Virus record (IMG/VR): IMGVR_UViG_3300047472_000309
Coordinates: 246,655-310,654 of that record
DNA length: 64,000 nt
Source of the DNA: a virus
Direction: 5' to 3' (one strand)
The notes below the pieces were generated by a model, which saw nothing but the letters and a program-made list of their open reading frames with translations, made no database searches and was not told the DNA's origin. The position numbers and the translations under genes were made by a program. Numbering within the stretch: the stretch's first letter is position 1; each line of letters starts with the position of its first letter. Positions 1 through 64,000 of the stretch are shown here, piece by piece.

Positions 1-440
1 ACGCAGTCAAATGACCCGGTGTACCCGTAGGAGGTCGACAGCGCAGTCAACGTCACGTGGGTGTTACCGTCGCTGCCGGTCGTGGTCTGCGCGTCGGCAA
101 TATCTGCCATCGTGAGCGTGAAGCCATACTGGTCACGAATCGTGGTGAGCACCGTGGACACATCGTTACCCGGTGCGGCCGTAATCAGCACCGGCGAGAA
201 GTTGGACCACGCACCCAGATCGAGTCGATCGTAGTACAGCGTCAGGTAGCCCCGCATGGGAGCGCCCGGATTCATCAACACACTAACTTTGGTGTTCTTT
301 CCACCCGCCACGTCCGCTTGTTCAGCGGTGGTCGTAGGCTTGATAGCCTGGACAGTGAATTGGCTTGAAGTAACCGTCAGGCCAGAGGCCGCACTGATCA
401 TTGACGCGAGGTCATCAATCGAGCTTTGATACAGACTCAC
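1..440 (-). CDS. Virion/fibre-like paralogue 1 (partial, C-terminus outside window)
   Basis: The minus strand is open from a GTG at 438-440 to the window edge. The start is supported by a GGGAGG Shine-Dalgarno at 447-452. The translation begins MSLYQSSIDDLASMIS and shows the hallmarks of the eight downstream genes: an N-terminal helix, a YLTLYYDRLDL strand (the YRRLDL motif of the others), a YGFTLTMADIAD segment and a YGYTGSF motif (SLGWxGS in the others). It is therefore the first of nine tandem paralogues. The function is inferred as a virion surface or tail-fibre subunit from the tandem arrangement and beta-rich composition; no enzymatic motif is seen. Confidence 0.75.
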   Translation of the reverse strand, partial: MSLYQSSIDDLASMISAASGLTVTSSQFTVQAIKPTTTAEQADVAGGKNTKVSVLMNPGAPMRGYLTLYYDRLDLGAWSNFSPVLITAAPGNDVSTVLTTIRDQYGFTLTMADIADAQTTTGSDGNTHVTLTALSTSYGYTGSFDC

Positions 441-452
441 GCTGACCTCCCG

Positions 453-1334
453 TTAATTAAAATGCAAGTAGAGCTGACCCTGAAACCAGGACCCTGCGAC
501 AGCCGTGATCACTGTCACGTTAGCGTACTTGTTACTGTTCGCACCCGGCACGCTTGCAGCGGGCAGCACATAGCGCGTCATCGCCAAATTACCCAGACCG
601 CCTTGGGTAGCTGAATCCTGCCCACTGAAATTCAGGTCTGGGCGGCTTTGTTGCAAATACGCGAGCACAGCCGAGTAGTTCGCCTGGGTCCAGTTGGTCG
701 GTGTGGCTGACGCAACGGACGAAGGCAAAGCCAGCAAGGCCGTGCGAATCTGTGAGCAATCCAACCCATAGGTCAACACGTCGGCTTGGGGCTTACGGCC
801 ACCGCCAAAGGTATTGCCCCCTGGATACAGCTTACCAGCGAGCACTTGATTCGTGATCGCCTGGTGCATGGTCGGCACCCCCTGCGTCCACTTAAACGTG
901 AACGAGCCTTCGTAGCACAGCGAGCCTGCGACGATCGAAACCGGGTACGACGTTCCGGAGGTAAAGCTCGTGTTGCTAAAGTCACTCGGCACCAACTCCG
1001 TACCGTACTTCGTATTGAACGCCGTACAGAACTGCGCCGCCGTCATGGTAGTTGAGCCGAGATAGTTATCCAGCGTCAACGTCATGCTGCGGAAAAGATT
1101 GGCGAGGTTAATTCGCCGGTAGTACAGCGTCTGCGTCCCGATATACTTACCGAGGTTACCCGGCACTGAGAGCAGTCTAAGACTCGTGTCCTGGATCTGT
1201 CCCGACCCAGGCGTTACTGCAGTTGGCACCAACGTCCGAAGCATGTCGACCGTCAGCGGCACCTTCAAGCCCGGATTCGACGTGTTAATCAACCCGAGCA
1301 AGGTGTTCAACTGCGTGTCAAGAAATGGGTACAT
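453..1334 (-). CDS. Virion/fibre-like paralogue 2, 293 aa
   Basis: Two-part protein. The N-terminal domain (about residues 1-165) has LNTLLGLINTSNPGL, then LYYRRINLANLF, then KYGTELVPSDF and SLCYEGSFTF. The second domain (about 170-293) starts at LYPGGNTFGG and ends with the family signature LYLHFN. The second domain has a helical middle (YSAVLAYLQQSRPDL) followed by beta strands. The start has GAGGTG upstream. Only 12 bases separate it from paralogue 1, so the two are probably co-transcribed. Multiple paralogous adjacent virion genes are also known in phiKZ-like phages (the 131-135 region); assignment as a fibre-like structural protein rests on that analogy. Confidence 0.7.
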   Translation of the reverse strand: MYPFLDTQLNTLLGLINTSNPGLKVPLTVDMLRTLVPTAVTPGSGQIQDTSLRLLSVPGNLGKYIGTQTLYYRRINLANLFRSMTLTLDNYLGSTTMTAAQFCTAFNTKYGTELVPSDFSNTSFTSGTSYPVSIVAGSLCYEGSFTFKWTQGVPTMHQAITNQVLAGKLYPGGNTFGGGRKPQADVLTYGLDCSQIRTALLALPSSVASATPTNWTQANYSAVLAYLQQSRPDLNFSGQDSATQGGLGNLAMTRYVLPAASVPGANSNKYANVTVITAVAGSWFQGQLYLHFN

Positions 1335-1350
1335 TCAACACCTCGTTTCA

Positions 1351-1373
1351 GGGAGTGGGGGTGACCCACTCCC
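1351..1373 (-). terminator. Hairpin between paralogues 2 and 3
   Basis: GGGAGTGGG (1351-1359) pairs with CCCACTCCC (1365-1373) around a 5-base loop. It lies in the 52-base gap after the stop of the gene at 1387. CTATGC follows on the plus strand, the same flank as in the other hairpins of this genome. There is no U-tract. Confidence 0.6.
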
Positions 1374-1386
1374 CTATGCTCTCGAC

Positions 1387-2280
1387 TTAGAAGTTGTTCG
1401 GGTCGAACGGATCGTTGTAGTGCAGATACAACGTGCCCGAAGGCGTCGTCTGACTCGCCGCCAGCTGAATGGCCATCACGTACTTGTACGCCGGATTAGT
1501 CGGATTGTTCACTGCGTCATTCAGTCCGTTCGAGAGAATGGTCGCCCCCGTCAAGTTCCAAGTCGTGTTCGCACCCGTGTCCACCCACAACGCCTTACCT
1601 GCGCCAACATCTACCGCCTGGATAGCGGCTAACACGGCATCGAGCTGCGCTTGCGTCATCGCGCCCGGCGCATAGGTGAGGAAGGTCGATTGCCATGACG
1701 TAAAGTCGTACGGATACAGATAGGCCGGACCGTACACCGCGGTAGCGGGCGGTGCTGACGCATCGGCCACCGGATAGTTAATACCCGGCAATTGCGTGGT
1801 CGAGGCAGCTGCATCAAGCGGCACGCCGCCTGCGACGACATTGAGCATCACACTACCTTGCCAGCCAAGCGAATTCGGATCGGCCGAAAGCTGCACCTGA
1901 CCCGTACCGTCGCCATTGAGCGTGATGGGCAGATTCTGCAAATCCCCCTGCACGAACTGGATACCCAGGTAGTATGCGAGCTGCGGTAGGATGTCCCAGG
2001 TCGTCTGAGGGTTGCTCACGGCCAGATCCGTGACACCGGGCAGATTGGCCAGCTGGGCCAAATCGAGGCGATTGTAGAGAATCACCTGCGAGCCTTGATA
2101 ACTTACTGAAGCCGCCGTTACTTTCACAGCGGTGTTGCGATCGCTTGACAGACCTTGCCAGGTCCCCGAGACCACTTTCGGATTCGAGAACGACAGATCA
2201 GACGCCATAAACGGCGTCGCATTGGCCGCGTTGATCGCGTTCAGCAAATCAGTCAAGGATGGGAGTTGAAAAGTCGACAT
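1387..2280 (-). CDS. Virion/fibre-like paralogue 3, 297 aa
   Basis: Family features in order: LTDLLNAINAANATPF at the N-terminus, YNRLDLAQLANLPG near residue 75, YLGIQFVQGDLQN, then SLGWQGSVMLNVV near residue 145. The second domain runs from about 165 (INYPVADAS) and contains YPYDFTSWQSTFLTY, ending TLYLHYNDPFDPNNF. The start follows TAAGGGTGAGAT. The C-terminal tail after LHYN is slightly longer than in the neighbours. A structural role is inferred from family membership; nothing suggests catalysis. Confidence 0.7.
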   Translation of the reverse strand: MSTFQLPSLTDLLNAINAANATPFMASDLSFSNPKVVSGTWQGLSSDRNTAVKVTAASVSYQGSQVILYNRLDLAQLANLPGVTDLAVSNPQTTWDILPQLAYYLGIQFVQGDLQNLPITLNGDGTGQVQLSADPNSLGWQGSVMLNVVAGGVPLDAAASTTQLPGINYPVADASAPPATAVYGPAYLYPYDFTSWQSTFLTYAPGAMTQAQLDAVLAAIQAVDVGAGKALWVDTGANTTWNLTGATILSNGLNDAVNNPTNPAYKYVMAIQLAASQTTPSGTLYLHYNDPFDPNNF

Positions 2281-2289
2281 ATCTCACCC

Positions 2290-3267
2290 TTAAACGTTGT
2301 AATGCAAGATGATCCGGCCCGCACCCCACGACGCTGCTCCAGGCAGATCGAGATACAGTGCGCGATTGAAGTACTTGCTGTCCGCTTCCGGCAGGGCCGC
2401 ACTGGGCAGGGTCACGTTCGTGAACTTTAGCCCATACAGACTGTACGGGGTCGAGGCCGGATTGGTGAAGTTGTACTGCCCGACGGTTGCTGCGTTGATC
2501 GAAGCCAGCAGCGAGTTATGGACTGTCGCGCCTGTGCCGGTTTGGGTGCCCAGGGCGTAGCTGGTCAAGTAAACAAGGACTTGAGCCAAGCTCTGGCTCG
2601 CCGCTACACCCGCTTGGTTAAGCGCATTAGTCCAGTCAATCGAGTAGAAATCCAGATCCGGCACGTAGATCGAGTTATCGACCACGTTACGCCCACCAGG
2701 GAACACTCGCGCGTTTTCCAGACTCGTCACCGAAATCATCGAACCGATGTCTTGCGGCGCTTGCACCCAGTAAAGCGCAAAGCTCCCGATGAAACCGGGG
2801 CTGCCGGTGGCGGCAGCGACGTTCACCGAGCTGTTACGCGTGCCTGCGGCCAGACCGATCGCCGCAACGGCGTTGGTGTTACCCGCGGGCAGGCTTGCAT
2901 CGACGATGTCGGTTGCGCTCAGGCTCAGACCGTACTTGGCGTTGATCGATGGCAACAAGTCCGAGATCTTGTACGGGGAAACACCTGCTCCAGCAGGCGA
3001 ATACTTGTAAATAACGATCGGCAGATTGCGAAACAAAATGCCGAAATCCAACCGACGATACAACAGCGTGGTGTTACCCACGTATTTGGTTCCGGCCTGT
3101 GCGGTGACCTTGATCGACGTATTCTGAACATTACCGCCCGTGGGAGTGACAGCGGTCGGCGTCCCGTAAAGCGCATTCGTCGCGGTCAGCGGTACAGGCA
3201 GAGAGGGATTCGCTTGGTTGATCAGGTCAACCAGCATCTGCATGGACTGCTTGGGATAAAGAGACAT
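2290..3267 (-). CDS. Virion/fibre-like paralogue 4, 325 aa
   Basis: Family signatures: MLVDLINQANPSLPVPLTATN, then LLYRRLDFGILFRNLP, KYGLSLSATDIVD, and GFIGSFALYW as the counterpart of SLGWxGS. The second domain begins VFPGGRNVVD and carries YVPDLDFYSIDWTNAL, close to the equivalent segments of paralogues 2 and 8. It ends with RIILHYNV. The ribosome-binding site is weak (AGGGCTT). It is the longest ordinary two-domain member and lies 9 bases downstream of paralogue 5, so it is part of the same transcription unit. Confidence 0.7.
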   Translation of the reverse strand: MSLYPKQSMQMLVDLINQANPSLPVPLTATNALYGTPTAVTPTGGNVQNTSIKVTAQAGTKYVGNTTLLYRRLDFGILFRNLPIVIYKYSPAGAGVSPYKISDLLPSINAKYGLSLSATDIVDASLPAGNTNAVAAIGLAAGTRNSSVNVAAATGSPGFIGSFALYWVQAPQDIGSMISVTSLENARVFPGGRNVVDNSIYVPDLDFYSIDWTNALNQAGVAASQSLAQVLVYLTSYALGTQTGTGATVHNSLLASINAATVGQYNFTNPASTPYSLYGLKFTNVTLPSAALPEADSKYFNRALYLDLPGAASWGAGRIILHYNV

Positions 3268-3277
3268 GGTTCAAGCC

Positions 3278-4150
3278 CTAACGATTTTCGAGGACGTTGT
3301 AGTGAAAGTACAGGGCGCTGCCATAGAAGACGCCGCCCCAAATCGTACCGAGAATCACTACCCGATCAAAATTCTTGTTGCTGTCGGCAATCTGCGAGGT
3401 CGCATAATCACTTGCGCCGGTTCGATTGTACTGGGCGTCCGGAAAGTAAGGAATCCCGACTTTCGCACAGGCTGCGCTAAGCGTCGCGTAGTCCGCAATG
3501 CCGTTGTAGCCGACGTACTGGTTAAGAGCGTAGTACTTGATCGCCAACGCATCACGCATCGACGTGAAGTCGTAGTTCCACAGGTAATCGCGGCCATTCA
3601 AACGGTACGGCTGATGGTTGACGAGCGCGGCACTATAGTCATCAAACATCGTGTTCAGTCGATTGCTGGCGACCACCACATTCAGGTGCGGCTTGTCGTG
3701 GGTAATCGTGATGTCGACTGAGCCTTTCCACCCGAGCGAGTCATCGGCTGCTACCAGCGTCACGGTGCTCGACTGCAATAACGGCGGTGTGGTGATGTCC
3801 TGGGGAACGAAATCGTCCTCTTGCAGGAACGTCCCCAAGGACGCATTCATCAACGTAGCGATGCTCGCCAGCGTAAAGTTATCGAGCGACGCGAGCGACA
3901 CCTTGCCAGCGAGATTGGAGAGGGGCACGCGGGTGTATTGAATCACCGCGTCCCCGTAGTAGCCGCGACCTGGCACCCCTGTGACGTCCACCGTGGTATC
4001 GTAGCCCACTGCACCATCTGGCGCAGCTTGCGGCGTACCGAAAATCAGGTTCTTATCCGAGAAGATCGGATTCGGGGTGAACGTCTCATTGAGCAGGATA
4101 ATCAGCTGCTCTCCGGAGAGAGTCGTCGGCTGTGACGTAATGCCTGTCAT
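3278..4150 (-). CDS. Virion/fibre-like paralogue 5, 290 aa
   Basis: The ATG at 4150 is preferred over the GTG one codon upstream because AAGGAGAGAGTG gives correct spacing. The N-terminal domain has LIILLNETFTPNPIF, VIQYTRVPLSNLA and DSLGWKGSVDITI. The second domain has YLWNYDFTSMRDALAIKYYAL and ends ALYFHYNVLENR. It follows paralogue 6 at a 15-base interval. Its role is inferred to match its paralogues: an assembled virion or fibre component. Confidence 0.7.
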   Translation of the reverse strand: MTGITSQPTTLSGEQLIILLNETFTPNPIFSDKNLIFGTPQAAPDGAVGYDTTVDVTGVPGRGYYGDAVIQYTRVPLSNLAGKVSLASLDNFTLASIATLMNASLGTFLQEDDFVPQDITTPPLLQSSTVTLVAADDSLGWKGSVDITITHDKPHLNVVVASNRLNTMFDDYSAALVNHQPYRLNGRDYLWNYDFTSMRDALAIKYYALNQYVGYNGIADYATLSAACAKVGIPYFPDAQYNRTGASDYATSQIADSNKNFDRVVILGTIWGGVFYGSALYFHYNVLENR

Positions 4151-4165
4151 CACTCTCTCCTTGGT

Positions 4166-5668
4166 TTAATCAACATAGAACGGATCGGTGTTCGGTGTGA
4201 AGGCTGCCGAATACCGCGCGACGTGACTGATACGCAGCTCTTCGATAAAGCCGTTTTGCACCACGGCCGGACCGAAGTACTGGGTCGCCCCGATATAAAG
4301 CCCGTCGCTATTCACACCCCAGTTACCAAAGGTGCTACTGGTCGCGACTGGCACGCCATTCACGTAGAGCGTTGCTACGCCGCTGAGACTCACGAGTGCC
4401 ACGTGGTTCCACGCGCTGACATTCAGCCCCGCCCCATCAATCTCCTGGCTGCCGTCTGCGTTGTAAGCGTAAAGCCGCCCACCATTCACCGACAGCGCAT
4501 TGCCCGAACCCTTTGCCACCAACACCTGATGCGTCGTGATGTCGCTCAGGAAGGTATTGAACTCAATGGTAAAGTCGCCCGTCAATCGCAGTTCCGGTGC
4601 ATCCGGCGTCGTTACGCCGCCGTTGCCCGGAATCAGCAACGACGAACCACCCCAGAGCGACTGCGCAGTGGAAATCGCTGCGCCGCCGTTGGCGGTGAGT
4701 ACCCGCGCCGGATAGGCCTGGTCATGCAAAACAGTCGAGCCATTGATACCGTCAAAGCGCAACAACATCGCGGTCTTCACGGGCGGCAACACGTCGGTGT
4801 TCGCATACGGGTCGATGAGACCATAATGCAGGAACATGTAACCGGAGTAACCCAGCGAGTACGAGTTGTTCAGCTTGACAATCAGTACGTACTGGTAAGC
4901 CGGGTTGGGGGTACAGATCGAATCGCCCAGCGGCACGAAGTCCGACACCAGGCCGTTGTACACCACCGAAGCGCCTTGCAAGCTGTACTGGGCCGCCGCG
5001 GTGTTGGTCCAGTTGTTACCGGTCAATGCTTTCAGATCCAGCGTCAACTGCGTGAGGTCATTGCTTGCCGTCGTGTAGTTCTGCAAATGCGCCTGATACG
5101 GCGTCATGTCGCGGAAGTACGAATACAGCTCACCGAAGGGCTTGCCTGCATCAGTATTCGGATACAACAGACCCGCGAGCGTGGTGCCGGTAGCCACTGT
5201 GCCCAGATCGTAGTTACCAGCTTGGAACGGCAGCGTCACCGAACCAATCCAGCCTAACGAATTGGGCTGCGCAGTCAAGGTGACGGAGCCCGAGCCATCC
5301 GGGCCAATCACCAGCGGCGTGCTGTCGTTCAGGTCGCCTGCAACAAAGTTCAGACCGAAGTTCGCATTGAGCACAGCCCAGAAATCTGCGACCGTGGTCC
5401 AGCCGTTGCCAAAGATCGGCTGGGGCAAGAGGATCGCCAAGTCCGCCAGATTCAGGCGTCGATAATAAACCGTTTGCGCGCCTTGGTACGGCGCATTGAC
5501 ATCGTTGACCGTAATTAGCAGCGACGTGTTTTCAATTCCCTGGGGGTCCTGATAGACGACAGGATTGCCAAAGATGTACTGACTGGGCACGAGTGTCACG
5601 CCCTTGTTCTGAGCCGCAATCGCACTCAGAATCGCAGTCAGTGGTGCGGGATAAAGCGTTTGCGCCAT
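4166..5668 (-). CDS. Virion/fibre-like paralogue 6 with C-terminal LamG-like domain, 500 aa
   Basis: Residues 1-285 are the ordinary two-domain family body (YYRRLNLADLA, NSLGWIGSVTL, MFLHYGLIDPY). Residues about 300-495 are an extra jelly-roll domain of the LamG/concanavalin type, recognised by LRFDGINGS, FTIEFNTFLSD, AWNHVALVSLSGVATLYVNG and FIEELRISHVARYSAAFTP. This last segment is the typical end of LamG domains in phage fibres. Such domains usually bind carbohydrate, so this member may contact the host surface. It is the only one of the nine with this addition, which suggests domain acquisition by one array member. Confidence 0.8.
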   Translation of the reverse strand: MAQTLYPAPLTAILSAIAAQNKGVTLVPSQYIFGNPVVYQDPQGIENTSLLITVNDVNAPYQGAQTVYYRRLNLADLAILLPQPIFGNGWTTVADFWAVLNANFGLNFVAGDLNDSTPLVIGPDGSGSVTLTAQPNSLGWIGSVTLPFQAGNYDLGTVATGTTLAGLLYPNTDAGKPFGELYSYFRDMTPYQAHLQNYTTASNDLTQLTLDLKALTGNNWTNTAAAQYSLQGASVVYNGLVSDFVPLGDSICTPNPAYQYVLIVKLNNSYSLGYSGYMFLHYGLIDPYANTDVLPPVKTAMLLRFDGINGSTVLHDQAYPARVLTANGGAAISTAQSLWGGSSLLIPGNGGVTTPDAPELRLTGDFTIEFNTFLSDITTHQVLVAKGSGNALSVNGGRLYAYNADGSQEIDGAGLNVSAWNHVALVSLSGVATLYVNGVPVATSSTFGNWGVNSDGLYIGATQYFGPAVVQNGFIEELRISHVARYSAAFTPNTDPFYVD

Positions 5669-5676
5669 GACTAATC

Positions 5677-6507
5677 CTAGCTCTGGTTATAGTGGATGAG
5701 CGCCGCGCCTACGTAGGTGCCACCCACCACGTTTTTCTGAACCACGACCCGCTCAAAGCTGGTGTTCGCGCCAGGATACTTCGAAGTCGCGTAATCGGTC
5801 ACCATGCCTGCTACAGGGGTGGGCCAGTCGGTGTAGCCAAACTGTTTCTGAATCGCTGCCTTGAGCAACGCCAGATTACTCCAGGTACCATTCGCGCTCA
5901 CGGCCAGCGCATTGGCTGCGGCCGTCGTGCTGTAGAACGGCGACATATCGACATTCCACATCTGCATGCCGATGTCAAGCTTATTGAGCGTCGGGTCGAT
6001 CTTATCGTAGTTTTGTGTGTCCAAACTCACACTGCGGATAACCGAAGAGAGTTCCGGCCAGATCCGGTGAAATTCCAATACCATCGAGCCGGTATAGCCG
6101 AGCGAAGTCGGTTTGGCGACGATGTTAATATTGACTGCCGCGCCTGCGTCGACGCGCGCGATGTTGGTATCAACGACGTCGTCCTGGGTAAAGTTCAACC
6201 CCAGGTACGCATTGACCGTGTCGAGCATGTGGTACAACGTATCGGCACCCACACTGCGCATGACCGGAATATAGTCGTAGGCTTGCGTGAGGTTAATGCG
6301 CTGATACTTAAAATCCTGATACCCGTGATATACCGTCCCCAACACCCCAGTGGTCGGGACGATAGAAGACTTGCCGTCCGAGGCACTCGGGTCCAGACGT
6401 GCGCCGCCCAGATACAGGTTACTTTTCGTAACCGGTGTCGGAAGATGCGGGTTTGCCTGATTAATGAGTGCCAACAGCCGGTCGGAAGCGACTGGCACAA
6501 AAGACAT
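5677..6507 (-). CDS. Virion/fibre-like paralogue 7, 276 aa
   Basis: Family features: RLLALINQANPHLPTPVTKSN, FKYQRINLTQAYDYIP, AYLGLNFTQDDVVDT and TSLGYTGSMVLEF. The second domain includes MWNVDMSPFYSTTAAANAL and ends GAALIHYNQS. The start follows TTAAGGGGTACGT, with good spacing. A 9-bp hairpin lies just upstream (6529-6550), so transcripts from paralogue 8 may be reduced or processed before this gene. Confidence 0.7.
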   Translation of the reverse strand: MSFVPVASDRLLALINQANPHLPTPVTKSNLYLGGARLDPSASDGKSSIVPTTGVLGTVYHGYQDFKYQRINLTQAYDYIPVMRSVGADTLYHMLDTVNAYLGLNFTQDDVVDTNIARVDAGAAVNINIVAKPTSLGYTGSMVLEFHRIWPELSSVIRSVSLDTQNYDKIDPTLNKLDIGMQMWNVDMSPFYSTTAAANALAVSANGTWSNLALLKAAIQKQFGYTDWPTPVAGMVTDYATSKYPGANTSFERVVVQKNVVGGTYVGAALIHYNQS

Positions 6508-6528
6508 ACGTACCCCTTAACGAATAAA

Positions 6529-6550
6529 GAGGGGACCCGAAGGTCCCCTC
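6529..6550 (-). terminator. UUCG-tetraloop hairpin upstream of paralogue 7
   Basis: GAGGGGACC (6529-6537) pairs perfectly with GGTCCCCTC (6542-6550). On the minus strand the loop is UUCG closed by C-G, the very stable cUUCGg class. Only a short TTTATT follows on the minus strand. It sits between the stop at 6580 and the start at 6507. Confidence 0.7.
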
Positions 6551-6579
6551 TCGTTTTAGGTCTGAACCAACAAAACGAC

Positions 6580-7110
6580 TTAAGCCGGTTGGGTGTACAC
6601 GAGACCCGTGAGCGTCGGTGACGTAATGACGCTCGACAGCGGAATGTCGTTGGACTTGAGCGTGAGGGTCATCACGCCTTCGTAGACGACCGAATCCGCC
6701 GTGGCTGCAATCTGGAAGTTGTGCTCTTCGTTCGGGATGCCGCCGGTGAAGGTCGGCAGCGGGCCGTCCGTGTAATCAGCCGCCGTCAGGTTGATCTGGT
6801 AGGCGACGTTCACTTCCGGAATCATATCCGAAATGTTCACCGCATTACCGAGCGCGTAGGTCGTCGAGCGCGCGCCCGGAATCGTTGCCAGGTCCACCCG
6901 GTTGTAGTTCACCACCACATCGCCCGTGTAGCCCGAACCCGCTTGCGCGGACACCGTGATTTGCGTGTCCGGGTTCGGATTGGTACCCGTCATGGCCGTC
7001 GGAATCCCGAAGGAGATCAGAGCGAGCGTCAGGGCACTGGCGTTGTCGTGGTTGATCTGATCCAGAAGGACCTGATCGGGGTCTTTGGTAAAGTCAAGTT
7101 GCCATGCCAT
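6580..7110 (-). CDS. Virion/fibre-like paralogue 8, single-domain form, 176 aa
   Basis: The ATG at 7110 (MAWQLDFTKD) follows AAGG at suitable spacing; the longer reading frame upstream has no such support. It has the family N-terminal domain (VVNYNRVDLATIPG, then VYEGVMTLTL) but stops after SLxGLVY with the tail SPTLTGLVYTQPA. This is the junction where the other members begin their second domain. It is therefore a one-domain family member, closest in form to paralogue 9, which has a nearly identical ending. It could cap or link the longer members; that is inference. Confidence 0.7.
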   Translation of the reverse strand: MAWQLDFTKDPDQVLLDQINHDNASALTLALISFGIPTAMTGTNPNPDTQITVSAQAGSGYTGDVVVNYNRVDLATIPGARSTTYALGNAVNISDMIPEVNVAYQINLTAADYTDGPLPTFTGGIPNEEHNFQIAATADSVVYEGVMTLTLKSNDIPLSSVITSPTLTGLVYTQPA

Positions 7111-7184
7111 TTTCGTTACCTTCTGGAAGGTTAATGGAGTCGAAGAAAACACACATTCGCATAGGATGCGCCAACTTTTACTGC

Positions 7185-7724
7185 TTACACAGGGGGCTGG
7201 ACGTAGACCAGACCACTCAGCGTAGGACGAACAATCACCGAACTGAGGGGAATTAACGCCCCCGGTAATTGAACCTGGAACTCATAAGTCGAGTCCAGCC
7301 ATGCTAGGGAATTGGCACCGATTACACTGAGCGTGTAGGTGCTTTGTTCTTCGCGGTAGACTGTGTCTTCAACCTCGTCGGGCGTCAGGTTAAGGCCCAA
7401 CGCTTCGTTGATCGCATCCAACGAAGCATGAATAGAAAACGGAAACGCCTCGATGACGACGGGCTTAATAAAACCCGCAGGGAGCAACGACAGTACGCTT
7501 AATGGTAGACGCCAGTAATGGATGTCCTCCGGCCCCACGTAGTCGGTCCCTGCTGCCGGAGTAAGCGTCACCTGGGTGTTCCGCCCCCGAGCATCGGAAT
7601 ACTCTTGGGGTTGTCCATACGTAAAATCAACGTGCTCAACCCGATGCAAGCCGGGGTTGTAGGCGTTAATCAAAGCGGTCAAACGATCGCTACTCAATCC
7701 ACCGTAAGGCTTAGGTGTGGCCAT
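7185..7724 (-). CDS. Virion/fibre-like paralogue 9, single-domain form, 179 aa
   Basis: The sequence RLTALINAYNPGL, HYWRLPLSVLSLLP, ALGLNLTPDEVEDT and SLAWLDSTYEF matches the family N-terminal domain. The ending PLSSVIVRPTLSGLVYVQPP matches the end of paralogue 8. It is the most upstream gene of the array on the minus strand, 100 bases downstream of the small membrane protein gene and a UUCG hairpin. Having two one-domain copies at the promoter-proximal end and six or seven two-domain copies after it suggests stepwise duplication. Confidence 0.7.
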   Translation of the reverse strand: MATPKPYGGLSSDRLTALINAYNPGLHRVEHVDFTYGQPQEYSDARGRNTQVTLTPAAGTDYVGPEDIHYWRLPLSVLSLLPAGFIKPVVIEAFPFSIHASLDAINEALGLNLTPDEVEDTVYREEQSTYTLSVIGANSLAWLDSTYEFQVQLPGALIPLSSVIVRPTLSGLVYVQPPV

Positions 7725-7800
7725 GGTGTTGGTCCCGAGATTGAATAATTAATCATAGAATTGACGATATTTTCTTACTGGACCATGCCAACGGCATAAA

Positions 7801-7820
7801 GGGAGAGCCGAAGCTCTCCC
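7801..7820 (-). terminator. UUCG-tetraloop hairpin
   Basis: GGGAGAGC (7801-7808) pairs with GCTCTCCC (7813-7820). The minus-strand loop is UUCG closed by C-G, preceded on the plus strand by GGCATAAA. It lies directly after the stop of the gene at 7827, separating it from the fibre-like array. Confidence 0.7.
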
Positions 7821-7826
7821 CTTAAG

Positions 7827-8078
7827 TCAGGGCGTTAAAGCACGCAACCCTTGATAGCCGTGAGTGTCTTCCTTGAAACAGCGAAAGGGCTGACACACCT
7901 GCAAGATCGCCCCGTGTTCGAGATCGGCTACGAGTAACCGCGCGAACTCTGCCACCGGGATCAACGGCGTAGCCTGGGGCAAGAACGGAGTGATAAAGGA
8001 CATGGTGCCAGCCGTTGCGGCAACCACCACATAGACAAGCGCTGCCATCATGAGCGCTCGGGCCAGCAGCTGACGCAT
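7827..8078 (-). CDS. Small membrane protein, 83 aa
   Basis: The start is supported by GAGGGGAGCACC immediately upstream. The N-terminus has a few charged residues followed by a hydrophobic stretch (residues about 7-33, ALMMAALVYVVVAATAGTMS), predicted as a membrane segment or uncleaved signal anchor. The C-terminal 40 residues are hydrophilic with two cysteines. No family is recognised. Its place between baseplate-like and fibre-like genes, and the terminator just behind it, suggest late expression. A holin- or spanin-like role is possible but unsupported. Confidence 0.6.
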   Translation of the reverse strand: MRQLLARALMMAALVYVVVAATAGTMSFITPFLPQATPLIPVAEFARLLVADLEHGAILQVCQPFRCFKEDTHGYQGLRALTP

Positions 8079-8117
8079 GGTGCTCCCCTCGTAAAACGTC
8101 GACGCTATCGTGCTCGA

Positions 8118-9479
8118 CTACGACGTCCCCTGAGACTGGCCTTGCGTAAAGATCGTGAGCGCAGTACGGGTGACGTGTCGCGCTACGGTCAAACCTGGAG
8201 CCGCCATTTGTACGGAGTGGTGAGCCTTCAGGAGAACCCCGTACATCTGCTCAATGGAGTCATCGGACAGATACAGAATACGTAGCATCATGCCGGGCAC
8301 AATCAACGAGGGATCGGTGTGCTCCCACACGAGACCCACGAGACCACCATTGCGCTGAGCCAATGCCGAGTATTCCAGATAAGGATTGGCAGTGATGCGG
8401 TTAGGCGATACCTGCACATTATTCATGCCGTTGGGTCGCTGCACCGAGACAAATTCACTGTTGGTCGAGCCGCGTGCCGCGAGGGTCTTATTGTCCTGGG
8501 TGTAGACAAAGCCCTCCATCATCTTGCTGGCATCAGCAAAGCGCAAACCGTTGCCTTGCGAGAGCTGCTTGGAGTCGGAGTTGTCCTGCGTCTTCACCTT
8601 GCCAGTCGCCAGGATGACGAGGTTGCTGCCGTCTTGCCGATACGTGCGATCCAGGTTCGGGTACTTATTCTCCGGGATGATGATAATCGTCGCCTGTGAG
8701 AACGCCTGGCTGTAGCGTGTCGGATCGTAAAGCGGATAGACATGCCAGAAGCCGTCTTGCAGGTAATAACCCATTCCGGCACCGTACACGCCCCCGCACT
8801 TCTCCTGCACGTACTTCGGCAGGTTCACGAGCTTCGTGCCCTGCGGAATCACCAGGTGGTCGCGCTTGGTGGTATTATCCGCTGGCACCATTTGCACACC
8901 CTGCACCGCTTGCGCCCCATTCACCATGATGTTGCTCGACTGCTGGGTGAGCACACCGGTGATGACGTCTTGCGGCGTCATGTAGCGAAAGATGTTGCCG
9001 TAGGTGCGCATGCGCAATTGCTCGAGTGCCTTGTCCACCAACTGGAAGTTGATGTTTAAGAGCGAGACGCGATCCAGATCGTCTTCGGACACCACGTTAC
9101 GACCATTGCCGCTTAAGGTCGGGTTACCCCGATCCACCAGCGTGGCCGTAAAGCGCTGTTGCTGCACTTGCTGGGCAGTATTGGTCGTGTCCCCCGTTTC
9201 ACTCAACGGTGTCTTGATGATCGTGATGTCAAGATTGCTCTGATTGGGGTAGACCTGATACGCGTACTTCCCCGCTGGGATCAGGAGCTCCACCATCACC
9301 ACGTCACCGTAGTTCAGCTCATAGTCCGCCTGGATGTCATAGGACACCAGCTTAAGCGGCACCAGATCCACACCCGTGGCATTCAGGTGAATGATCGCGG
9401 ACCATGCAAAGTGCACGGGATTGGGCGCAGCAGTGATCGCTTGCACCTCTTGATACAATCCCGACTGTTCCAGTTCCAT
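8118..9479 (-). CDS. Probable tail/baseplate structural protein, 453 aa
   Basis: The start has TAAGGAG six bases upstream. The protein is beta-rich, with LELNYGDVVMVELLIPAG near residue 85, a central segment GYYLQDGFWHVYPLYDP with IIIIPENKYPNLDRTY, and a C-terminal beta part (VPGMMLRILYLSDD). This is reminiscent of phage baseplate-hub or tail proteins that open with large beta domains, but no specific family was recognised. Upstream neighbours at 9489, 10192 and 11572 are spaced by 9-16 bases and form one operon. Structural role inferred from context. Confidence 0.55.
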   Translation of the reverse strand: MELEQSGLYQEVQAITAAPNPVHFAWSAIIHLNATGVDLVPLKLVSYDIQADYELNYGDVVMVELLIPAGKYAYQVYPNQSNLDITIIKTPLSETGDTTNTAQQVQQQRFTATLVDRGNPTLSGNGRNVVSEDDLDRVSLLNINFQLVDKALEQLRMRTYGNIFRYMTPQDVITGVLTQQSSNIMVNGAQAVQGVQMVPADNTTKRDHLVIPQGTKLVNLPKYVQEKCGGVYGAGMGYYLQDGFWHVYPLYDPTRYSQAFSQATIIIIPENKYPNLDRTYRQDGSNLVILATGKVKTQDNSDSKQLSQGNGLRFADASKMMEGFVYTQDNKTLAARGSTNSEFVSVQRPNGMNNVQVSPNRITANPYLEYSALAQRNGGLVGLVWEHTDPSLIVPGMMLRILYLSDDSIEQMYGVLLKAHHSVQMAAPGLTVARHVTRTALTIFTQGQSQGTS

Positions 9480-9488
9480 AGGGGCTCC

Positions 9489-10175
9489 TTACTTCCACTT
9501 GTCGCTTAAGCCCGGCACGGGGGTACGCTCGCCACTCTTTTCCGGCAGCCTCTGTTGGGGCAACAGGCCGCGGTTCAAAGAGCCCGCCTGCAGGCGGCGA
9601 GCAAACACATCCGACATGTCCTGACGGTCCGGATATTGCTCGGCGAGTTTCTCCTCATCGGTGCGGGTATCCTGCGGCTGGATCGACGGCTTGGCAACGA
9701 ACATGTTGCCCCGCGAGACGCGCAGCGAGCTAGAGATGTGACGCTGCAACACGTCTTCCATCCACTGGTTGGTGAACTGGTACTTGGCGTGCGAGTAGAC
9801 GAGATTGGCAAACTGATCCAGATCCACCAGATCTTGCAAGGGCGCATCACCCGTATTGAGGCTTGACTCCAGATGCTTCTTCCAACCCTGCAGATGCAAA
9901 CTGATGGCCTCGTAAATCTCCTTGCAGTCGTTGCGGTTCTTCACATAGACATGCACGCCCGTCTTGGTGTACTCGACCATCCGTTCAATGGTGAGCATCC
10001 GATCTACCAGCTCATTGGCCGTTGCCCGATCTCGATCCGGGTCACCCGACATGGGTGTGCCAAAGTGTTTGATGTGCTCGACGGAGCGCGAGGCGTTAAA
10101 CGGCACACGACACCACCACAGCTTTTCAAAGATGTAGTAGTCCGTGGTAAAGGTTTCGTTGATAACAATAGGCAT
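9489..10175 (-). CDS. Unknown, probably virion-associated, 228 aa
   Basis: Mixed alpha/beta protein starting MPIVINETFTTDYY with KLWWCRVPFNASRSVEHIKHFG, followed by helical segments and a charged, probably disordered end (QQRLPEKSGERTPVP). GGAAGG precedes the start. It is tightly packed between two genes of the same probable tail operon (16 and 9 bases). No catalytic motif or family was recognised; the assignment rests only on position. Confidence 0.5.
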   Translation of the reverse strand: MPIVINETFTTDYYIFEKLWWCRVPFNASRSVEHIKHFGTPMSGDPDRDRATANELVDRMLTIERMVEYTKTGVHVYVKNRNDCKEIYEAISLHLQGWKKHLESSLNTGDAPLQDLVDLDQFANLVYSHAKYQFTNQWMEDVLQRHISSSLRVSRGNMFVAKPSIQPQDTRTDEEKLAEQYPDRQDMSDVFARRLQAGSLNRGLLPQQRLPEKSGERTPVPGLSDKWK

Positions 10176-10191
10176 GATGGGGCCTTCCTTC

Positions 10192-11562
10192 TTATACCGC
10201 GCGAATCGCTGCGTTGATCAGGACCAGCACGACGGGGAGGTAATAGAAACGCTCGAGCCCACCCCAGGCATGGTAGGTGTCGCAGAACTGCAAGAGCAGC
10301 TTGCGATTGATCGCCTTACCTTGGAGGAAATCTCGAACACACAGTTCCAGCTTGGACTGACCGTCCGGGTAGTTGTTGTAGAAGGCTTCCGAGAACACGT
10401 AGTAGTCGTCACACAACACCGGATTGATCAACGGGGCATTGCCGTAGATCTGCAGGCCCTGCTCTTGCGACGGATCGAGCAGATCTTTAAGCGTGCCCTT
10501 ACGCGATTGCACCGGACTCAAGGCAATCGTGCCATCTGCGCTCTTAATCGCAGGCAAGGCAGCAAAGTCCACCGTGAGTTCCGGGTCGATCGGATACACC
10601 ACTCGCCGAATGCCGGAATAGTGAATCCCTTCGAGCATGGCGTTGCGCGTGAAGAGGCAAGCCGGAACGAGCCCAGCGCGCTTATTCACGAACTTCATCA
10701 GGTGATCATCGCGATTGACCAGCGCATCCCAGATCGTGATCGACTTCATTACGTCATCGTCGTCACAATTCAAGATACGGTTCTGACGGATCAGGTACGT
10801 GTCCCAGGTGGTGAAGAACTTCATCACCGCCTTCATGACGAAGTGATCGTAGGTCGGCTCGGGCTGACCGGGCAGCACCAGGGTCTTGTACTCGTTGGAC
10901 GAAAACATCTTGAAGTACATCGCCACCAGGTCGCGGTAACGATCACTGAGCTCGTTCAGGTCATGCCAGTCCTCTTCCTGAATCAAGGGGTTCTGGCCAT
11001 GGATCAGAAAGTCGCGCAGGAAGTATAGATTCTGCACGGTCTTGCTGACCAGGTCGCTCATGCGTTCCTTGGTCGCTTCATCGACCAGGACGTACTCGAT
11101 GTAGTAGCAAGTGTCCTTGTAGATCGAGCGCTCTTCCGAGTGCGTGATCTGACAGATGCCTGCTCGACCGTCGAGCAACGCGACCACGAACATGTCGCCT
11201 TCATTGGGCACCACGAACGGATACATGTTCGCATTACCGGTGACCGCCATGGTCTTTTGGTTGCCGTCCTGCGTGCTCTTCAGGTCCTGCATCACCTTCA
11301 GTTCAAGGTTCTGAATACGCCGGTACTGTTGATAGATCCCTTCCTTATCGACCGACTGACCGGTAAGCGCATTATCCTCATCGATCACTTGCGAGAAGTA
11401 ATCGACCGTCATGCTCATGCCCTCGATGTTGGTCAAGAGCGATTGCTGCGGGATGAGGGTCGTGTCGACCACCACGCCACGGTAGGCAGGTTTAGAGATC
11501 TGAATGGTGGCTGGAACAGGCGTCGCAATCGGCGAACCCGGCACTTCGTCAAAAACAGGCAT
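10192..11562 (-). CDS. Unknown, probably tail/baseplate protein, 456 aa
   Basis: Largely helical with a beta N-terminus (ATIQISKPAYRGVVVDTTLIP). It contains long amphipathic helices around residues 95-220 and aromatic-rich segments such as CDDYYVFSEAFYNNYPDG, and ends YLPVVLVLINAAIRAV, a hydrophobic C-terminal helix. The start follows AAAGGATTACC. No family was recognised. Its length and place in the operon fit a structural protein. Confidence 0.5.
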   Translation of the reverse strand: MPVFDEVPGSPIATPVPATIQISKPAYRGVVVDTTLIPQQSLLTNIEGMSMTVDYFSQVIDEDNALTGQSVDKEGIYQQYRRIQNLELKVMQDLKSTQDGNQKTMAVTGNANMYPFVVPNEGDMFVVALLDGRAGICQITHSEERSIYKDTCYYIEYVLVDEATKERMSDLVSKTVQNLYFLRDFLIHGQNPLIQEEDWHDLNELSDRYRDLVAMYFKMFSSNEYKTLVLPGQPEPTYDHFVMKAVMKFFTTWDTYLIRQNRILNCDDDDVMKSITIWDALVNRDDHLMKFVNKRAGLVPACLFTRNAMLEGIHYSGIRRVVYPIDPELTVDFAALPAIKSADGTIALSPVQSRKGTLKDLLDPSQEQGLQIYGNAPLINPVLCDDYYVFSEAFYNNYPDGQSKLELCVRDFLQGKAINRKLLLQFCDTYHAWGGLERFYYLPVVLVLINAAIRAV

Positions 11563-11571
11563 GGTAATCCT

Positions 11572-13200
11572 TTAGCAAGAGCAGCCATCGTCACGCGGGT
11601 CAGCCGGAGCCAAGCCCGGCACATAACCCCACGTCGCGGCATTGGTATTCACACCATCCACGGCCCGGCCCGTCTGGATAAAGAGGGTACCCACATTCCA
11701 TCCGGCTGGTGCGTTCTGCTGCGTCGCAGTTGACCCATTGATGGCGTTGATCGCTTTCTCCAGACACGGCCAGGTGACCCAGGTGTCGCCCACAATACAC
11801 GGCAGCAATCCCCGGCCCTTGAGCGTCGGATCAATCGCATCGAGCAGTTTGATAAGACACGGCGCGCAATCACGCAAACGATCGAGCGCCGCCCGTGGAA
11901 TGAGGCGCAGGTTCTTCACCAGACTGATCCGCACGTGATAGGTCTGACGCAGATCCATGTCAAACGTCGTCTTCACATTCAGATCGGCATCGACCGTCAG
12001 CTTATCGGGGGTTTGCAACAACTGACCCGTATAGAGACTCACGTTAAAGATCGACTGCATCGGCTGCGTCATGTACGGCCACTCTTTTTCCAGACAGCAC
12101 CGGATGTCGGGGTCCATCATGATGTCCCCACCGATATTATCCGTGAGGTTAAAGAGCGCCCGTGGGTTCGCCGGATCGATCCTTACAAGCGCGGTCATCA
12201 AGCGCAGCGTATTCGGTACCACACTAAACGGGATAAACTCGTCGTAGGAGGGCACCTGATAGCCTTGGCGCCGTTGCATGTAGTGCATCGGGCCACCGGT
12301 CTCGAAATACGCAAACATCTTGGCTGAGAGCGCATACCGACGCAGCTGGTTTTCGATCTGATACATCGGTTGATCGGGCGGCTCCGGATGGTACTTGATC
12401 ATCTGGTTGTGGACGATCAGCGGATACTGCATTGCGCAGGCGTTTGGTTTGTCGTACTTGAACTTGTACGAGAAGCCAATGGTCCAGGTCGAGCCATCGT
12501 CTTCCTTGCTGCCTTGCTCGGGCTGACCTTCCCAGTCAAACCAACCCAGCACACGGATCTGCGACTCAGCAATCGCCCAGCGACCATTGCGTCCAGCTTG
12601 ATCGGTTAAGAAGCGCGCCTTACTGGTGCGGTGGTTCTTAAAGTAGGTCGCGAAATCCTCATCGTACCCGGCCACGTTCTCCCGCAGTCGATGAATCTCG
12701 CTGAGTACCACAAACATCTCTTCAGGCACCAGGTAGTGATAGGCGATCTGGTGCACAAACTGCTCACGACCCTGTGCGGTGCGGTTCTTGATCTCATCGC
12801 GCCAGCGCGTAGCCTGTTGCTTACTGCGTGCGCGGAACTTGACCGTCACGGTCGTGTCGCACGAACCGTAGACGGGCTTGATCCCCACACCCAGCGCGTC
12901 ATCACGAAAGATAAAGGGATTCTCCGGCCGCCATACGGCCGACGAGAGCAGGCGGTCTTCCTGATACTGCTCATCCACTTCGATCGTCAGTTGCGAGGTG
13001 TACGCAAACTTCGTCGCTTCGGGATGCGTCGAGGTAATCGACGAGCCATCTTGCATGGCGCGCTCAATGTCACCCGGATAGTTGATGCGGATGTCCTTCG
13101 GCAAGCCCGTACGCTTGATCATATCGCGCACGATGTTGTACACCACCGGGCGCGTAATGCTCTCGTACGTCTCGTGAAGCTCCACTAGTATTTTCGGCAT
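11572..13200 (-). CDS. Unknown, probably tail/neck structural protein, 542 aa
   Basis: First gene of the four-gene operon running to 8118. It has an N-terminal alpha/beta part (MPKILVELHETYESITRPVV), a beta-rich middle with CDTTVTVKFRARSKQQATRW and WTIGFSYKFKYDKPN, then a helical part and a glycine/cysteine-containing tail ending DPRDDGCSC. Three cysteines within the last residues are unusual for the window. No family was recognised. A 10-bp UUCG hairpin and a conserved 16-base element lie just upstream and may mark the operon border. Confidence 0.5.
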   Translation of the reverse strand: MPKILVELHETYESITRPVVYNIVRDMIKRTGLPKDIRINYPGDIERAMQDGSSITSTHPEATKFAYTSQLTIEVDEQYQEDRLLSSAVWRPENPFIFRDDALGVGIKPVYGSCDTTVTVKFRARSKQQATRWRDEIKNRTAQGREQFVHQIAYHYLVPEEMFVVLSEIHRLRENVAGYDEDFATYFKNHRTSKARFLTDQAGRNGRWAIAESQIRVLGWFDWEGQPEQGSKEDDGSTWTIGFSYKFKYDKPNACAMQYPLIVHNQMIKYHPEPPDQPMYQIENQLRRYALSAKMFAYFETGGPMHYMQRRQGYQVPSYDEFIPFSVVPNTLRLMTALVRIDPANPRALFNLTDNIGGDIMMDPDIRCCLEKEWPYMTQPMQSIFNVSLYTGQLLQTPDKLTVDADLNVKTTFDMDLRQTYHVRISLVKNLRLIPRAALDRLRDCAPCLIKLLDAIDPTLKGRGLLPCIVGDTWVTWPCLEKAINAINGSTATQQNAPAGWNVGTLFIQTGRAVDGVNTNAATWGYVPGLAPADPRDDGCSC

Positions 13201-13227
13201 TTCTGTTCCCCGGCTATAATTTCATCA

Positions 13228-13243
13228 TAGGATCGGCGTCATA
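13228..13243 (-). promoter_or_regulatory. Conserved 16-base element next to hairpin
   Basis: TAGGATCGGCGTCATA (plus strand) directly abuts a UUCG hairpin and lies 28 bases upstream of the start at 13200. The same element, with one base changed, occurs at 35491-35506, also directly abutting a UNCG hairpin. On the minus strand it reads TATGACGcCGATCCTA, so it could be a promoter or processing site just after the terminator. Function unknown. Confidence 0.4.
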
Positions 13244-13267
13244 GAGGCAGGACCGAAGTCCTGCCTC
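13244..13267 (-). terminator. UUCG-tetraloop hairpin
   Basis: GAGGCAGGAC (13244-13253) pairs perfectly with GTCCTGCCTC (13258-13267). The minus-strand loop is UUCG closed by C-G. CATA and TATG flank it. It follows the stop of the inner-head-like gene at 13285. Confidence 0.75.
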
Positions 13268-13284
13268 CATTATGCCCGTGGGGC

Positions 13285-14652
13285 TTAGGCCGGTTGTGCT
13301 TGACCTTGCAGCTCGCCGACGAGCGACTTTTCCTTGTTCGGATCAGCCACTTCGTACACCGAGTTGTAATGCGCGATGATCATCATCAGCGTACGAGCCA
13401 CGCCAATCACCTTGGTGTAGAACGCCACGCTCGGCTGTTGTACCCAGCGCGCCAGCGCCGAGTTAAAGTCGAGCATGCTCTTCACCATGGCGGCTTCGAC
13501 CGGTTGTTGCTCGGCCATCTTGCCTGCCTCGATAACGACATGATCCGCCGCTTGTTCGAGCTTCGCGCGCGCTGCCTTGAGTTGCTTCAGGCCACCGTGC
13601 GAACCATTGAACTGCGCGATCTTCTGCAACGCATCGTTCATGAGCTGCACCGCGTGCTCGTAGACCGTTGCAGTCGCGTGCTTGAAGACCACGTCGTCGC
13701 TCTTCGGCTCTTCGCCTTCGAGCATGGTGAGACCACCGTGGCGCAAACGCTCGATCGCTTCGAAGTTGCCGACGCTACCGTTGTCCTTGAACTCGCGGAA
13801 CTGGAAGTACGTACAGCCGAGAACTTCCTGGCAGGACATGAGCGAGAACTCGCCCTCGTTCGACAGGAACGGCAACGGGAAGCTACTGCGCAGTTTTTGC
13901 GATTGCACCAGAGCCTGACGCATTTCAGCGGCGACATCATCAGTCGTCTCCGGCGTCCACTTCGCGATGGAAGCAGCCAGTGCATCGGTCAGCGTGACCA
14001 CCCGTTGCGGATTGTCGACGTAGACGAAGTTCACCGCGCTCACGAAACGCTCGAGCTCTTTGGTGAACTCCGGCATCGAACGCGTGACGCGAATGCCGTT
14101 CGAGAAGTAGTTCATCCCGTGCTCGACATTCATCGACGGATTCGCGCCGTACTTCAGCTGACCCGTGCGGTTCTTCATCTGCTTGACAAGCAGTTGCAGC
14201 TTCGCATAGATCGTCGGCAGAATCACGTGGACCTTGAAGAACTTGTCGATCGCTTCCCAGATCTTCGCACACAGCGCCTTGATGGCTGCCCAGAGCTTAC
14301 CAGCGGTTTCCCGCCAGTTCTCCGTGGCGATCTGCTGACCCACGGCCAGCTCAGGACCACCCAGCAACTGTTCCGGTGGCATGTCCGTACCGGCACAGGC
14401 CATTTGCGCGACGTTGTCGATCAGGTCGAGCTCAGTCGCGCTCGGCTTTTCGATCCCATCCGCGATGACGGCGAGATCTTCGATGGCTTTCGCCAGGTCC
14501 GTCATGCGTTCGGTTTCGCACAGCAGATCTTCAGACTTGGCCGCTTGTTCATTGGCTTGGTCCACGAGGATGATCTGTTCCTCGAGTGACACTCGAAAAG
14601 TCGAGCGCACGTCCTCCGACGGGGGCGTCGGAGCAAAGTGTTTACGCAGCAT
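13285..14652 (-). CDS. Inner-head-like protein A, 455 aa, with probable cleaved propeptide
   Basis: ATG at 14652 (MLRKHFAP) is chosen because AAGGAG lies nine bases upstream. Clearly paralogous to the next gene: shared AIEDLAVIADGI, SATELDLI, AGTD-x-x-PE, then LWAAIKALCAKIWEAIDKFFKVH, and C-terminal ALARWVQQPSVAFY. An ATE/NWRE site at E111 matches the S/A/G-x-E rule of phiKZ-type prohead proteases and falls just before the amphipathic helix. The 111-residue acidic N-terminus would be a propeptide removed during head maturation. PhiKZ packs several such paralogous inner-body proteins; assignment is by architecture, not by a database match. Confidence 0.65.
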   Translation of the reverse strand: MLRKHFAPTPPSEDVRSTFRVSLEEQIILVDQANEQAAKSEDLLCETERMTDLAKAIEDLAVIADGIEKPSATELDLIDNVAQMACAGTDMPPEQLLGGPELAVGQQIATENWRETAGKLWAAIKALCAKIWEAIDKFFKVHVILPTIYAKLQLLVKQMKNRTGQLKYGANPSMNVEHGMNYFSNGIRVTRSMPEFTKELERFVSAVNFVYVDNPQRVVTLTDALAASIAKWTPETTDDVAAEMRQALVQSQKLRSSFPLPFLSNEGEFSLMSCQEVLGCTYFQFREFKDNGSVGNFEAIERLRHGGLTMLEGEEPKSDDVVFKHATATVYEHAVQLMNDALQKIAQFNGSHGGLKQLKAARAKLEQAADHVVIEAGKMAEQQPVEAAMVKSMLDFNSALARWVQQPSVAFYTKVIGVARTLMMIIAHYNSVYEVADPNKEKSLVGELQGQAQPA

Positions 14653-14668
14653 GTTGACGTGCTCCTTG

Positions 14669-16033
14669 TTAGGCGGACTTGCCGAGAACAACTTTACCGT
14701 CGATGCTCAGCTGACACCAGGCCAGCACGAACCGGCAAGCACTGACGATGTAGCTGTAGAACGGCAGGGTCGGCACTTGCGCCCAACGGGCGAACATCGC
14801 ATTCAGGTTCAGTGCAGCCTTGAGTTCGTGCTCAGCTTGCGCTGCGCCTTCACCTTGCACCGTGCCCGAGAAAGCCGCGACGGCCTTATCAGAGGCTGCC
14901 TTCAGGCGATCCGACACGCTCTTCAACTTCGGTGCATGTTGGCTGTGGAAGTTCTCGATCACCGCCAGCAGCGTTTCGGCACCCTTGAGCGCTTGTTGCA
15001 ACATCGCGCGATCCGACAGGTAGAAGATCGCCTGGTGGCCTTGCGTGTAGCCTTGGTGAGTCATACGATCGGCGTCACCCTTTTCGAGCGTGATACCCGA
15101 ATGACGAATCGCATCGAGGGCTTGCGCAGCAGGCATGTTCGGCTGGACCTTGAAGGTCTTGCCGATCAGCATGCCATTACCGAGGAACGACTGGCAGCTC
15201 GCGACTTCGTAACCGTTGTCGTTACCTTCCGAGACTGCCATCGGCAGGCCACCAAAGTTCAGACGGCCGAGTTGCTTCACGACGTTCTGCAACACGTCGT
15301 CAACGTTCTGCGGTGTCACGCTGCCAAGGATGGTTTCCAGACGCTGACCCGTCGCTTCGATTTCGTTGGCGTAGGTGTCGTAAATGAAGCCCGCCACCTT
15401 GGCCGTCGAATGCAAAGCCTTGATGGTGTCTTCTTCCGTCTTCAGCTGCTCGCCTTCGAAGGAGAACCACTCGCCCAGTTGGCTCAGCGATTCAGCCCGA
15501 CCTGCTTCAGTCGGCGGCCGAAACCGGTACTTGGTTTCGTCTTGCAGCGCGACTTGCATTTGCTTGATCTTGGATTTCAGTTCCCGCACCACCACGTGGA
15601 TGCGGAAGAAAGCCATGAACTTTTCCCACAGCCGCGCGATGAACGCGAGGATGTTCTTCCACAGCGTCTTCGCTTTTTCAGCGAGGCTTTCGAAGGCAAT
15701 TGCTTTGCCTTCTTGGAAGCCTTCCATCGCAGGCAGCATCAGCTCCGGCTCGTTGTCCGTTCCAGCGACACCGGCCTGACTGGCTGTAGCGATAAGTTGC
15801 AGTTCCGTGGGCGAGGCTTCACGGATGTTTTGGGCAACGGCGGCCAGATCTTCCAGTGCATCGGAGAGTTCGAGCTGCTTGTTGACTTCTTGGAGACCGG
15901 ACGTGCACGACGTCATGTCCCGGTGTGCTTGATCGAGGACCAGGGCTTCCTCTTCCAGCGACAAACGACGGACTGGCGGGGCTGCTTTGGGCACCTGAAC
16001 CACACGCACAGTCGCGGCCATTGTTTTACGCAT
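14669..16033 (-). CDS. Inner-head-like protein B, 454 aa, with probable cleaved propeptide
   Basis: Paralogue of the gene downstream, with SDALEDLAAVAQNI, SPTELQLIATASQ, AGTDNEPE, LWKNILAFIARLWEKFMAFFRIH and the C-terminal MFARWAQVPTLPFYSY. An AFE/SLAEK site at E115 lies immediately before the amphipathic helix, in the same place as E111 of protein A, and fits a prohead-protease site. The start at 16033 follows AAGGATACAGAGAAC; a second ATG four codons later lacks a ribosome-binding site. The stop lies 17 bases before the start of protein A, so the two are co-expressed. Confidence 0.65.
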   Translation of the reverse strand: MRKTMAATVRVVQVPKAAPPVRRLSLEEEALVLDQAHRDMTSCTSGLQEVNKQLELSDALEDLAAVAQNIREASPTELQLIATASQAGVAGTDNEPELMLPAMEGFQEGKAIAFESLAEKAKTLWKNILAFIARLWEKFMAFFRIHVVVRELKSKIKQMQVALQDETKYRFRPPTEAGRAESLSQLGEWFSFEGEQLKTEEDTIKALHSTAKVAGFIYDTYANEIEATGQRLETILGSVTPQNVDDVLQNVVKQLGRLNFGGLPMAVSEGNDNGYEVASCQSFLGNGMLIGKTFKVQPNMPAAQALDAIRHSGITLEKGDADRMTHQGYTQGHQAIFYLSDRAMLQQALKGAETLLAVIENFHSQHAPKLKSVSDRLKAASDKAVAAFSGTVQGEGAAQAEHELKAALNLNAMFARWAQVPTLPFYSYIVSACRFVLAWCQLSIDGKVVLGKSA

Positions 16034-16063
16034 GTTCTCTGTATCCTTGTCTTAGCAGCAATA

Positions 16064-16099
16064 ACCCCCTCCCAGGCCCCTGAGGACCCAGGAGGGGGT
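16064..16099 (-). terminator. Hairpin after the 761-aa gene
   Basis: ACCCCCTCC (16064-16072) pairs with GGAGGGGGT (16091-16099), with an irregular GC-rich interior. It lies between the stop at 16121 and the start at 16033. Confidence 0.55.
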
Positions 16100-16120
16100 A
16101 ATCACACGCAAGCTACGTGG

Positions 16121-18406
16121 TTAGGCCTTCGCCGGAGCTGCACCAGCAGCCGGTGCCGCGGCCGGAGCAGCAGCGCCGTAAGCGACCGCCGACTTCTCGA
16201 CCCAGTTCAGCGCTGCATTGCCGGTGCGGATCGCGTAGACGTTGAACGACTTGAACGGCTCGTCCAGCGCCTTCTTGATCGCCAGCACTGCTTGACGTGC
16301 GGCATCTGCCTTCGCCTTCACGCTTTCGTCTTGCGACACGTTGTTGAGCATCGAGAAGTTGCGCGCCACTTGTGCCAGCTTTTGGCCAGCAGCGACAGCT
16401 TTCGAGATCTCTTGCTTCGATTGCTTGACGAGTGCAGCGATGGCGGCGACCTGGTTCGCCACCGTACCAGCTTGCGGAGCCGACAGAACCGGCAGGGCAG
16501 CCTTGGCATTCACGTCGCCGATCTGATCGAGCACCGCTTCGCTATTGCCCACGTCGTCGGAGATGAAGAACTCCAGACGCATGTTACCCGGCAAGACAGC
16601 CGACATCAGGCGATTGCCATTGGCTTCGCTGGCCCAGCCCGAAAGCATCTGTGCGGTCCACGGGTAGGCGAACTTCGCATCTTCGCCGACGTTGATGAAA
16701 CCGTCTGCATGCGAGAGTTGACCGATGGTGCTTTCTGCAGCTTGCACCATCTGCGGGTAAGCCTTGTACAGGCCTTGCGCAACCTTTTGCAGACCCACCA
16801 GCCCGTTCAGCGGATTGCCACCCGGCACGAAGAGTGCCTCGGCGACCGACTGGTCTTCGATCTGACGCACGTTCGGCTGGCCTTGCAAAGCCTGGGCCTT
16901 CGCTGCGACTTGCTTCGCACGCGCTTCGAGTGCCACCGCGCCGTTGAAGAGCTTCTCGGCGAATTGACCCGCCATCTTCAGACCCGCCAGGATCGCCTGG
17001 TAGATCTTTTCCCAGATTGCCTTGATCTGCTCGCCGAGCGATTCGAGCGACAGTTGCGACGCGCTGATTTGCTTGGACGCACCACCGAACGATTCGAGCG
17101 AGATCGGACGCGGCATTTGCATGTCCAGACGCTGATAGAGCGCTTCCAGTCCGATGTGCATCATGCGTGCGCCGTGACGGTTCAGACCGCCCGATTCGAC
17201 AGCCGTCGACAGAGCTTCACGATAGGATTCCATCGATTCGACGACTTCGAAACCTTCTTCGACGCGACGGTTGACTTCGTCGACGTCACCTTCCGATTCC
17301 GCGATGTCCATCAGTTCCGTTTCCAGACCCGAGGCGCTGTCTTCGACTTGCTCAGCTTCAGCTTCGACTTGCGTCGGCAGGGCGCCCAGTTCTGCGCCTT
17401 CGCCACCGGCGAGCTCAGCACCTGCGTCCAGACCAGCGGTTTCAGCACCGGCGTCAGCAGCCGGAACTTCACGGCCTTCTGCGCGACCAGCTTGTTCGTC
17501 AGCGCGCGCCACCAGACGGCGTGCGTTTTCGAGTTCGACCGGATCGATCACTTCGTCGACCACCACAGCTGCGACTTCACCGCCTTCTTCACCTGCCGGG
17601 GGCACTGCACCGACGTCGGCTGCACCGGCTTCGCCACCGAGATCGGCACCGAGTTCAGCGCCTGCTTCCGTGCCAGCGGCCGGAACTTCAGCGACAGCGC
17701 CGGTTGCATCTTGACCGGGAACTTCACCTGCGGCAGCTTCTGCACCAGCAGCGGCTTCAGCGGGGTCACCCGTGACTTCAGCCACACCACCCAGCTCTGC
17801 ACCGGCTTCGCCGACCGCCGGGACTTCCGGCACTTCAGCTGCGGCGCGACCTTCGTCGCCTGCGGGCGGAACTTCAGCAGCGGGAACTTCAGCAGCGCGC
17901 GCCGGGGCTTCCAGCTCGCCTTCTTCTTGACGGCGGATTTCGGCTTCGGCTTCTTCCGAGGTCAGACCGTCGTCTTCGAGCGCGACCTTGATACGGGCAC
18001 GCTGGATCGGCGAGAACTTCACGCGCTTCGGTGCCTTGGCACCACGCGATTCGAGTGCGCCTGCCGTGCCGACGAGTTCCTTGACCTTGCCTTCGCCACC
18101 CGTGGCGACCGAGACCGTCGGGTCTTCGCCGTTCGAGAGTTGCGGATCGACTTCGCCGTCCTTCTTCACGGCCGAGCTGCCAACGTCGTTCTTTTCCTTG
18201 GGCTCGTCTTTGCCCTTGGTGCCGTCCATGTCGCCAGCAACAGGATCTTTGTCGTTGGACAGTTGGGGCGGGACTTCGCCTTCCTTCTTGGGAGCCGGGA
18301 TGCTCTTGTCGCCAGCGCCGATCGCTTCTGCGGCTTCGGGCGACAGATCTGCTTCTTCCAGCGCCTTACGGAAACGGGCGCCAAAGCCAGTACGAATGCT
18401 ACGCAT
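16121..18406 (-). CDS. Inner-head-like protein C with giant acidic Ala/Glu/Pro-rich N-terminal region, 761 aa
   Basis: Residues about 20-380 are low-complexity, rich in Ala, Glu, Gly, Pro and Val, with loose repeats such as AEVPAAEVPPAGDEG, and strongly acidic. Two S-x-E sites follow, ISLE/SFGG (E438) and LSLE/SLGEQ (E455). The second is directly followed by IKAIWEKIYQAILAGLKMAGQF, the same amphipathic helix that follows the predicted site in the paralogues. The mature protein would be about 306 residues and the acidic part a very long propeptide or scaffold-like region. The C-terminus is again Ala/Pro-rich. The start follows AGGAAG. The plus strand of this gene is an artefactual long open frame caused by codon bias. 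Confidence 0.65.
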   Translation of the reverse strand: MRSIRTGFGARFRKALEEADLSPEAAEAIGAGDKSIPAPKKEGEVPPQLSNDKDPVAGDMDGTKGKDEPKEKNDVGSSAVKKDGEVDPQLSNGEDPTVSVATGGEGKVKELVGTAGALESRGAKAPKRVKFSPIQRARIKVALEDDGLTSEEAEAEIRRQEEGELEAPARAAEVPAAEVPPAGDEGRAAAEVPEVPAVGEAGAELGGVAEVTGDPAEAAAGAEAAAGEVPGQDATGAVAEVPAAGTEAGAELGADLGGEAGAADVGAVPPAGEEGGEVAAVVVDEVIDPVELENARRLVARADEQAGRAEGREVPAADAGAETAGLDAGAELAGGEGAELGALPTQVEAEAEQVEDSASGLETELMDIAESEGDVDEVNRRVEEGFEVVESMESYREALSTAVESGGLNRHGARMMHIGLEALYQRLDMQMPRPISLESFGGASKQISASQLSLESLGEQIKAIWEKIYQAILAGLKMAGQFAEKLFNGAVALEARAKQVAAKAQALQGQPNVRQIEDQSVAEALFVPGGNPLNGLVGLQKVAQGLYKAYPQMVQAAESTIGQLSHADGFINVGEDAKFAYPWTAQMLSGWASEANGNRLMSAVLPGNMRLEFFISDDVGNSEAVLDQIGDVNAKAALPVLSAPQAGTVANQVAAIAALVKQSKQEISKAVAAGQKLAQVARNFSMLNNVSQDESVKAKADAARQAVLAIKKALDEPFKSFNVYAIRTGNAALNWVEKSAVAYGAAAPAAAPAAGAAPAKA

Positions 18407-18458
18407 GGTTCTTTCTTCCTATCGATAGGGTTTAAATCGGAGTGCACTTTACAGCAGA

Positions 18459-18494
18459 GTACCCGCGCGGTACGTCCTTAATAACCCTGGGTTA
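18459..18494. promoter_or_regulatory. Two short inverted repeats in a 122-base gap
   Basis: GTACC-CGCGC-GGTAC at 18459-18473 and TAACCC-T-GGGTTA at 18482-18494 lie between the stop at 18529 and the start at 18406. Either could be part of a terminator for the upstream gene or an operator for the 761-residue gene. The surrounding minus strand also has an AT-rich run (AATACTATAGTAACTC), a possible promoter. No consensus was matched. Confidence 0.35.
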
Positions 18495-18528
18495 GAGTTA
18501 CTATAGTATTTACGGCTTACTTACTCGT

Positions 18529-19146
18529 TTACGAGCGTGAGCCGAACAGGACGTGCAGCGTGAGCAGCAGGTCTTCCAGACCATTGGGTTGTGCACACCA
18601 ATCTTGCAGGACATCCACGAGCATCGTATTGCGACGTTGACGAACGTAGCCGTTGGTGGTGATGCCGAAGAACTCAGCCGTGTACTCGCTTACCGGTCCG
18701 CGCATTTCGCCGGAGTCCGAATAATCGATCAAGCTGTCCCAGGTTTCCAGCGACATCTCCCGACGACCCGTCAGGATGAAGCGCAGACAATCCTCGAGAA
18801 AGCGACGATGCATATCGCCCACTGAGGCACTTTCGAACTGCTTGAGGTACCAGAAATCGAACGCATCGGTACCAAACGCATTCAACGCCGTAATCAGCAC
18901 CAGCTTACGGAATTCAAACGCTTCCGCTTTATAGGTGTTACGGATGTACTTCGAGTACAGCGACTCGACGTTTTCGTTGACTGCGATGGTCGATGAACTC
19001 GGCTGGAAGAGGCTCAGATTGTTCTGGAGCTTCCGGTACTCGTCCTGAAACGGTGCCGGAGACTTCTCAATCCGCGGAGCGAGGATCGCGCCCAGGAAAC
19101 CCCGCGGATAAATCGTGAACCCCGCATTGGAGACGAGGCCAGCCAT
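18529..19146 (-). CDS. Unknown, probably structural, 205 aa
   Basis: ATG at 19146 overlaps the stop of the upstream gene as TAATG, implying translational coupling; the longer open frame upstream lies inside that gene and is ignored. The protein is mostly helical (YKAEAFEFRKLVLITALNAF, DMHRRFLEDCLRFILTG, GLEDLLLTLHVLF). No family was recognised. Coupling to the 300-residue gene suggests the two products act together in equal amounts, probably in the virion. Confidence 0.55.
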   Translation of the reverse strand: MAGLVSNAGFTIYPRGFLGAILAPRIEKSPAPFQDEYRKLQNNLSLFQPSSSTIAVNENVESLYSKYIRNTYKAEAFEFRKLVLITALNAFGTDAFDFWYLKQFESASVGDMHRRFLEDCLRFILTGRREMSLETWDSLIDYSDSGEMRGPVSEYTAEFFGITTNGYVRQRRNTMLVDVLQDWCAQPNGLEDLLLTLHVLFGSRS

Positions 19147-20048
19147 TACTTGCCCTCCATCTTCGTGATCTTGTACTGCAGATCCTTGGCCCGTTGTTCC
19201 AGATATTCGATTTCCTTCTGGACTTTCGGGTTCGGCTTGCCTTGGCTGACTTGCTCGAGGTTCAGCTTCCGCAGCTGGACCATCTTGAGCGTTTCCTTGG
19301 CTTGCTTGTAGCGCGCCGCTTGCCACTCAGCCCACAGCAGCCCGACACCGTACCACAAGCTCCAGGTGCCGGTGCCGATGATGAGGTTCTGCTTGAGCGG
19401 GTCGAGCTTGGCCGCGCCCATCGTTTGCGGCAGCGTGTCGATGTTGTCGTCGGTGACGACGATGTCGGGCACCTCGGCAAGCTTCTTCTTCACTTCGCCG
19501 GGGCTTTCCGTCACGACTTCAAACGCCGTGCAAAAGCTGATGAAGTTGTCTTCGATGAAGGCCTTCTCCGCCGGAGCCAGCGCGTCGCGTACCGATGTGA
19601 TACCGCTATTTTCCACCTTGGCGGTTTCGCACACGTAGACGTAGTTCAGGAACTGCACCAGGAAGCGCGAGACGAACTGCACGTTGGTCACGAACTGGAT
19701 GAGCTGCGCCTTCTTGTACGTCAAGCCCGCGGTCACCACTTCGTCGCCGATCGAAGCCTTGATCAGCTCTTCGACGTCGTTCAGGTTCTGCACCATCAAG
19801 GGCAGACCGCGATCGATCGTGACGATGATGTTGCCGCCATTGCTCTTCACGAGGCCCTTCCACGTCTCGATGCGGTCTTGCATCTCGTCGGACTTGAACG
19901 ACCAGTTCTTCAAGAACACAGCCGCTTGCCCGTACATGGGTTTGAGGGTTTCTTCGATTTCCGCCCGAGTCAGACGGCAATCCTCGATGATGCGATCGCG
20001 ACCGAACGTCGGCAGCAGATTACGCAAGAAATCACGAATGGAACTCAT
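19146..20048 (-). CDS. Unknown helical protein with C-terminal coiled coil, 300 aa
   Basis: The N-terminus (RDFLRNLLPTFGRDRI) is amphipathic. A hydrophobic helix is seen at about residues 222-245 (LIIGTGTWSLWYGVGLLWAEW), and a charged coiled coil covers about 246-300 (KETLKMVQLRKLNLEQVS to the end MEGK). AAGGT precedes the start. The stop is shared with the next start as TAATG. The mix of a membrane-like segment and a coiled coil suits a virion component, but no family is recognised. Confidence 0.5.
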   Translation of the reverse strand: MSSIRDFLRNLLPTFGRDRIIEDCRLTRAEIEETLKPMYGQAAVFLKNWSFKSDEMQDRIETWKGLVKSNGGNIIVTIDRGLPLMVQNLNDVEELIKASIGDEVVTAGLTYKKAQLIQFVTNVQFVSRFLVQFLNYVYVCETAKVENSGITSVRDALAPAEKAFIEDNFISFCTAFEVVTESPGEVKKKLAEVPDIVVTDDNIDTLPQTMGAAKLDPLKQNLIIGTGTWSLWYGVGLLWAEWQAARYKQAKETLKMVQLRKLNLEQVSQGKPNPKVQKEIEYLEQRAKDLQYKITKMEGK

Positions 20049-20069
20049 TTTTGTACCTTGAGGAATGCC

Positions 20070-20091
20070 GGGTCCCCACTGAAGAGGACCC
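20070..20091 (-). terminator. Short hairpin
   Basis: GGGTCC (20070-20075) and GGACCC (20086-20091) can pair around 10 bases, in the 60-base gap between two minus-strand genes. Weaker than the other hairpins in this window. Confidence 0.4.
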
Positions 20092-20108
20092 CAGCCGACA
20101 AAGGGGAA

Positions 20109-21218
20109 TCAGAACGACGGGGCGTTGCCGAGCTGGTACGCTTTCAGGATCTCGCCGATGTCCGGACCGTCGCCCTTGGTGGCTTGCTTGAGCGCCTTAA
20201 AGGGCAGGCTCGTCACTTCCGGGAGCGAACGGTGGTAGAACGTCACGCGATCCCACTGCGGATCGAGCACGGCCACGATCATCAGCGAGGTTTCCTTGAA
20301 GAGCTTCTCGCGCACCGCGAAGTTGCTGAACTTGGCGCTGATTTCGAGCTCCAACTGGGCGATCGTATTGGTCGAGGTGATCACCATATTGGAGGCGGTC
20401 GCCACCGACGGGTTGCCCGACAGAATCGCCGACAGTTGGTTGCCGCGCTGGCGCTTGATGATGCTTGCGTAGGTGCCGTCGTCGCTCATCAGGTGCTTCT
20501 TGTGCGCGTCGATCAGGTCCAGACACAGCAGGAAATCACGGAAGAATTCGATGCGACCGGCACGCCACGCATGGTAACGCTCCTTCATACTCGTCGACTG
20601 CTTGTTGCCAAGGCTAAGAATATGAACCAGGGCTTCTGTGGGCGTATCGATTGCGATCAGTCGCAACGCCACCGGAATGATCCCCTTTTGACCGTTGTCG
20701 CTGATTTCCACGGACAGCATCTTGCCCACGGAGAGGCTCGCCACTTCCTTGGCTTCCTTGATCGCGTCCTTACCGACGCCGACGCCGTCTTCCAGCGCGA
20801 CTTGCTTGCCGAAGGCGGGCAGCGCATCTTTGTAGCTTTCTTGCGAGAGCATCGAGATGGCGCCCGCAGCGTTTCCGGCGATGTTGCCCCACAGGTTACC
20901 TGCGGTGCCGCTCGTGATCGGATCACGGCTGGGGTTAAACTTGTCCAACGTGGCCATCACGTTGACATTGCCGATGTGGGCCGAGAGGGCGATCGCTTGC
21001 AGGTAGTAACCCGCAAACATCGACTGCAAGGCTTGCATGGCATCGTACGTAGCGTCATGGTACAGCACGTCGGCGTCGACCAGGCAAAGCGGTTCCACGC
21101 GAGCGGGTTTGCTGTATTCGACAAGCGAATCCGCACGCATGGCAGCGACTGCGCCGATGGCGTCACGGATAGCGTTGATACCGATGCTTGCACCGGCGAC
21201 TGCGGCGAGTCCGGTCAT
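20109..21218 (-). CDS. Unknown, probably virion protein, 369 aa
   Basis: It starts with an Ala/Gly-rich segment (MTGLAAVAGASIGINAIRDA) that may be membrane-associated or flexible, followed by a mainly helical body and a beta-containing C-terminal third (ETSLMIVAVLDPQWDRVTFY). GAAGGAAAATC precedes the ATG. It is the first gene of a minus-strand operon diverging from the plus-strand island at 21250 with only 31 bases between. No family recognised. Confidence 0.5.
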   Translation of the reverse strand: MTGLAAVAGASIGINAIRDAIGAVAAMRADSLVEYSKPARVEPLCLVDADVLYHDATYDAMQALQSMFAGYYLQAIALSAHIGNVNVMATLDKFNPSRDPITSGTAGNLWGNIAGNAAGAISMLSQESYKDALPAFGKQVALEDGVGVGKDAIKEAKEVASLSVGKMLSVEISDNGQKGIIPVALRLIAIDTPTEALVHILSLGNKQSTSMKERYHAWRAGRIEFFRDFLLCLDLIDAHKKHLMSDDGTYASIIKRQRGNQLSAILSGNPSVATASNMVITSTNTIAQLELEISAKFSNFAVREKLFKETSLMIVAVLDPQWDRVTFYHRSLPEVTSLPFKALKQATKGDGPDIGEILKAYQLGNAPSF

Positions 21219-21249
21219 GATTTTCCTTCTTTCAGATTAAGGTTTTCAA

Positions 21250-22386
21250 ATGGCTGATCCATACAACATAACTGTAGACGACATCCTGACGGCGGCCTCA
21301 ACTGGTCAATCCGTTTCCGATATGGTCGATCGAGTTTTCCAACTTGGACCGGCAGGCTCGTTTGATACAGCCATTGGTAACACCGTGTTCGGGCTGAACC
21401 ATCGGCAACAACCTCCGGCGATCCTCAGCAATCGTGACCATTACGGGTATACGTTCTTTACGCGCCCCCGCATGAACATGACTGATGAGAACCTTCGGAC
21501 ACAGCGTCGCTTTGGTCCACTGCTTTCGCAGCGGGATTACAGCTGGCAACGCGCCGTGCGCTGCACGCTTGATCCCGAGCTCGCCTGGGCAGACACGCCT
21601 GTGACGTGTTCGCTGGTGGACCGACAACAAGCGTTCATACCAATTCTCTCGAACACCCTCCTGTCCATGTCCGGGTGGCCGGACCTGGAAGCCCAGACAT
21701 TCACCGCGCATGAAGGCATATACAAGGAGTCCTTCAGCATCGTGGATAGCGTGGTCGACAGGTATGAGACATACGATATAACCGCCAGTTTCCGGAACCT
21801 GCCGGGCGATCCGATCACGCTCATGATGTTGTCGTGGCTCTTTTACGAGTCGTATGTCTACCTCGGCGAGATCGTGCCGTACCCGGACATGCTGATCAAT
21901 AACGAGATCGATTACCAGACCCGGATCTATCGCCTGGTGATGGACCCGGATAAGCGGCGCGTGCAAGGCATTGCCGCGTGTGGCGCAGGCTTTCCGGTGA
22001 CCTGTCCGATTGGGGCGAAGTTTAACTTCGAATCCGATCAACCGTTGAATAAGAACATGGACCAGATCAGCATCACGTTTCGCTGTGCGGGGGCCATGTA
22101 CAACGACGACATCCTGATTGACGAATTCAACCGGACGCAGGCGCTGCACAACAACAACATGCACCCGAGTAACTTCTCGGGCTATGGCCAGAATACGACC
22201 AATCCGAATTATCGGCTGCTGCAGCTTAACGAGGTGGAGCTCTTTAACCACACGGGCTATCCGCGCATCGACCCGGTCACCTACGAGCTGCAATGGTGGG
22301 TCGATAAGACCACCTATGGCCGCATGCTGCCGACACTGAATTACCAGCAGGGGTTGATTCAACACCTCGCTTCCCCGACGAGCTAA
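21250..22386 (+). CDS. Probable baseplate/tail structural protein, 378 aa
   Basis: First gene of a three-gene plus-strand island. AAGG at 21239-21244 precedes the ATG. The protein has a polar N-terminus, a long beta-rich body (TFTAHEGIYKESFSIVDSV, MDQISITFRCAGAMYNDDIL) and ends LPTLNYQQGLIQHLASPTS. No enzymatic motif. The adjoining 969-residue gene follows by 11 bases. The pairing of a medium and a very large beta-rich protein resembles baseplate modules; that is inference from context. Confidence 0.55.
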   Translation: MADPYNITVDDILTAASTGQSVSDMVDRVFQLGPAGSFDTAIGNTVFGLNHRQQPPAILSNRDHYGYTFFTRPRMNMTDENLRTQRRFGPLLSQRDYSWQRAVRCTLDPELAWADTPVTCSLVDRQQAFIPILSNTLLSMSGWPDLEAQTFTAHEGIYKESFSIVDSVVDRYETYDITASFRNLPGDPITLMMLSWLFYESYVYLGEIVPYPDMLINNEIDYQTRIYRLVMDPDKRRVQGIAACGAGFPVTCPIGAKFNFESDQPLNKNMDQISITFRCAGAMYNDDILIDEFNRTQALHNNNMHPSNFSGYGQNTTNPNYRLLQLNEVELFNHTGYPRIDPVTYELQWWVDKTTYGRMLPTLNYQQGLIQHLASPTS

Positions 22387-22397
22387 AGGAATAGAAC

Positions 22398-25307
22398 ATG
22401 GCTGCAACCATCAGCGCATTGCTCTCGAACATGCAGAACTACCAGAATAACCCTGCGTTGATTCAGCAGGACATTCTGGACCATCTGGATATAGTTACCA
22501 GCGGTGGCGTCAATATCGTCGATCCGTCCAACCCCTTTGTGTTCGGGCTGGAGTCAGCGACCGTGTGTACCGCGGGCATGATGAGTAAGAGCGATACCAA
22601 TACGCGGCGTCAGTATCCGCAATTGGCGCAAACCCCTGAAGACCTGTATTACCACATGTCGGACTGGGATTACATCAACCGCTTTGCTGCCCCCTCGGTG
22701 GCGCTCTTTTCCTTCATCTTCGATAAGGATGAGCTGATCTCCAAGTTGGTGACCGATCCGACGACCGGGGTGTCGCAGATCGTGATCCCGCGCAATACGG
22801 TGGTGATGATTTCGGGTGTGCAGTTCAGTCTGCAGTATCCGATCGTGATTCGCCAGATGCAACACGGTGGTTTGAATGTGACGTACGACGGCAGCCAGCC
22901 GTCGCCGTTGCAGGAACTGACCTCCAACGTGATCGACTGGGAAATCCGTACGGTCAATGGCACGAACTGGCTCTTCTTTGATGTGCCGCTCTATCAGTTC
23001 AATATCCTGTCCACGCAGCAAGGGGTGTCGCTCGCCACCAAGTGGCAGACCACGATCAGCTTTAGCGATCAGTTCTACTACGCTCGGGTGTGGGCGGAAA
23101 ATAGCGACGGCACCTGGAGCGAGCTGGTCACGACGCATTCGATCGAGGTCTACGATCCGACCACGCCAACCGCAGTCCTGCAAGTGGTGAACCAGACGCT
23201 CACGGTCACGATTCCGCAGATCTACATCACCAGTGGTCAGGTAAAGACGTCAGTGCGGGTGGACCTGTATCAGACCAAGGGCGACATCAACATGGATCTG
23301 TCGTCGTACCCGCAAAGCGCCTATTCGGCGAACTGGCTGGCCATCGATGCGAATGACAATCTGCCGACGAACTTCTCGGCGCCGCTGAAGGGCTTTAACC
23401 AGCTGGCGATCTGGTCCAATGATCGGACCGTGGATGGGAATAACGGCTTGACCTTCAGTCAGTTGCGCCAGCGCGTGATGACGAATTCAACTGGCGCGCA
23501 AAACCTGCCGATCACCAACGTACAGGTACAAGCCGCCTTGCAGAACATCGGCTACGATGTGGTCGAGAATGTGGACAACATCACCAACAGGGTGTTCTTG
23601 GCGACGCGCGCCATGCCGGACCCGACCAACCCGGCTTTGATTACGTCCGCGGCGGCTTCGATCGAGACGCTCTCGACGACGCTCACAGCGCTGACCACGC
23701 TCGAGTCAGTGATCAATAACGGTAACTCGCTCACAATCACACCGGACACCATCTACCAGAGCACCAGTGGGGTGGTGAGTGCGGTACCGACCGCTGCAGT
23801 GAAAGCCTTGCTGGCGCTACCGCCCGATCAACGGGCACTGGCTGTCACCAAAGGACAGTACTTCTACTCCCCCTGGCATTACGTGCTGGATAACACGGGG
23901 CCGGAGTTTGAGGTGCGACCCTACTATCTGGATGCGCCGGTGGCGGACACAACCTTCTTCGTCTCGGAGAATGACACGACGCTCTTGCAGGTGAGCACCA
24001 AGAGCTACCAGATCACCAAGAACACGGATGGCTCAGGCTATACGCTCACGATCAGCACGTCGTCCAATGATGGCTGGAAGGCGCTGGCCGATGACAAGGT
24101 GTATGTGCAGTTGGCCTATATCCCGGAAGGCGAGAGCGGCTATGCTTACCTGATGGGCACACTGGTGGGTACCAATACCAGCACCAACGAGCGGACCTTC
24201 TCGTTTGATCTGTCGTCGAACTTCAATGTCGACTCCAACGACATGTTGCAGTTGAAGAAGTTCCTGATGTACACGACTGATCCGATGCTCACCGCCTGTA
24301 GTCTCACGCAAACGTTCGACATTCTGTACGCAGCGGACGCGGTGATGGATACCCAGTGGAAGCCAGGCGAGATTGATGCGATGCTCGGCATGTTCCTCTT
24401 GCCTGCCACGGTAGTGGGCGTGACGCACGAGCAAGTGCGAGTGAAGTTCGGTTCGTCGTTGACCACGCTCTGGGCTTCGACGCGCACGGTGAATGATGCA
24501 GTCACCTATCGGACCTGGCCGATGGATGTGCTCTCGTACTACACGAACGATGTGTATGGCGACCCGGCCGTGACGATCGTCAATGGTCAGGTGGTACAGA
24601 ACATCGTGCACCATGCAGGCGACCCGGTGATTAATCCGGCGACTGGCCAGCAAGTCTTGTTGCACGCGGCGGGCGATGTGATGAAGGACGTGGACGGCAA
24701 GCCGATTCCGATCGGCACGCAAGACACCCTGCGTCAGATTGACCTGATGTTGCTGGAAGGCGTGTACTGGTTCGCGACCGATGCGATTGCCACGGGCTAC
24801 CGCACTGAGCTGGTGGATACAGTGCTCGCCTGGCTGACGGAAGACTTGGTGAGCTTCCAGGCGAAGTTGCTGGAACAGACGCGCATCTACTTCTATCCGA
24901 AGGCGACCACAGGGAACATCAACGTGATGATCAACGGGGGCTTGAAAACCACCGTGGCAGCCGGTCAGTCGTTTAAGGTCACGCTCTACGTTCCGGCTTC
25001 GGTCTACAGCAACAGCGATCTGCAAAATCAACTGGTCAAGACCACGATCAGTACGATCTCGGCGCAGCTGGAGAATGCGACCGTTGCTGATTCGGCGCTG
25101 AAGGTAGCGCTGATGAAGATCTACGGCGAGGATGTGATTGACTGTGAAGTTTCGGGTCTGGGTGGCTCGGCTTCGATCTCGGTGATGACCGTGATTGATG
25201 CGTCGAATAAGTTGAGCATTCGTAAGCGGCTCTTTGCCCAGTCGGATAACAGTCTGATCGTACAGGAAGACGTGAGCGTCAGCTTCATTCAACACCAGCT
25301 GAGCTAA
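22398..25307 (+). CDS. Large baseplate-wedge-like protein, 969 aa
   Basis: AAAGGA precedes the start. The protein has a long beta-rich body with repeated Thr/Ser/Val strands and a C-terminal alpha/beta part. From about residue 800 (VDTVLAWLTEDLVSFQAKLLEQTRIYFYP) it resembles baseplate J/gp6-like proteins in style: LENATVADSALKVALMKIYGED, VIDCEVSGLGGSASI and a final FIQHQLS. No domain could be named with certainty. It is the largest structural protein in this window and probably forms part of the baseplate. Its stop is one base from the next start, implying coupling. Confidence 0.5.
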   Translation: MAATISALLSNMQNYQNNPALIQQDILDHLDIVTSGGVNIVDPSNPFVFGLESATVCTAGMMSKSDTNTRRQYPQLAQTPEDLYYHMSDWDYINRFAAPSVALFSFIFDKDELISKLVTDPTTGVSQIVIPRNTVVMISGVQFSLQYPIVIRQMQHGGLNVTYDGSQPSPLQELTSNVIDWEIRTVNGTNWLFFDVPLYQFNILSTQQGVSLATKWQTTISFSDQFYYARVWAENSDGTWSELVTTHSIEVYDPTTPTAVLQVVNQTLTVTIPQIYITSGQVKTSVRVDLYQTKGDINMDLSSYPQSAYSANWLAIDANDNLPTNFSAPLKGFNQLAIWSNDRTVDGNNGLTFSQLRQRVMTNSTGAQNLPITNVQVQAALQNIGYDVVENVDNITNRVFLATRAMPDPTNPALITSAAASIETLSTTLTALTTLESVINNGNSLTITPDTIYQSTSGVVSAVPTAAVKALLALPPDQRALAVTKGQYFYSPWHYVLDNTGPEFEVRPYYLDAPVADTTFFVSENDTTLLQVSTKSYQITKNTDGSGYTLTISTSSNDGWKALADDKVYVQLAYIPEGESGYAYLMGTLVGTNTSTNERTFSFDLSSNFNVDSNDMLQLKKFLMYTTDPMLTACSLTQTFDILYAADAVMDTQWKPGEIDAMLGMFLLPATVVGVTHEQVRVKFGSSLTTLWASTRTVNDAVTYRTWPMDVLSYYTNDVYGDPAVTIVNGQVVQNIVHHAGDPVINPATGQQVLLHAAGDVMKDVDGKPIPIGTQDTLRQIDLMLLEGVYWFATDAIATGYRTELVDTVLAWLTEDLVSFQAKLLEQTRIYFYPKATTGNINVMINGGLKTTVAAGQSFKVTLYVPASVYSNSDLQNQLVKTTISTISAQLENATVADSALKVALMKIYGEDVIDCEVSGLGGSASISVMTVIDASNKLSIRKRLFAQSDNSLIVQEDVSVSFIQHQLS

Positions 25308-25308
25308 C

Positions 25309-25593
25309 ATGGATACGGAACTCAAACCGGTATTCGTGACACGGATGCCTCCTGAGCTGGAGCAGGGCGTGTTGTATGTGTCAGAGGAGTACGAGCTCGC
25401 CATCCATCTGTGTGCGTGCGGATGGTGCAAGCAAAAGACCGTGACCCCGTTCAAAGACTTCCCGAACGATCGCGGCTGGACCTACACACGGGACGCAGAG
25501 GACCGCGTAACGTTGCATCCGTCCATTGGTAATTTCCAGATGCCTTGCAAGTCGCACTATTGGGTGCGGGAGAACAAGATCGTCTGGTGTTAA
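25309..25593 (+). CDS. DUF6527-like protein, 94 aa
   Basis: The sequence AIHLCACGWCKQKTVTPF, then GWTY, RVTLHPSIGNFQMPCKSHYW and VRENKIVWC matches the pattern I know for the DUF6527 family (HLCxCGC, GW, SPSIGNWxxPCxSHYWI). Several Cys and His residues (C35, C37, C40, then C and H of PCKSH) could bind a metal. In bacteria this family occurs beside ubiquitin-like E1/E2 and JAB-type genes, so a link to protein modification or its evasion is conceivable. There is no clear ribosome-binding site; it follows the 969-residue gene by one base and is probably translationally coupled. It is an odd partner for structural genes. Confidence 0.65.
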   Translation: MDTELKPVFVTRMPPELEQGVLYVSEEYELAIHLCACGWCKQKTVTPFKDFPNDRGWTYTRDAEDRVTLHPSIGNFQMPCKSHYWVRENKIVWC

Positions 25594-25602
25594 CGGCATA
25601 AG

Positions 25603-25624
25603 GCCCAGGGGTTTCCCCCTGGGC
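25603..25624. terminator. Bidirectional hairpin between convergent genes
   Basis: GCCCAGGGG (25603-25611) pairs with CCCCTGGGC (25616-25624) around TTTC, flanked by GGCATAAG and CTATGAC. It lies between the plus stop at 25593 and the minus stop at 25637, so it can serve both directions. Confidence 0.75.
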
Positions 25625-25636
25625 TCTATGACGCGT

Positions 25637-27154
25637 TTACGAGGCTTTGAAGAGGTTCTTCACCGTACTGGCAGCATGGCGTTGCCGCATGCGATCAGCC
25701 TGCTTAGCGAGCGCCTGGATGGCTTCTGGAGCCTTGCTGTCATGCGAGGACACTTCGAGGTCACGATAGATCGCCACCGCGAGCCGATAAGCAAAACCGG
25801 TCACCCGTGCCGCCATGGTTTCCACGATGGAACGGTACGCATTCATGCGGTTAGCAATCATCGAAAGATCCCGCACATCCTGACGCACCGAATCCAGTGC
25901 TTCCCGCATTTCAGAGGCCATCGAATGCTCAGGCATGCCTTCTGCGCCATCGGTCAAGATATTGCCAATCCCAACTTCGAGCAGATCCAGCCACTTTTCG
26001 ATGGTGAGCAACCGGAAGGCGACATCCCGGCCGGTTTCGATCAACTTCTTGGTCGGCCCGGTGGAAAGGGCTTGAGCCATCGAAGCAAACACCATCTCAA
26101 AGGAGAGCGCTAGGTGCGGCTCCCCCTCACTGGCTTGCAGGTAGATGTGGTTATAGTTCGAGGCCACATCCTGCAAGCTCATCTGGCGACCCTGAAAGCC
26201 CACTTGGACGCGCTGGTTCAGCACATCCAGCGTGCGACCTGCGACGAGCTGATCAGCAAAGGAGGTCGAGCCTTTGTTAGCCAACACGCCCGAGAGTGCG
26301 GTGGCTTTCTGGTTCATCACCGAGAGCGCTTGCTCCATGGTGTCCACCAGCGCTTCGGTGGCTTGGGACCACGGACCACTATCGACGATGTCGTGAAAGA
26401 TCGGATTGCGACCTTCCATGAACTGGCGCACTTCGTCACTGGCTTCGGTGTCGTACAGATAGTGCGCCACCAGCTTATCGAAGTCACTGACATGCTGGGT
26501 CTGGCCGTGCTGGTCTTTCAGATCGACGCCACGCTTGATTTCCTTTACCGCGGCCGAGGCGAGGCTCTTGAGCTCTTCCAGATCCTTGACGATCTCGTCA
26601 GTGCGGTACTCCTGTTGCTTGGCGGACTGAGTGACTTCCGCCATGATCTGCTCATTGGACTTGCTCATGAGCTTTTCGTTCGGGTCACGCGAACCCACGA
26701 TCCAGAGCACGAAGCGGCGGATCATTTCGCGAATCCGTCGAATCAGATCGGCGAAGGTGCTCTTAAGCTTATCCCACAGCGACTCCATCGCAGGCTTGTA
26801 GCGCGTGAGGGTGGTCGACTTGCTGTAATAGTTCAGATGCTTATTGCCGTCGAACTCGGGGTAAAGACGCTTGGCTTCCTGCGCCAAAGACTGGTTCATA
26901 CCGCCGACCTTTCTCAGGTCGGCGAGTACGTACTGGAGGTCTTCCAGGCAGGCGGAGTCCGCCGCGATGATCCTCAGGTCGTCTTTGAGCTCGGGCACTT
27001 CGCCCGGCACCACTTCCTTAAAGATGTCATGTGCGGTGAGCTCATCCATGACATTCACCGCAGGCAAAGACTTCACCTCGATGGTGTCATCGCCAAGCGT
27101 TGCTTCTTCGTCGAGTTCGACCCCGTGATTGAGGCCGAATTCCGACAGGTCCAT
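25637..27154 (-). CDS. Inner-head-like protein D with amphipathic/membrane helix, 505 aa
   Basis: The N-terminal 124 residues are acidic and end at AME/SLWDK (E124), again an S/A/G-x-E site directly before an amphipathic stretch LWDKLKSTFADLIRRIREMI continuing into RRFVLWIVGS. This is the same order as in the inner-head paralogues at 13285, 14669 and 16121, although overall similarity is low. The remainder is almost entirely helical. The start overlaps the upstream stop as TAATG. Inference: a head-internal protein processed by the prohead protease. Confidence 0.6.
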   Translation of the reverse strand: MDLSEFGLNHGVELDEEATLGDDTIEVKSLPAVNVMDELTAHDIFKEVVPGEVPELKDDLRIIAADSACLEDLQYVLADLRKVGGMNQSLAQEAKRLYPEFDGNKHLNYYSKSTTLTRYKPAMESLWDKLKSTFADLIRRIREMIRRFVLWIVGSRDPNEKLMSKSNEQIMAEVTQSAKQQEYRTDEIVKDLEELKSLASAAVKEIKRGVDLKDQHGQTQHVSDFDKLVAHYLYDTEASDEVRQFMEGRNPIFHDIVDSGPWSQATEALVDTMEQALSVMNQKATALSGVLANKGSTSFADQLVAGRTLDVLNQRVQVGFQGRQMSLQDVASNYNHIYLQASEGEPHLALSFEMVFASMAQALSTGPTKKLIETGRDVAFRLLTIEKWLDLLEVGIGNILTDGAEGMPEHSMASEMREALDSVRQDVRDLSMIANRMNAYRSIVETMAARVTGFAYRLAVAIYRDLEVSSHDSKAPEAIQALAKQADRMRQRHAASTVKNLFKAS

Positions 27155-27609
27155 TACGCGTGCTCCGTCACCGTGATGATGGTCATTGCTTCGCGCACGA
27201 GATTGAAGATCTCGTCCTTGTGGTCGTTGACGAACTGGTGCATGTCGTCAGCCAACCACAGCGTCGCACCGGCCCAGCAATCGACGAAGCCGAGCTTGGC
27301 TTCCACGTTATACTGCAGGCCCGGATAAGCCGCCGAGTAACGCAACAACCAGAAGGCGCGCATGGCTTCACGGCAGTAGCGTGTGTCGAACACCACTTCT
27401 TCGTTGAAGTCCGCGATGTAGTTCGAAGCACCCAGCGCCACTTGGGTGAGGAAGTAGTTGCTCGGTTCGACTTCGAGCGCGAGCGAGGGCAGGCTCAGCT
27501 TGTTGGCAATCGCGATACCGACGGCTGCGCCGATAATCTTGCCACGCTCGCTCGGGTCCTTGATGTAGGTGTCAGCGTAGCGGGAGAAGCCCAGAAACTT
27601 GATGTCCAT
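27154..27609 (-). CDS. Unknown small protein, 151 aa
   Basis: It starts MDIKFLGFSRYADTYI with a following Gly/Ala-rich helix (IIGAAVGIAIANKLSLPSLALEV) and ends with a helical segment (HQFVNDHKDEIFNLVREAMTIITV). No strong ribosome-binding site is visible. It is coupled to the downstream 505-residue gene through TAATG. No family was recognised; position between a maturation-type protein and a metalloprotease suggests head assembly. Confidence 0.5.
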   Translation of the reverse strand: MDIKFLGFSRYADTYIKDPSERGKIIGAAVGIAIANKLSLPSLALEVEPSNYFLTQVALGASNYIADFNEEVVFDTRYCREAMRAFWLLRYSAAYPGLQYNVEAKLGFVDCWAGATLWLADDMHQFVNDHKDEIFNLVREAMTIITVTEHA

Positions 27610-27633
27610 GTTATTCAGTCCAATGACAGAGGG

Positions 27634-28947
27634 TTAAAACAGTGCCTTGAGTTCCGCTGACTTGACAAACAAGTCATTGGCGGCGAGGGTTTCCAGTTCT
27701 TGCTGGAGCTTCTCTTGCTTCAGACGATTGCGCTTCTCGCCCGAGAGGAAGTTGCCGAGGATGTCAAAAAGCTGGAAGCGATCCTTCACGGTGGCCAGCA
27801 GCTTGTCCACGGCGACGATGTCTTCCTTGATGCGCACGGCCAGTTCCTTGGCGAGATCGCGGTCTTTCAGTTGCTCGACGAGCTGATCGCGAATGCGCTT
27901 CAGACGCACGCCTGGTCGATCGTAGATCGGGTCACCCGGACCATCAGCGCAGATCCAGGCCCAGAGAAAGAAGATCGGCACCAGGATGGCGCCGACCAGC
28001 GGCGTCACAGCCATCCAGAGCGTACCCAGCAGCATCAGCACCTTGACGGATTCCAGCATCACGTACATGCCGGTGGAGCGCACCGAGATGTCGCCCACCA
28101 GATGGTGGACCTTGTCCAGCGACGTGATGAGATCGCGCTGCGCACCATGGCGGGCAGCGAACTGGTCAGCGAGCTGCTCCCAGTTGTTGAAGTCGTAGAG
28201 TTCCGAGCCGATTTCCGAGCGCGCATTCTTGGTGATTTCCTGGATGATCACCACGGTGGCGGTTTTGCCACCTGCGCTTTGAGCGAGCTCCTTCATGGCA
28301 GTCTCGTCCAGGTTCAGTGCCCGTGCCGCCGAGATGAGGACGAGTTCGCGATCACCCACGTCGGTGCTTTCGTCCAGCCCCTTGGCTACCCCGGCGAGCA
28401 CCTGGTTGGTGGTCACCGAATGCCACAGGTATTCAAAGCCCGTGAAGAGATGGCCGAGCTCATGCAGGGTAATCGCCGAGAGTTCGGCAGCGGTAAAGCC
28501 GCCACCAGCAAACTTGCCCGAGACCCACCAGTCCGACATATTCACGAGACACTCCATCTCGCTGAAGACGCCCGTTACCGTGCTCTTGGCCAGGTTCACC
28601 GAACCGCGGATCGCACCACCCGCTTTCTCGATCATCTTGAGCGAGGGAGCATTGGTGTACCATTCACGATACACGTTGTGAATCAGCGGGTTGTTCTTGT
28701 CGACCGTCGGGGGCAGGCAGTAAGCACCGCCGTCGTCCATCGTAAACTTGACCTTGATGCCGGTGCGCTTAAAGAGCAGGTCTTCGATCGCGATGGCTTC
28801 TTTCGAGGCAGCCATTGCTTTGGTGTCGAGCTTTTTCATCGCCTCGTAGAGGGCGGTGAGCTCTTTGTGCAGACTGTCGTCCTGGAACTCGATCATCTCG
28901 AGTGCGGCCTGATTTTTGACCGTCAAAAGTTGAGATTGACTCTTCAT
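27634..28947 (-). CDS. M48-like membrane zinc metallopeptidase, 437 aa
   Basis: HELGH at residues 162-166 (ITLHELGHLF) is a zinc-binding HExxH site. NNWEQLADQFAARHG at 255-268 supplies E257 and D261 in the ExxxD-FA pattern typical of M48-type third-ligand regions. Residues about 300-333 are strongly hydrophobic (VKVLMLLGTLWMAVTPLVGA and ILVPIFFLWAW), predicting one or two membrane spans. The last 100 residues are a charged helical tail. AGGGAAATC precedes the start. It heads an operon with the 151- and 505-residue genes. The substrate is unknown; it could cleave virion or host envelope proteins. It is not the serine-type prohead protease expected in phiKZ relatives. Confidence 0.7.
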   Translation of the reverse strand: MKSQSQLLTVKNQAALEMIEFQDDSLHKELTALYEAMKKLDTKAMAASKEAIAIEDLLFKRTGIKVKFTMDDGGAYCLPPTVDKNNPLIHNVYREWYTNAPSLKMIEKAGGAIRGSVNLAKSTVTGVFSEMECLVNMSDWWVSGKFAGGGFTAAELSAITLHELGHLFTGFEYLWHSVTTNQVLAGVAKGLDESTDVGDRELVLISAARALNLDETAMKELAQSAGGKTATVVIIQEITKNARSEIGSELYDFNNWEQLADQFAARHGAQRDLITSLDKVHHLVGDISVRSTGMYVMLESVKVLMLLGTLWMAVTPLVGAILVPIFFLWAWICADGPGDPIYDRPGVRLKRIRDQLVEQLKDRDLAKELAVRIKEDIVAVDKLLATVKDRFQLFDILGNFLSGEKRNRLKQEKLQQELETLAANDLFVKSAELKALF

Positions 28948-29042
28948 GATTTCCCTAGGGTGATTTCATCAATAATCAGAAAATACCGAAGGCGGCCATC
29001 TTCTGACGTGAATGTCATAGAAATGAAGCCGCCGGAGCGAAC
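28948..29042. promoter_or_regulatory. Divergent intergenic region with inverted repeats
   Basis: This 95-base gap separates the minus gene at 28947 from the plus gene at 29043 and must hold both promoters. GGCGGC (28991-28996) can pair with GCCGCC (29028-29033), enclosing TGAC/GTCA (29004-29007, 29014-29017). The downstream arm ends at the GGAG ribosome-binding site, so pairing could limit translation of the membrane protein. No TATATTAC promoter is present. Confidence 0.4.
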
Positions 29043-29360
29043 ATGCTACAAATGTTGTTGGAATGGCTGCGTAGTCTGCCACTGGATCAGTGCAATGCCT
29101 GTCTGGAACTCGCGGGGGCGGGGCTTCGGATGCTGGACTGTTACCGGCTCTACCAGGCCAAGCGATTCGTAGGAGGATCGATTTTTACAGCCCTATTCTT
29201 TTTTGGCTGGGGCATGTTCAATGTGGTGTATTACCCGTCGTTGCACCAGGTCTACAGCTTTGCGGCAGCCATTGCGCTGACGGCTGTGAACGGTCTGTGG
29301 ATTGTGATGGCGGTGTTTTATAATTGGCGTTACAACAAACAACAGGGTCTAACAGCATGA
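29043..29360 (+). CDS. Small membrane protein, 105 aa
   Basis: GGAG at 29033-29036 precedes the start. Two hydrophobic segments are visible: about residues 44-64 (GGSIFTALFFFGWGMFNVVYY) and 72-94 (FAAAIALTAVNGLWIVMAVF), followed by a short basic end (NWRYNKQQ). The N-terminus holds an amphipathic helix with two cysteines. The stop overlaps the DNA polymerase start as ATGA, so the two are translationally coupled. No family was recognised; membrane anchoring of replication or host-takeover functions is possible but speculative. Confidence 0.6.
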   Translation: MLQMLLEWLRSLPLDQCNACLELAGAGLRMLDCYRLYQAKRFVGGSIFTALFFFGWGMFNVVYYPSLHQVYSFAAAIALTAVNGLWIVMAVFYNWRYNKQQGLTA

Positions 29361-31312
29361 GCGAAGCAACGAACCTTCAGGCAGCGGAAAAGCCAATCGG
29401 CTACGAGTGCCGGTTCGCCGTGTATTGCCCGCCGCAAAATGGCAGTGAAGATGACTGGCATTTGGTAAAAGAAATCGCCCACTATGCTCCGAGCCCGGCG
29501 CATCCTGAAGGGCGTCGCGAGCCACGCACGCGGCTCGTGAAGAATTACACGTACCCGTTCTGGGTCACGAAGAAGGGTGGTCGTAACCACGAGCAGAAGA
29601 AAGAGTGGGAAGAGCTCACGATGCTCGACCGCTTTGAGTCTACCCGCAGTAAGCGCGATCGCGCGATTGCCAAAGCCCTCGGCATGGGCTGGTTCCAGGG
29701 CGACCCGCGTCAGTTAGCGCGCAGCCCTTACCTGTACGGCTCGGACATTTTGTCGACCGCGGTGCTTAAGAAGACCTACCAGCAGAAGTGGCCTAACCTG
29801 ATGTCGGGCTATTCGGTGGCCTGCTTCGATACGGAAAAGGACGTCGTCTATGGTACTGAAGAAATCAACATGGCCACGCTCTCCTTCGGCAAGAAGGTGT
29901 TCACCGCCGTGCAGAAGTCATTCGTCGAAGGGCTGTCGAATGTGCAAGAGCGCGCGCACGACACCTTCAAGAAGTACCTGTCAGCGATTGACATGAAGGA
30001 CAAGAAGGGCGAGCCGATCACGGTGGATGTGATTGAAAAGCGTGGTCTCCAGTGGGAGCTCGTTATCGTCGATCGTGAGATCGATGTGATTGTCGAGTGC
30101 ATGAAGAAAGCGCATGAGTGGAAGCCCGACTTCGTGGCGATCTGGAACATCGACTTCGACATGCAGATGATGATCAAGGCTTGCGAGCGGGCGGGTTACG
30201 ATCCCGCTCACATCTTCAGTGACCCGTCGGTGCCGCCTGCGTTTCGGCACTTTAAGTACAAGCAAGGTCAGAAGCAAAAGAAGACCGCGTCGGGTAAGAT
30301 CACGCCAATTAAGCCAGCAGATCAGTGGCACAGCGTCTTTACGCCGTCGTCGTTCTACTTCATTGATGCGATGTGCGTGTACCGCAAGATCCGGATTGCC
30401 AAAGGGGAAGAGCCGTCTTATGCCCTGGATGCAATTCTCGATAAGATCCTGGGCGCACGGAAGCTGAAGTTCAAGGAAGCCGAGCAGTACACGAAGCTCG
30501 AGTGGCACCAGTTCATGCAGCTGAACTTTAAGCTCGAGTATATCGTCTACAACGTGTTTGACTGCGTGTCGATGGAAATGCTCGATGAGACCACCCTGGA
30601 CTTACAGGTGGCCTTGCCAGGGGGTTCGGGCTGTTCGGACTTCAGCAACTTCAAGAGCCAGCCGCGTCGCACGGTGGATGACTTGCATTACTTTGCGCTG
30701 GACTTAGGCAAGGTGATTGGGTCGACCTCCGATGAGATGCAGGTGGACCTTGATAAGCTGACGCTCGGCTTGGAAAACTGGATCGTCACCTTGCCTGCGC
30801 ATTTGGTGGCGGACAATGGCTTGAAGCTGATCGAGGAGTATCCGGAACTGCGTACCAATATCCGCGTGCATGTGGCGGACTTGGACGTGTCAGCGTCGTA
30901 CCCGAATGGCGAGGTGGTGTTTAACATCGGCAAGTGTACCACCAAGAAGGAACTGTGTCGGATCGAAGGGGTACCCGAGCAATTGCAGCGTGCCCAGGGG
31001 ATTAACCTCTCGGGCGGTCACACCAACGCGGTCGAATTCTGTGTGGACTTGTATGGGCTGCCCCACATGGAGCAATGGTTGACTGCCTTCCGTCAGAGTC
31101 GCGGCATTCCGGTGGTGCGTGATGCGCTGGAAGATGCGGACCTCGCGAAGATCCAAGCCTGGATTGCTCGTGGTGAAACGCTGAACCCGGTGGAGCACCT
31201 GCCGAATCAGCAGCCTCTGGCCATGACCTTGCCGGGTGCACACCGCGAGTTGGATGCCGATGGTAACTGGATCGACATGACGGACCTCGAAGACGAGCAG
31301 ATGGTCGTATAA
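29357..31312 (+). CDS. Family B DNA polymerase, N-terminal exonuclease part of a split enzyme, 651 aa
   Basis: The ATG at 29357 (MSEATNLQ) overlaps the upstream stop and follows AGGG. The 3'-5' exonuclease motifs are present: Exo I CFDTE (D158, E160), Exo II NIDFD (N264, D268), Exo III YNVFD (Y398, D402). Near residue 510 the palm motif A is recognisable as DVSASYP. The protein ends about 140 residues later without motif B (KxxxNSxYG) or motif C (DTDS), and neither occurs elsewhere in this window. It is therefore probably one half of a split polymerase, with the rest encoded elsewhere. A hairpin with a poly-A/U tract follows the stop. Confidence 0.75.
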   Translation: MSEATNLQAAEKPIGYECRFAVYCPPQNGSEDDWHLVKEIAHYAPSPAHPEGRREPRTRLVKNYTYPFWVTKKGGRNHEQKKEWEELTMLDRFESTRSKRDRAIAKALGMGWFQGDPRQLARSPYLYGSDILSTAVLKKTYQQKWPNLMSGYSVACFDTEKDVVYGTEEINMATLSFGKKVFTAVQKSFVEGLSNVQERAHDTFKKYLSAIDMKDKKGEPITVDVIEKRGLQWELVIVDREIDVIVECMKKAHEWKPDFVAIWNIDFDMQMMIKACERAGYDPAHIFSDPSVPPAFRHFKYKQGQKQKKTASGKITPIKPADQWHSVFTPSSFYFIDAMCVYRKIRIAKGEEPSYALDAILDKILGARKLKFKEAEQYTKLEWHQFMQLNFKLEYIVYNVFDCVSMEMLDETTLDLQVALPGGSGCSDFSNFKSQPRRTVDDLHYFALDLGKVIGSTSDEMQVDLDKLTLGLENWIVTLPAHLVADNGLKLIEEYPELRTNIRVHVADLDVSASYPNGEVVFNIGKCTTKKELCRIEGVPEQLQRAQGINLSGGHTNAVEFCVDLYGLPHMEQWLTAFRQSRGIPVVRDALEDADLAKIQAWIARGETLNPVEHLPNQQPLAMTLPGAHRELDADGNWIDMTDLEDEQMVV

Positions 31313-31341
31313 AGACCAAAAAAAAAGAGGACAGCATAATC

Positions 31342-31364
31342 GCCCTCCCCATTATGGGGAGGGC
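31342..31364. terminator. Bidirectional terminator between convergent genes
   Basis: GCCCTCCCC (31342-31350) pairs with GGGGAGGGC (31356-31364). GCATAA before it and TTATGC after it extend the stem across a 2-base bulge. A run of nine A at 31318-31326 provides a U-tract for minus-strand transcripts. It lies between the stops at 31312 and 31375. Confidence 0.8.
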
Positions 31365-31374
31365 TTATGCCGTC

Positions 31375-32307
31375 TTACTCGTTTTTGAGGTTATAGTCCT
31401 TATCGACAAAACCCGCTGTAGCGATGTTCTTAGCATTGCGCATAAACGGGTTCCACCAAAAAAGCCTGCCGCGAACAGACTTAAAGTGACCTCTTACCAG
31501 ATGTGCCCGACGCAGTGCGATGTCGTCACTCGGATTCAAGGCGGCTTCTATGTCTTCTAGCGACTTGTAAACTTTTCTGGTTCGGTAAATATCCAGGACA
31601 TGGTATTCCAGATGCGGATGAAAGACCTTGGGGATCTTTTCTTTTTCTTTACGGCTGGGACGATAAAGATGCAGCTCACTGTTAGAGACATTCATGAACA
31701 GCAACGTCTCAAAAACCGTTTGGATCGCAGCATTCATCACGTTAAGTAGATGAATGTTAAAGTACTCCTGATCAATTGCGACGCCCATCTTGGTGGCGTA
31801 CTCGTGTTCAATCGCACGGTAAGTGGCATTGACGTCGGCTTGACTCATGATGCAGTCCGCGGCATGAGAGTGCGGTCTCGGGTCATCCACGTCGAGCATG
31901 TGCGCGAGCACTCGCATTGCCTGAACATAGCCGTCGCGACTGATGCTGGTGAGCTTGAATTCGTAGATCAGCGTGTCAGCTGTGCCATTGGTAAACGAAC
32001 CGTGCTCCACCAACATGCCCTCTTCGCCGTTTTCAATAAAGAGCATTTCAAACGGCATTTTGACGTAGCGCCGATAGAGATCAATCCGCTTCATGTGCTT
32101 CGCGTCACTTATGTTCTCTTCGCCAGCCCATTGACGACGCATTTGGGTGTAGGCGTCGACGCTAAAGTCAAAGATTTCTTTAGGCGCAATGATTTTCGTT
32201 GCGGCCAGAATCTTCTTTCTAATTTCAAGCTGTTCGGCACGCTCGGTTCGAGCTGTATTCATGTACGGCAGCTCGACATTCTTGGCGATACGTTGTGAAA
32301 GCAACAT
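31375..32307 (-). CDS. Unknown early-cluster protein, 310 aa
   Basis: Last gene of the minus operon that begins at the TATATTAC promoter near 35470. AAGGAG lies six bases before the start. The protein is mixed alpha/beta, and its end RRAHLVRGHFKSVRGRLFWWNPFMRN with GFVDKDYNL resembles a motif (H-x-V-R-G-H ... W-x-P-x-x-R) I have seen in uncharacterised phage proteins. No function is known to me. Its place in an early operon suggests host takeover or defence evasion, by inference only. Confidence 0.55.
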   Translation of the reverse strand: MLLSQRIAKNVELPYMNTARTERAEQLEIRKKILAATKIIAPKEIFDFSVDAYTQMRRQWAGEENISDAKHMKRIDLYRRYVKMPFEMLFIENGEEGMLVEHGSFTNGTADTLIYEFKLTSISRDGYVQAMRVLAHMLDVDDPRPHSHAADCIMSQADVNATYRAIEHEYATKMGVAIDQEYFNIHLLNVMNAAIQTVFETLLFMNVSNSELHLYRPSRKEKEKIPKVFHPHLEYHVLDIYRTRKVYKSLEDIEAALNPSDDIALRRAHLVRGHFKSVRGRLFWWNPFMRNAKNIATAGFVDKDYNLKNE

Positions 32308-32339
32308 CTCATTCTCCTTGTTTTGATCAACTCATTCCA
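32308..32339 (-). repeat. Early-cluster leader repeat, copy 1
   Basis: On the minus strand GGAATGAGTTGATCAAAACA then AGGAGA precedes the start at 32307. TTGATCAA is a palindrome. Three more versions precede the genes at 32860, 33625 and 34710, so ribosome-binding site and upstream sequence are repeated as a unit. Confidence 0.7.
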
Positions 32340-32347
32340 GAACAGCA

Positions 32348-32363
32348 GGAGGGCGAAGCCTCC
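32348..32363 (-). terminator. Short hairpin upstream of leader copy 1
   Basis: GGAGG (32348-32352) pairs with CCTCC (32359-32363), with a GC interior and a small loop, between the stop at 32381 and the leader of the next gene. It is weaker than the UNCG hairpins but has the same position within the operon. Confidence 0.5.
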
Positions 32364-32380
32364 CTGTCTTGTTACTCTTC

Positions 32381-32860
32381 TTATTTCGTCATGAAGAGGT
32401 CGCCACACCAGTTCAGGTTATCAACCGTGAGCGAGAACGTGTCGTTTGAGATGTCGATCTTTGTCGAATCACGATCGATGAGGAAGGTAACTTCCATATA
32501 GCCGACATCCGGACCCTTGGCCTTTTCGCGTTCGTAGGCGCGACAGAGATAGAGCAGGTCATCCTTACTGTGCTCGACGCTGACATCCGTAGAACCGTCA
32601 CCGAACGGCTCCACGCTATCGAGGAAGCACGCGAGGAGCACGTCGAGGTATTCGAACGCATCAGTGCTCACGATCAGTGCTGTGCGGCCGCCATCCTCGT
32701 CTTTATCACGCTCGACAGTGCTCATCAAAAACTTCTCTTCGTTGTCGAAGCCTGCACTGTACTCCATGTGTACGCCCGCACATTTAGCAGCACGAATGAT
32801 AAAGCCGTCTTCCGCACGGATGAGTTTGTTCAGCGCATTCAACGCAGCTTGGTTACTCAT
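32381..32860 (-). CDS. Unknown acidic early-cluster protein, 159 aa
   Basis: Acidic alpha/beta protein, with MSNQAALNALNKLIRAEDGF, then DEDGGRTALIVSTDAFEYLDVLLACFLD and the end DTFSLTVDNLNWCGDLFMTK. AGGAGAG with the leader repeat precedes the start. A UUCG hairpin lies upstream and another short hairpin lies downstream, so this gene may be a separately processed segment of the operon. No family recognised. Confidence 0.55.
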   Translation of the reverse strand: MSNQAALNALNKLIRAEDGFIIRAAKCAGVHMEYSAGFDNEEKFLMSTVERDKDEDGGRTALIVSTDAFEYLDVLLACFLDSVEPFGDGSTDVSVEHSKDDLLYLCRAYEREKAKGPDVGYMEVTFLIDRDSTKIDISNDTFSLTVDNLNWCGDLFMTK

Positions 32861-32890
32861 GATACTCTCCTGGTTTATTGATCAACTCTA
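32861..32890 (-). repeat. Early-cluster leader repeat, copy 2
   Basis: Minus strand: AGAGTTGATCAATAAACC followed by AGGAGAG and the ATG at 32860. It keeps the GAGTTGATCAA core and lacks the GGAAT part of copies 1, 3 and 4. Confidence 0.6.
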
Positions 32891-32901
32891 AAGGTCATAG
32901 G

Positions 32902-32921
32902 CGGGAGGCCGAAGCCTCCCG
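32902..32921 (-). terminator. UUCG-tetraloop hairpin
   Basis: CGGGAGGC (32902-32909) pairs with GCCTCCCG (32914-32921). The minus-strand loop is UUCG closed by C-G. It is between the stop at 32930 and leader copy 2, with CATAG on its left. Confidence 0.7.
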
Positions 32922-32929
32922 TTACGTCA

Positions 32930-33625
32930 TTACTGCCACGGCATCCTGGACGGACTATCCGTATCTTTACGCTCGGCTTCGCGACGAGCTGCCGCTGCGT
33001 ACTGTCCTGCCAACACCCTGGTACGACCAGCACTCAACCCAAGCGTAGCCGAGATTGTCAGGTACGTAAAACCGCGGGCATGCAGATCGTGAATCACCTT
33101 ACTCAGCAGCATGGCTGCGCAATGAACCAAGTGATTAGCCCGTTGAACATCGCGACTGAGATAAAGGGTGTTATGCGCCTCGGTCACCCAGGCCCATTGC
33201 CCGTCTGTCAGCACTTGATCGAGCTTGTGCAGCGCACGAATTCGATTCACGTGCTCTTTAAAACGCTGGTGGTAAGTGCGCCGAGCTTTCTCGGTTTTGT
33301 CTTTCGCCATCCGAACACGGGCCTCTTCGATGAGTTCGTTGTACTTCTTCATGGCGAAGCTGCGCACACTCTCGATGTAATCGCGATCGGGATCATGCGG
33401 GCTGTGCTCCCAGTCTCGATCAAACTCAGCGGTCCAGCTCACAGCCAAGTCAAACAGTCCCCGCGAACCATTCAACAAATCCATCAGTGCGCCGTTAAGC
33501 TCGCGGTCCGCTTTGGACCACAGCATGCCGAGCTCCATCGAGATGTCAAAGAGGATCTCTTGCTGGCGTTGCAGATCCAATTCGGTCGGACCTGTCGGCG
33601 CCGGTGATGCATAACCGTTGCTCAT
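32930..33625 (-). CDS. Unknown early-cluster protein with a possible helix-turn-helix, 231 aa
   Basis: ATG at 33625 (MSNGYASPAPTG) follows AAGGAG and the leader repeat; the longer frame upstream is not supported. The protein is nearly all helical. Near the C-terminus, LHARGFTYLTISATLGLSAG followed by RTRVLAGQY looks like a helix-turn-helix of the sigma/transposase type (residues about 185-215), with a basic tail after it. DNA binding is plausible. As a product of the early operon it might regulate transcription, but no family was identified. Confidence 0.55.
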   Translation of the reverse strand: MSNGYASPAPTGPTELDLQRQQEILFDISMELGMLWSKADRELNGALMDLLNGSRGLFDLAVSWTAEFDRDWEHSPHDPDRDYIESVRSFAMKKYNELIEEARVRMAKDKTEKARRTYHQRFKEHVNRIRALHKLDQVLTDGQWAWVTEAHNTLYLSRDVQRANHLVHCAAMLLSKVIHDLHARGFTYLTISATLGLSAGRTRVLAGQYAAAARREAERKDTDSPSRMPWQ

Positions 33626-33658
33626 TGTTTTCTCCTTGTTTCTGATCAATTCATTCCA
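33626..33658 (-). repeat. Early-cluster leader repeat, copy 3
   Basis: Minus strand: TGGAATGAATTGATCAGAAA then CAAGGAGAAAACA and the ATG at 33625. Very similar to copy 1 over its whole length. Confidence 0.7.
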
Positions 33659-33663
33659 CTGCG

Positions 33664-34710
33664 TTAGTCCAGGTACTCGATACGAAAGCTCGTCACCGGG
33701 TAGCCGTCACAACCGTGACTGTTAGCTTCGAGTTCTTCCTGATCCACTACGCCCGGATAGGCTTCATCGAGTTCAGCCACCCGAACGCAATCGCACTCGT
33801 AGTTGCCTTCTTCCCAGTTGTAGATCGCAACACGGCTCTCGACCCCGTAGCCGAAGTCCTTTTGGATCTCGTACTCTTTACCGCGGTAAAGTAAAGTCAG
33901 CGTGGCGACGGTGCGCTTACGCAGCATGGGACCTTCTGCTTCGTCAAACACCAGCGTATTGAAGTGCTGAGGCAAGAGCGTTAGGAACTCCTGCATCTGC
34001 TTCTTGTAAAACTCGCGATCTTCCGCCGAGTCAAAGAACTTCACCGTGTACTGGGGCGTACCGCCGTCGGAGCGCGGTTGGTTGGGCTGACCGTAGCGAC
34101 CTACAAAGAGGGGGTTACCGCAGGCTGCACCATGCCAGCGCAACTGGTATTCCTTCTTGATGTGCTGCTCGGCCGTCTTGAGGAATCGCAGGTCTTCTTC
34201 GAACACCGCCTCGAAGATTTCGCACTCCGGAATTCGATTGGCCACAAAGGTCTTTTCCATGACCCATTGTTTAAAGTCTTCTGGCGGCTCGACATTGTGT
34301 TCGCGCACGTAATGCATGAAACCTTCTGGCCAGCACCAGTCTTCGATACGGAACTCACGATAGCCATTGCTGACCATCTTGTCGCCGTCTTCACTGGCTA
34401 CGCTGCAGCAACGGCACCACGAGGAACCCCGGTAGTGCTCGATGAATTGGTAGATGAACTGCCAACGCGGCATGAGTGGATTGTATTGCCAGAACGGGAT
34501 CGAGGGCTTGCCCGTGATCTGACGGGCTTCGAAGTCATCATTCCAGACCTTCGATGCCTTCTGTACAGTGACCAACTCGTTCCAGTAGACGGCTTCGATC
34601 CAAGCCAGGTTGAGCAGAAACTCGTCTTGTCCTACCCACTTCTCTTTCTGCGCGAGCGGCATCGGAAAGGACGGTTCTGCATCGCTGTACCAAAATCCAA
34701 CCTGTTTCAT
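33664..34710 (-). CDS. Unknown early-cluster protein, 348 aa
   Basis: It starts MKQVGFWYSDAEPSFPMPLA. Residues about 95-140 contain SSWCRCCS, an NGYREF segment and WPEGFMHYVREHNVEPP, a pattern (paired Cys, then W-P-E-G-x-x-H-Y) found in small bacterial proteins and suggestive of a metal-binding module. The middle is helical and the C-terminal third is beta-rich and acidic (NYECDCVRVAELDEAYPG). The start is preceded by leader copy 4 and AGGAGA. The function is unknown; early expression is inferred from the operon. Confidence 0.55.
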   Translation of the reverse strand: MKQVGFWYSDAEPSFPMPLAQKEKWVGQDEFLLNLAWIEAVYWNELVTVQKASKVWNDDFEARQITGKPSIPFWQYNPLMPRWQFIYQFIEHYRGSSWCRCCSVASEDGDKMVSNGYREFRIEDWCWPEGFMHYVREHNVEPPEDFKQWVMEKTFVANRIPECEIFEAVFEEDLRFLKTAEQHIKKEYQLRWHGAACGNPLFVGRYGQPNQPRSDGGTPQYTVKFFDSAEDREFYKKQMQEFLTLLPQHFNTLVFDEAEGPMLRKRTVATLTLLYRGKEYEIQKDFGYGVESRVAIYNWEEGNYECDCVRVAELDEAYPGVVDQEELEANSHGCDGYPVTSFRIEYLD

Positions 34711-34738
34711 GTTCTTCTCCTGTAATCAACTCATTCCG
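34711..34738 (-). repeat. Early-cluster leader repeat, copy 4
   Basis: Minus strand: CGGAATGAGTTGATTA followed by CAGGAGAAGAAC and the ATG at 34710. The palindrome is shortened here (TTGATTA). Confidence 0.65.
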
Positions 34739-34747
34739 TACTGCGTT

Positions 34748-35383
34748 TTAAGCGGCGTACTTGCCGGGGTTGTTTGCCTTGTGTCGACGCACCAGGTGAT
34801 CCCACGGACAGAAACGCCCGTCAGTGAACGCCTGGTTGTAGCGGGCCTTGAATGCCTCAATGAATTCCTCTCCGCCAGCAAGGGCTTCGGCAATCAAGAG
34901 GTCTTCATTGGCCGAAGCTGCCCGCCATGACTTGTTGTCATCGGTGTACTCGTAAGTCCAGTCGTGACGATCGAGCTTTTCCTTGAAGTGATCGATCGGA
35001 CGCATGAACTTCTCCCGCATCTGCGCAATGCGTTGCTTGTACATCTCGGCGGTGTTCTGCTGTGCTTGACGCACGGCGGCGTGCACGATACCCGAGATCA
35101 TCTCTTCACGGGCCTGGTGAAACGCATCCACGCCGCGAGGACCTAACTGCATCGCACGGGCAAAGAGACGGTCTTCCTCTTTGAAGCGCGTGCAGAAGTC
35201 GCAGTAGGAGTTGGTGAAGTTGGACCACTGGTGCTTCTCGAGTGCAGCGACGAACTGCTCGAGGGTCTCAGTCGGTCGACGCGCATCGCGCTTGAGCGCA
35301 GGACGCTCGCTACGCAGCGTGGGTTCAGTACGCTCGACACGGCGGGGATCACGTTGCTGCAGCAATTGGGGGGCACGAATCAT
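34748..35383 (-). CDS. Unknown early-cluster protein, first gene, 211 aa
   Basis: ATG at 35383 (MIRAPQLLQQRDPRR) with AAGGGA upstream. A basic N-terminus is followed by a repeat-like helical arrangement: EQFVAALEKHQWSNFTNSYCDF and later HFKEKLDRHDWTYEYTDDNKSW, each followed by a cluster such as RLFARAMQLGPRGVDAFH or LLIAEALAGGEEFIEAFK. This suggests two copies of a ~70-residue unit. Its 5' leader carries a TATATTAC promoter 86 bases upstream and a 7-bp hairpin. Expression early after infection is inferred. Confidence 0.6.
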   Translation of the reverse strand: MIRAPQLLQQRDPRRVERTEPTLRSERPALKRDARRPTETLEQFVAALEKHQWSNFTNSYCDFCTRFKEEDRLFARAMQLGPRGVDAFHQAREEMISGIVHAAVRQAQQNTAEMYKQRIAQMREKFMRPIDHFKEKLDRHDWTYEYTDDNKSWRAASANEDLLIAEALAGGEEFIEAFKARYNQAFTDGRFCPWDHLVRRHKANNPGKYAA

Positions 35384-35431
35384 GATGGTTAGTTCCCTTG
35401 TAGTCAACAATAATAAAAGTTATTAGTAATT

Positions 35432-35450
35432 ACCCATCTACTGGATGGGT
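35432..35450 (-). promoter_or_regulatory. Hairpin in the early-operon 5' leader
   Basis: ACCCATC (35432-35438) pairs with GATGGGT (35444-35450) around a 5-base loop. It lies between the TATATTAC promoter and the first gene, followed by an AT-rich stretch. It may protect the 5' end of the early transcript or control it. Confidence 0.45.
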
Positions 35451-35468
35451 CTCCCGCGTAACAATTGT

Positions 35469-35476
35469 GTAATATA
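35469..35476 (-). promoter_or_regulatory. PhiKZ-type early promoter TATATTAC
   Basis: The plus strand reads GTAATATA, so the minus strand reads ctATATTAC in the context TCTATATTACACAATTG. It is an exact match to the phiKZ early promoter consensus known from published transcript mapping. It is 86 bases upstream of the start at 35383 and heads the five-gene cluster. Confidence 0.65.
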
Positions 35477-35490
35477 GATCCGAAAACTTC

Positions 35491-35506
35491 TAGGATCGAC
35501 GTCATA
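35491..35506 (-). promoter_or_regulatory. Conserved 16-base element next to hairpin, copy 2
   Basis: TAGGATCGACGTCATA (plus strand) differs in one base from 13228-13243 and again abuts a UNCG hairpin. Here it lies between the hairpin and the TATATTAC promoter. Confidence 0.4.
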
Positions 35507-35507
35507 A

Positions 35508-35529
35508 AGGCGAGCCCGTAGGCCCGCCT
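35508..35529 (-). terminator. UACG-tetraloop hairpin after the endolysin
   Basis: AGGCGAGCC (35508-35516) pairs with GGCCCGCCT (35521-35529) with one mismatch. The minus-strand loop is UACG closed by C-G, a UNCG-class loop. CATAAA and TTTATGCC flank it. It ends the endolysin transcript before the early operon. Confidence 0.7.
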
Positions 35530-35534
35530 CGCAT

Positions 35535-36383
35535 TTATGCCCCGTAAAGTGACGTGCAAGCGCTGTAGTTATTCGCCATCTTGATGTCGTACTGATTGGC
35601 GGCGTAGTTCGGACCGTTGTAGACCTTCGCGAAGAGCGCCCAGTTACGTGCTTTCAGGGCCGTCTGCAATTGACCGCTCGCGTACTTCTGGCAGAACGAA
35701 ACGAACGCCATTAGGTGTGCGTCTTCAGACTTGCGCATGGCGGTCACAAAGGAACCCACGTCGGCGTAACCACAGAACGAGAAGTTCTCGCCCATGATTT
35801 GGAACAGTCCCCAGGAAGCGGACATCATCGCACATTCCGGGTCAATCGCAAACGCCCGGTTAAAGCGCGGATACTCACCCGCACCACCCGAGTAGCCACC
35901 CGACTGCGGATTGCAGATGTCACTGTTGCCCGCAGCCATCAGCTTATTCACTTGCGCCTGGCCGTACTTCTTCACCAGGTAGCTGTAGAACTTGTGACGC
36001 TCAAAGAGGATGATGCACCGCCCATCGGGCAAGAAGCCCGCGCCGCTGGTTTCAGTCATGCACACAGCCCGCACGGCTGATTGACCAATACCCAACAACT
36101 GCGCGGCATCCACGTAGTCCGGGGTTTGCAGATACTTGCCCGTGATAAACGCATCCAGCAGATTCTGGGTCGATGCGTCGTAAAGACCCGTAGCCGGAAT
36201 GCCTTGCTTGGTCTGGTATTGGGTAAGCGCGGCAATCGAGAGCGGACCAAAGTTACCATCCGGTTTCAATGGAGGCGTCACGCCCTGTTTTTCATTCAGT
36301 GCTTTCTGAATGCCCTTGGTGTAATCGATGTCAAACTGGTTCGGTACCGCAGCACCCAGCTTCACTGGTGTGATCAGAGTCAT
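35535..36383 (-). CDS. Endolysin: peptidoglycan-binding domain plus N-acetylmuramidase (DUF3380), 282 aa
   Basis: ATG at 36383 (MTLITPVKLG) follows AAGGGAG. Residues about 15-85 form a PG_binding_1 domain (LKPDGNFGPLSIAALTQYQ). Residues about 88-280 form an N-acetylmuramidase domain of the DUF3380 type: MTETSGAGFLPDGRCIILFE with probable catalytic E111, FERHKFYSYL, SGGYSGGAGEYPRFNRAFAID and MMSASWGLFQIMGENFSFCGY. It would cut glycan strands of host peptidoglycan at lysis. There is no signal peptide, so a holin or similar is needed. A binding domain placed N-terminally is common in lysins of jumbo phages of Gram-negatives. Confidence 0.9.
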   Translation of the reverse strand: MTLITPVKLGAAVPNQFDIDYTKGIQKALNEKQGVTPPLKPDGNFGPLSIAALTQYQTKQGIPATGLYDASTQNLLDAFITGKYLQTPDYVDAAQLLGIGQSAVRAVCMTETSGAGFLPDGRCIILFERHKFYSYLVKKYGQAQVNKLMAAGNSDICNPQSGGYSGGAGEYPRFNRAFAIDPECAMMSASWGLFQIMGENFSFCGYADVGSFVTAMRKSEDAHLMAFVSFCQKYASGQLQTALKARNWALFAKVYNGPNYAANQYDIKMANNYSACTSLYGA

Positions 36384-36407
36384 CCCTACTCCCTTAACGT
36401 AATAGAA

Positions 36408-36453
36408 CCCCCGAGGCATGGAACCCCGCTATAGGATTCCATGACCTCGAGGG
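36408..36453 (-). terminator. Long hairpin upstream of the endolysin
   Basis: CGAGGCATGGAA (36412-36423) pairs with 36437-36449 with one bulged base, and CCC (36408-36410) with GGG (36451-36453) extends it across a mismatch. GCGCTATGCC follows. It lies between the 560-residue gene and the endolysin. Confidence 0.65.
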
Positions 36454-36481
36454 CGCTATGCCGCTAAAGCAGCCGTACTAC

Positions 36482-38164
36482 TTACTTGTCCAGCGTTTGC
36501 AGATGCTCGATCACTGCCTGACGATGCTTCGGCTCGAGCTTCTCGAGAAAGCCGATGACCGAATGAATCACGCGGTGCTCGAACTCTTCTGCTTCTTGCA
36601 TGATCTTGTCGATCAGACCGAGACCGGCTTCCGTCACCTGATGTTCCGGTTCAGCCGGGGTTTCCGGCTCGGGCGGCAGTTCGGGGGTCGGATCGACCGG
36701 CACTTCCGGCGTGACCGGTTGCACCGGGTCCGTCGGTTGCGTCGAATCAGCGGGCGTGTCACCAGCAGCCGGTTGCTCAGCGCCAGTAGCATCGCCACCA
36801 GTCGAAGCATCGGTTGCCGGAGCCGAAGGGTCCGTGGCGTCACCTGCCACCGGATCGGTCGGTTCTTGTGCCGGGGTGTCACCACCTTCTGCCGGGGTAT
36901 CGCTACCTGCGGCTTGGTCGTCGGCGGGCGCGGCCGGTTGTTCCGGGGTCACTGGGTCCGTGGTTTGACCAGCGTCCGCTGCATCGCTGTCTCCAGCCGG
37001 AGCGCCAGTGTCGGCAGCCGGGGCTTCGGGAGCGGCAGGAACGTCACCCGTAGCGACGTCTTGATCAGCAGCCGGAGCTGCCGGTTCGTCCGTCGTTGCT
37101 GCGGGTGCATCGGCCGGAGCTTCAGCCGCCGGATCTTGCACGACAGGTGCAGCATCGGTCGAAGCGCTATCTGCCGCGGCCGGTTGTGCATCAGTGCCCG
37201 CGTCTTGAGCGACAGGGCTATCCGTTGCTGCTCCTGCAGCGTCTGCCGCAGGTTGGTCTTGTTGTGCATCATTCGAATCCGTCGATGCAGCAGGGGCTTC
37301 CGGTTGAACAGCAACCGGGGCCGGGTCCACTGCTACCGGTTGTTCCGGCACGACGCCTGCATTGGCTGCCGGATCGACTTCAGCGGGTGCCGGTTCGACT
37401 TGGTCGTCGGCGGGGGCTGCAGGCACTTCCGGCTGGACTTCGGCCGGTTGGTCTGCAGGTTGTTCAGCGGGCGTGTCCACAGCCGGGGCGACCGGATCGG
37501 TCGACGACGGTTGGGTCTGCTCGATGACTTCTTCGTCCGAGGGCGAGGCGGGGACAGGTTGAACCGCAACCGGTTCATCCGATTCTGCGGGAGCTTGGGC
37601 CGGATCGACAGCTACGGGAGCTGCCGGATCTTGAGCCGCTGTATCGCCAGCGTCGGTTCCCGAAACGGGTTGCGTCTCTTGTCCAGCATCGACTGCCGGG
37701 GTATCCGTCGCTGCAGGTACGTCAGCGACGAGCGGGTCTGCTCCAGCGGGCGCAACTTCAGGCGCCACGACCGGTTCGACCGCGCTGCTATCCACATCTG
37801 CAGAACCTGCTCCTGCGTCAGCGGCGGGTTGTTCTTGCGTTGCATTGGCTTGTACATCGTCCGTTGCCGGAGCGACGTCCGTCGTGGCCGGGGTAGCAGC
37901 TGCGGCGGCTGCGGCGGCTTGCGCGACGTTGGCAGCAGCTTGGGCAACCGTAATCCCTGCCGGTTGGATCAGCCCGTGACTGTCGAGCTCTTCACCTTCT
38001 TGCAGCGAGTACTGTTGCGCTTGGCCGTTGCTATCGAGGTACGTCACGACGATTTGGCTTGCGGACGAAACAGGCGCAGACTGGTCTTGATCTGCGGCTG
38101 GAATGTTATTGGTTTGACCAGCTTCCGCTTGCTGGTCTTGCGTTTGCGCTTGCACGTCCGACAT
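36482..38164 (-). CDS. Ala/Pro/Asp-rich low-complexity protein with conserved ends, 560 aa
   Basis: ATG at 38164 (MSDVQAQTQD) follows AGGAGAG. Residues about 25-75 hold a module (VVTYLDSNGQAQQYSLQEGE, GLIQPAGITVAQAA) shared with the next gene upstream. Residues about 80-500 are low-complexity, rich in Ala, Pro, Asp, Gln, Thr and Val, with short irregular repeats such as AADAGA and PAAPADDQ, acidic and probably unstructured. The last 50 residues are a helix (GLIDKIMQEAEEFEHRVIHS) matching the neighbour's C-terminal domain start. Possibly a virion-internal or scaffold-like protein; function unknown. Confidence 0.6.
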   Translation of the reverse strand: MSDVQAQTQDQQAEAGQTNNIPAADQDQSAPVSSASQIVVTYLDSNGQAQQYSLQEGEELDSHGLIQPAGITVAQAAANVAQAAAAAAAATPATTDVAPATDDVQANATQEQPAADAGAGSADVDSSAVEPVVAPEVAPAGADPLVADVPAATDTPAVDAGQETQPVSGTDAGDTAAQDPAAPVAVDPAQAPAESDEPVAVQPVPASPSDEEVIEQTQPSSTDPVAPAVDTPAEQPADQPAEVQPEVPAAPADDQVEPAPAEVDPAANAGVVPEQPVAVDPAPVAVQPEAPAASTDSNDAQQDQPAADAAGAATDSPVAQDAGTDAQPAAADSASTDAAPVVQDPAAEAPADAPAATTDEPAAPAADQDVATGDVPAAPEAPAADTGAPAGDSDAADAGQTTDPVTPEQPAAPADDQAAGSDTPAEGGDTPAQEPTDPVAGDATDPSAPATDASTGGDATGAEQPAAGDTPADSTQPTDPVQPVTPEVPVDPTPELPPEPETPAEPEHQVTEAGLGLIDKIMQEAEEFEHRVIHSVIGFLEKLEPKHRQAVIEHLQTLDK

Positions 38165-38197
38165 TACTACTCTCCTGGTTGGGTTATGGAGCATAAG

Positions 38198-38223
38198 CAG
38201 CGCTCCATAGAATTGGAGCGCTG
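38198..38223 (-). terminator. Hairpin between the two Ala/Pro-rich paralogues
   Basis: CAGCGCTCCA (38198-38207) pairs perfectly with TGGAGCGCTG (38214-38223) around TAGAAT. It lies between the stop at 38261 and the start at 38164, with GCATAAG on its left. Confidence 0.65.
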
Positions 38224-38260
38224 GAAGTTTATTTTGCTTATGCTTGCAACCCGTCTAGGA

Positions 38261-39355
38261 TCAGACGTTATAAAAGTTGAAGAGCTTCTGTTTGCCTGCT
38301 TCGTTCACGCCGAATTCGAGCGTCTTCTTGAAGTCGACTTGGCGCGTGGCGGCTTGACGACCTTGCGGATTGGCCGTGAGTTTGACCAGGTTCAGCAGGC
38401 GCTGGAAGGCCGCCTGATCTTCCTTCGAGAGCGTGACATGCTCCATCGCACGGAACACGTACGACTCATGGAACACGCCGTCCTTCTGGCTATGGAAGGC
38501 CTTGAGGATCGTACCCCAGACGAGGAAGAAGTCGTCGTCCAGACGGTTGACCGTGTTGCTCAGCACGCGGTAGAGCTGCACTTGCCAGCGCACCGTGTCG
38601 GCGGTCGACAGGAGCTTCTTCGGCGCCATGCTGTCGATGTAGCCCTTCAGTTGCTCGAGCACCATCTTGCCGTAGGTGCTGGCTTCTTCTTTGGCCTTCT
38701 CGATGAGCGCATCGATTTCGGCGAGCACCGGCGCAGCAGGCTTCACCGGCGTGTCGGTCACGACTGCCACCGTAGCGGGCGCGGCCGGAGCCACCGGGAC
38801 CGCCGGAGCGATCTGAGCCGCGCCCGATTGCGACGGGCCGGTCTGGGTCACGGTACCGGACACGCCGGTCGATTGCGGTGCGGCTTGCGGTGCAGGCGTG
38901 ATGGTTTCGATCTTGAGTACGCCGTTAGCGGCTTGCTCTTCGTTCGGTTGCTGCACTTCGTCCTGGGGTTGATTGTCTTGCGTACTCACTTCTTCTCCTT
39001 CGGAGGGGTTGGTTGCTTGGATGGCGTCACCTTCACGGACACCGGAACTTTGCGGTTCACTACCGCTTGAAACGGACTGGGATTCATCAGCACTCCCGTT
39101 ATCGGTACCAGCAGCATCCGAGGTCGTCGTGCCAGCGGCGACAGATGCACTTGCGTTTCCCGCCGGTTCAGCCACGTTGACCAGGCCGTTATTCGGCGTA
39201 AAGTCCAGGCGCTTGGCGGCGTCGAGAACGGACAGACCAGCAGGCTGAATCAAGCCCGTTGCCGGATCGTGCGACTCACCGGCCTGCAAGATATAGTAAG
39301 CCTTCTTGCCGTCTTCCTTCTCATAAAGAACACGTGCAACAGGAATATTACCCAT
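38261..39355 (-). CDS. Ala/Pro-rich protein with helical C-terminal domain, paralogue of the downstream gene, 364 aa
   Basis: ATG at 39355 (MGNIPVARVLY) follows AAGGAAGC; the open frame extends further but overlaps the RNAP gene. N-terminal module VLYEKEDGKKAYYILQAGES and GLIQPAGLSVLDAA matches the 560-residue paralogue. The middle is Ala/Pro/Ser/Gln-rich. The C-terminal part from about residue 205 (EIDALIEKAKEEASTYGKMV) is a folded helical domain of about 160 residues, of which the neighbour retains only the first third. The two genes arose by duplication with loss or expansion. Location next to an RNAP subunit suggests a virion protein. Confidence 0.6.
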   Translation of the reverse strand: MGNIPVARVLYEKEDGKKAYYILQAGESHDPATGLIQPAGLSVLDAAKRLDFTPNNGLVNVAEPAGNASASVAAGTTTSDAAGTDNGSADESQSVSSGSEPQSSGVREGDAIQATNPSEGEEVSTQDNQPQDEVQQPNEEQAANGVLKIETITPAPQAAPQSTGVSGTVTQTGPSQSGAAQIAPAVPVAPAAPATVAVVTDTPVKPAAPVLAEIDALIEKAKEEASTYGKMVLEQLKGYIDSMAPKKLLSTADTVRWQVQLYRVLSNTVNRLDDDFFLVWGTILKAFHSQKDGVFHESYVFRAMEHVTLSKEDQAAFQRLLNLVKLTANPQGRQAATRQVDFKKTLEFGVNEAGKQKLFNFYNV

Positions 39356-39366
39356 GATTAGCTTCC

Positions 39367-40743
39367 TTACTGGATGGCTGTCTTGTAGTCCATGTGAGCG
39401 AGCGCGAGCTGCGTGCCGTGCATCTTCTTCATGAACAACAGCATGAACTTCGAACCATATTCCGAGACCGCTGAAGAAAGGGCCGTGGGATTCATGGACA
39501 GACGCGGTCCTACGCACACCGCGCAGTAGTCGGTCTTCTCCAGGCGACAGAACATCGGTGAGCGAATCATCACCTTCTTGCCGAGGTAGTTGCCAATGGA
39601 CTCATCGGTAAGCTTCTCGCTCCCGCCATCGGTCACTACACTAAAGCCCATGTACTTCTTCTTGTTCTCGTCCGAGAGCGCCACGGGATTACCCAGGGTC
39701 GACTGACAGTCTTCTTGCGTGACCATCATGTTCGACGAGGCCCGCAGCAGCCATTTCACGGCTTCACCACCGAGCATGGTTTCGGCACCCCGGTTGTACG
39801 AACCGGCGCGCAGCGAGTCGTTCATGATCGGGAACTTGTTGATGTCCCAGCCTTCTGACAGGGAGTTCTGGATCAGGTCCACATCAATGCCGTCATCCAG
39901 ACCGGCTTCGGCACCCGTCATCAGGAAGAGCTTGCGGCGCACCACCTTACGGGACTTGTTCTCGATCAGGAAGCCTTCTGCATCGTCACCCTTCAGGTAC
40001 TCGGAGTCGAACTTGATCAGCTCCGCATCGATCTTGGCAATCACCGCCGGATCATGCAGCTTATCCTTGTACTGTTCGAGCAACTGCGCTTTAAGCTCCG
40101 CCAAGCCAGGGGGTGCCGTCATGGCTTTGCGGGTCGCAGCCGGGACCCACAACTGCGTGAAGCCTGCCAGGTAGAAAGCGGCGTCCGCCATCACCAGGTA
40201 CTCTTTCACGTAAATCGGTAGCTTGCGCGGGTCACCCATATCCAGCACAGGTGAACCGGTCTGATCCGCGACGGCCGCATTGGCGGCGAGCACCATTTGG
40301 GCATTGGGGGTCGGATCATCCTGCAAGCGCGGCAGCACCATCTTCTCGATCGCCCCTGGGCTAATACGGCCCGAGAGGTAAGGGATCTTGTTGCCGAAGG
40401 GGTAGGCTGCGATCACCCAGTTAAAGAAGTACTGGCCGTAGCTAGTGGGGTGCGGGGTCGACTCTGTGTAGTTCGGAATCTGCCCGGCTTGCAGCAGGAA
40501 CTTGTCCTTGTGATTAAACGGTGCAATCGCGGGATCACACCCTTCCAGCGGCAGCAGTTCGTTGGTGTTCTCCGGATTGACAAAGAAGTACCCGGTGCGC
40601 GTCTGCACGATGCGATACGGGTACATGTCTTTCTGATAGTCTTCCGGGCCCTCGTTGATGATCGAGAACGCGGAGATGACCCACGCGCGACGACGGTATA
40701 AGCCCGCATTCATCGCCGCGATAAAGTAGTCGTGTTTCTTCAT
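39367..40743 (-). CDS. RNA polymerase beta'-like C-terminal subunit, probable virion RNAP (gp80-like), 458 aa
   Basis: Near the C-terminus KKVMIRSPMFCRLEKTDYCA followed by VCVGPRLS aligns with the conserved beta' region VRSxLTCxxxxGVCxxCYG, including the Cys pairs. It continues SAVSEYGSKFMLLFMKKMHG where bacterial beta' has the GxxAAQSIGEPGTQLTMRxFH trigger-loop segment. In phiKZ relatives beta' is split and two versions exist; this lone gene, away from the beta-like gene, probably belongs to the virion RNAP injected with DNA. GTGAGGTGAACC precedes the start. The catalytic NADFDGD motif is not expected in this half. Confidence 0.7.
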   Translation of the reverse strand: MKKHDYFIAAMNAGLYRRRAWVISAFSIINEGPEDYQKDMYPYRIVQTRTGYFFVNPENTNELLPLEGCDPAIAPFNHKDKFLLQAGQIPNYTESTPHPTSYGQYFFNWVIAAYPFGNKIPYLSGRISPGAIEKMVLPRLQDDPTPNAQMVLAANAAVADQTGSPVLDMGDPRKLPIYVKEYLVMADAAFYLAGFTQLWVPAATRKAMTAPPGLAELKAQLLEQYKDKLHDPAVIAKIDAELIKFDSEYLKGDDAEGFLIENKSRKVVRRKLFLMTGAEAGLDDGIDVDLIQNSLSEGWDINKFPIMNDSLRAGSYNRGAETMLGGEAVKWLLRASSNMMVTQEDCQSTLGNPVALSDENKKKYMGFSVVTDGGSEKLTDESIGNYLGKKVMIRSPMFCRLEKTDYCAVCVGPRLSMNPTALSSAVSEYGSKFMLLFMKKMHGTQLALAHMDYKTAIQ

Positions 40744-40751
40744 GGTTCACC

Positions 40752-41618
40752 TCACGCCGTCGTGTCGAGCCGACTCTCGTACGCCTGGAAGCGCACAATC
40801 AAGTCACTCACGGCGATGTCGATCTGCGTGATCTTGTTCACATCCGAGACCAGGTTATCCATCTCGGTCTTGATGACGCCTTGCGGATTGCCAAACCCGT
40901 CACCCGAATAGAAAGCCATGCCGAGCATGTTCTGCGCAGCGCTCGTCGCATCGAGCTCCTCGAACTCCCGGCCGATCATGTTGGCATACACCACATACGG
41001 GTAACCCGCGTCGATGCCCATGTGAGCAATCTTCGAGATCGCCAGTTCCGGGTCCATGAGAAAGTGCATGAAGCGATTAAAGCGCGTGATGCGCGCTTCA
41101 CGGAATTCGCGTTCGCTATCTTCCTCATTGTGGGTGCCAAACTCTTGCGAGCGGGCGAGCTCTTCAATCCGGGAGATCAAGGCGTCTGAGACATAGACGA
41201 GATCGACCAGATAGTGCTCGGCTTCTTGGCTACCGACGAGTGCCACCAGCTCACTGAAAAGCTCCTCGGGGTCGTGCTTCTGGGCACAGATTTTGAGGAT
41301 CTCCGGGATGTGGTCCGAGGCTTGTTGCAGCTCCACCAAGGCGTCGATGAATTCCGTTAGGATACTCACCGTCGCTTCATCACTCACGGTGATGCTGTGC
41401 TGTTTAAGAATCCCATTGGCGAGACTCTTGGTAAGGTCGATGATGCCGCCGAGCGTATCGCCCTGATCGGACTCATCATTGATCATTAACAGCTGTTCGA
41501 ATCCGGGGTTGTAGTCTTGCAACCCAATTCGGTCGAAGGCTTCATGAGCCTTCTCGATGGCGTCGACGTTCTCGGGGGACGTCGCTTCCACCAGATAGTC
41601 GCGAAGAATATCGAGCAT
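40752..41618 (-). CDS. Unknown helical protein upstream of the beta'-like gene, 288 aa
   Basis: TGGAGC precedes the start. It is almost all helical and acidic in its first half (IDDESDQGDTLGGI-like segment near residue 45, EEDSEREFREARITRF near 170). Eight bases separate it from the RNAP gene downstream, so they are co-transcribed from the divergent region at 41619-41820. No family was recognised. An assembly or packaging partner of the virion RNAP is conceivable. Confidence 0.55.
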   Translation of the reverse strand: MLDILRDYLVEATSPENVDAIEKAHEAFDRIGLQDYNPGFEQLLMINDESDQGDTLGGIIDLTKSLANGILKQHSITVSDEATVSILTEFIDALVELQQASDHIPEILKICAQKHDPEELFSELVALVGSQEAEHYLVDLVYVSDALISRIEELARSQEFGTHNEEDSEREFREARITRFNRFMHFLMDPELAISKIAHMGIDAGYPYVVYANMIGREFEELDATSAAQNMLGMAFYSGDGFGNPQGVIKTEMDNLVSDVNKITQIDIAVSDLIVRFQAYESRLDTTA

Positions 41619-41820
41619 GCGGTGCTCCAGAAACCCTGTAAGAAATTACTTGCGGTCGCCATGCTGTAGCTAACATGTTCGCAATCAGGCGATTACGTCA
41701 TCGGAAGCTACAGTCCTCTGTGAAATCGAACCACACAACGGGGTCGTTCTTTTCGAGGATAGTCAGATGATTGAGCTATCCGATAGCACTTAACATTTAA
41801 AACGGTATTTGGGGTTTAGC
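41619..41820. promoter_or_regulatory. Divergent intergenic region
   Basis: This 202-base gap separates the minus operon at 41618 from the plus operon at 41821, so both promoters should lie here. Inverted repeats GGATAG/CTATCC (41757-41762, 41776-41781) and GCTATC-C-GATAGC (41775-41787) share bases and could form alternative hairpins or an operator. No TATATTAC is present, consistent with non-early expression. Confidence 0.4.
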
Positions 41821-42384
41821 ATGACGAAGAAGAGTCAGGGTCGGCTGATGCGCGACGCGATCAAGAAGGACGCGAAGGAAGAGCTCAACCAGAATCGCAA
41901 CTGGGACGAGCTGCAAATGCGTTATCGCGAATGCCGCGACCTGCTGTTGATGCATCTGGCCGTGGGGGAAATCCTCCAGCGCCCGGACATCCAGGGGGAG
42001 ATTTCCAAGCAAGAAGCGCAGACGGTGATCAGCAACGTTCAGCTCCTCACCAAGGACTTGAACGAGCGCGCTCAAGAGCTCACGATGATCTACGGCACGC
42101 ACTCGGATAAGTTCGGCGGGTGCGACGAGAACGACATCATGCTCTCGTTTGAGATCATGGAGAAGTACACCGCATGGCTTTCGCTCATGCAAGCGAACGT
42201 GCAACCGACGCTCGCGCACATCATGGAAATCACGAGCGAAGTCGAAAAACGCGTGATCGCCAAGGCCGCGGTGCTCGATCCGAATGTCATTACGGACGTC
42301 GAAGTGACCGAGTCGAGTAAGCACAGCGACACGCTTGCCGCCGGGATTGCCGCGGCAGACAAGACCAACCCGAAGGCGGAGTAA
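41821..42384 (+). CDS. Unknown helical protein, 187 aa
   Basis: ATG at 41821 (MTKKSQGRLM) is preferred to an upstream TTG because GGGG at 41811-41814 is well placed. The protein is fully helical with a basic N-terminus (RDAIKKDAKEELNQNRNW) and heptad-like stretches, suggesting a coiled-coil or adaptor. The next start is 3 bases after its stop. No family recognised. First gene of the plus operon that contains the frameshifted gene and the macrodomains. Confidence 0.6.
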   Translation: MTKKSQGRLMRDAIKKDAKEELNQNRNWDELQMRYRECRDLLLMHLAVGEILQRPDIQGEISKQEAQTVISNVQLLTKDLNERAQELTMIYGTHSDKFGGCDENDIMLSFEIMEKYTAWLSLMQANVQPTLAHIMEITSEVEKRVIAKAAVLDPNVITDVEVTESSKHSDTLAAGIAAADKTNPKAE

Positions 42385-42387
42385 ACG

Positions 42388-44040
42388 ATGGAAGGTCAAG
42401 AGAACAGCAATATTCATACGCCGTCAGTGACCACTGCGGCGGACGTACCGCCCGAACTGCGTACACCTACGACGGCAGTTGACCCGGTAGTCGATCCCGT
42501 GGTCGAACCGGCGTCGATCCAGCCGCCTGCACCGGACGCCTCGGAAGGCGTACACGAAGTGCTGGGTGGGCTGCCTGAAGATACGCTGGGCGATGCGCCG
42601 GTGGCATCGCAGGAAGACAGTGAACTGAAGGTCGAAGAAACCCCCAAGCGCTTGCCGCAAACCGACACGACGACCGTCAAGCAAGAGCAGGCCGTGTTCA
42701 TTCCGCTGGGTGTGGCGTTCGATTCGAACGGCATCACGCTGGCTGTGCCCGGTGCGCGTGAAGACGAGCTGCAAGAAGCGCTCGCCAAGATGCCCAACAC
42801 CGATCTGGGTGCGACGGCCGAAGGGCGCGAATGGATTGCTGTGGCCCAAGCAGGCTACCGGAATGCCACGCCGCGCAAGATGCTCACCGACATCGACGTG
42901 CGCGAAGGCGCGCTGTGGGAACAAGCGGTCAAGTCCGAGCGCGGTGGCATTCAGGCTTCGCGTCCCAAGCAAGCTGATACGGCAGGCGTCAGTCTGCGCG
43001 GTGAAGCCGGTGTGCTGGCCGTGCGTCAAGAAGTGGGTCTGGGTGGCATCATCCGCATTCCGCTGTGGCACTCCGGTTTTCACATTACGCTGAAGACACC
43101 GGGCGATGCGGCCATCCTGGAGCTGGAGCGTCGCATTACCGACGAGAAGGTACTGCTCGGTCGCATGACCAACGGCATGCTCTTTTCCAATACGTCGGTG
43201 TTCATTGCCGAGTACCTGGTCGAATTCGCCATCCGCCATCTGTACGACACGTCGCTGCGTAACAAGGAGAACATCTTCTCCAAGATCGTCTCGCACGACA
43301 TCCAGCATCTGGCGTGGGGCCTGGCCACCGCAATCTGGCCAACGGGCTTTCAGTACGTGCGCTCGGTGCTGGGTGAAACCGACGCGCAGAACAAGGTGGT
43401 GAAGGACAAGATCGCCATCGGCAAGCTGCAGTTCACCGATACGTCGCAACTGTCGAAGTGGCAGATCAACCACATGACCTCGGTGACGACCGGCTCGATG
43501 ACGGACGACTCGATCAAGAAGTACCGCGAGGAGTTCCTGAATCAGACACCGCGTAAGGTGCAAGTCACCGATAAGGTCGCGATCACGCTGAAGGTACCGA
43601 CGCTTGCCGAGCATATCGCCTCGGGCCAGAAGTGGGTCAACGGGATCGTCGTGATGACGGACCAGGTGTTTGGCATGGAGCAAGATGTCGATGAGCGTAA
43701 CCGCTTTATCTACGAACAGGGCCAAGCCACCTACATGCGTCAGTACGGGCACTGGATCGAATCGATCGAGCTCTCGAACGGCGCGATTGTGGAAGACCCG
43801 GAAACCATCGACCAGACGATCGACGCGCTCTCCGCTGACGACACGATTCGCAACAAGTTCGTGGATGCAGTGGTGAAGTACATCGAAGATACCACGGTCT
43901 CGATGATCGCCGTGCCGACGGTGGCCGCCAGCGAAGAACAGAAGTATCCGCGCTGGCCGCGGTTGTTGCCGATTGATGCGATGGCAACTTTTTTTACCCT
44001 ACTCGACCAGAAGGTCTCGCAGATCCGGGCGCGCAGCTAG
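42388..44040 (+). CDS. Probable virion/tail protein, 0-frame product, 550 aa
   Basis: It has a Pro/Val/Glu-rich N-terminus (about residues 15-100), then an alpha/beta body: AGVLAVRQEVGLGGIIRIPL near 215, TPGDAAILELERRITDEKVL, a membrane-neutral helical part and FNRFIYEQGQATYMRQYGHW-like segments. No enzymatic motif. It ends about 15 codons after a T-TTT-TTT slippery heptamer at 43989-43995; a -1 shift there would give a 705-residue product by reading into the next frame. The two-product arrangement (short and long) is typical of phage tail assembly chaperones, but this protein is much larger than those known to me. Confidence 0.6.
   Translation: MEGQENSNIHTPSVTTAADVPPELRTPTTAVDPVVDPVVEPASIQPPAPDASEGVHEVLGGLPEDTLGDAPVASQEDSELKVEETPKRLPQTDTTTVKQEQAVFIPLGVAFDSNGITLAVPGAREDELQEALAKMPNTDLGATAEGREWIAVAQAGYRNATPRKMLTDIDVREGALWEQAVKSERGGIQASRPKQADTAGVSLRGEAGVLAVRQEVGLGGIIRIPLWHSGFHITLKTPGDAAILELERRITDEKVLLGRMTNGMLFSNTSVFIAEYLVEFAIRHLYDTSLRNKENIFSKIVSHDIQHLAWGLATAIWPTGFQYVRSVLGETDAQNKVVKDKIAIGKLQFTDTSQLSKWQINHMTSVTTGSMTDDSIKKYREEFLNQTPRKVQVTDKVAITLKVPTLAEHIASGQKWVNGIVVMTDQVFGMEQDVDERNRFIYEQGQATYMRQYGHWIESIELSNGAIVEDPETIDQTIDALSADDTIRNKFVDAVVKYIEDTTVSMIAVPTVAASEEQKYPRWPRLLPIDAMATFFTLLDQKVSQIRARS
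43989..43995 (+). promoter_or_regulatory. Predicted -1 frameshift site T-TTT-TTT
   Basis: In the 0 frame the codons are GCA ACT TTT TTT ACC, so the seven T form a perfect X-XXY-YYZ slippery heptamer. A GACC-AGAA-GGTC stem (44005-44016) starts nine bases after it, a usual spacer for a stimulator though the stem is short. The -1 frame is open to 44502 with no stop. Confidence 0.6.
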
Positions 44041-44504
44041 TTGCAAAACACGTCGGTCACCCATTCTTTGGCGAGCATGTCGATGTAGTCGCGAAGCTAA
44101 GCGAACTCATTGCCACCGCGCCCAAGATGTGTGTGACCGACACGCGACAGCTGTTGCTGCACCGCTACGAGACGGACTTTGGGATTTACAATCACGACAT
44201 CTCTGATTTCGAGAAGAATCCCTTAGCCCTTATCCGGATGCATTCACGTGAGGATTCATACACGGGTAGTCAACTGGCCGAGCGCATCAGGCAATATCAC
44301 GATCGACACGTGTGGGAAGTGACGCACGATCCGCTCCATGTCTTTCTGAACTATCCGCGCCACATGGTGCTGGACATTCTGGAGCTTGCGGACAAGGCGT
44401 TGCGGGATAAGACCGCAGCACTGGTGAAGGAAGGCAAGGCCCTAGAGGATCGGGTTGCCGGGCTGGCATCTCAGAACGGCGGCATGATTCCACCACCGCA
44501 CTAA
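43995..44504 (+). CDS. -1 frame extension of the 550-aa gene, about 169 codons
   Basis: From the slippery site the -1 frame reads YPTRPEGLADPGAQLVAKHV, then HPFFGEHVDVVAKLSELIAT and on to the stop at 44502-44504. The first internal ATG at 44127 has no Shine-Dalgarno (the preceding bases are ACCGCGCCCAAG). Translation by frameshifting from the upstream gene is therefore more likely than independent initiation. The extension is mostly helical, with FEKNPLALIRMHSREDSYTG and FLNYPRHMVLDILELADKAL, and ends with a Pro-rich GGMIPPPH. An alternative is a sequencing error in the T run that splits one gene. Confidence 0.6.
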   Translation, partial: YPTRPEGLADPGAQLVAKHVGHPFFGEHVDVVAKLSELIATAPKMCVTDTRQLLLHRYETDFGIYNHDISDFEKNPLALIRMHSREDSYTGSQLAERIRQYHDRHVWEVTHDPLHVFLNYPRHMVLDILELADKALRDKTAALVKEGKALEDRVAGLASQNGGMIPPPH

Positions 44505-44516
44505 CCGGGGCCGTCA

Positions 44517-44969
44517 ATGATCATTTACGATGAACCGCGAAACATCTTTGAAGTAACGGAGCAAACGCTCGTTAATCCCGTTAACACGCAAGGTGTGATG
44601 GGCGCTGGCTTAGCATTGGCTTTTCGCAGTACCTTTCCGGGTCTGTTTGAAGAGTATCGCGAGGCGTGCCAGCAAGAGGTGTTTACGCGGCGAGGTTTCT
44701 TCGTGTATGACGTTGACGCTTCGCGCAAGGTGTTGTGTTTGCCGACTAAGCGAGAATGGCGTCATCCTTCCAGACTGGAATGGATTGAAGAAGGTCTTTG
44801 GTATCTATCGAGAGAGTATGAGAACTACGGGATTACCTCACTGGCGATTCCCGAGGTAGGCTGCGGGCGAGGTCAGTTAGGTTGGGCGGATGTGCGCCCA
44901 CTGATCTATCAGTACCTGGACCCTATCGCGTTACCAGTGGGGATTTGTTTAAGCCCCTTTGCAGTCTAA
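44517..44969 (+). CDS. Macrodomain protein, DarG-like ADP-ribosyl hydrolase, 150 aa
   Basis: A single macrodomain covers the protein. NPVNTQGVMGAGLALAF (residues 20-36) is the first ADP-ribose-binding loop with N20, N23 and the Gly-rich turn. LPTKREWRHPS (75-85) matches the PTKxxWRxxS segment of DarG, with K78 in the place of the lysine important for DarG. IPEVGCGRGQLGW (111-123) is the second binding loop. DarG removes ADP-ribose from DNA bases placed by the toxin DarT. A phage copy could undo ADP-ribosylation by host DarTG-type defence (inference). GGGG precedes the start. Confidence 0.85.
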   Translation: MIIYDEPRNIFEVTEQTLVNPVNTQGVMGAGLALAFRSTFPGLFEEYREACQQEVFTRRGFFVYDVDASRKVLCLPTKREWRHPSRLEWIEEGLWYLSREYENYGITSLAIPEVGCGRGQLGWADVRPLIYQYLDPIALPVGICLSPFAV

Positions 44970-44985
44970 CTGACTGGGAACGACG

Positions 44986-45444
44986 ATGATCATCTACGAA
45001 GCAGAGCGCGAACAGTTACGTGCAGAAGAGCAGGCCCTTCTCACGCCCATCAATATCGACGCCGTCGGAGGCGGGGGTTTGCCTGCGGCGTTTCGCTATG
45101 GCTTTCCCGGCCTCTTTAAAGCGTATTGCTGGGCCATGAAAAAGGGCATCTTCGAAAACGATAGCGTATTTGTCTACGATGTATCGGACGTACGCAAGAT
45201 CGTCTGCATGCCGATGAAGCAGCACCCTCGCTACAGTGCCGAAGAGAAGCTCGAGTATCTTGAAGAAAGCCTGATGGTAGTGGCCACCAGCTACCATCAA
45301 CATGGCATCTCGTCGATGGCGATCAACGAAATCGGTTACGGTGACGTGGATCTGCCCTGGGACAAGGTGAGGCCGATCATCCAGCGCTGTTTTGGACCGA
45401 TCGATTTACCGGTGGGGATTTATCGGGGAGTAGTACCTGTGTAA
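44986..45444 (+). CDS. Diverged second macrodomain-like protein, 152 aa
   Basis: It aligns without gaps to the preceding macrodomain over the first 78 residues (MIIY start, PIN at 21-23, GGGGL, PGLF, VFVYDV, PMK with K78 kept) and so is a tandem duplicate. The binding loops are altered: NTQGVMGAG became NIDAVGGGG, and VGCGRGQLGW became IGYGDVDLPW, losing Cys116 and Arg118. Ligand specificity or activity is probably changed; it may bind a related nucleotide or act as a partner. GGGAACGACG precedes the start. Confidence 0.75.
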   Translation: MIIYEAEREQLRAEEQALLTPINIDAVGGGGLPAAFRYGFPGLFKAYCWAMKKGIFENDSVFVYDVSDVRKIVCMPMKQHPRYSAEEKLEYLEESLMVVATSYHQHGISSMAINEIGYGDVDLPWDKVRPIIQRCFGPIDLPVGIYRGVVPV

Positions 45445-45468
45445 CGAATCGCGCCGGGAGACCAAACC

Positions 45469-45678
45469 ATGCGATGGCTGATTAAGCAATACCAGCACTG
45501 GCGGTTCGCTCGGGGTGAGCGAGCTAAGCTGGCGCGTGTCGAAGAAGAGTTGCGTATCCGACGTGAGTTGGACTACCTCGAACAACAGCGCAACGCAACT
45601 CGTCCGGGGAAGATCTTGACGCTCGCCGAAAGTGAGCTGATGGGTCAAAGCATCACCGACCTCTCGCGTCGGTGCTAG
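45469..45678 (+). CDS. Small basic helical protein, 69 aa
   Basis: It begins MRWLIKQYQHWRFARGERAK and is one long charged helix with alternating Arg and Glu, followed by a short polar end. GGGAG precedes the start. It is the last gene of the plus operon, before a perfect-palindrome terminator. No family recognised; it could be an accessory to the macrodomains or unrelated. Confidence 0.5.
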   Translation: MRWLIKQYQHWRFARGERAKLARVEEELRIRRELDYLEQQRNATRPGKILTLAESELMGQSITDLSRRC

Positions 45679-45722
45679 AAATACAAGAAGCAACAAAAAA
45701 AAAAAGAGGTACGGGGTCATAG

Positions 45723-45744
45723 GCGCGCTCCCTAGGGAGCGCGC
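45723..45744. terminator. Bidirectional terminator, 22-base perfect palindrome
   Basis: An 11-bp palindrome of the form GCGCGCTCCCT/AGGGAGCGCGC between the convergent stops at 45678 and 45758. CATAG on the left and CTATG on the right add pairs. A run of A at 45693-45705 gives a U-tract for the minus strand. Confidence 0.8.
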
Positions 45745-45757
45745 TCTATGCCGTCGT

Positions 45758-46135
45758 TTAGTCACTCACGCCGCGGTAGAACAACTCATGCAGATAACCG
45801 TTGCTGATTTCGGTACCTGGTTCGTACCAGTTGATGCCCTGCTCGATACAGTACTCCTTGTCTTCCGGAGCCGGATCGACCGTGATCTTGTACGCGGGCA
45901 ACATCCCCTTACAACCGTCAAACATCACGAGCATCGAGAACGCCACCCCCTCACAGCGTTCCTTGACCGTACCGCCATTGGGTGTGGTGGCCCAGTAGTG
46001 TGCGTTGTCGCGACAAGCCTGCATGAACTCGTCGCGCACTTCGTTTTCTGTCCACGCTCGCGGTTCTAGGCGTCCTCCATCCAGTTCCTTAAGCGTGTGC
46101 AGATACGCACTGGCTTTCGTTTCTACTTCAGCCAC
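45758..46135 (-). CDS. Unknown conserved-looking protein, 125 aa
   Basis: Alpha/beta protein with MAEVETKASAYLHTLKELD at the N-terminus, VAFSMLVMFDGCKGMLPAYK in the middle and an acidic end EYCIEQGINWYEPGTEISNG then YLHELFYRG. Its style (GxNWxEPGxxI...YLHExFY) is familiar from small phage or bacterial hypotheticals, but no function is known to me. The start overlaps the upstream gene by 13 bases, so it is coupled to it. Confidence 0.6.
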   Translation of the reverse strand: MAEVETKASAYLHTLKELDGGRLEPRAWTENEVRDEFMQACRDNAHYWATTPNGGTVKERCEGVAFSMLVMFDGCKGMLPAYKITVDPAPEDKEYCIEQGINWYEPGTEISNGYLHELFYRGVSD

Positions 46136-47592
46136 GGTTTCTCCCAGATCACAAACGGATCGTTTTCTTCGTCATTGTGGGTAGCGTCCAGCGCAGCATT
46201 GAGCACCGCGTACAAATCAGCGGCGAGTGCCAGGCTGCGCGGCTGCGACTCTGCTACCAGCGGTGAAGTAAGTGCATCTGCATACGACGCGAAGTGACGC
46301 TTACCTTGGTAGGCTGATCCGAACAGCAGGTTATACTGGATCGACGTATTGCCGAACACTTCCACGTTAAAGAAGAGGCTGCCACCTTCCAAGCCCATGC
46401 GCCGCAGATCGGGGAAGATCTCCCGCTCCATAATGCCTTGCACATGCTGGATGCGCACCGCGATATCCGCAGTATCTGCAAAGCTGCGGTTCTTGACGAA
46501 TGTGAAGGTGAGCGGATCTTCTTGATCGTGATACGGAATGTCGACCTGGAACTGAGCGGTCGAGAATCCCATCGAGTGGAACAGCGCCGGGACAGTCTGA
46601 CCCAGATAGACGAGGGCTTGATTGGGCTGCTCGCTCACTGGGCTGTCTTCTTCAGGGCCCGTATACTCTTCGAAAGCCACGACCCCCTTATCCACTACGG
46701 CAGGCAGCACCCGCTGCAGGTCTTCCATGGTGAAGCGACCCTCGAACCGATCGCCTTGCGCTTGCGAGAGCGAGCGAAAGAACGGGTTGGTCGACAGCGC
46801 AGGCGGCTCCAGGTGAGTGCGCATCGTGTTGAAGATAAGATCGTTTTTCAACACCTCATCGGACACCGTGTCCTCACTCTCCAGTACCTTGAAGTAGCAC
46901 TGCATCAATTCGGCCAGAAAGCGCGAGGGCAAGACGTGACGACGATGCACATAGCGCGCCAAGGTAGTGACCATCCTGCGTGTATCGACGAGATCCTCCG
47001 TACCCGCAAAGTCAAAGGCGGAGAAGTTGGTGGCCACATCCGCCGGGCTCACGCGTGTTTCGCGCTTCGTCAAGTCGCCCGAAGCAAGCCCGGCGTCAAA
47101 GATCAGATGCTCAGCTGGTTCCAGACGACGATGAACGCGATCGCCGTCCACGGTCCTCGTGACCGACGCATGTTCCACCAAACACGAGTTCACGTAGAAG
47201 ACCACGTCCGACCAATCGATCCGCTCGGCACGCCGCGCGGGCATGCGGTTGGTGTAGCCTGCGATGTGGTAGATAGAATTCACGCCGATGGGCGACACAT
47301 ACTCCACGGCGAGCACGAAAGAAAGCCGTTGCGCTTCCCAGCCACCGTCGATGTCGCGCGCAGGCAACATCTCCCTGGCGTAGCTGAGCAGCCCACCCAG
47401 CTCACAGGCGACCGAACGGGCGGTGATGCGCGTGCCGTCGCGCTCGTCCATGAACTTCTTCACCCGCGCGATGGACTCCGGTGTCGCTTCACAGACGAGC
47501 TGAGGGCGTTGTTGCGCTTTCACGCCATTGACGGTGTGCAGGACGAAGGCACGCAGCGCGTAGGCACCATGCGGTGATTCTTTACCAAACAT
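46123..47592 (-). CDS. Unknown virion-like protein, paralogue of 56509-58032, 489 aa
   Basis: AGGAGA precedes the start. It shares layout with the gene at 56509: a VEYVSPIGVNSIYHIAGYTN segment, then VVFYVNSCLVEHASVTR, an SPADVATNF/RRMVTTL segment, a low-conservation middle, FNVEVFGNTSIQYNLLFGSA and a last ALAADLYAVLNAALDATHND that matches ALATDFNSLFNAVLNSND of the paralogue. Both flank the non-virion RNAP cluster. The function is unknown; a beta-rich oligomeric protein is likely. Confidence 0.6.
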   Translation of the reverse strand: MFGKESPHGAYALRAFVLHTVNGVKAQQRPQLVCEATPESIARVKKFMDERDGTRITARSVACELGGLLSYAREMLPARDIDGGWEAQRLSFVLAVEYVSPIGVNSIYHIAGYTNRMPARRAERIDWSDVVFYVNSCLVEHASVTRTVDGDRVHRRLEPAEHLIFDAGLASGDLTKRETRVSPADVATNFSAFDFAGTEDLVDTRRMVTTLARYVHRRHVLPSRFLAELMQCYFKVLESEDTVSDEVLKNDLIFNTMRTHLEPPALSTNPFFRSLSQAQGDRFEGRFTMEDLQRVLPAVVDKGVVAFEEYTGPEEDSPVSEQPNQALVYLGQTVPALFHSMGFSTAQFQVDIPYHDQEDPLTFTFVKNRSFADTADIAVRIQHVQGIMEREIFPDLRRMGLEGGSLFFNVEVFGNTSIQYNLLFGSAYQGKRHFASYADALTSPLVAESQPRSLALAADLYAVLNAALDATHNDEENDPFVIWEKPWLK

Positions 47593-47624
47593 TGTAATCT
47601 CCTGTTTTACTCTGGGGGTGGGGG

Positions 47625-48155
47625 TTAGGACACAGCGTGCAAAAGCCGCACCACTTCGTCGTAGGTTTCGTGGAGCGTGCGGTATTCATTGCCTTGCGTG
47701 AACTCCGAGACATGGTAAAACACACCGTCGTCTTGTTCAATCTGATGGGTTAGGATGCGCTCCATTTGGAACATCGCACTATCCTGACCCAATTCGTTGC
47801 ATAGGTAGGCCAGCCAGACCAGATCACCCAAGGTGAACGCGCCCTTATTCCAGCGGCGCACCGTGGCCATTTCGATTTGGCGCCCGATTGCCGAGCTCTT
47901 CCAGACGCGAGTGTTGGCCGCGACAATCTCGTACGCACGATCAAATGGATTGAACGCACCGCCGCGTTGACTGAAATCCGACTCCACCACCATGCGGTAG
48001 AAGTCATCGCATTCAAACGAGGCACTGCTACGCACGCGTTCGATCTGATGCAGGATCTGGATCGGGCCCTTGTGCTCGTTGTAGGTGAGGTCAAAGAAGT
48101 CGTTGAGCAGCAGGTCGACGTTGTGAGCGATTTGATCGAGGCGTTGTACAGTCAT
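47625..48155 (-). CDS. Unknown helical protein, 176 aa
   Basis: Mostly helical (DQIAHNVDLLLNDFFDLTYN, RWNKGAFTLGDLVWLAYLCN, YHVSEFTQGNEYRTLHETYD). Its start overlaps the upstream stop as ATGA, so the two are coupled. No family recognised. It is between the helicase and the 489-residue paralogue. Confidence 0.5.
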   Translation of the reverse strand: MTVQRLDQIAHNVDLLLNDFFDLTYNEHKGPIQILHQIERVRSSASFECDDFYRMVVESDFSQRGGAFNPFDRAYEIVAANTRVWKSSAIGRQIEMATVRRWNKGAFTLGDLVWLAYLCNELGQDSAMFQMERILTHQIEQDDGVFYHVSEFTQGNEYRTLHETYDEVVRLLHAVS

Positions 48156-48559
48156 TGTTTCTCCTGGGTTTCTTCTTCAAAGTCTTCGAAGCGCAGGCTC
48201 GCAGGCGCTTCCGGGTTATTACCGTACAGCATGTTGAACATGCCGCGTTCATTGATCGTCAGAAAGCACACCGACGTCACTGGTTGTTCTTCGGTCTGCG
48301 GTTGAAACGCCACGCTCTCCCACAGGTAGCCAAACGCCGGGGTGGAACTACCTGCCACCTTGGCGTGACCCGGAATCAGACTGTTGGCCGAGCGCACGTC
48401 CTTGACCAGGTTATCACCGCCTGCCATGATGATCACTGACTCCAGGAACATGCTCAGCTTCTTGCGCAACGGATTGCTCGAGGCTTTGCGCTTGAGCAAC
48501 TCGATGAAGATGTTCGGATTCGCTTCCGCGATGCGCTTATGTTCCAGCAGATTCGCCAT
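48152..48559 (-). CDS. Unknown small protein, 135 aa
   Basis: Starts MANLLEHKRIAEANPNIFIE with a helix, then beta strands (YLWESVAFQPQTEEQPVTSVC, FLTINERGMFNML) and an acidic end. GGAAC precedes the start. It overlaps the next gene by four bases. A hairpin separates it from the helicase. No family recognised. Confidence 0.5.
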   Translation of the reverse strand: MANLLEHKRIAEANPNIFIELLKRKASSNPLRKKLSMFLESVIIMAGGDNLVKDVRSANSLIPGHAKVAGSSTPAFGYLWESVAFQPQTEEQPVTSVCFLTINERGMFNMLYGNNPEAPASLRFEDFEEETQEKQ

Positions 48560-48584
48560 ATCCGTTCCTTGATTTTAGGGCATA

Positions 48585-48608
48585 GGACCAGGAGTTTCCC
48601 CCTGGCCC
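48585..48608 (-). terminator. Hairpin after the helicase gene
   Basis: GGACCAGGAG (48585-48594) pairs with CCCCTGGCCC (48599-48608) with two mismatches around TTTC-like loop bases. GGCATA is on its left, as in the other hairpins. It lies between the stop at 48632 and the start at 48559. Confidence 0.6.
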
Positions 48609-48631
48609 CGTGCACGCATGTTGCTTTCTTA

Positions 48632-50164
48632 TTACACCAAAATTCCAATGTTATCGCTGCGGTACGAGACACACAGCGGCTCCATCAGGTTCTTGCGGTG
48701 ATTGTGGTACTCGACGTGTTTGTCGATGTCCTGACAGTTCGTCGTGATGAACACAGGGGTACGCCCATCCGGCAGCTTACGAAGCCGTCCTAGGCCCTGT
48801 ACGTTCGATTGGGAGGACTTTACCGCGGTAGTCAGGAGCGTATGCGTTAAGCCCGGAATGTCCACTGCGGTTCCCGCCGACATGAGCGTGGTGACCCGGA
48901 TGTCCGGATTCATCAGCATCTCGTACGGGTCCTCTTCCACATAGCGCCCCACTTCCAACTGCGGGTATTCCCGTGTCAACCACTTGGTGAACACCGTACA
49001 CATGTTGATCGAAGCCATGAAAATGATGAGCTTATCGCCCGGCTTGCGCTCTTTAATGTAGGTGGACCGAATGATCGTGTTGAGCAACTGGAAGTAGTTG
49101 GTCGTCGTCTGCTCGTTCTTCAGAATAAACTGCTCGAAGACGTTGTGCGAATAACGCTTACTGCCGTAGTCCGAACAACGGATCTTCTCCGGGTTCTTAA
49201 AACTAAAGAACACGGCGCGCCACGCGATGTACTTGTCGTACTCGGGTCCCTTATGGCGCTGGTGGCCCGGATAGGCAATCTCGTACATCTGGTTCTTGAA
49301 GTCGTCATCCGAAATCAAGGTGGCCGACAGCGAGACTGAATTCTCCACGTGGGTGTAGCAATCCATCTTGAAGTTACGATGGAAGTCCTGGTGCACCTCA
49401 TCGATAATCCGAGTCCCGACCTTCAGGTGCTCGTAGAACTGATGCGGCAGACAGGCGTAACCGGTCTCCAGCACTTCGGCGGCGACTTCCTCGTAGAGCT
49501 TGAGCCAATTGGCAAACGTGACGTTACTCACGATGATCCAGTAGTAGCTCGGCGTGACTTCCTGCGCGGCTAATTCCAGGAGCGCCATTAGCTCGGCTGA
49601 GCCTTGCGCCACAATCACGTCACTGACTTCCAGATCGAAGGTCTTGCGCAAGTCGATGAGCCACTTCTCAATGTACATCGGCTTGATCATCAGGAGCCCG
49701 ATGCGACGCCGCTTATACTGCGCGTACATCGCCGTGACGGACTTACCCTTACCCGTTTGAAACTCCACCAGTTTGTTAACGATGCCCGGTGTGTTGATGT
49801 ACTCGATCGCCTCTTCCTGGTAATCACGCGGGGTGATTCCGTCTTTGAGCGGCATGTCGACTTCGGGCAACTGGATAAAGGGCGCAACCGTCCATTCTAC
49901 CAACTCATTGCGCAGGTAGTGGAAGTCCAGATGTTCCCTGAACTGCTTCAACAAGTTAATGTGGAACCGGTACTCCTCGCGATCCTTGGTGGCGGCCGCA
50001 TAGACCCGGTCAGCGACCTTGTGCCAACGGTTGCTACGCGGGATCTTCTCCAGTTTGTATTCGACATACTTCCCGGCGAACTTGTTCAGCGCCTCTCGGG
50101 CGCGCGTGGTCATCCGCGTGCACGCGAAATGGTGCGAAAAGATTTCGACATGAAGATCAGCCAT
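48632..50164 (-). CDS. SF2 helicase, UvsW-like, 510 aa
   Basis: Motifs in order: DYQEEAI (Q-like, about 114-120), TGKGKS (Walker A, 137-142), DEVH (motif II, 255-258), SAT (motif III, 280-282), and QGLGRLRKL (motif VI, about 463-471). An N-terminal 100-residue domain precedes the core, as in UvsW of T4, which remodels recombination intermediates and R-loops. The length is close to UvsW. The location just downstream of the beta and beta' genes matches the order in phiKZ. The ribosome-binding site is weak. Confidence 0.8.
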   Translation of the reverse strand: MADLHVEIFSHHFACTRMTTRAREALNKFAGKYVEYKLEKIPRSNRWHKVADRVYAAATKDREEYRFHINLLKQFREHLDFHYLRNELVEWTVAPFIQLPEVDMPLKDGITPRDYQEEAIEYINTPGIVNKLVEFQTGKGKSVTAMYAQYKRRRIGLLMIKPMYIEKWLIDLRKTFDLEVSDVIVAQGSAELMALLELAAQEVTPSYYWIIVSNVTFANWLKLYEEVAAEVLETGYACLPHQFYEHLKVGTRIIDEVHQDFHRNFKMDCYTHVENSVSLSATLISDDDFKNQMYEIAYPGHQRHKGPEYDKYIAWRAVFFSFKNPEKIRCSDYGSKRYSHNVFEQFILKNEQTTTNYFQLLNTIIRSTYIKERKPGDKLIIFMASINMCTVFTKWLTREYPQLEVGRYVEEDPYEMLMNPDIRVTTLMSAGTAVDIPGLTHTLLTTAVKSSQSNVQGLGRLRKLPDGRTPVFITTNCQDIDKHVEYHNHRKNLMEPLCVSYRSDNIGILV

Positions 50165-50215
50165 GCTAAAGCCTATGGTTGGTTTTGAATCTCGAACACA
50201 GACTGCCGTACTGCT

Positions 50216-50241
50216 GCCCCACCCACCGAAGTGAGCGGGGC
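50216..50241 (-). terminator. UUCG hairpin between RNAP beta' and helicase
   Basis: GCCCC (50216-50220) pairs with GGGGC (50237-50241), and CAC (50224-50226) with GTG (50231-50233), with a 3x3 internal loop. The minus-strand tetraloop is UUCG closed by C-G. It separates the RNAP pair from the helicase. Confidence 0.55.
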
Positions 50242-50248
50242 GTCTGGC

Positions 50249-52279
50249 TTAACCCATCCCGAGTACTTCGACGGGGCAAATCAATGCGTCCATCGGGTGA
50301 TCCGGGCGGTTCTTCTTCGTGTAGCTTTCCGGCGAGATGAACACGTCGTAGTGGCCTTCGTACGCCATCGTTGCCGAGAGCGAGCGTCGATCCATGGTCA
50401 TGTCCATCACCCCCAAACCGCGATCCGTCCACGGCTTCGGCAGACGATAGTCATCTTCTTCTGCGCTGATGATCATCGCCCCGTACAGCACGACTTCCAG
50501 CACCGCCAGATTCACGGTGAGTTTATCGTTCACGAGGTTGTACAGCTCGACCAAGAATGCGTCGGGTGACACATCCTTATCCCGTGCTTCCATCTGCTTC
50601 TTACTCGACTCCAGCATCGAGGCGATGTCTTTCGAGTGATCGCTCATGTTGAAGTGAATCAGCGGCAGCGTCATCACGGGCTCATTCCAATCCCAACCGG
50701 TCATGTCAATGACGTAGTCGTTATTGGCATTGAAGTCCCAGCGCACCTTGCGGATATGGCGCAGCATCGGATAGGTCAGCGACGCGAGACGCCGATCCTT
50801 GGAGGTATTGACACGCTCCGGATCGAACTCCACATTGCCTTCTTTCACCTGCACGGCGATTTCCCGCATCTCCGAGACTTGCCGGATGTTCAGGTCATCG
50901 ATGCTGTGGTTGGCCAACACGTCGGTAATGTTCGGGGCGAACATCGCCGGAATGATCAGCTTTACCGTCTTGCCCTTGAGTCGATCGGTGAGCAGATACG
51001 ACATGCCATCGGCACTGATCTTGAAGAACTTCTTCTCCTCAGGCGTCAAGCTTGCCGGTTCTACTGCGGCCGAACTATCCAAGTGCTTCACTGACAGCAC
51101 CGACTGCGAGGACTTCTGCGTCATCGAGGTACAACACATGTGACCCAAGTTGGTCCGATCGTCCAGTACGGACAGGCTGAGTTCACCGAAACAGGTGGCA
51201 CACACCCCATACGGATCAGGATGCGCGCAGTGAATCACCGAGCGCAGCCGAATACTCTTGCCGATCAGATGCTCTTGGTCGTGCTGGTCGCCGCGAATCA
51301 CCCGCAGCCCGCCGGTCTTCTCGTCGATATAAAACTTGCCGACGAGCAGGGGCAGGTCACCACCGAAGACTTCATCGCCTTCCTCGTTCACTTCCTTGCC
51401 CCGCACTTGCCAGCGCAGGGTTTCGGTCGTGCCGCAGTCGCAATTCTGGTGCAAGTTACGCACCGTCTGACACATCAGCTGCAAGCGGCGGGAGAAATAC
51501 TCCGCTTCCTGCAACGGCGACTTCGAGAACTGCAATGCCTTCGCCGCCGAGCGCGACTCAATCACCGAGTCGTACAGACTGCGAATGCCTTCGACATAAC
51601 CCGGAATGATCGGATAGCGGAACTGGTCCGAATCGATGTCGGTCAGATAGCCGCGCGGCCCAATTGACTGTTGCACCTGGTTGGCGTTGACCAGCTTGGA
51701 GCGCAGTGCCAACGACACCGCATTCATGGGCAGGTCTTGGCCATTGCCGAGCACATCGTCGATGACACCGTAGGCTTCCTTGATCATGCGACCGCCTTCG
51801 TCCGGGGTCTTGTTGACCGCGTCCTTGACCTTTTCCTTCATCGCAATGATCTTCGGATGATCGAGCACTTCCATCCAGTCCAAGATGTCCATCGAGCCCA
51901 CATCGGCTTCGCACCGATAGCTCATCTCGTTGTAGATGATGTTGTTCAGCTGATAAATCCGCTGCGCCAACACATCGCGCCCGACCGCGTCGCCGTAGAT
52001 CTCATAGACCGACCACATGCAGTTGCCCAACAGGTCGAGCGGCGTGCTCGCACTGTAGCGCTTCTTGCCCAACACCGCGTCGATATGGTGATGCTTGAGC
52101 AGCGGGGTTTTGCCCCACTGCCGATGAAACTCCCACGCATACGACGAGATCACCGTTTTGCGCCAGTTGGTTTCCAACTCCTGGTTGTCGTCGAAGATCA
52201 GGATGAACCGCCCCGTGAGTGTCTCCCACAGGTCATCGGTGGTCATCGCGAGCAACTTCCTGGCCCGGATCTTAATCAT
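50249..52279 (-). CDS. RNA polymerase beta'-like C-terminal subunit, probable non-virion RNAP (gp74-like), 676 aa
   Basis: KSIRLRSVIHCAHPDPYGVC followed by ATCFGELS matches the beta' signature VRSxxxCxxxxGVCxxCYG. It continues HMCCTSMTQKSSQSVLSVKH at the place of the bacterial trigger-loop segment. Extra cysteines CDCG at about 275 form another possible zinc site. It lies directly behind the beta-like gene, as phiKZ gene 74 follows 71-73. This would be a subunit of the RNAP made in the infected cell for late transcription. AAGGAGG gives a strong start. This is the second beta' C-terminal protein in the window. Confidence 0.8.
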   Translation of the reverse strand: MIKIRARKLLAMTTDDLWETLTGRFILIFDDNQELETNWRKTVISSYAWEFHRQWGKTPLLKHHHIDAVLGKKRYSASTPLDLLGNCMWSVYEIYGDAVGRDVLAQRIYQLNNIIYNEMSYRCEADVGSMDILDWMEVLDHPKIIAMKEKVKDAVNKTPDEGGRMIKEAYGVIDDVLGNGQDLPMNAVSLALRSKLVNANQVQQSIGPRGYLTDIDSDQFRYPIIPGYVEGIRSLYDSVIESRSAAKALQFSKSPLQEAEYFSRRLQLMCQTVRNLHQNCDCGTTETLRWQVRGKEVNEEGDEVFGGDLPLLVGKFYIDEKTGGLRVIRGDQHDQEHLIGKSIRLRSVIHCAHPDPYGVCATCFGELSLSVLDDRTNLGHMCCTSMTQKSSQSVLSVKHLDSSAAVEPASLTPEEKKFFKISADGMSYLLTDRLKGKTVKLIIPAMFAPNITDVLANHSIDDLNIRQVSEMREIAVQVKEGNVEFDPERVNTSKDRRLASLTYPMLRHIRKVRWDFNANNDYVIDMTGWDWNEPVMTLPLIHFNMSDHSKDIASMLESSKKQMEARDKDVSPDAFLVELYNLVNDKLTVNLAVLEVVLYGAMIISAEEDDYRLPKPWTDRGLGVMDMTMDRRSLSATMAYEGHYDVFISPESYTKKNRPDHPMDALICPVEVLGMG

Positions 52280-52308
52280 GGCATCCTCCTTGTTTCATGA
52301 TCCGTTAA

Positions 52309-54534
52309 TTAAGCAGCCAGTTTCTGGCGCGGCGTGTAACCTTGTTCGGCCTGCTCGTAGACAAACTTCCAGCCGCCGCATTGCGCGACGTGCCGTACGA
52401 GTTGGAGCGGCTTGGAACCACCCAGTGGCACAATGCTGCGATCGACCACCTTCTCGATGCCGGTGGGCTTGTCAGCCCGCAAGATTTGCTCGAGGATATG
52501 CTTGTGGGTAAACGGATTGTTGTTGCGATCCAGAATATCGGCCGTGATACGTGCGCCTGCATACGACACGGCAATCCGGACTTCCGCTTCGCCCCAAGCT
52601 CGAATCGCCTGCGTACGCGTGGGGGCTGCATACTTGTCGGCATTGGTGACCTGAGAGAGCACCCCAAAATGCTGGAGCTTACCCGAGGACACCGCGGTCC
52701 AGTCATCGGCGATCTTTTCCAGGATGATGATGTAGACCGATGCAATCCGTACTGGCTTCTTGGTCACCACCTTCTTGCCTGAGTTGCCGGTATACGCGAC
52801 CGGACCATACACAGGCGGATACTGCTCCTGGATCGCCCGCACCATCGGGATATACGCCGGGTCGTTTTCCGGTGGCATGAAGAGCTGCAAGCCATCTGCA
52901 TTCTCGATCGTGCCGTCGTGGTGCTTGATGATGTGGATCACACTGGCCAAGTGCTCGACCCGTGGGCGCGTGTACGAGCCCGTCATGAACCAGCTATGTT
53001 GCAACGGGCTCACGATGGCATAGTAGCCCATCAGGTACTCCCAGACTTCGTCGATCAGCTGCGGCTGTTCGATTTCCATCTGCGCAAGCTTCTTCGTGAG
53101 CATGTACTCCGGGTCGGTACGATCCACCCCGAGCTTCGCCACGATGCGCTTCATCACGTCGCGCGAGGCCGCATTGATGTAGGGCTCGTACAGACGACCG
53201 TAGTTCATGCGGTTCACGGTGGACTCACCCGAAACGATGATGTCCGCACGATTGCCATGCTCGTCGATCGGCATTTCATGCGGTTCGCAGATCTTGCAGA
53301 TCACACCCTTGCCGCCGAAGCAGTCCGTCAGCTTAAAGCCGATGGTCGGGGTGATTTCATACTCGATCACGAATTCCACTCGCCAATCATCGAGCGGGGC
53401 CTGACGATAGAGCTTCTTGATGGATTCGCTCGGGCTGGCACTGTTCTTGCCGACCACGCTGAGCGCTTCCACCACCAACCGGTGAAACTCCGGCGACAGG
53501 CGCGGCTTGCCATCCGCATACTTCGACTTCTGCGAGTTATACAGCTGGATGATTTCCTGATAGAACTCGCGGCGTGCGCGGTCATAGCGGGAAGGCTGCG
53601 TATCCATGCCTTCAGGCACATTAGTGTTCTGGTTATTCGCATCGTGATGCACGCGAATATCCACCACCTTGCCACCCGTAGGCACATAGGTCGCCTTGTC
53701 GAACGTGAAGTCCGGCCGCCGCAACGCTGCGGCCGACTGTTCCACCACCGCCAGACTTTCATCGTAGCTGCGCAGCATCATCAGCAGCCCGTCTTCGCGC
53801 ACCATCTCGCCGATGTCCGGAAACGACTTATACTTCTTATAGTCGCCGTACAAGTTCAGCGGAAAGCGCTTGCTGCCCCACTCGACCACGCGGGTTTCGT
53901 ACGTCTTGAAGCTGAAGCGATCGAGCACATCGCGCGAAATCACGATGCCGTCCTCAGCCACACCCGGAATGGACATGTACGCCACGTTACACTGCACGCC
54001 GTACTTGTAGTCACCGTCCGCAGTCACAGACGGGGAATCCAAGAACACCTCACCTTCTTGGATTTCCGCGCCTTGCACGAGCTTACTGCGCGCCGGACGA
54101 CTCACAAACGGAAAACCGAAATACTGATGCTGTGAGCAAAAGCGCGGCATGTTAATCATGCCAATTTCGCTGCCGCCTTCGGTGGTTTTGAAAATCACCA
54201 CTTGTTGCGGATTTTGCCACTGGTCCTGAATGATCGAATCCGCGCCGTAGCTGGTCCGATACCGATCGATCACTTTCAACACCTGGCCCGTCTTGGGCAT
54301 TTTCACGTTCCAGGTATACTTGCCGAACTCACGTTCCATGCCGGTCTGACAGTAACGTGGCGTGGCTCCCTTCACCACCAGCGTCTGACCGATGTGGCTG
54401 GAGAACATCTGCTCCCGCGAAGCAGAGTTGGCCCCTTTCCACGGATTCAACCCACACACACCCAGCAGCTGCCGCAGAAGCTGATTAGGTTCCGGAAGCG
54501 GTTCATAGACCTTCCGTGCTGAATGAACGTTCAT
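52309..54534 (-). CDS. RNA polymerase beta-like C-terminal subunit, probable non-virion RNAP (gp71-73-like), 741 aa
   Basis: ATG at 54534 (MNVHSARKVYEPLP) follows AAGGAAAGG. KLTDCFGGKGVICKI, then EMPIDEHGNRADIIV and NRMNYGRLYE, aligns with the bacterial beta motif KMAGRHGNKGVISKI, DMPYDENGTPVDIVL and SRMNIGQILE. The two active-site lysines are kept. This is the C-terminal half of beta only; the N-terminal half is not in the window. A TATATTAC promoter lies 107 bases upstream of the start. With the beta' gene 29 bases downstream, it would make up part of the non-virion RNAP. Confidence 0.85.
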   Translation of the reverse strand: MNVHSARKVYEPLPEPNQLLRQLLGVCGLNPWKGANSASREQMFSSHIGQTLVVKGATPRYCQTGMEREFGKYTWNVKMPKTGQVLKVIDRYRTSYGADSIIQDQWQNPQQVVIFKTTEGGSEIGMINMPRFCSQHQYFGFPFVSRPARSKLVQGAEIQEGEVFLDSPSVTADGDYKYGVQCNVAYMSIPGVAEDGIVISRDVLDRFSFKTYETRVVEWGSKRFPLNLYGDYKKYKSFPDIGEMVREDGLLMMLRSYDESLAVVEQSAAALRRPDFTFDKATYVPTGGKVVDIRVHHDANNQNTNVPEGMDTQPSRYDRARREFYQEIIQLYNSQKSKYADGKPRLSPEFHRLVVEALSVVGKNSASPSESIKKLYRQAPLDDWRVEFVIEYEITPTIGFKLTDCFGGKGVICKICEPHEMPIDEHGNRADIIVSGESTVNRMNYGRLYEPYINAASRDVMKRIVAKLGVDRTDPEYMLTKKLAQMEIEQPQLIDEVWEYLMGYYAIVSPLQHSWFMTGSYTRPRVEHLASVIHIIKHHDGTIENADGLQLFMPPENDPAYIPMVRAIQEQYPPVYGPVAYTGNSGKKVVTKKPVRIASVYIIILEKIADDWTAVSSGKLQHFGVLSQVTNADKYAAPTRTQAIRAWGEAEVRIAVSYAGARITADILDRNNNPFTHKHILEQILRADKPTGIEKVVDRSIVPLGGSKPLQLVRHVAQCGGWKFVYEQAEQGYTPRQKLAA

Positions 54535-54640
54535 CTCGTACCTTTCCTTGTTGTAACGACCTACGCTATTACCCCGTCTGACTTCCACTAATGCACTCTT
54601 GCAATGCATTCGCAGAAATCATTTGAGGCTCTTCGTATTA

Positions 54641-54648
54641 GTAATATA
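54641..54648 (-). promoter_or_regulatory. PhiKZ-type early promoter TATATTAC for the RNAP pair
   Basis: The plus strand is GTAATATA, so the minus strand carries CATATATTACTAATACG, an exact match to the consensus. It sits in an AT-rich divergent gap and is 107 bases upstream of the beta-like gene. Confidence 0.65.
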
Positions 54649-54675
54649 TGTTTGACTTTATTTAGGTGGAATACG

Positions 54676-55014
54676 ATGGATATTAACAAGTATTCGATTG
54701 GGCTGGATAACCTGGATTACTACAATCCGGGTTTTCGACGGGTCTTAGAAGACCACTTCTCCCTGTTGAAAACACTCGCCTCAACCAAGGCGGTGCCAAT
54801 TGATGGGTATCTCGCAGTGCGTTACGAGTATGACTTCTATGGCTTGATGCAGCAGCAAAATGTGCCTCATCAGCTCCATTGGTTGGTGATGCGCTTGTCG
54901 GGCTATACCTCGCCGGATCAAATGACGCAGGATTTGCAGTCGTACTACCTGCCGGACCCGAACTATGTGGAGTCGCTGCGCTCGGTCTGGAATGCCAAAT
55001 CGGGCGTAAAGTGA
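54676..55014 (+). CDS. Small plus-strand protein, 112 aa
   Basis: ATG at 54676 (MDINKYSIGLDNLDYYN) follows AGGTGGA by five bases. The sequence NPGFRRVLEDHFSLLKTLAS, then YEYDFYGLMQQQNVPHQLHW and LVMRLSGYTSPDQ looks like a small baseplate/tail-type protein of the kind repeatedly seen in jumbo and T4-like phages, but no name is certain. It is a lone gene against the surrounding transcription, ended by a UUCG hairpin. Its promoter should be in the gap 54535-54675, which also holds the minus-strand promoter. Confidence 0.6.
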   Translation: MDINKYSIGLDNLDYYNPGFRRVLEDHFSLLKTLASTKAVPIDGYLAVRYEYDFYGLMQQQNVPHQLHWLVMRLSGYTSPDQMTQDLQSYYLPDPNYVESLRSVWNAKSGVK

Positions 55015-55065
55015 GGCAGAGTCGCTATAGATGACTCCCTGGAATAAAAAAAGAAGATCGGTAAA

Positions 55066-55091
55066 CAGCAGAGGGCCGAAGCCCTCTGCTG
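55066..55091. terminator. UUCG-tetraloop hairpin between convergent genes
   Basis: CAGCAGAGGGC (55066-55076) pairs perfectly with GCCCTCTGCTG (55081-55091), 11 bp. The minus-strand loop is UUCG. A run of A at 55045-55052 gives a U-tract for the minus strand. Confidence 0.8.
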
Positions 55092-55117
55092 CTATGCCGT
55101 TGAGGACTGCGTCCTAC

Positions 55118-56470
55118 TTACAGGCGCACTGCCGGTTGCTGATTCCAACCCCCACCGCCTTGGTTCCAGCTACCGCCTTGCTGGCCCCACTGCTGCTGCG
55201 GCTGACCGCCCCACTGGTTACCCCCACCCCAACCGGGATTGCCCACCGGACCGACCGGATTGGAGAGCGAAGCGCGTTGCGGCGGCTGCGGTTGCCACGC
55301 CTGACCCGGATTCCAGCCATGCGAGCTGCCGTAACCCACCGCTTGTTGCAGCGCGGGCTTGGAGCGCACCAGCGCTTCGAAGTCCGTACCACCTGTCGCG
55401 GTGCGCACCGGGGCACTGCTGGAGGCCGGAACCGACGGTTGCGCAGCAGGCCAACCCGGCGTGGCAGGCGGCGGCGTCGCCGGACGCTGAGCCGACAACG
55501 AGACACCCATCGCACCTTGAGTCGAGGCACCTGCAGGCGCATTGAAGGCCGTCTGGGTCTGCGCGATTTGCTGTTGCTTCTCGGCTTCCGTACCCGGCAC
55601 CGTACCTTCGTTGCCCGCTTGCATCGGCGTGGAACGAATTTCCGGCAGCAGTTCATCGAGATTTTCCAGCTGGTCGACCCAGTCCGCGTTCACGAGCAGA
55701 TTCTCCGGCAGGATGCCTTCGAAGCGCGAGATCAGATCGTTCAGCGGTGCAGCAATCGCTTTCACCGTCAGCAACAGCGCTTCGATGGACGGCGCAATCG
55801 TGCTATTCGAGCCACGATTGTACACCCCGGCGATGTCTTGCTCGGGTAGGATGTAATCCAGCAGGCCGATCAGGGCTTCACGATCCTTCACGCGCAGCTT
55901 CACGCCATGCAGTTCGTTTTCGCCCTTTTTCAGTTCGTTGTAGAACGGGAAGTGCGCCACCCCCACACGCGCGTAGCGCTTGTCGCCGACCGTACCGCCG
56001 CGCTTGATGAAGATCGACACGAAGAGCTTCTGGTGCTGGGTCGCACTGAGGCTATCCATGATTTTCTTCAACGCAGCAAGCGTCTTCTCGTCGGCGTTCT
56101 TCACCTTGGAGAGGAATTCGCTTTGCTCGGGGCTGAGCTTATGCTGCTCGGCTTGGCTGGTGCCGAGTTGCAGGAGCGTATGCACGATGGTGCCGAACAC
56201 CACGTTCATGCGACCATTGATCGCCATGCGAAAGCGCTCGAAGACTTCCGATTCGCCACGCATCACGTTTTCCTGCAACGGATGGAACAGCACCTTGGTG
56301 TCCGGGCTCGGATTAGCCTGGTGTTCGCGTGTAGGCAGCACCAGACGCTTACCCTTCATGGTGAGGGGCTTGCTATCCTTGCTCGTTTTGATCGACACGC
56401 AACCGTCGGTGGTCACGGTCAACCCTGCCGCATCCAGTACGGCTTCGTAGAACTTCAACATTTTACTCAT
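55118..56470 (-). CDS. Unknown protein with Gly/Gln/Trp-rich tail, 450 aa
   Basis: AGGAGAG precedes the start. The first 290 residues are a folded alpha/beta part (MSKMLKFYEAVLDAAGLTVT, then KGENELHGVKLRVKDREALI and LLDYILPEQDIAGVYNRGSN). The rest is low-complexity, rich in Pro, Gly, Gln and Trp (GWGGGNQWGGQPQQQWGQQG), probably disordered. It is third in the operon from the promoter at 59660: gp68-like, 507-residue protein, then this. By order it corresponds to phiKZ gene 70. Function unknown. Confidence 0.6.
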   Translation of the reverse strand: MSKMLKFYEAVLDAAGLTVTTDGCVSIKTSKDSKPLTMKGKRLVLPTREHQANPSPDTKVLFHPLQENVMRGESEVFERFRMAINGRMNVVFGTIVHTLLQLGTSQAEQHKLSPEQSEFLSKVKNADEKTLAALKKIMDSLSATQHQKLFVSIFIKRGGTVGDKRYARVGVAHFPFYNELKKGENELHGVKLRVKDREALIGLLDYILPEQDIAGVYNRGSNSTIAPSIEALLLTVKAIAAPLNDLISRFEGILPENLLVNADWVDQLENLDELLPEIRSTPMQAGNEGTVPGTEAEKQQQIAQTQTAFNAPAGASTQGAMGVSLSAQRPATPPPATPGWPAAQPSVPASSSAPVRTATGGTDFEALVRSKPALQQAVGYGSSHGWNPGQAWQPQPPQRASLSNPVGPVGNPGWGGGNQWGGQPQQQWGQQGGSWNQGGGGWNQQPAVRL

Positions 56471-56508
56471 TCTTCTCTCCTACCCTAGTTACCTAGGGGG
56501 TTCCTTGT

Positions 56509-58032
56509 TTACAGTTGACCGAATTGCACCCCGGCCGTGCCATGGTACGACGCACCCGGTGCGATGTCGTTGGAATTCAACACCGCATTAAAGAGGCTAT
56601 TGAAGTCCGTCGCCAACGCGAGCGCGCGCTGATCGTTGTTGGTCACGATCGGCACGAGCAGCGCATCGCAGAAGCTCGGCAGCGTGAAGGTCTCGAAGGG
56701 TCCACCATTCATCGAGATCTCCAGGATCGACTCACCCAGCAAATCGAGCTTCAGGTTAAACGCGTAATCCAGCGTGTTGCTGTACGACACATCGTTCAGC
56801 ACTTCGTTGGCCACCCGCCACTTGAACTTCTCGATAAACTGCGTCATGTCGATCGTGGTGCCTGCCATCGACGGGAAGTCCCGCATGCCGGAGATGACGA
56901 TCTGCGGCTCACGGAATTCATTGCGGTTCGTACAGTGCACGATGATGTTGGCGATCGCAGACTCGACCATGATAGCCGGAATCGAATGCGCGATAATCGT
57001 TGCCACCTGCGTGTACTGGTTCGAACCACCCCAACCCACTTCACTCGAGGTGTTGTTGAAGAAGCCCCCGTGTTGGCCACCCATCGGGTTGATCGGCGAA
57101 GCCTGGCCCTGATACGAGAGCAGCGCGATGTCGTCGTCCATTGCGTGCGGGTCCAGACGTATCAGATCGCTGATCGTGAAGGAGTTGCCGTTCTGGCTGC
57201 CCCGGATCTTGTTGATCGCGTTCATGAACGGATCTTGCGCCACGGACTGCTCGACCGAATGGCCGCGCGCTTGCGAGAGAATCTGGTCGTGTGACTGACC
57301 AAACGCATCGAGCTTCAGCGCCGTCTGATAGTTTTCAAACAGCGCGGACGCGTAAGCCGTCGTATTGGCATTGCGCCGCCACGACTTTTGCGGCAGACCC
57401 GTGACCAAGGTGCGTGTATCGTTCATGTCCGCATTCGTCTCTTGGCCGAGATGGATACGGGTCATGGTCGAATACACGTCCGCAGGCCGCATGCGGAATT
57501 CCTTGTTCGGCTGATGCACGTTCTCCCAGGCATTGTCGACGATCACGTGCGCCGCATCCGCGACGTTATAATAGTCGCGATTGCCGATGGCGGTGCGGGC
57601 GGTGACCCGACGCAAAGCCATGGTGGAATTCACGTAGAAGAACATGTGCGGGTCGATGTTGCCCTGCAGGGTCGGATCAAAATACTCCGAGTAGCCGGTG
57701 ATGACCTGCGTGATTTCGACCCCTGCCGGTCCGATGTGATCCAACAGCATCATGAAGCGCAAGCGCCGCTCCTGCCAACCATGCGGGATCACGACTTCCT
57801 TTTCCCACGCCGCCGAGGGCAGGATAAACTGATTCGCCACCCCGGCGAGGGACGCCGGAGTAGCCGGTTGCTTCGGGTCCAGCCGGTCCGCCACCAGCTG
57901 TTCCACGTTCGGCGTCACGACCGTTTCGTACGGCCGACGGTACTGTTGGCCATGACCGCTGGTCTCGACCATGACAAGCTGACGCACGCGAAACTTGTCA
58001 CCCATCCCGTTACCTACGAAGTTGTTCAGCAT
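56509..58032 (-). CDS. Unknown protein, paralogue of 46123-47592, 507 aa
   Basis: ATG at 58032 (MLNNFVGNGMGDK) follows AGGAGC and overlaps the gp68-like stop region. It shares MFFYVNSTMALRRVTARTAI, RPADVYSTM, DTRTLVTGL, LKLDLLGESILEISMNGGPF and ALATDFNSLFNAVLNSND with the 489-residue gene in the same order. Both have long polar middles. By order it corresponds to phiKZ gene 69. A role in host takeover or as a large oligomeric protein is possible but unproven. Confidence 0.6.
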   Translation of the reverse strand: MLNNFVGNGMGDKFRVRQLVMVETSGHGQQYRRPYETVVTPNVEQLVADRLDPKQPATPASLAGVANQFILPSAAWEKEVVIPHGWQERRLRFMMLLDHIGPAGVEITQVITGYSEYFDPTLQGNIDPHMFFYVNSTMALRRVTARTAIGNRDYYNVADAAHVIVDNAWENVHQPNKEFRMRPADVYSTMTRIHLGQETNADMNDTRTLVTGLPQKSWRRNANTTAYASALFENYQTALKLDAFGQSHDQILSQARGHSVEQSVAQDPFMNAINKIRGSQNGNSFTISDLIRLDPHAMDDDIALLSYQGQASPINPMGGQHGGFFNNTSSEVGWGGSNQYTQVATIIAHSIPAIMVESAIANIIVHCTNRNEFREPQIVISGMRDFPSMAGTTIDMTQFIEKFKWRVANEVLNDVSYSNTLDYAFNLKLDLLGESILEISMNGGPFETFTLPSFCDALLVPIVTNNDQRALALATDFNSLFNAVLNSNDIAPGASYHGTAGVQFGQL

Positions 58033-58034
58033 GT

Positions 58035-59603
58035 TCAAACGCTCCTGTTTGCTTGGTTCGTTGCGATTTCGATCGCCAGTTTTGCCATCTTAATCTTTAT
58101 ATCGTAAGGCACCGCATACCGCCGATCATTGGTGTTTTGGACGACCTTCGCGAGCCATCCCGCGGGCACCGTTAAGCGCCACTCATGTTCGCGAAGTTGC
58201 TTGGTCACGTGGTCGATGCCCAGCACAGCGACATTCTTTTCCTTTTGTGACTTCTGCTTGCCGGACTGCCGCCGCGCATGCGGATAGAGCTTATTCAGCT
58301 CTTCCACCATGTTCGCCGGAATCCGGGCTTGGGGGATCACACCGGTCAGCTGCAATTCCTGTGCGTTCGACTGGGCCACTGCTGTCATCAGCCCAGCCAG
58401 CTCGAAGTGACCCCGTTGCCAGAGTACAGCCTGTGCCACTCCCATGGCCTCCAGCACGGATTTCTTCGAGAGATACGGAAATGCACGGGGACTCACCGCG
58501 TCTTCCAGCGTCCACTGGATCAACGCCAACTGCGGGTCCCAGATGTGTTCGTTGGTCAGTTGTTTGACCGCATCCAACGATTCCAACAAAATCCCGAGGT
58601 TCTCCTTAAGCTCCGGGCACACGCGCAACGCCAGTTTGGTGGTGTCGCTGATGTAGTGCTCGACGATTGCGATGTCGCCTGCGGGAATTTCCTGCTTGAC
58701 CTTGTAGCCTTCCAGCTTCGAGAGATTGTTTTCGCTATCCCCCGACTGGCTTTCCGGGATCTTGGGTTTGACCATGCCCATGAAGCTGTGGTCATGACCC
58801 TTGACCTTCTGACCCACGTAGCGATAGATAAACGCCACCAGGTTAAAGTCCGGATCGGTGCCGCTGATGTCGCCAATCGTCAGACGGCGAATCACCACCA
58901 GCGCCAGCACCCAGGTGGAAAAGTCTTCCGTGGAAATCCCGTCGAGAATCGCCGAATCGAATTCCTTCGTTTGCGGCAAGCTCAATTCCACGTACTTCTG
59001 CAACCGTTCCATCGGCGGGCACTGACCTTCAGCCAAGATGTACGACTGCGAGAGCAACTGGAACGCCTTGTACTCCTTCCAGTTGGTCCCGTGTTCCTTC
59101 TCGGTGCGAAACACATACTCGCCCCACACCAGCAGCATTGGCCGCAGCACGACACTCAGCACCACGAGCTGCTTATAGTCTTCGCGCAGATAGGTACGGT
59201 CTCGCGTGCCGATGGCGCTGTGACTATCGCCGTATTCCTCATTGAGGTTGTGCGGCATGGCAATGTCGCTGTGGAAATCAATCCACGAGCGCACATCGTC
59301 GAGCTTGTGCAGCGCGCACAGCTCGGCGATCTGGGGCAACAGCGCCCGAGCCAGATCCTCGGTTTCCCAGATTTCGTCGAAGGTGATGTGAATGCGCTTG
59401 TACACCTCGAAGATCTGGTCCTGGGCTTCCATCGGCTGCTTGTCCCAGAACCCATTGATCTGGTGGAAGATGTCCACATCAGGCTTGATCGACGCCTTAT
59501 CAATCAGCTTGATATTCCACTTCAGTTCCTGATCACGGTGACGTAGGAGCGCAACCGTCTGGTCCCCCAGATGGCCTTCCCGATCGGTGACTACACGCAT
59601 CAT
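58035..59603 (-). CDS. Probable non-virion RNAP fifth subunit (gp68-like), 522 aa
   Basis: The ATG at 59603 has CAGGAGA directly upstream; a second ATG follows. The protein is almost entirely helical with no known catalytic motif. The assignment comes from position and size: three genes before the beta-like gene, just after a TATATTAC promoter, about 59 kDa. In phiKZ gp68 is the essential non-canonical subunit that binds DNA and lets the non-virion RNAP initiate. Sequence similarity could not be checked here, so this is inference from synteny. The end KMAKLAIEIATNQANRSV overlaps the next gene's ribosome-binding site. Confidence 0.5.
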   Translation of the reverse strand: MMRVVTDREGHLGDQTVALLRHRDQELKWNIKLIDKASIKPDVDIFHQINGFWDKQPMEAQDQIFEVYKRIHITFDEIWETEDLARALLPQIAELCALHKLDDVRSWIDFHSDIAMPHNLNEEYGDSHSAIGTRDRTYLREDYKQLVVLSVVLRPMLLVWGEYVFRTEKEHGTNWKEYKAFQLLSQSYILAEGQCPPMERLQKYVELSLPQTKEFDSAILDGISTEDFSTWVLALVVIRRLTIGDISGTDPDFNLVAFIYRYVGQKVKGHDHSFMGMVKPKIPESQSGDSENNLSKLEGYKVKQEIPAGDIAIVEHYISDTTKLALRVCPELKENLGILLESLDAVKQLTNEHIWDPQLALIQWTLEDAVSPRAFPYLSKKSVLEAMGVAQAVLWQRGHFELAGLMTAVAQSNAQELQLTGVIPQARIPANMVEELNKLYPHARRQSGKQKSQKEKNVAVLGIDHVTKQLREHEWRLTVPAGWLAKVVQNTNDRRYAVPYDIKIKMAKLAIEIATNQANRSV

Positions 59604-59655
59604 TTTCTCCTGCGTAATAAACGTTGTAACGACTCTTTGGATACTGCTCAGTGTA

Positions 59656-59663
59656 GTAATATA
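59656..59663 (-). promoter_or_regulatory. PhiKZ-type early promoter TATATTAC for the gp68-like operon
   Basis: Plus GTAATATA, minus CCTATATTACTACACTG, an exact match to the consensus and similar to the copy at 54641 beyond the eight bases (TATATTACTA). It is 53 bases upstream of the start at 59603. Confidence 0.65.
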
Positions 59664-59738
59664 GGTTTTCAACGAGTTTGAATCCACGAGGGATTCTCGG
59701 GTATTCTGTCGTGTTAGGAAAAGGCTGGATCACCCCCA

Positions 59739-59768
59739 TCAGACCACGCCTACCCAAGCGTGGTCTGA
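59739..59768 (-). terminator. Hairpin after the SSB-like gene
   Basis: TCAGACCACGC (59739-59749) pairs perfectly with GCGTGGTCTGA (59758-59768) around eight bases. It lies between the stop at 59806 and the early promoter at 59656, isolating the next operon. Confidence 0.75.
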
Positions 59769-59805
59769 GGGAGTGTATCCATTAAGCTATGCTACTGCCG
59801 GGTGC

Positions 59806-60570
59806 TTAGAAGGGCAAGTCGTCTCCGGCGCCGTCGCTACCACCTGCGAAGCCCGAATCGTTGCCGCCACCGCCACCACCGCCGCGGTTATATCCACCAC
59901 CGCCACCACCTTGGCCACCACGGTTGTAACCACCGCCACCACCACCGCCACGATTGAAGCCGCCACCCTGGCCGCCTTCCTTCGGAATCGGTTCTTCCCA
60001 GTGCGACACTTGCATGTGCGCGAGCATCTCGGTGAGCAGATTCCAGTACGCTTCAGCGGCGACCTTCGAGGCTTCGGCCGCCGAGTAGTACTCGCCCGTG
60101 CCGTGCTTGAGCAAATGGAAGTCCGAGAGCTGGAAGTTGAACTTGATGCGCGGCCGGTCCTTGGCCATCACGCCCATCCACACCACGCCGTCCTTGTCCT
60201 TGCCGACGAACAGTTCGGACTGCACCACCGGCTTTTCGCTGCGCTTGCCGCCGGGGAAGATGAAGTTCTTGTTCTCGATCGAGTTCTTGAACTCGTCCTT
60301 GCCGCCCGTGCCGGGGATGAAGTCGATCGCTTGACGCAGCAGGTTCAGGAAGCCGTAGAATGCAGGCGTATCCATGTTCGCGCTGATCTTGCCGTAGTTC
60401 GTGTCGCGGTCGCTGTCCACATTCGTGTAAACAGTGATACGCGGGTTGTTCGCGAAAAGCCCCCACTGGAGCGACGCGAATTTGCCTTCCTGGTTCTTCG
60501 CCGACATCTGCAGCTTCTTGTTGTCGAGCGGAGTCTTCTTGCGCGGTGCTGCTTTGAAATCGCCTGCCAT
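59806..60570 (-). CDS. Single-stranded DNA-binding-like protein with Gly-rich linker and acidic tip, 254 aa
   Basis: The N-terminal part (about 1-185) is an alpha/beta domain with FASLQWGLFANNPRITVYTN and DRPRIKFNFQLSDF, consistent with an OB-fold. Residues about 200-240 are a Gly/Asn/Arg-rich linker (GGGGGGYNRGGQGGGG). The last residues DGAGDDLPF match the acidic tip of bacterial SSB (DDDIPF), which recruits host replication and repair proteins. The same overall order (OB, flexible Gly-rich linker, acidic tip) is typical of SSB. AGGAAAAC precedes the start. Confidence 0.75.
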   Translation of the reverse strand: MAGDFKAAPRKKTPLDNKKLQMSAKNQEGKFASLQWGLFANNPRITVYTNVDSDRDTNYGKISANMDTPAFYGFLNLLRQAIDFIPGTGGKDEFKNSIENKNFIFPGGKRSEKPVVQSELFVGKDKDGVVWMGVMAKDRPRIKFNFQLSDFHLLKHGTGEYYSAAEASKVAAEAYWNLLTEMLAHMQVSHWEEPIPKEGGQGGGFNRGGGGGGGYNRGGQGGGGGGYNRGGGGGGGNDSGFAGGSDGAGDDLPF

Positions 60571-60591
60571 GATGCGTTTTCCTATTGGTTT

Positions 60592-60609
60592 TATGGTACT
60601 CAGACCATA
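60592..60609 (-). promoter_or_regulatory. Small inverted repeat upstream of the SSB-like gene
   Basis: TATGGT (60592-60597) pairs with ACCATA (60604-60609) in the 55-base gap between the two genes, close to the ribosome-binding site of the SSB-like gene. It could be an operator or a weak terminator. Confidence 0.35.
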
Positions 60610-60625
60610 GGTCGGGTGAATAAAT

Positions 60626-61480
60626 TTACACTAGGATTTCTAGGAGCAGCTTGCGCGTCTCCAAATCCTCCAACTGACCGATGTTCTGGCGGATCTTCTC
60701 ATCCGTCGTCACCGCCGACCAGTTGTACTTCGTTGCCAGCTCGATCACCTGTCGCCGAATGCGAATCGGCATCTGGAAAAAGGTGCGCGAATCTCCAAAG
60801 ACCTGGATGAAATCTTCCCGAAACGGGATCATCGAGAGTTCACGGCCATTCTGGTACTTGGTGTACCATTGTGCCCGCTTCTTGACGTTGCCCGTGTTGG
60901 ACTCCAAGAGGTCTAACGAGGAGAAGGCTTTCCACGACAACAGATCGTACGCAAAGTGCGTGAAGATCAGCGTCTTGGCTTGCTGCTGCGGGAAGAGCTT
61001 GAGCTTGAACACTCGAATGTCTTCACCGCCTTGTTGCTCCAGGGACTTCAGCAGCAGCTCGAGCGTCTGGTTTTTGATTTCCATATACTCTTGCTGCTTA
61101 TCCGTGTTGGCTGCGCGTAGTTTGGCATGCGGATACTTCTCCTTCATGCCCGCGTAGTTGCTCACGTAAAACACGACCTTGCAATGATTGTGCGTAAACT
61201 CCTGCACGATCCGCTTGATCTGATCCATTTCATCGCGAATGCCTTCGTCCAGTTGACGTGGCACGACCCCGCCTTGCACCTCCTTCGGTAAGGCACCCAT
61301 GAAGTTGCGAAACAGCGTTCGCAGGTTAATCCATAGCTCGCCGTAATCCAACAGCGGGGCTTTCTTGACTTTTGGGTCATGATCCGGATGGATACCGCAT
61401 GCGCCTTCGAGCGCAAGCGACGTCGCAACCGAAAGAGGATACTGACCAACTTCCCGTTCTGCAATCGCTTGTTCGAACAT
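60626..61480 (-). CDS. Unknown protein, 284 aa
   Basis: The second ATG (61480) is favoured over 61486 because AAGGAGA is too close to the first. Alpha/beta protein with KVVFYVSNYAGMKEKYPHAK near 105, MEIKNQTLELLLKSLEQQGG and the end ATKYNWSAVTTDEKIRQNIG then LEDLETRKLLLEILV. No motif was recognised. Its position between the SSB-like and the SbcD-like genes suggests replication or recombination, by inference. Confidence 0.55.
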   Translation of the reverse strand: MFEQAIAEREVGQYPLSVATSLALEGACGIHPDHDPKVKKAPLLDYGELWINLRTLFRNFMGALPKEVQGGVVPRQLDEGIRDEMDQIKRIVQEFTHNHCKVVFYVSNYAGMKEKYPHAKLRAANTDKQQEYMEIKNQTLELLLKSLEQQGGEDIRVFKLKLFPQQQAKTLIFTHFAYDLLSWKAFSSLDLLESNTGNVKKRAQWYTKYQNGRELSMIPFREDFIQVFGDSRTFFQMPIRIRRQVIELATKYNWSAVTTDEKIRQNIGQLEDLETRKLLLEILV

Positions 61481-61497
61481 GCGCATTCTCCTTATTT

Positions 61498-62625
61498 TTA
61501 CAGTACTTCGGGCATGATTGCTTGAGCCATCGCCAGGACATCGGAGGTGGCACCTGCATTAATCAGACGGTCCGTGAGTAATGACGTCACGTTGTCCTTA
61601 GTGATCGTAATCGGGACATACGTAATCTCATCATCCAAAGCCGCTTCCGCAGTTTCCACTTCCCCATCATCTACAGGCTGTTTGTCCCAGGTAAACCACG
61701 GCCACTTGCGAATAAGCGCATCCATGTTCGAGAAGATGGGGTTATCCCACGAACCTCGAACCCGCACGAATGACTCTTCCGGCAAGCCCTCTACTTGCTT
61801 GGCGATTTCCGCCAGCGTATCTTCTAACGTCATCGCCTCGCACTTAACTGTCACGAAGCGCATGGCGTCGACATTCTCCACAAACACCACGTCGTGTTCA
61901 TCACCGCGCCGATAGGCACGCACGTGCCCCTTCGGACCTTCTTCGCCATGCGTGAGCCGGTCAAACGAGCCTTGCGCAATAATGCGTTCATAGCGCGAGT
62001 GAATGTGCACGTGACCGATAAAGATCAGATGCTTCACAATCTTCAAGTACTCTTCGCTCGAGTGCTTCTGAGCTTTCACGATCGGTGGGAGCTGATACTC
62101 GAACTGACCGTGCATGAAGGCGTAATCGACTTGGGTGAGCCCTTTGGCTCGTAACAGGTCATGAACTTGGCTAAGGGTGGTTTCGGTGGAATTGGTCCAC
62201 TCATCGGGTACGAAGAGCAACCACTGATCGTGGCGCTCTTCGTACTCGATGGATAGACTTCTCACGTATTTGAGATCGGCGCCAATGCCTGTTACTTCGT
62301 TCAGTGACTCAAAAATCCGTGACTGTTTCCAGTCATGGCTCGGTGTGCCCTCTAGGACGTACATGCGAATCCCGTGCTTCTTGCACAGTCGCAGCATATA
62401 CGCCACCCACACCTTAATTTCGGTCACTTCATCATCGGGAAGTTCGAGCAACGTATCAAACACGTCACCAGCCAACACGATGATGTCCAGCTCGGCGGTC
62501 TCGGCGTTATCCGGAAAAGCAGTGCGGAGGTTCTTAATGATACGCTCCGCGGGATTTCGCGCGTGACCGAGGTGAATATCGCTGACTACTGCGATCTTCA
62601 GGTTAGAGGGGTTCCCATTCATCAT
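61498..62625 (-). CDS. SbcD/Mre11-like metallophosphoesterase, 375 aa
   Basis: Metallophosphoesterase motifs: VVSDIHLGH (D16, H18), LAGDVFDTLLE, EGTPSHD in place of GNHD (His retained), FMHGQFEY and IGHVHIHSRYERIIAQGSF. This matches the SbcD/Mre11 nuclease family, which pairs with an SMC-like ATPase in DNA end processing; that partner is not in this window. The last ~120 residues are beta-rich. The start overlaps the end of the upstream gene by 23 bases, so translation is coupled. Confidence 0.8.
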   Translation of the reverse strand: MMNGNPSNLKIAVVSDIHLGHARNPAERIIKNLRTAFPDNAETAELDIIVLAGDVFDTLLELPDDEVTEIKVWVAYMLRLCKKHGIRMYVLEGTPSHDWKQSRIFESLNEVTGIGADLKYVRSLSIEYEERHDQWLLFVPDEWTNSTETTLSQVHDLLRAKGLTQVDYAFMHGQFEYQLPPIVKAQKHSSEEYLKIVKHLIFIGHVHIHSRYERIIAQGSFDRLTHGEEGPKGHVRAYRRGDEHDVVFVENVDAMRFVTVKCEAMTLEDTLAEIAKQVEGLPEESFVRVRGSWDNPIFSNMDALIRKWPWFTWDKQPVDDGEVETAEAALDDEITYVPITITKDNVTSLLTDRLINAGATSDVLAMAQAIMPEVL

Positions 62626-63265
62626 TTTGCGTCGTCGGTTGGTCGGCGGAATTGCTCACACTATCTTTCTGTGCGGTAACTTCTTCCGTCTCCAACACGC
62701 CCGGCAAACCATAACGCTTAAAGATCGCATCCCAGCGTTCGAGATTGGTTCGCACCGAGGGCGGCAAATCCGCCATGAAAAGCGCGCGCTGCTTCAGGTG
62801 CGCGCTCAGATAATTGCGACCATCCTGGGGGGACACCCGTGAACGCAGCTCAGCGTTCCGGATGATATTCAGGATGTTACCGCCGGGCATGCGGGTGCGA
62901 TCTTTGCCCTGGATCGCTTTGATGCCGCTGCGATCAAACAAGGGCGGCACCGAGAAGATCACTTCGCCCTTGGCGTTAATGATGTCGACCTCGCGGTATT
63001 CATTGCCCGCGTAGTTCGCCCACATGTCCAGATTTACTTGCGGGTAGAACTCATTTTGGCCTTTATGGAAGACAGCCAGCCAGAGACCGACGAAAATGCG
63101 CTCTGGCATGCGTGCACGAGTTGCAGTTTCTTGTTCATCCAGCGATTGACGAATGGCATTGATTTCCTCCGTTGAGCGGCCAGTACCCGTCATGTCGATG
63201 TTACGCGTCATCCATTCCAGACGACGTTTGGCAGGGTTCTGATCGGGTTGCGTGGGTTGAGTCAT
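62603..63265 (-). CDS. Unknown protein, 220 aa
   Basis: The first 50 residues are polar and helical (MTQPTQPDQNPAKRRLEWMT). A beta-rich part follows (VGLWLAVFHKGQNEFYPQVN, YREVDIINAKGEVIFSVPPL), with KAIQGKDRTRMPGG and a helical end rich in Glu and Gln. The start overlaps the upstream stop as ATGA. No family recognised; probably structural or replication-related. Confidence 0.5.
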   Translation of the reverse strand: MTQPTQPDQNPAKRRLEWMTRNIDMTGTGRSTEEINAIRQSLDEQETATRARMPERIFVGLWLAVFHKGQNEFYPQVNLDMWANYAGNEYREVDIINAKGEVIFSVPPLFDRSGIKAIQGKDRTRMPGGNILNIIRNAELRSRVSPQDGRNYLSAHLKQRALFMADLPPSVRTNLERWDAIFKRYGLPGVLETEEVTAQKDSVSNSADQPTTQNDEWEPL

Positions 63266-63744
63266 GATGGGATGCCTCCTGAGTCAGTGGGTAGCACACC
63301 ATAATTGATCAAACCCATGACGCGTTTAAAGCTCGAGTCGTTCACCTGCACGAGCGAGCCCAGTGAATACTCCTGACCATTATCGCGAATGGTCGCCTGC
63401 ACCGTCAAGGTGATGGCATTGGTCGGATTCACGGTGGGGTCATTGTTGGCGTTCACTTCTACGACGGTGGCATCGAAGTAACCCGCGAAATACGGCTCCA
63501 GTATCTGGCGCAATTGCAGGCACAGCTGGGGAATGTTGTTACCATACTGCTGAAGGAGGTTCTGCAAGTTGGCAACATGACCTGGATAGAGATACGTCTG
63601 GATCTTGTCGGATTCGAAAAAGTGCGACAACATCAGGTCGACCTTCTCGGGCACGGACGTAACCCAGCCCTTCATGCTAATACTCGGAACGGCAGCACCC
63701 ATGGCAGATTCTGAAAGTTGGTAATGGACATAGAATCCACCCAC
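63262..63744 (-). CDS. Unknown protein, possibly baseplate-related, 160 aa
   Basis: The start is uncertain: a GTG at 63744 lacks a ribosome-binding site, and an internal ATG at 63702 also has none. The protein has a helical first half (VDLMLSHFFESDKIQTYLYP, NIPQLCLQLRQILEPYFAGY) and a beta second half (FDATVVEVNANNDPT, AITLTVQATIRDNGQEY). That order is seen in small baseplate-wedge (gp25-like) proteins, but the match is only in style. It is linked to the next gene by ATGA. Confidence 0.45.
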   Translation of the reverse strand: MGGFYVHYQLSESAMGAAVPSISMKGWVTSVPEKVDLMLSHFFESDKIQTYLYPGHVANLQNLLQQYGNNIPQLCLQLRQILEPYFAGYFDATVVEVNANNDPTVNPTNAITLTVQATIRDNGQEYSLGSLVQVNDSSFKRVMGLINYGVLPTDSGGIPS

Positions 63745-63778
63745 TGAAAGAAAAAAAGAGCCGGGGGATAAAAACCCC

Positions 63779-63802
63779 CTCGACCACCGTCAGGTAGTCG
63801 AG
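63779..63802 (-). terminator. Hairpin after the endonuclease-like gene
   Basis: CTCGACCACC (63779-63788) pairs with GGTAGTCGAG (63793-63802) with one mismatch around GTCA. GGGGG/CCCCC (63763-63779) could form a second stem, and an A-run at 63749-63757 offers a U-tract on the minus strand. It lies just after the stop at 63813. Confidence 0.6.
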
Positions 63803-63812
63803 AGGAAAAGCA

Positions 63813-64000
63813 CTACAGCTTATCGTCGCTCAGCCTCATCCAGCTGCTATAAACCGGATTCTTGCTTCTGATCCGATTCATAACGTTGTCATAGTTCATT
63901 CCCAATGCAGCCATGGCTTCAAATACATTAGAATAGCGCACACCCTCAATCGAAACAGGCGGAGATTTAGCTCGCTTTGTCTTGATAAGGGAATCACTTA
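63813..64000 (-). CDS. C-terminal end of a homing-endonuclease-like protein (partial)
   Basis: The minus strand is open from the window edge to a TAG at 63813-63815. It reads KRAKSPPVSIEGVRYSNVFE then AMAALGMNYDNVMNRIRSK, ending SSWMRLSDDKL. PVSIEGVRYSNVFEAMAALG is the typical NUMOD1/IENR1-type DNA-binding repeat (V-x-I-x-G-x-x-Y-x-S-x-x-E-A) found at the C-terminus of HNH or GIY-YIG homing endonucleases in phages. The catalytic part lies beyond the window. Confidence 0.6.
   Translation of the reverse strand, partial: SDSLIKTKRAKSPPVSIEGVRYSNVFEAMAALGMNYDNVMNRIRSKNPVYSSWMRLSDDKL

Follow-up and report, generated by a model that had tools for sequence, protein, structure and literature searches.

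Probable programmed -1 frameshifting in a putative gp26-like tail assembly chaperone gene of phiKZ-like jumbo phages

The gene at positions 42388-44040 of the DNA analysed here very probably encodes, as judged from sequence comparison, the short tail assembly chaperone of a phiKZ-like phage, and a ribosomal slip near its 3′ end would yield a long form of 705 residues. Programmed -1 frameshifting at its T_TTT_TTT heptamer is strongly supported by the comparison of relatives described below. The window, that is, the whole stretch of 64,000 nucleotides, is the 3′ end of a virus record of 310,654 bases (IMGVR_UViG_3300047472_000309), which is related to the phiKZ-type (Chimalliviridae) jumbo phages; the closest annotated relative of the window is Burkholderia phage FLC9. 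In the databases, the base ORF and its extension are entered as two separate genes of unassigned function in all annotated records. The features of the locus are the following:

42388-44040, + strand: base ORF, short form of 550 aa; homologue of phiKZ gp077 and PhiPA3 gp074, putative gp26-like tail assembly chaperone
43989-43995, + strand: slippery heptamer T_TTT_TTT in the codons ACT TTT TTT ACC (Phe535-Phe536)
43995-44504, + strand: -1 frame extension of 169 codons plus TAA; PHROG 12109, homologue of PhiPA3 gp073
43996-44040, + strand: dual-coding overlap of the base-frame tail (14 codons plus TAG) and the -1 frame, with synonymous change strongly reduced

Near its 3′ end the base ORF reads GCA ACT TTT TTT ACC, followed by 14 sense codons and TAG. 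The -1 frame is open over 43977-44501 and closes with the TAA at 44502-44504, and a slip at the second TTT gives 536 + 169 = 705 residues. The heptamer in these codons, the open frame and the 550/705-residue pair had been described in an earlier note on this DNA and were all reproduced. The same note took ATG 44127 for the only internal start of the -1 frame and saw no ribosome-binding site there; it is the first ATG of that frame and has no SD-like motif before it, but it is not the sole one. A frame of 169 codons stayed open by chance in 90 of 20,000 (0.45%) Markov-1 simulations of the same stretch. When the ORFs of at least 100 codons in the window were scanned for four kinds of heptamer (T_TTT_TTT/C and A_AAA_AAA/G), this was the only one whose -1 frame outruns the stop of its own ORF. 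TTTTTTTACC is found once in the whole record. Separately, a 45-base stretch of the same record (G000:C1:179203-179247) shares 80% identity with a portion of the extension region, perhaps by chance.

Homologues of the base protein were found with tblastn in 182 public phage records, the nucleus-forming model phages among them, and further loci were taken from IMG/VR and from bacterial assemblies. We compared 88 loci from named phages, metagenomic viruses and bacterial contigs, with exact duplicates taken out and some near-identical ones kept; they include fourteen named genera of the Chimalliviridae and span 27-61% GC. A slip site at the aligned Phe-Phe near the end of the base gene, together with an open -1 extension, was present in every one of them, which answers the suggestion of the earlier note to look for both in related phages. 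The site is a canonical T_TTT_TTN in 78 loci (T_TTT_TTT 54, T_TTT_TTC 22, T_TTT_TTG and T_TTT_TTA one each), and the remaining 10 are slip-compatible, with G or A before TTT_TTT/C in 8 and A_CTT_TTT and G_GTT_TTT in 2. The distance from site to base stop ranges over 9-44 codons and the length of the extension over 149-192 codons. Away from the site, 33% of the Phe codons of the base genes are TTT, and their 42,711 codons contain just 2 further T_TTT_TTN in frame. Considering that the site is kept in all relatives, a chance origin is untenable. One locus (L104) was considered as an exception and dismissed; the same T7 site is there, and its base frame is broken upstream of the site. The phiKZ-like chaperone loci L098-L101 come from isolate assemblies of Caballeronia and Paraburkholderia, in which their contigs measure 74-493 kb; these jumbo phages may be carried, integrated or contaminating.

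The identity of the base protein was approached through families and predicted folds. The PHROGs of both halves (4585 for the base, 12109 for the extension) have no assigned function, the window protein is without a match in Pfam, and T4_baseplate (PF12322) matched 4 of 52 members weakly, the lowest E being 0.0087, and none of the 23 in another set. A gp26 profile was built from T4, phiAS5-like phages and cyanophages and aligned by hhalign with the base family, giving E 1.1e-6 and a probability of 91%; the score was 55, against 24 at most for the controls (100 column-shuffled profiles and one reversed), and the alignment ends exactly at the slip-site Phe-Phe. It was also possible to see that the C-terminus of T4 gp26, ...AVPIKCPECGKTHAHVIRGLKEFFELL, resembles the CPxC...FFTLL end of most phiKZ-like members. 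The AlphaFold2 model of the base is good for residues 94-550, residues 1-93 being predicted as disordered, and that of the extension is helical and good over most of its length. In a Foldseek search of a viral library with the base, phiKZ-like proteins came first, followed by T4-like "baseplate hub assembly protein" and hub-subunit models (E 7e-5 to 1e-2), which cover part of the base only, and there was a weak match to a pre-tape-measure chaperone of a Caulobacter phage. The PDB gave no convincing match by sequence or by VIA-align, from which a new fold does not follow. By these profile and model comparisons, the base protein and T4 gp26, the short chaperone of tail/hub assembly in T4-like phages, are homologous, and the likeness to tail assembly chaperones drawn in the earlier note is upheld by both hhalign and Foldseek.

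PMC3004832 lists the T4 proteins gp26 and gp51 as hub assembly chaperones, and in PMC10885494 they are handled as tail assembly chaperones. T4 gp26 is homologous to the base described here, but it is without a slip site, and gp26 and gp51 are two separate genes; according to the passage of PMC10885494 that refers to Vladimirov et al. 2022, the T4-like phages have a short chaperone gene and, as the long form, a separate fusion gene. In the gp26 of cyanophages and phiAS5-like phages, a slip site at the aligned Phe-Phe and a -1 extension were present in 70 of 70 distinct genes (L129-L213), the site being T_TTT_TTC in 69/70 and T_TTT_TTT in 1/70. As in the phiKZ-like loci, the base is homologous, the site lies near the end of the gene and the extension is mostly annotated as a gene of its own, here as gp51 in several records or as a hypothetical protein. 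The two systems differ in that the cyanophage and phiAS5-like base has 240-260 aa and its extension 58-66 codons, against 550 and 169 in the window, and in that the site lies one or two codons before the stop instead of 14. The gp51 of cyanophages has been described as only ~20% as long as other gp51 (Sullivan et al. 2010, PMC3037559), a shortness that -1 frameshifting would explain. The last 50 residues of T4 gp51 can be aligned with the cyanophage extension; between that extension and the phiKZ-type one hhalign gave E 0.06, a value that is not significant and does not establish homology to the gp51 C-terminus. It is plausible that the phiKZ-like and T4-superfamily lineages inherited the shift site from a common ancestor. 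Possibly, although we lean against it, the Phe-Phe pair that ends the gp26 domain has been a -1 site since before these two lineages split, an old homologous trait of contractile-tailed phages, with the two-gene layout of T4 derived and the codon context alone, in place of an RNA stimulator, sufficient for the slip.

Gene order was compared with PhiPA3, using the phiKZ correspondences. The locus follows the order of phiKZ-like phages: virion RNA polymerase subunit, gp079-like, gp078-like and gp077-like genes. The base gene does not adjoin a tape-measure gene, its neighbours being RNA polymerase, phosphatase-like and unknown genes. Adjacency to the tape measure is usual for tail chaperones and not universal, since T4 gp26 is without it. 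In SPN3US the tape measure is the 259-kDa gp239 (PMC5694885), and gp39 and gp40, guessed to be the homologues there, are absent from the main text of the SPN3US virion paper. The conserved place next to subunits of the virion RNA polymerase and to a putative structural head protein, away from the tape measure, would also suit a reading in which the frameshift is real but the two proteins have a task in the virion or its assembly other than tail building, such as head or RNA polymerase packaging. The homology to gp26, and a shift position held in common with cyanophage gp26, make this unlikely, and the base/extension pair is best read as the tail assembly chaperone of phiKZ-like phages, of the G/GT type but of unusual size and encoded away from the tape-measure gene.

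Some other ORFs around the locus can be described here. Directly 3′ of the extension there are two adjacent paralogous ORFs (44517-44969 and 44986-45444) which match PHROG 335 (phosphatase) and look macro-domain-like by eye. Between the endolysin and the virion RNA polymerase gene, the neighbouring ORFs 36482-38194 and 38261-39517, both on the - strand, have long Ala/Pro/Asp-rich low-complexity stretches, and the long ORFs on the opposite strand there (e.g. 36458-39070) look like antisense artefacts.

During transcription, the phage RNA polymerase could slip on the T run and leave a heterogeneous mRNA, and it is in keeping with this that the phiKZ-like phages have RNA polymerases of their own and that the run reaches 7-9 T in many relatives. 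We consider it quite unlikely, considering that only five T are present in Noxifer, PS119XW, pVa-21 and L062 and that the codon phase is intact in all four, with a T before a TTN codon; the sites that end in TTC, TTA or TTG likewise keep the codon rule and not the length of the run. The five-T runs with their phase kept therefore favour ribosomal slippage.

The coding of the -1 frame was examined in 44 pairs of close relatives, in which the extension was divided into the overlap that codes in both frames, the codons that follow the base stop up to the first ATG, GTG or TTG in either member of the pair, and the rest. pN/pS was 0.34 for the codons that follow the base stop, ahead of any possible start, and 0.30 in the remaining extension. 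It follows from the former value that the codons ahead of every possible start are selected as protein, which argues strongly against an independent downstream gene. In the base frame, synonymous differences per site were ~0.46 upstream, 0.0 at the two codons of the site and 0.15-0.24 after it, which is what a functional site with dual coding behind it should show. The first start codon of the -1 frame is scattered over 13-151 codons downstream of the site (L073, L058, L102 and others), and automatic gene calling therefore cuts short or overlooks the extension in many records of jumbo phages. In SL2 (Phikzvirus) the first start is codon 85, within the conserved domain and past its conserved Y-x-x-D-Y-x-I motif, and in the record of Erwinia phage RAY the second gene is already annotated with a start upstream of the base stop. 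For a downstream ORF that is a gene in its own right, begun at an internal ATG, GTG or TTG or by coupling at the base stop, one may invoke the two genes of the annotations and the short start-to-stop distances that allow coupling in some relatives. This explanation is very unlikely, since the selection begins upstream of every possible start, the start positions are unconserved and fall within the domain in several phages, and the T run and the overlap are left unexplained. The earlier note held that a separately initiated downstream gene in relatives, or a T run giving one continuous gene, would speak against frameshifting; no relative has such a gene in a consistent place, and none has such a run.

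The probability that the split arose by an error of sequencing, or by a frameshift mutation that became fixed in a single continuous gene, is practically negligible: homopolymer runs are error-prone, but the split and its phase are identical in 88 loci from independent isolates and metagenomes, five-T sites included, and the conservation of base-frame stop codons across relatives refutes it.

Programmed -1 sites often, but not always, come with a stimulatory structure in the RNA. The earlier note mentioned a short stem downstream; this is a 4-bp hairpin that is not supported: the 100 nt downstream of the site in the window folded no more stably than their shuffled versions (z +0.88), 15 close relatives gave zero consensus pairs with RNAalifold, and the MFE profile of 81 loci had no unusual stability in the 60-nt windows after the site. 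The downstream region had no match in Rfam, and an upstream SD-like motif was absent in 78 of the 81 loci. There is no evident stimulator according to the MFE profile, RNAalifold and shuffles, as far as pseudoknot-free folds go.

The site, the coding character of the -1 frame, the conservation of both and the homology of the base to gp26 come out of the computation; that ribosomes shift, how often they do so and how the two forms share the work is what we infer. Most ribosomes would terminate at 44040 and release the 550-residue short chaperone, and a minority would go back one base at the Phe-Phe, by slippage of tRNA-Phe or, at the TTA and TTG sites, of tRNA-Leu, and add 169 codons to give the 705-residue form. 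By analogy with gpG/gpGT of lambda, whose tail chaperone model has been reviewed (PMC5009743), the body that resembles gp26 would coat the giant tape-measure protein, and the minor long form would recruit tail tube subunits by its helical extension, both forms being expected to be absent from the finished virion. The large parts, the failure to find an RNA stimulator, the place away from the tape measure, an extension with no significant match to the gp51 C-terminus and a fold match to gp26 that is partial count against this explanation as a whole.

Frameshifted tail chaperones are well known as a class, in lambda and in many other phages. The lambda-type pair has likewise a short form, a -1 long form and a site near the 3′ end, and its downstream ORF is commonly misannotated; those genes are small and directly upstream of the tape measure, whereas the gene described here is large and has virion RNA polymerase genes close by. 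A base of 550 and an extension of 169 residues are indeed unusual for a tail chaperone, as had been remarked from the sequence, and the part sizes, the disordered N-terminus of ~93 residues, the position and the lack of an evident stimulator are the departures from the classical arrangement. In Vandenendeviridae and Andersonviridae the tail assembly chaperone has a GTTTTT site (PMC12846349); there, too, a poly-T site for a -1 shift comes with an open -1 frame that is conserved. Unlike here, that gene is just upstream of the tape measure, and the likeness considered is one of site and frame. In the open literature on phiKZ, 201phi2-1 and jumbo phages, we found the chaperone of phiKZ-like phages unnamed and the frameshift unreported, and an earlier mention is possible.

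Two "hypothetical" genes become a single corrected gene model with a likely function, and the likely tail assembly chaperone of phiKZ-like phages is named. The natural series of slip sites, with 5-9 T, preceded by T, G or A and with no evident stimulator, probes the minimal bacterial -1 site, and the shared chaperone frameshift hints at common ancestry in phiKZ-like and T4-superfamily phages.

Follow-up and report, generated by a model that had tools for sequence, protein, structure and literature searches.

Tandem macrodomains in a phage related to Burkholderia phage FLC9: an intact copy and its altered duplicate

The phage analysed here encodes two adjacent macrodomains, M1 and M2, that derive from a real and well-supported duplication; M1 has an intact TARG1/DarG-type active site, and M2 is an altered copy. 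We favour a reading in which M1 would be an ADP-ribosyl hydrolase of the TARG1/DarG type and M2 would serve as a binder or partner without hydrolytic activity, and give it about an even chance of being correct. The function of jumbo-phage macrodomains has scarcely been tested so far. The intact/altered pair, together with one relative that has the same gene order but is devoid of M2, provides a clean comparison of the family in its single-copy and duplicated states, in which specific residues are defined. The pair is also relevant to the way in which nucleus-forming phages handle ADP-ribose-based defence, the phiKZ homolog being imported into the phage nucleus.

Identity, fold and genomic setting of M1 and M2

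The window, i.e. the whole stretch of 64,000 nucleotides that was analysed, corresponds to positions 246655-310654 of one 310,654-base virus record. In the phage collection searched, Burkholderia phage FLC9 is the sole near DNA-similarity match to this record. The original prediction held that the window encodes two adjacent proteins of about 150 residues, aligning without gaps over their first 78 residues, and both points were borne out: the open reading frames (Table 1) code for 150 and 152 residues, are located on the same strand and are separated by 16 bases, and the alignment is gap-free to residue 78, with 35 of the 78 positions identical. Over the full length, M1 and M2 share 43% identity with one single 2-residue gap; the alignment score is 298, whereas the best score among 1000 shuffles was 3.

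Both proteins passed the gathering cut-off of PF01661 (Macro, 22 bits), with scores of 44.7 bits for M1 and 24.7 bits for M2, and both matched phrog_335; they match Macro, not NADAR. When the solved relatives were ranked by sequence, DarG (5m31 and 5m3i) came first for both copies, followed by Thermosipho DarTG and human TARG1; the E-values against 5m31 are 8.6e-27 for M1 and 1e-13 for M2. The AlphaFold (AF2) models have mean pLDDT values of 95.3 for M1 and 84.9 for M2, whose pLDDT drops to 69 across the block that includes loop 1. In the Foldseek searches with these models, 5m31 was again the best match of both M1 (E 1.1e-15, TM 0.87) and M2 (E 4.6e-12). The macro fold proposed for the pair is thus upheld, with DarG as the nearest solved relative of both copies, neither of which has its best match outside the macro fold. 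Next to this fold, there is no room for a transmembrane part in M1 or M2, and the architecture of a ThsA effector is not found in them. An artefact or chance origin of the pair is ruled out, since FLC9, which is a cultured phage, and three other contigs also contain it.

The phage of the window encodes a homolog of chimallin, the nuclear shell protein of phiKZ; homologs are likewise present in FLC9, Xanthomonas phage LucasX and the other relatives tested. The shell protein makes it very probable that the phage is a jumbo phage that forms a nucleus. Outside the window, the same phage carries one NADAR-domain gene. NADAR is also present in FLC9, G003, G005, G002 and G007, and the same search did not find it in phiKZ, LucasX, pEa_SNUABM_37 or G001. 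Since NADAR is present in addition to M1, the phage would possess candidate hydrolases for guanine- and thymine-linked ADP-ribose alike; the co-occurrence of macro and NADAR domains in phages has been noted earlier in general terms (PMC9503650).

The promoter and terminator scans gave no signal clearly exceeding that of shuffles. One 125-residue gene on the - strand (window 45758-46135) showed unusually fast divergence between close relatives, its dS being 1.7 against L007 compared to 0.2-0.5 for the neighbouring genes; it may lie in a recombined segment.

Table 1. Features of the macrodomain locus and related genes (window positions unless a record locus is given)
Feature	Position	Strand	Basis or remark
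g550, syntenic gene upstream of M1	42388..44040	+	phrog_4585
g125, syntenic gene upstream, 125 aa	44127..44504	+	phrog_12109; ends 12 bp before M1
M1, stand-alone macrodomain, 150 aa, intact TARG1/DarG-type active site	44517..44969	+	Pfam Macro E 1.5e-11
M1 loop 1 region, residues 18-38, LVNPVNTQGVMGAGLALAFRS	44568..44630	+	
M1 residues 77-95, aligned with import-conferring segment 77-95 of phiKZ gp104	44745..44801	+	alignment; PMC11087766
M1 Lys78 codon, equivalent to catalytic Lys80 of T. aquaticus DarG	44748..44750	+	alignment; Lys80 role PMC5179494
M1 loop 2, GCGRGQL	44859..44879	+	alignment
M2, diverged macrodomain, 152 aa, tandem duplicate of M1	44986..45444	+	Pfam Macro E 2.4e-5
M2 loop 1 region, residues 18-38, LLTPINIDAVGGGGLPAAFRY	45037..45099	+	best conserved M2 stretch versus FLC9, 19/21
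M2 residues 77-97, same segment, altered, sole M1/M2 indel (+2)	45214..45276	+	alignment
M2 Lys78 codon; Arg in FLC9 ortholog	45217..45219	+	alignment
M2 loop 2, GYGDVDL, degenerate; shortened in FLC9	45334..45354	+	alignment
g69, 69-aa gene	45469..45678	+	starts 24 bases past M2; directly after single macrodomain in M2-less G003
Chimallin (phage nucleus shell) homolog	L174 = G000:C1:3174-4895	-	E 5.6e-34
NADAR-domain gene	L087 = G000:C1:199747-200184	-	E 3.9e-41

Duplication and distribution of the pair

In the tree of 89 macrodomains, M1 and M2 form sister clades with support of 99/95; they sit within a phage (jumbo-phage) group and apart from DarG. The stem of the M2 clade is 0.75 in length, more than three times that of M1 (0.22). 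One quick tree with 80 bacterial relatives was in agreement, with lower support (91). The sister position of M2 to M1 rules out that M2 was imported from elsewhere. The gene order of the relatives agrees with duplication in place. In G003 (locus L030), a 253,740-base genome that is circular, as closed by a 127-bp terminal overlap, g288, g190, g550 and g125 are followed by one macrodomain and then by the g69 ortholog, without M2; the upstream order is the same in L015, L016 and L017, which contain a single macrodomain in the stretch read. The simplest reading of these data is that M2 is a tandem duplicate, younger than the divergence from G003 but older than the separation of FLC9 and the window phage.

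Only five phages were found to carry the pair, namely the window phage, FLC9 and three IMG/VR contigs, which agrees with the expectation that such an arrangement is unusual in phages. The survey covered phage records and viral contigs, the latter with flanks of up to 4 kb; M1 relatives occur in 306 phage records, a sample of which was examined gene by gene. Among the other relatives surveyed, no second adjacent pair of intact macrodomains was observed; very diverged partners elsewhere could be missed, because the Pfam model by itself overlooked FLC9 M2 in a whole-record search.

Other macrodomain arrangements were seen during the survey. In Salmonella phage SA002 (L014, 3001-4877), one Macro gene is followed by a second gene that starts with a near-identical macro fragment; the arrangement resembles a Macro fusion gene that was duplicated in part, or else an assembly error. 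In Erwinia jumbo phages (L012, 3001-4290; L086, 3799-4677), the macrodomain is fused to or located near a SLOG/DprA-like domain, as called by eye and from the record annotation 'DNA processing protein A'.

Active-site residues and selection on the two copies

M1 contains the ADP-ribose loops and the PTK lysine that had been noted in it, the motifs being NPVNTQGVMGAG, PTK and VGCGRGQLGW. In DarG, Lys80 is essential, and K80A and N22A were the most damaging mutants (PMC5179494). Both residues are kept in M1, as Lys78 and Asn23, respectively; M1 conserves the DarG positions Asn8, Asn22, Thr79, Lys80, Trp83, Gly117, Gly119 and Gly121. Two points count against M1 as a hydrolase: it carries Ala at the positions of DarG Lys29 and Gln34, and K29E impaired DarG. 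By fold and residues, M1 belongs to the TARG1/DarG class.

The corresponding motifs of M2 are TPINIDAVGGGG, PMK and IGYGDVDLPW. M2 of the window retains DarG Asn22, Lys80, Gly117 and Gly119, and is without Asn8, Thr79, Trp83 and Gly121. Both loops of M2 are altered, as in the original prediction. Its statement that M2 keeps the lysine is correct for the window phage and three close relatives, but not for the FLC9 ortholog, which has Arg at the Lys80 position (PTRQH) and a second loop shorter by two residues. Although known from one record, this Arg is the sole exception among the 167 bacterial and phage relatives aligned at position 78, all others (166) having Lys; the catalytic lysine that marks the TARG1/DarG hydrolase class is thus not constant among the M2 orthologs. 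Loop 1 is rewritten to NIDA-GGGGLP in all five copies of M2, which also have G26A, M28G and S85E in common. The Trp at the base entrance is absent from every M2, and the Thr beside the lysine is absent in four of the five. With Lys78, Asn23 and the two glycines of the loop-2 GxG retained in four of the five copies, M2 could still possess weak or altered catalysis.

Comparison of the window with two more distant IMG/VR relatives gave dN/dS values of ~0.03 for M1 and 0.12-0.15 for M2, the neighbouring genes ranging from 0.05 to 0.48. M1 is under strong purifying selection, and M2 is maintained with looser constraint. Between the window and FLC9, loop 1 is identical at 19 of 21 positions in M2, rank 1 of the 132 stretches compared, whereas the Lys loop (7/17) and loop 2 (6/15) are among the worst conserved. 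In M1, the three regions stand at 19/21, 15/17 and 12/15, respectively. The conservation of loop 1 in M2, against the drift of its Lys loop and loop 2, suggests that the first loop is needed and the catalytic apparatus is not; the conservation could also be due to folding instead of ligand binding.

Two alternatives for M2 can be weighed with these data. M2 may be a hydrolase of altered specificity, which uses its lysine in most phages and takes another ADP-ribosylated target through the rewritten loops. This fits the purifying selection on M2 and the residues kept in four of the five copies; however, the view of M2 as a working variant that keeps the lysine is weakened by the change of Lys to Arg in FLC9. 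Since FLC9 M2 combines Arg78 with a truncated loop 2, conservation within M2 is lowest in these parts, and the base-entrance Trp and, in four copies, the lysine-adjacent Thr are gone, we consider altered hydrolysis unlikely. Still far less probable is that M2 has no function and is a duplicate that decays or evolves neutrally. The long stem branch of M2 and its lost active-site residues would be in keeping with decay; however, M2 is open in five phages over a deep divergence (M2 is 59% identical to its FLC9 ortholog), one of its loops is nearly invariant, and its dN/dS disfavours a pseudogene.

Possible functions and comparison with known systems

In the preferred reading, M1, as a predicted hydrolase of nucleus-forming jumbo phages, would strip ADP-ribose during infection. 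The best single candidate for its substrate would be thymine-linked ADP-ribose put on phage DNA by host DarT-like toxins, and other ADP-ribosylated targets are possible; TARG1/DarG-type domains also reverse the uracil ADP-ribosylation of RNA (PMC13036486), so the sequence of M1 is compatible with more than one substrate. The M1 gene would have been duplicated in tandem within the FLC9-like lineage, and M2 would then have been released from catalysis, with drift of the lysine loop and loop 2, and retained by selection with its first pocket loop rewritten and strongly constrained. M2 would then most likely act as a non-hydrolytic binder: as a sponge or sensor it could bind an ADP-ribose-type ligand, or it could associate with M1 or with a different protein.

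A defence-related role of the pair is plausible. One can tentatively go further and suppose a two-part counter-defence made from a duplicated hydrolase, in which the catalytic copy would clean phage nucleic acid and the non-catalytic copy with its GGGG loop would capture another ADP-ribose-type defence signal or hold the catalytic copy on its target. Knock-down of phiKZ gp104 lowered chimallin levels and changed the titre little (PMC12571901); its authors suggested that gp104 is of advantage under competition or where the host has other defences (PMC12571901).

PhiKZ gp104 is imported into the phage nucleus, and its residues 77-95 confer the import (PMC11087766); an enzyme of this type would therefore be placed at the phage DNA. 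This raises the alternative that M1 acts inside the phage nucleus and M2 outside, or the reverse, the duplication separating two sites of action. The chimallin homolog in the genome is consistent with this, and the segment of residues 77-95 is near the family consensus in M1 but altered, with a 2-residue insertion, in M2. The argument is weak, because the segment doubles as the active-site loop; the catalytic lysine loop that it holds is another sufficient reason for the change. In addition, import recognition is phage-specific, and the M1-M2 identity within the segment is close to the overall value. We regard such a split of location as quite improbable.

M1 had been proposed as an anti-DarT hydrolase, and such a specific role is plausible. 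In the narrowed form of this alternative, M1 would be specifically anti-DarT, and M2 would support it, e.g. by binding ADP-ribosylated DNA or by forming a heterodimer that widens the range of M1. It draws on DarG being the nearest solved relative, on the rescue of DarT toxicity by the DarG macrodomain alone (PMC5179494) and on the bacterial relatives: 72 of the 80 nearest cellular relatives are DarG-sized (272-419 aa), and several plasmid relatives adjoin DUF4433, the DarT family. DarTG targets phage DNA, and other phages have unrelated anti-DarT factors (PMC11481870); moreover, the phage carries NADAR, a guanine-ADPr hydrolase type. However, the phage lineage is apart from DarG, including that of DarTG operons, in both trees, uracil ADP-ribose of RNA is also reversed by domains of this class (PMC13036486), and no DarT (PF14487) match was found in the 310-kb record. 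We hold this narrowed form to be possible but doubtful. The lack of DarT also led us to reject a phage-borne toxin-antitoxin system. Processing of Appr-1''-p or RNA repair together with KptA was rejected as well: KptA/Tpt1 (PF01885) has no match in the record, a contig that may be incomplete.

Alternatively, M1 may degrade and M2 sequester small ADP-ribose derivatives that are used as defence signals or toxins, such as ADPr-1''P, His-ADPR and other base-exchange dinucleotides, or cADPR. The changes to loop 1 and to the base entrance of M2 would suit a different ligand, for which a Thoeris-type signal had been suggested as one candidate. The macro domain of ThsA (Thoeris), a nucleotide receptor, offers a model for a non-catalytic M2 (PMC11204291); however, ThsA is a host defence effector with a transmembrane part and belongs to another structural class, its macrodomains being structurally nearest to the MacroD-like and macroH2A-like classes and not to DarG. 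Furthermore, most relatives have the gene in one copy, which looks catalytic. We consider this alternative rather unlikely.

Returning to the preferred reading of a hydrolase with a non-hydrolytic partner, the closest known system is the DarG macrodomain (T. aquaticus 5M31/5M3E, M. tuberculosis 5M3I), the top match of both copies in sequence and fold. Compared to DarG, M1 keeps the catalytic Lys, the pocket Asn and most of the ADP-ribose contacts, whereas M2 has lost most contacts. Different from DarG, the phage proteins are stand-alone and stop where the macro fold is complete, so that the C-terminal part that binds DarT is missing; they have no DarT partner and form a separate clade. Because DarT and the C-terminal part are absent, M1 is by definition not a DarG antitoxin. 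PhiKZ gp104 and PhiPA3 gp108 are homologous stand-alone macrodomains of nucleus-forming phages, with 36% identity to M1; however, the whole phiKZ record has a single Macro match, and no altered partner was seen. Likewise, the other phage Macro proteins of phrog_335, including the Macro fusions of Erwinia and Salmonella jumbo phages, are of the same family and come from the same jumbo-phage setting, but they have a single Macro domain, in some cases with a C-terminal fusion (SLOG-like by eye), and no altered tandem copy.

The TARG1 (C6orf130/OARD1) family, whose macrodomain class is common to M1 and M2, contains both active and apparently inactive paralogues; Drosophila has three Targ paralogues, of which Targ2 is inactive on U-ADPr (PMC13036486). 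Different from M1 and M2, these are animal proteins and not neighbouring phage genes. Betacoronaviruses possess several tandem macrodomains, two of them extremely divergent (PMC9503650), but these viruses are unrelated and the domains lie within one polyprotein. Anti-DarT factors that have been described include AdfA of RB69, T4 and T6, and AdfB of ICP1, a direct DarT binder (PMC11481870); AdfB, with 77 aa, differs in size from M1 and M2. Among jumbo phages, 56% carry Macro domains (PMC9503650), and phage Macro domains have been proposed to counter ADP-ribose-based defences (PMC9503650; PMC7824862). The papers that we found do not describe an intact/altered phage macrodomain pair. Phage macrodomains as counter-defence have thus been proposed already; what is new here is the lineage-specific pair of one intact and one altered copy.
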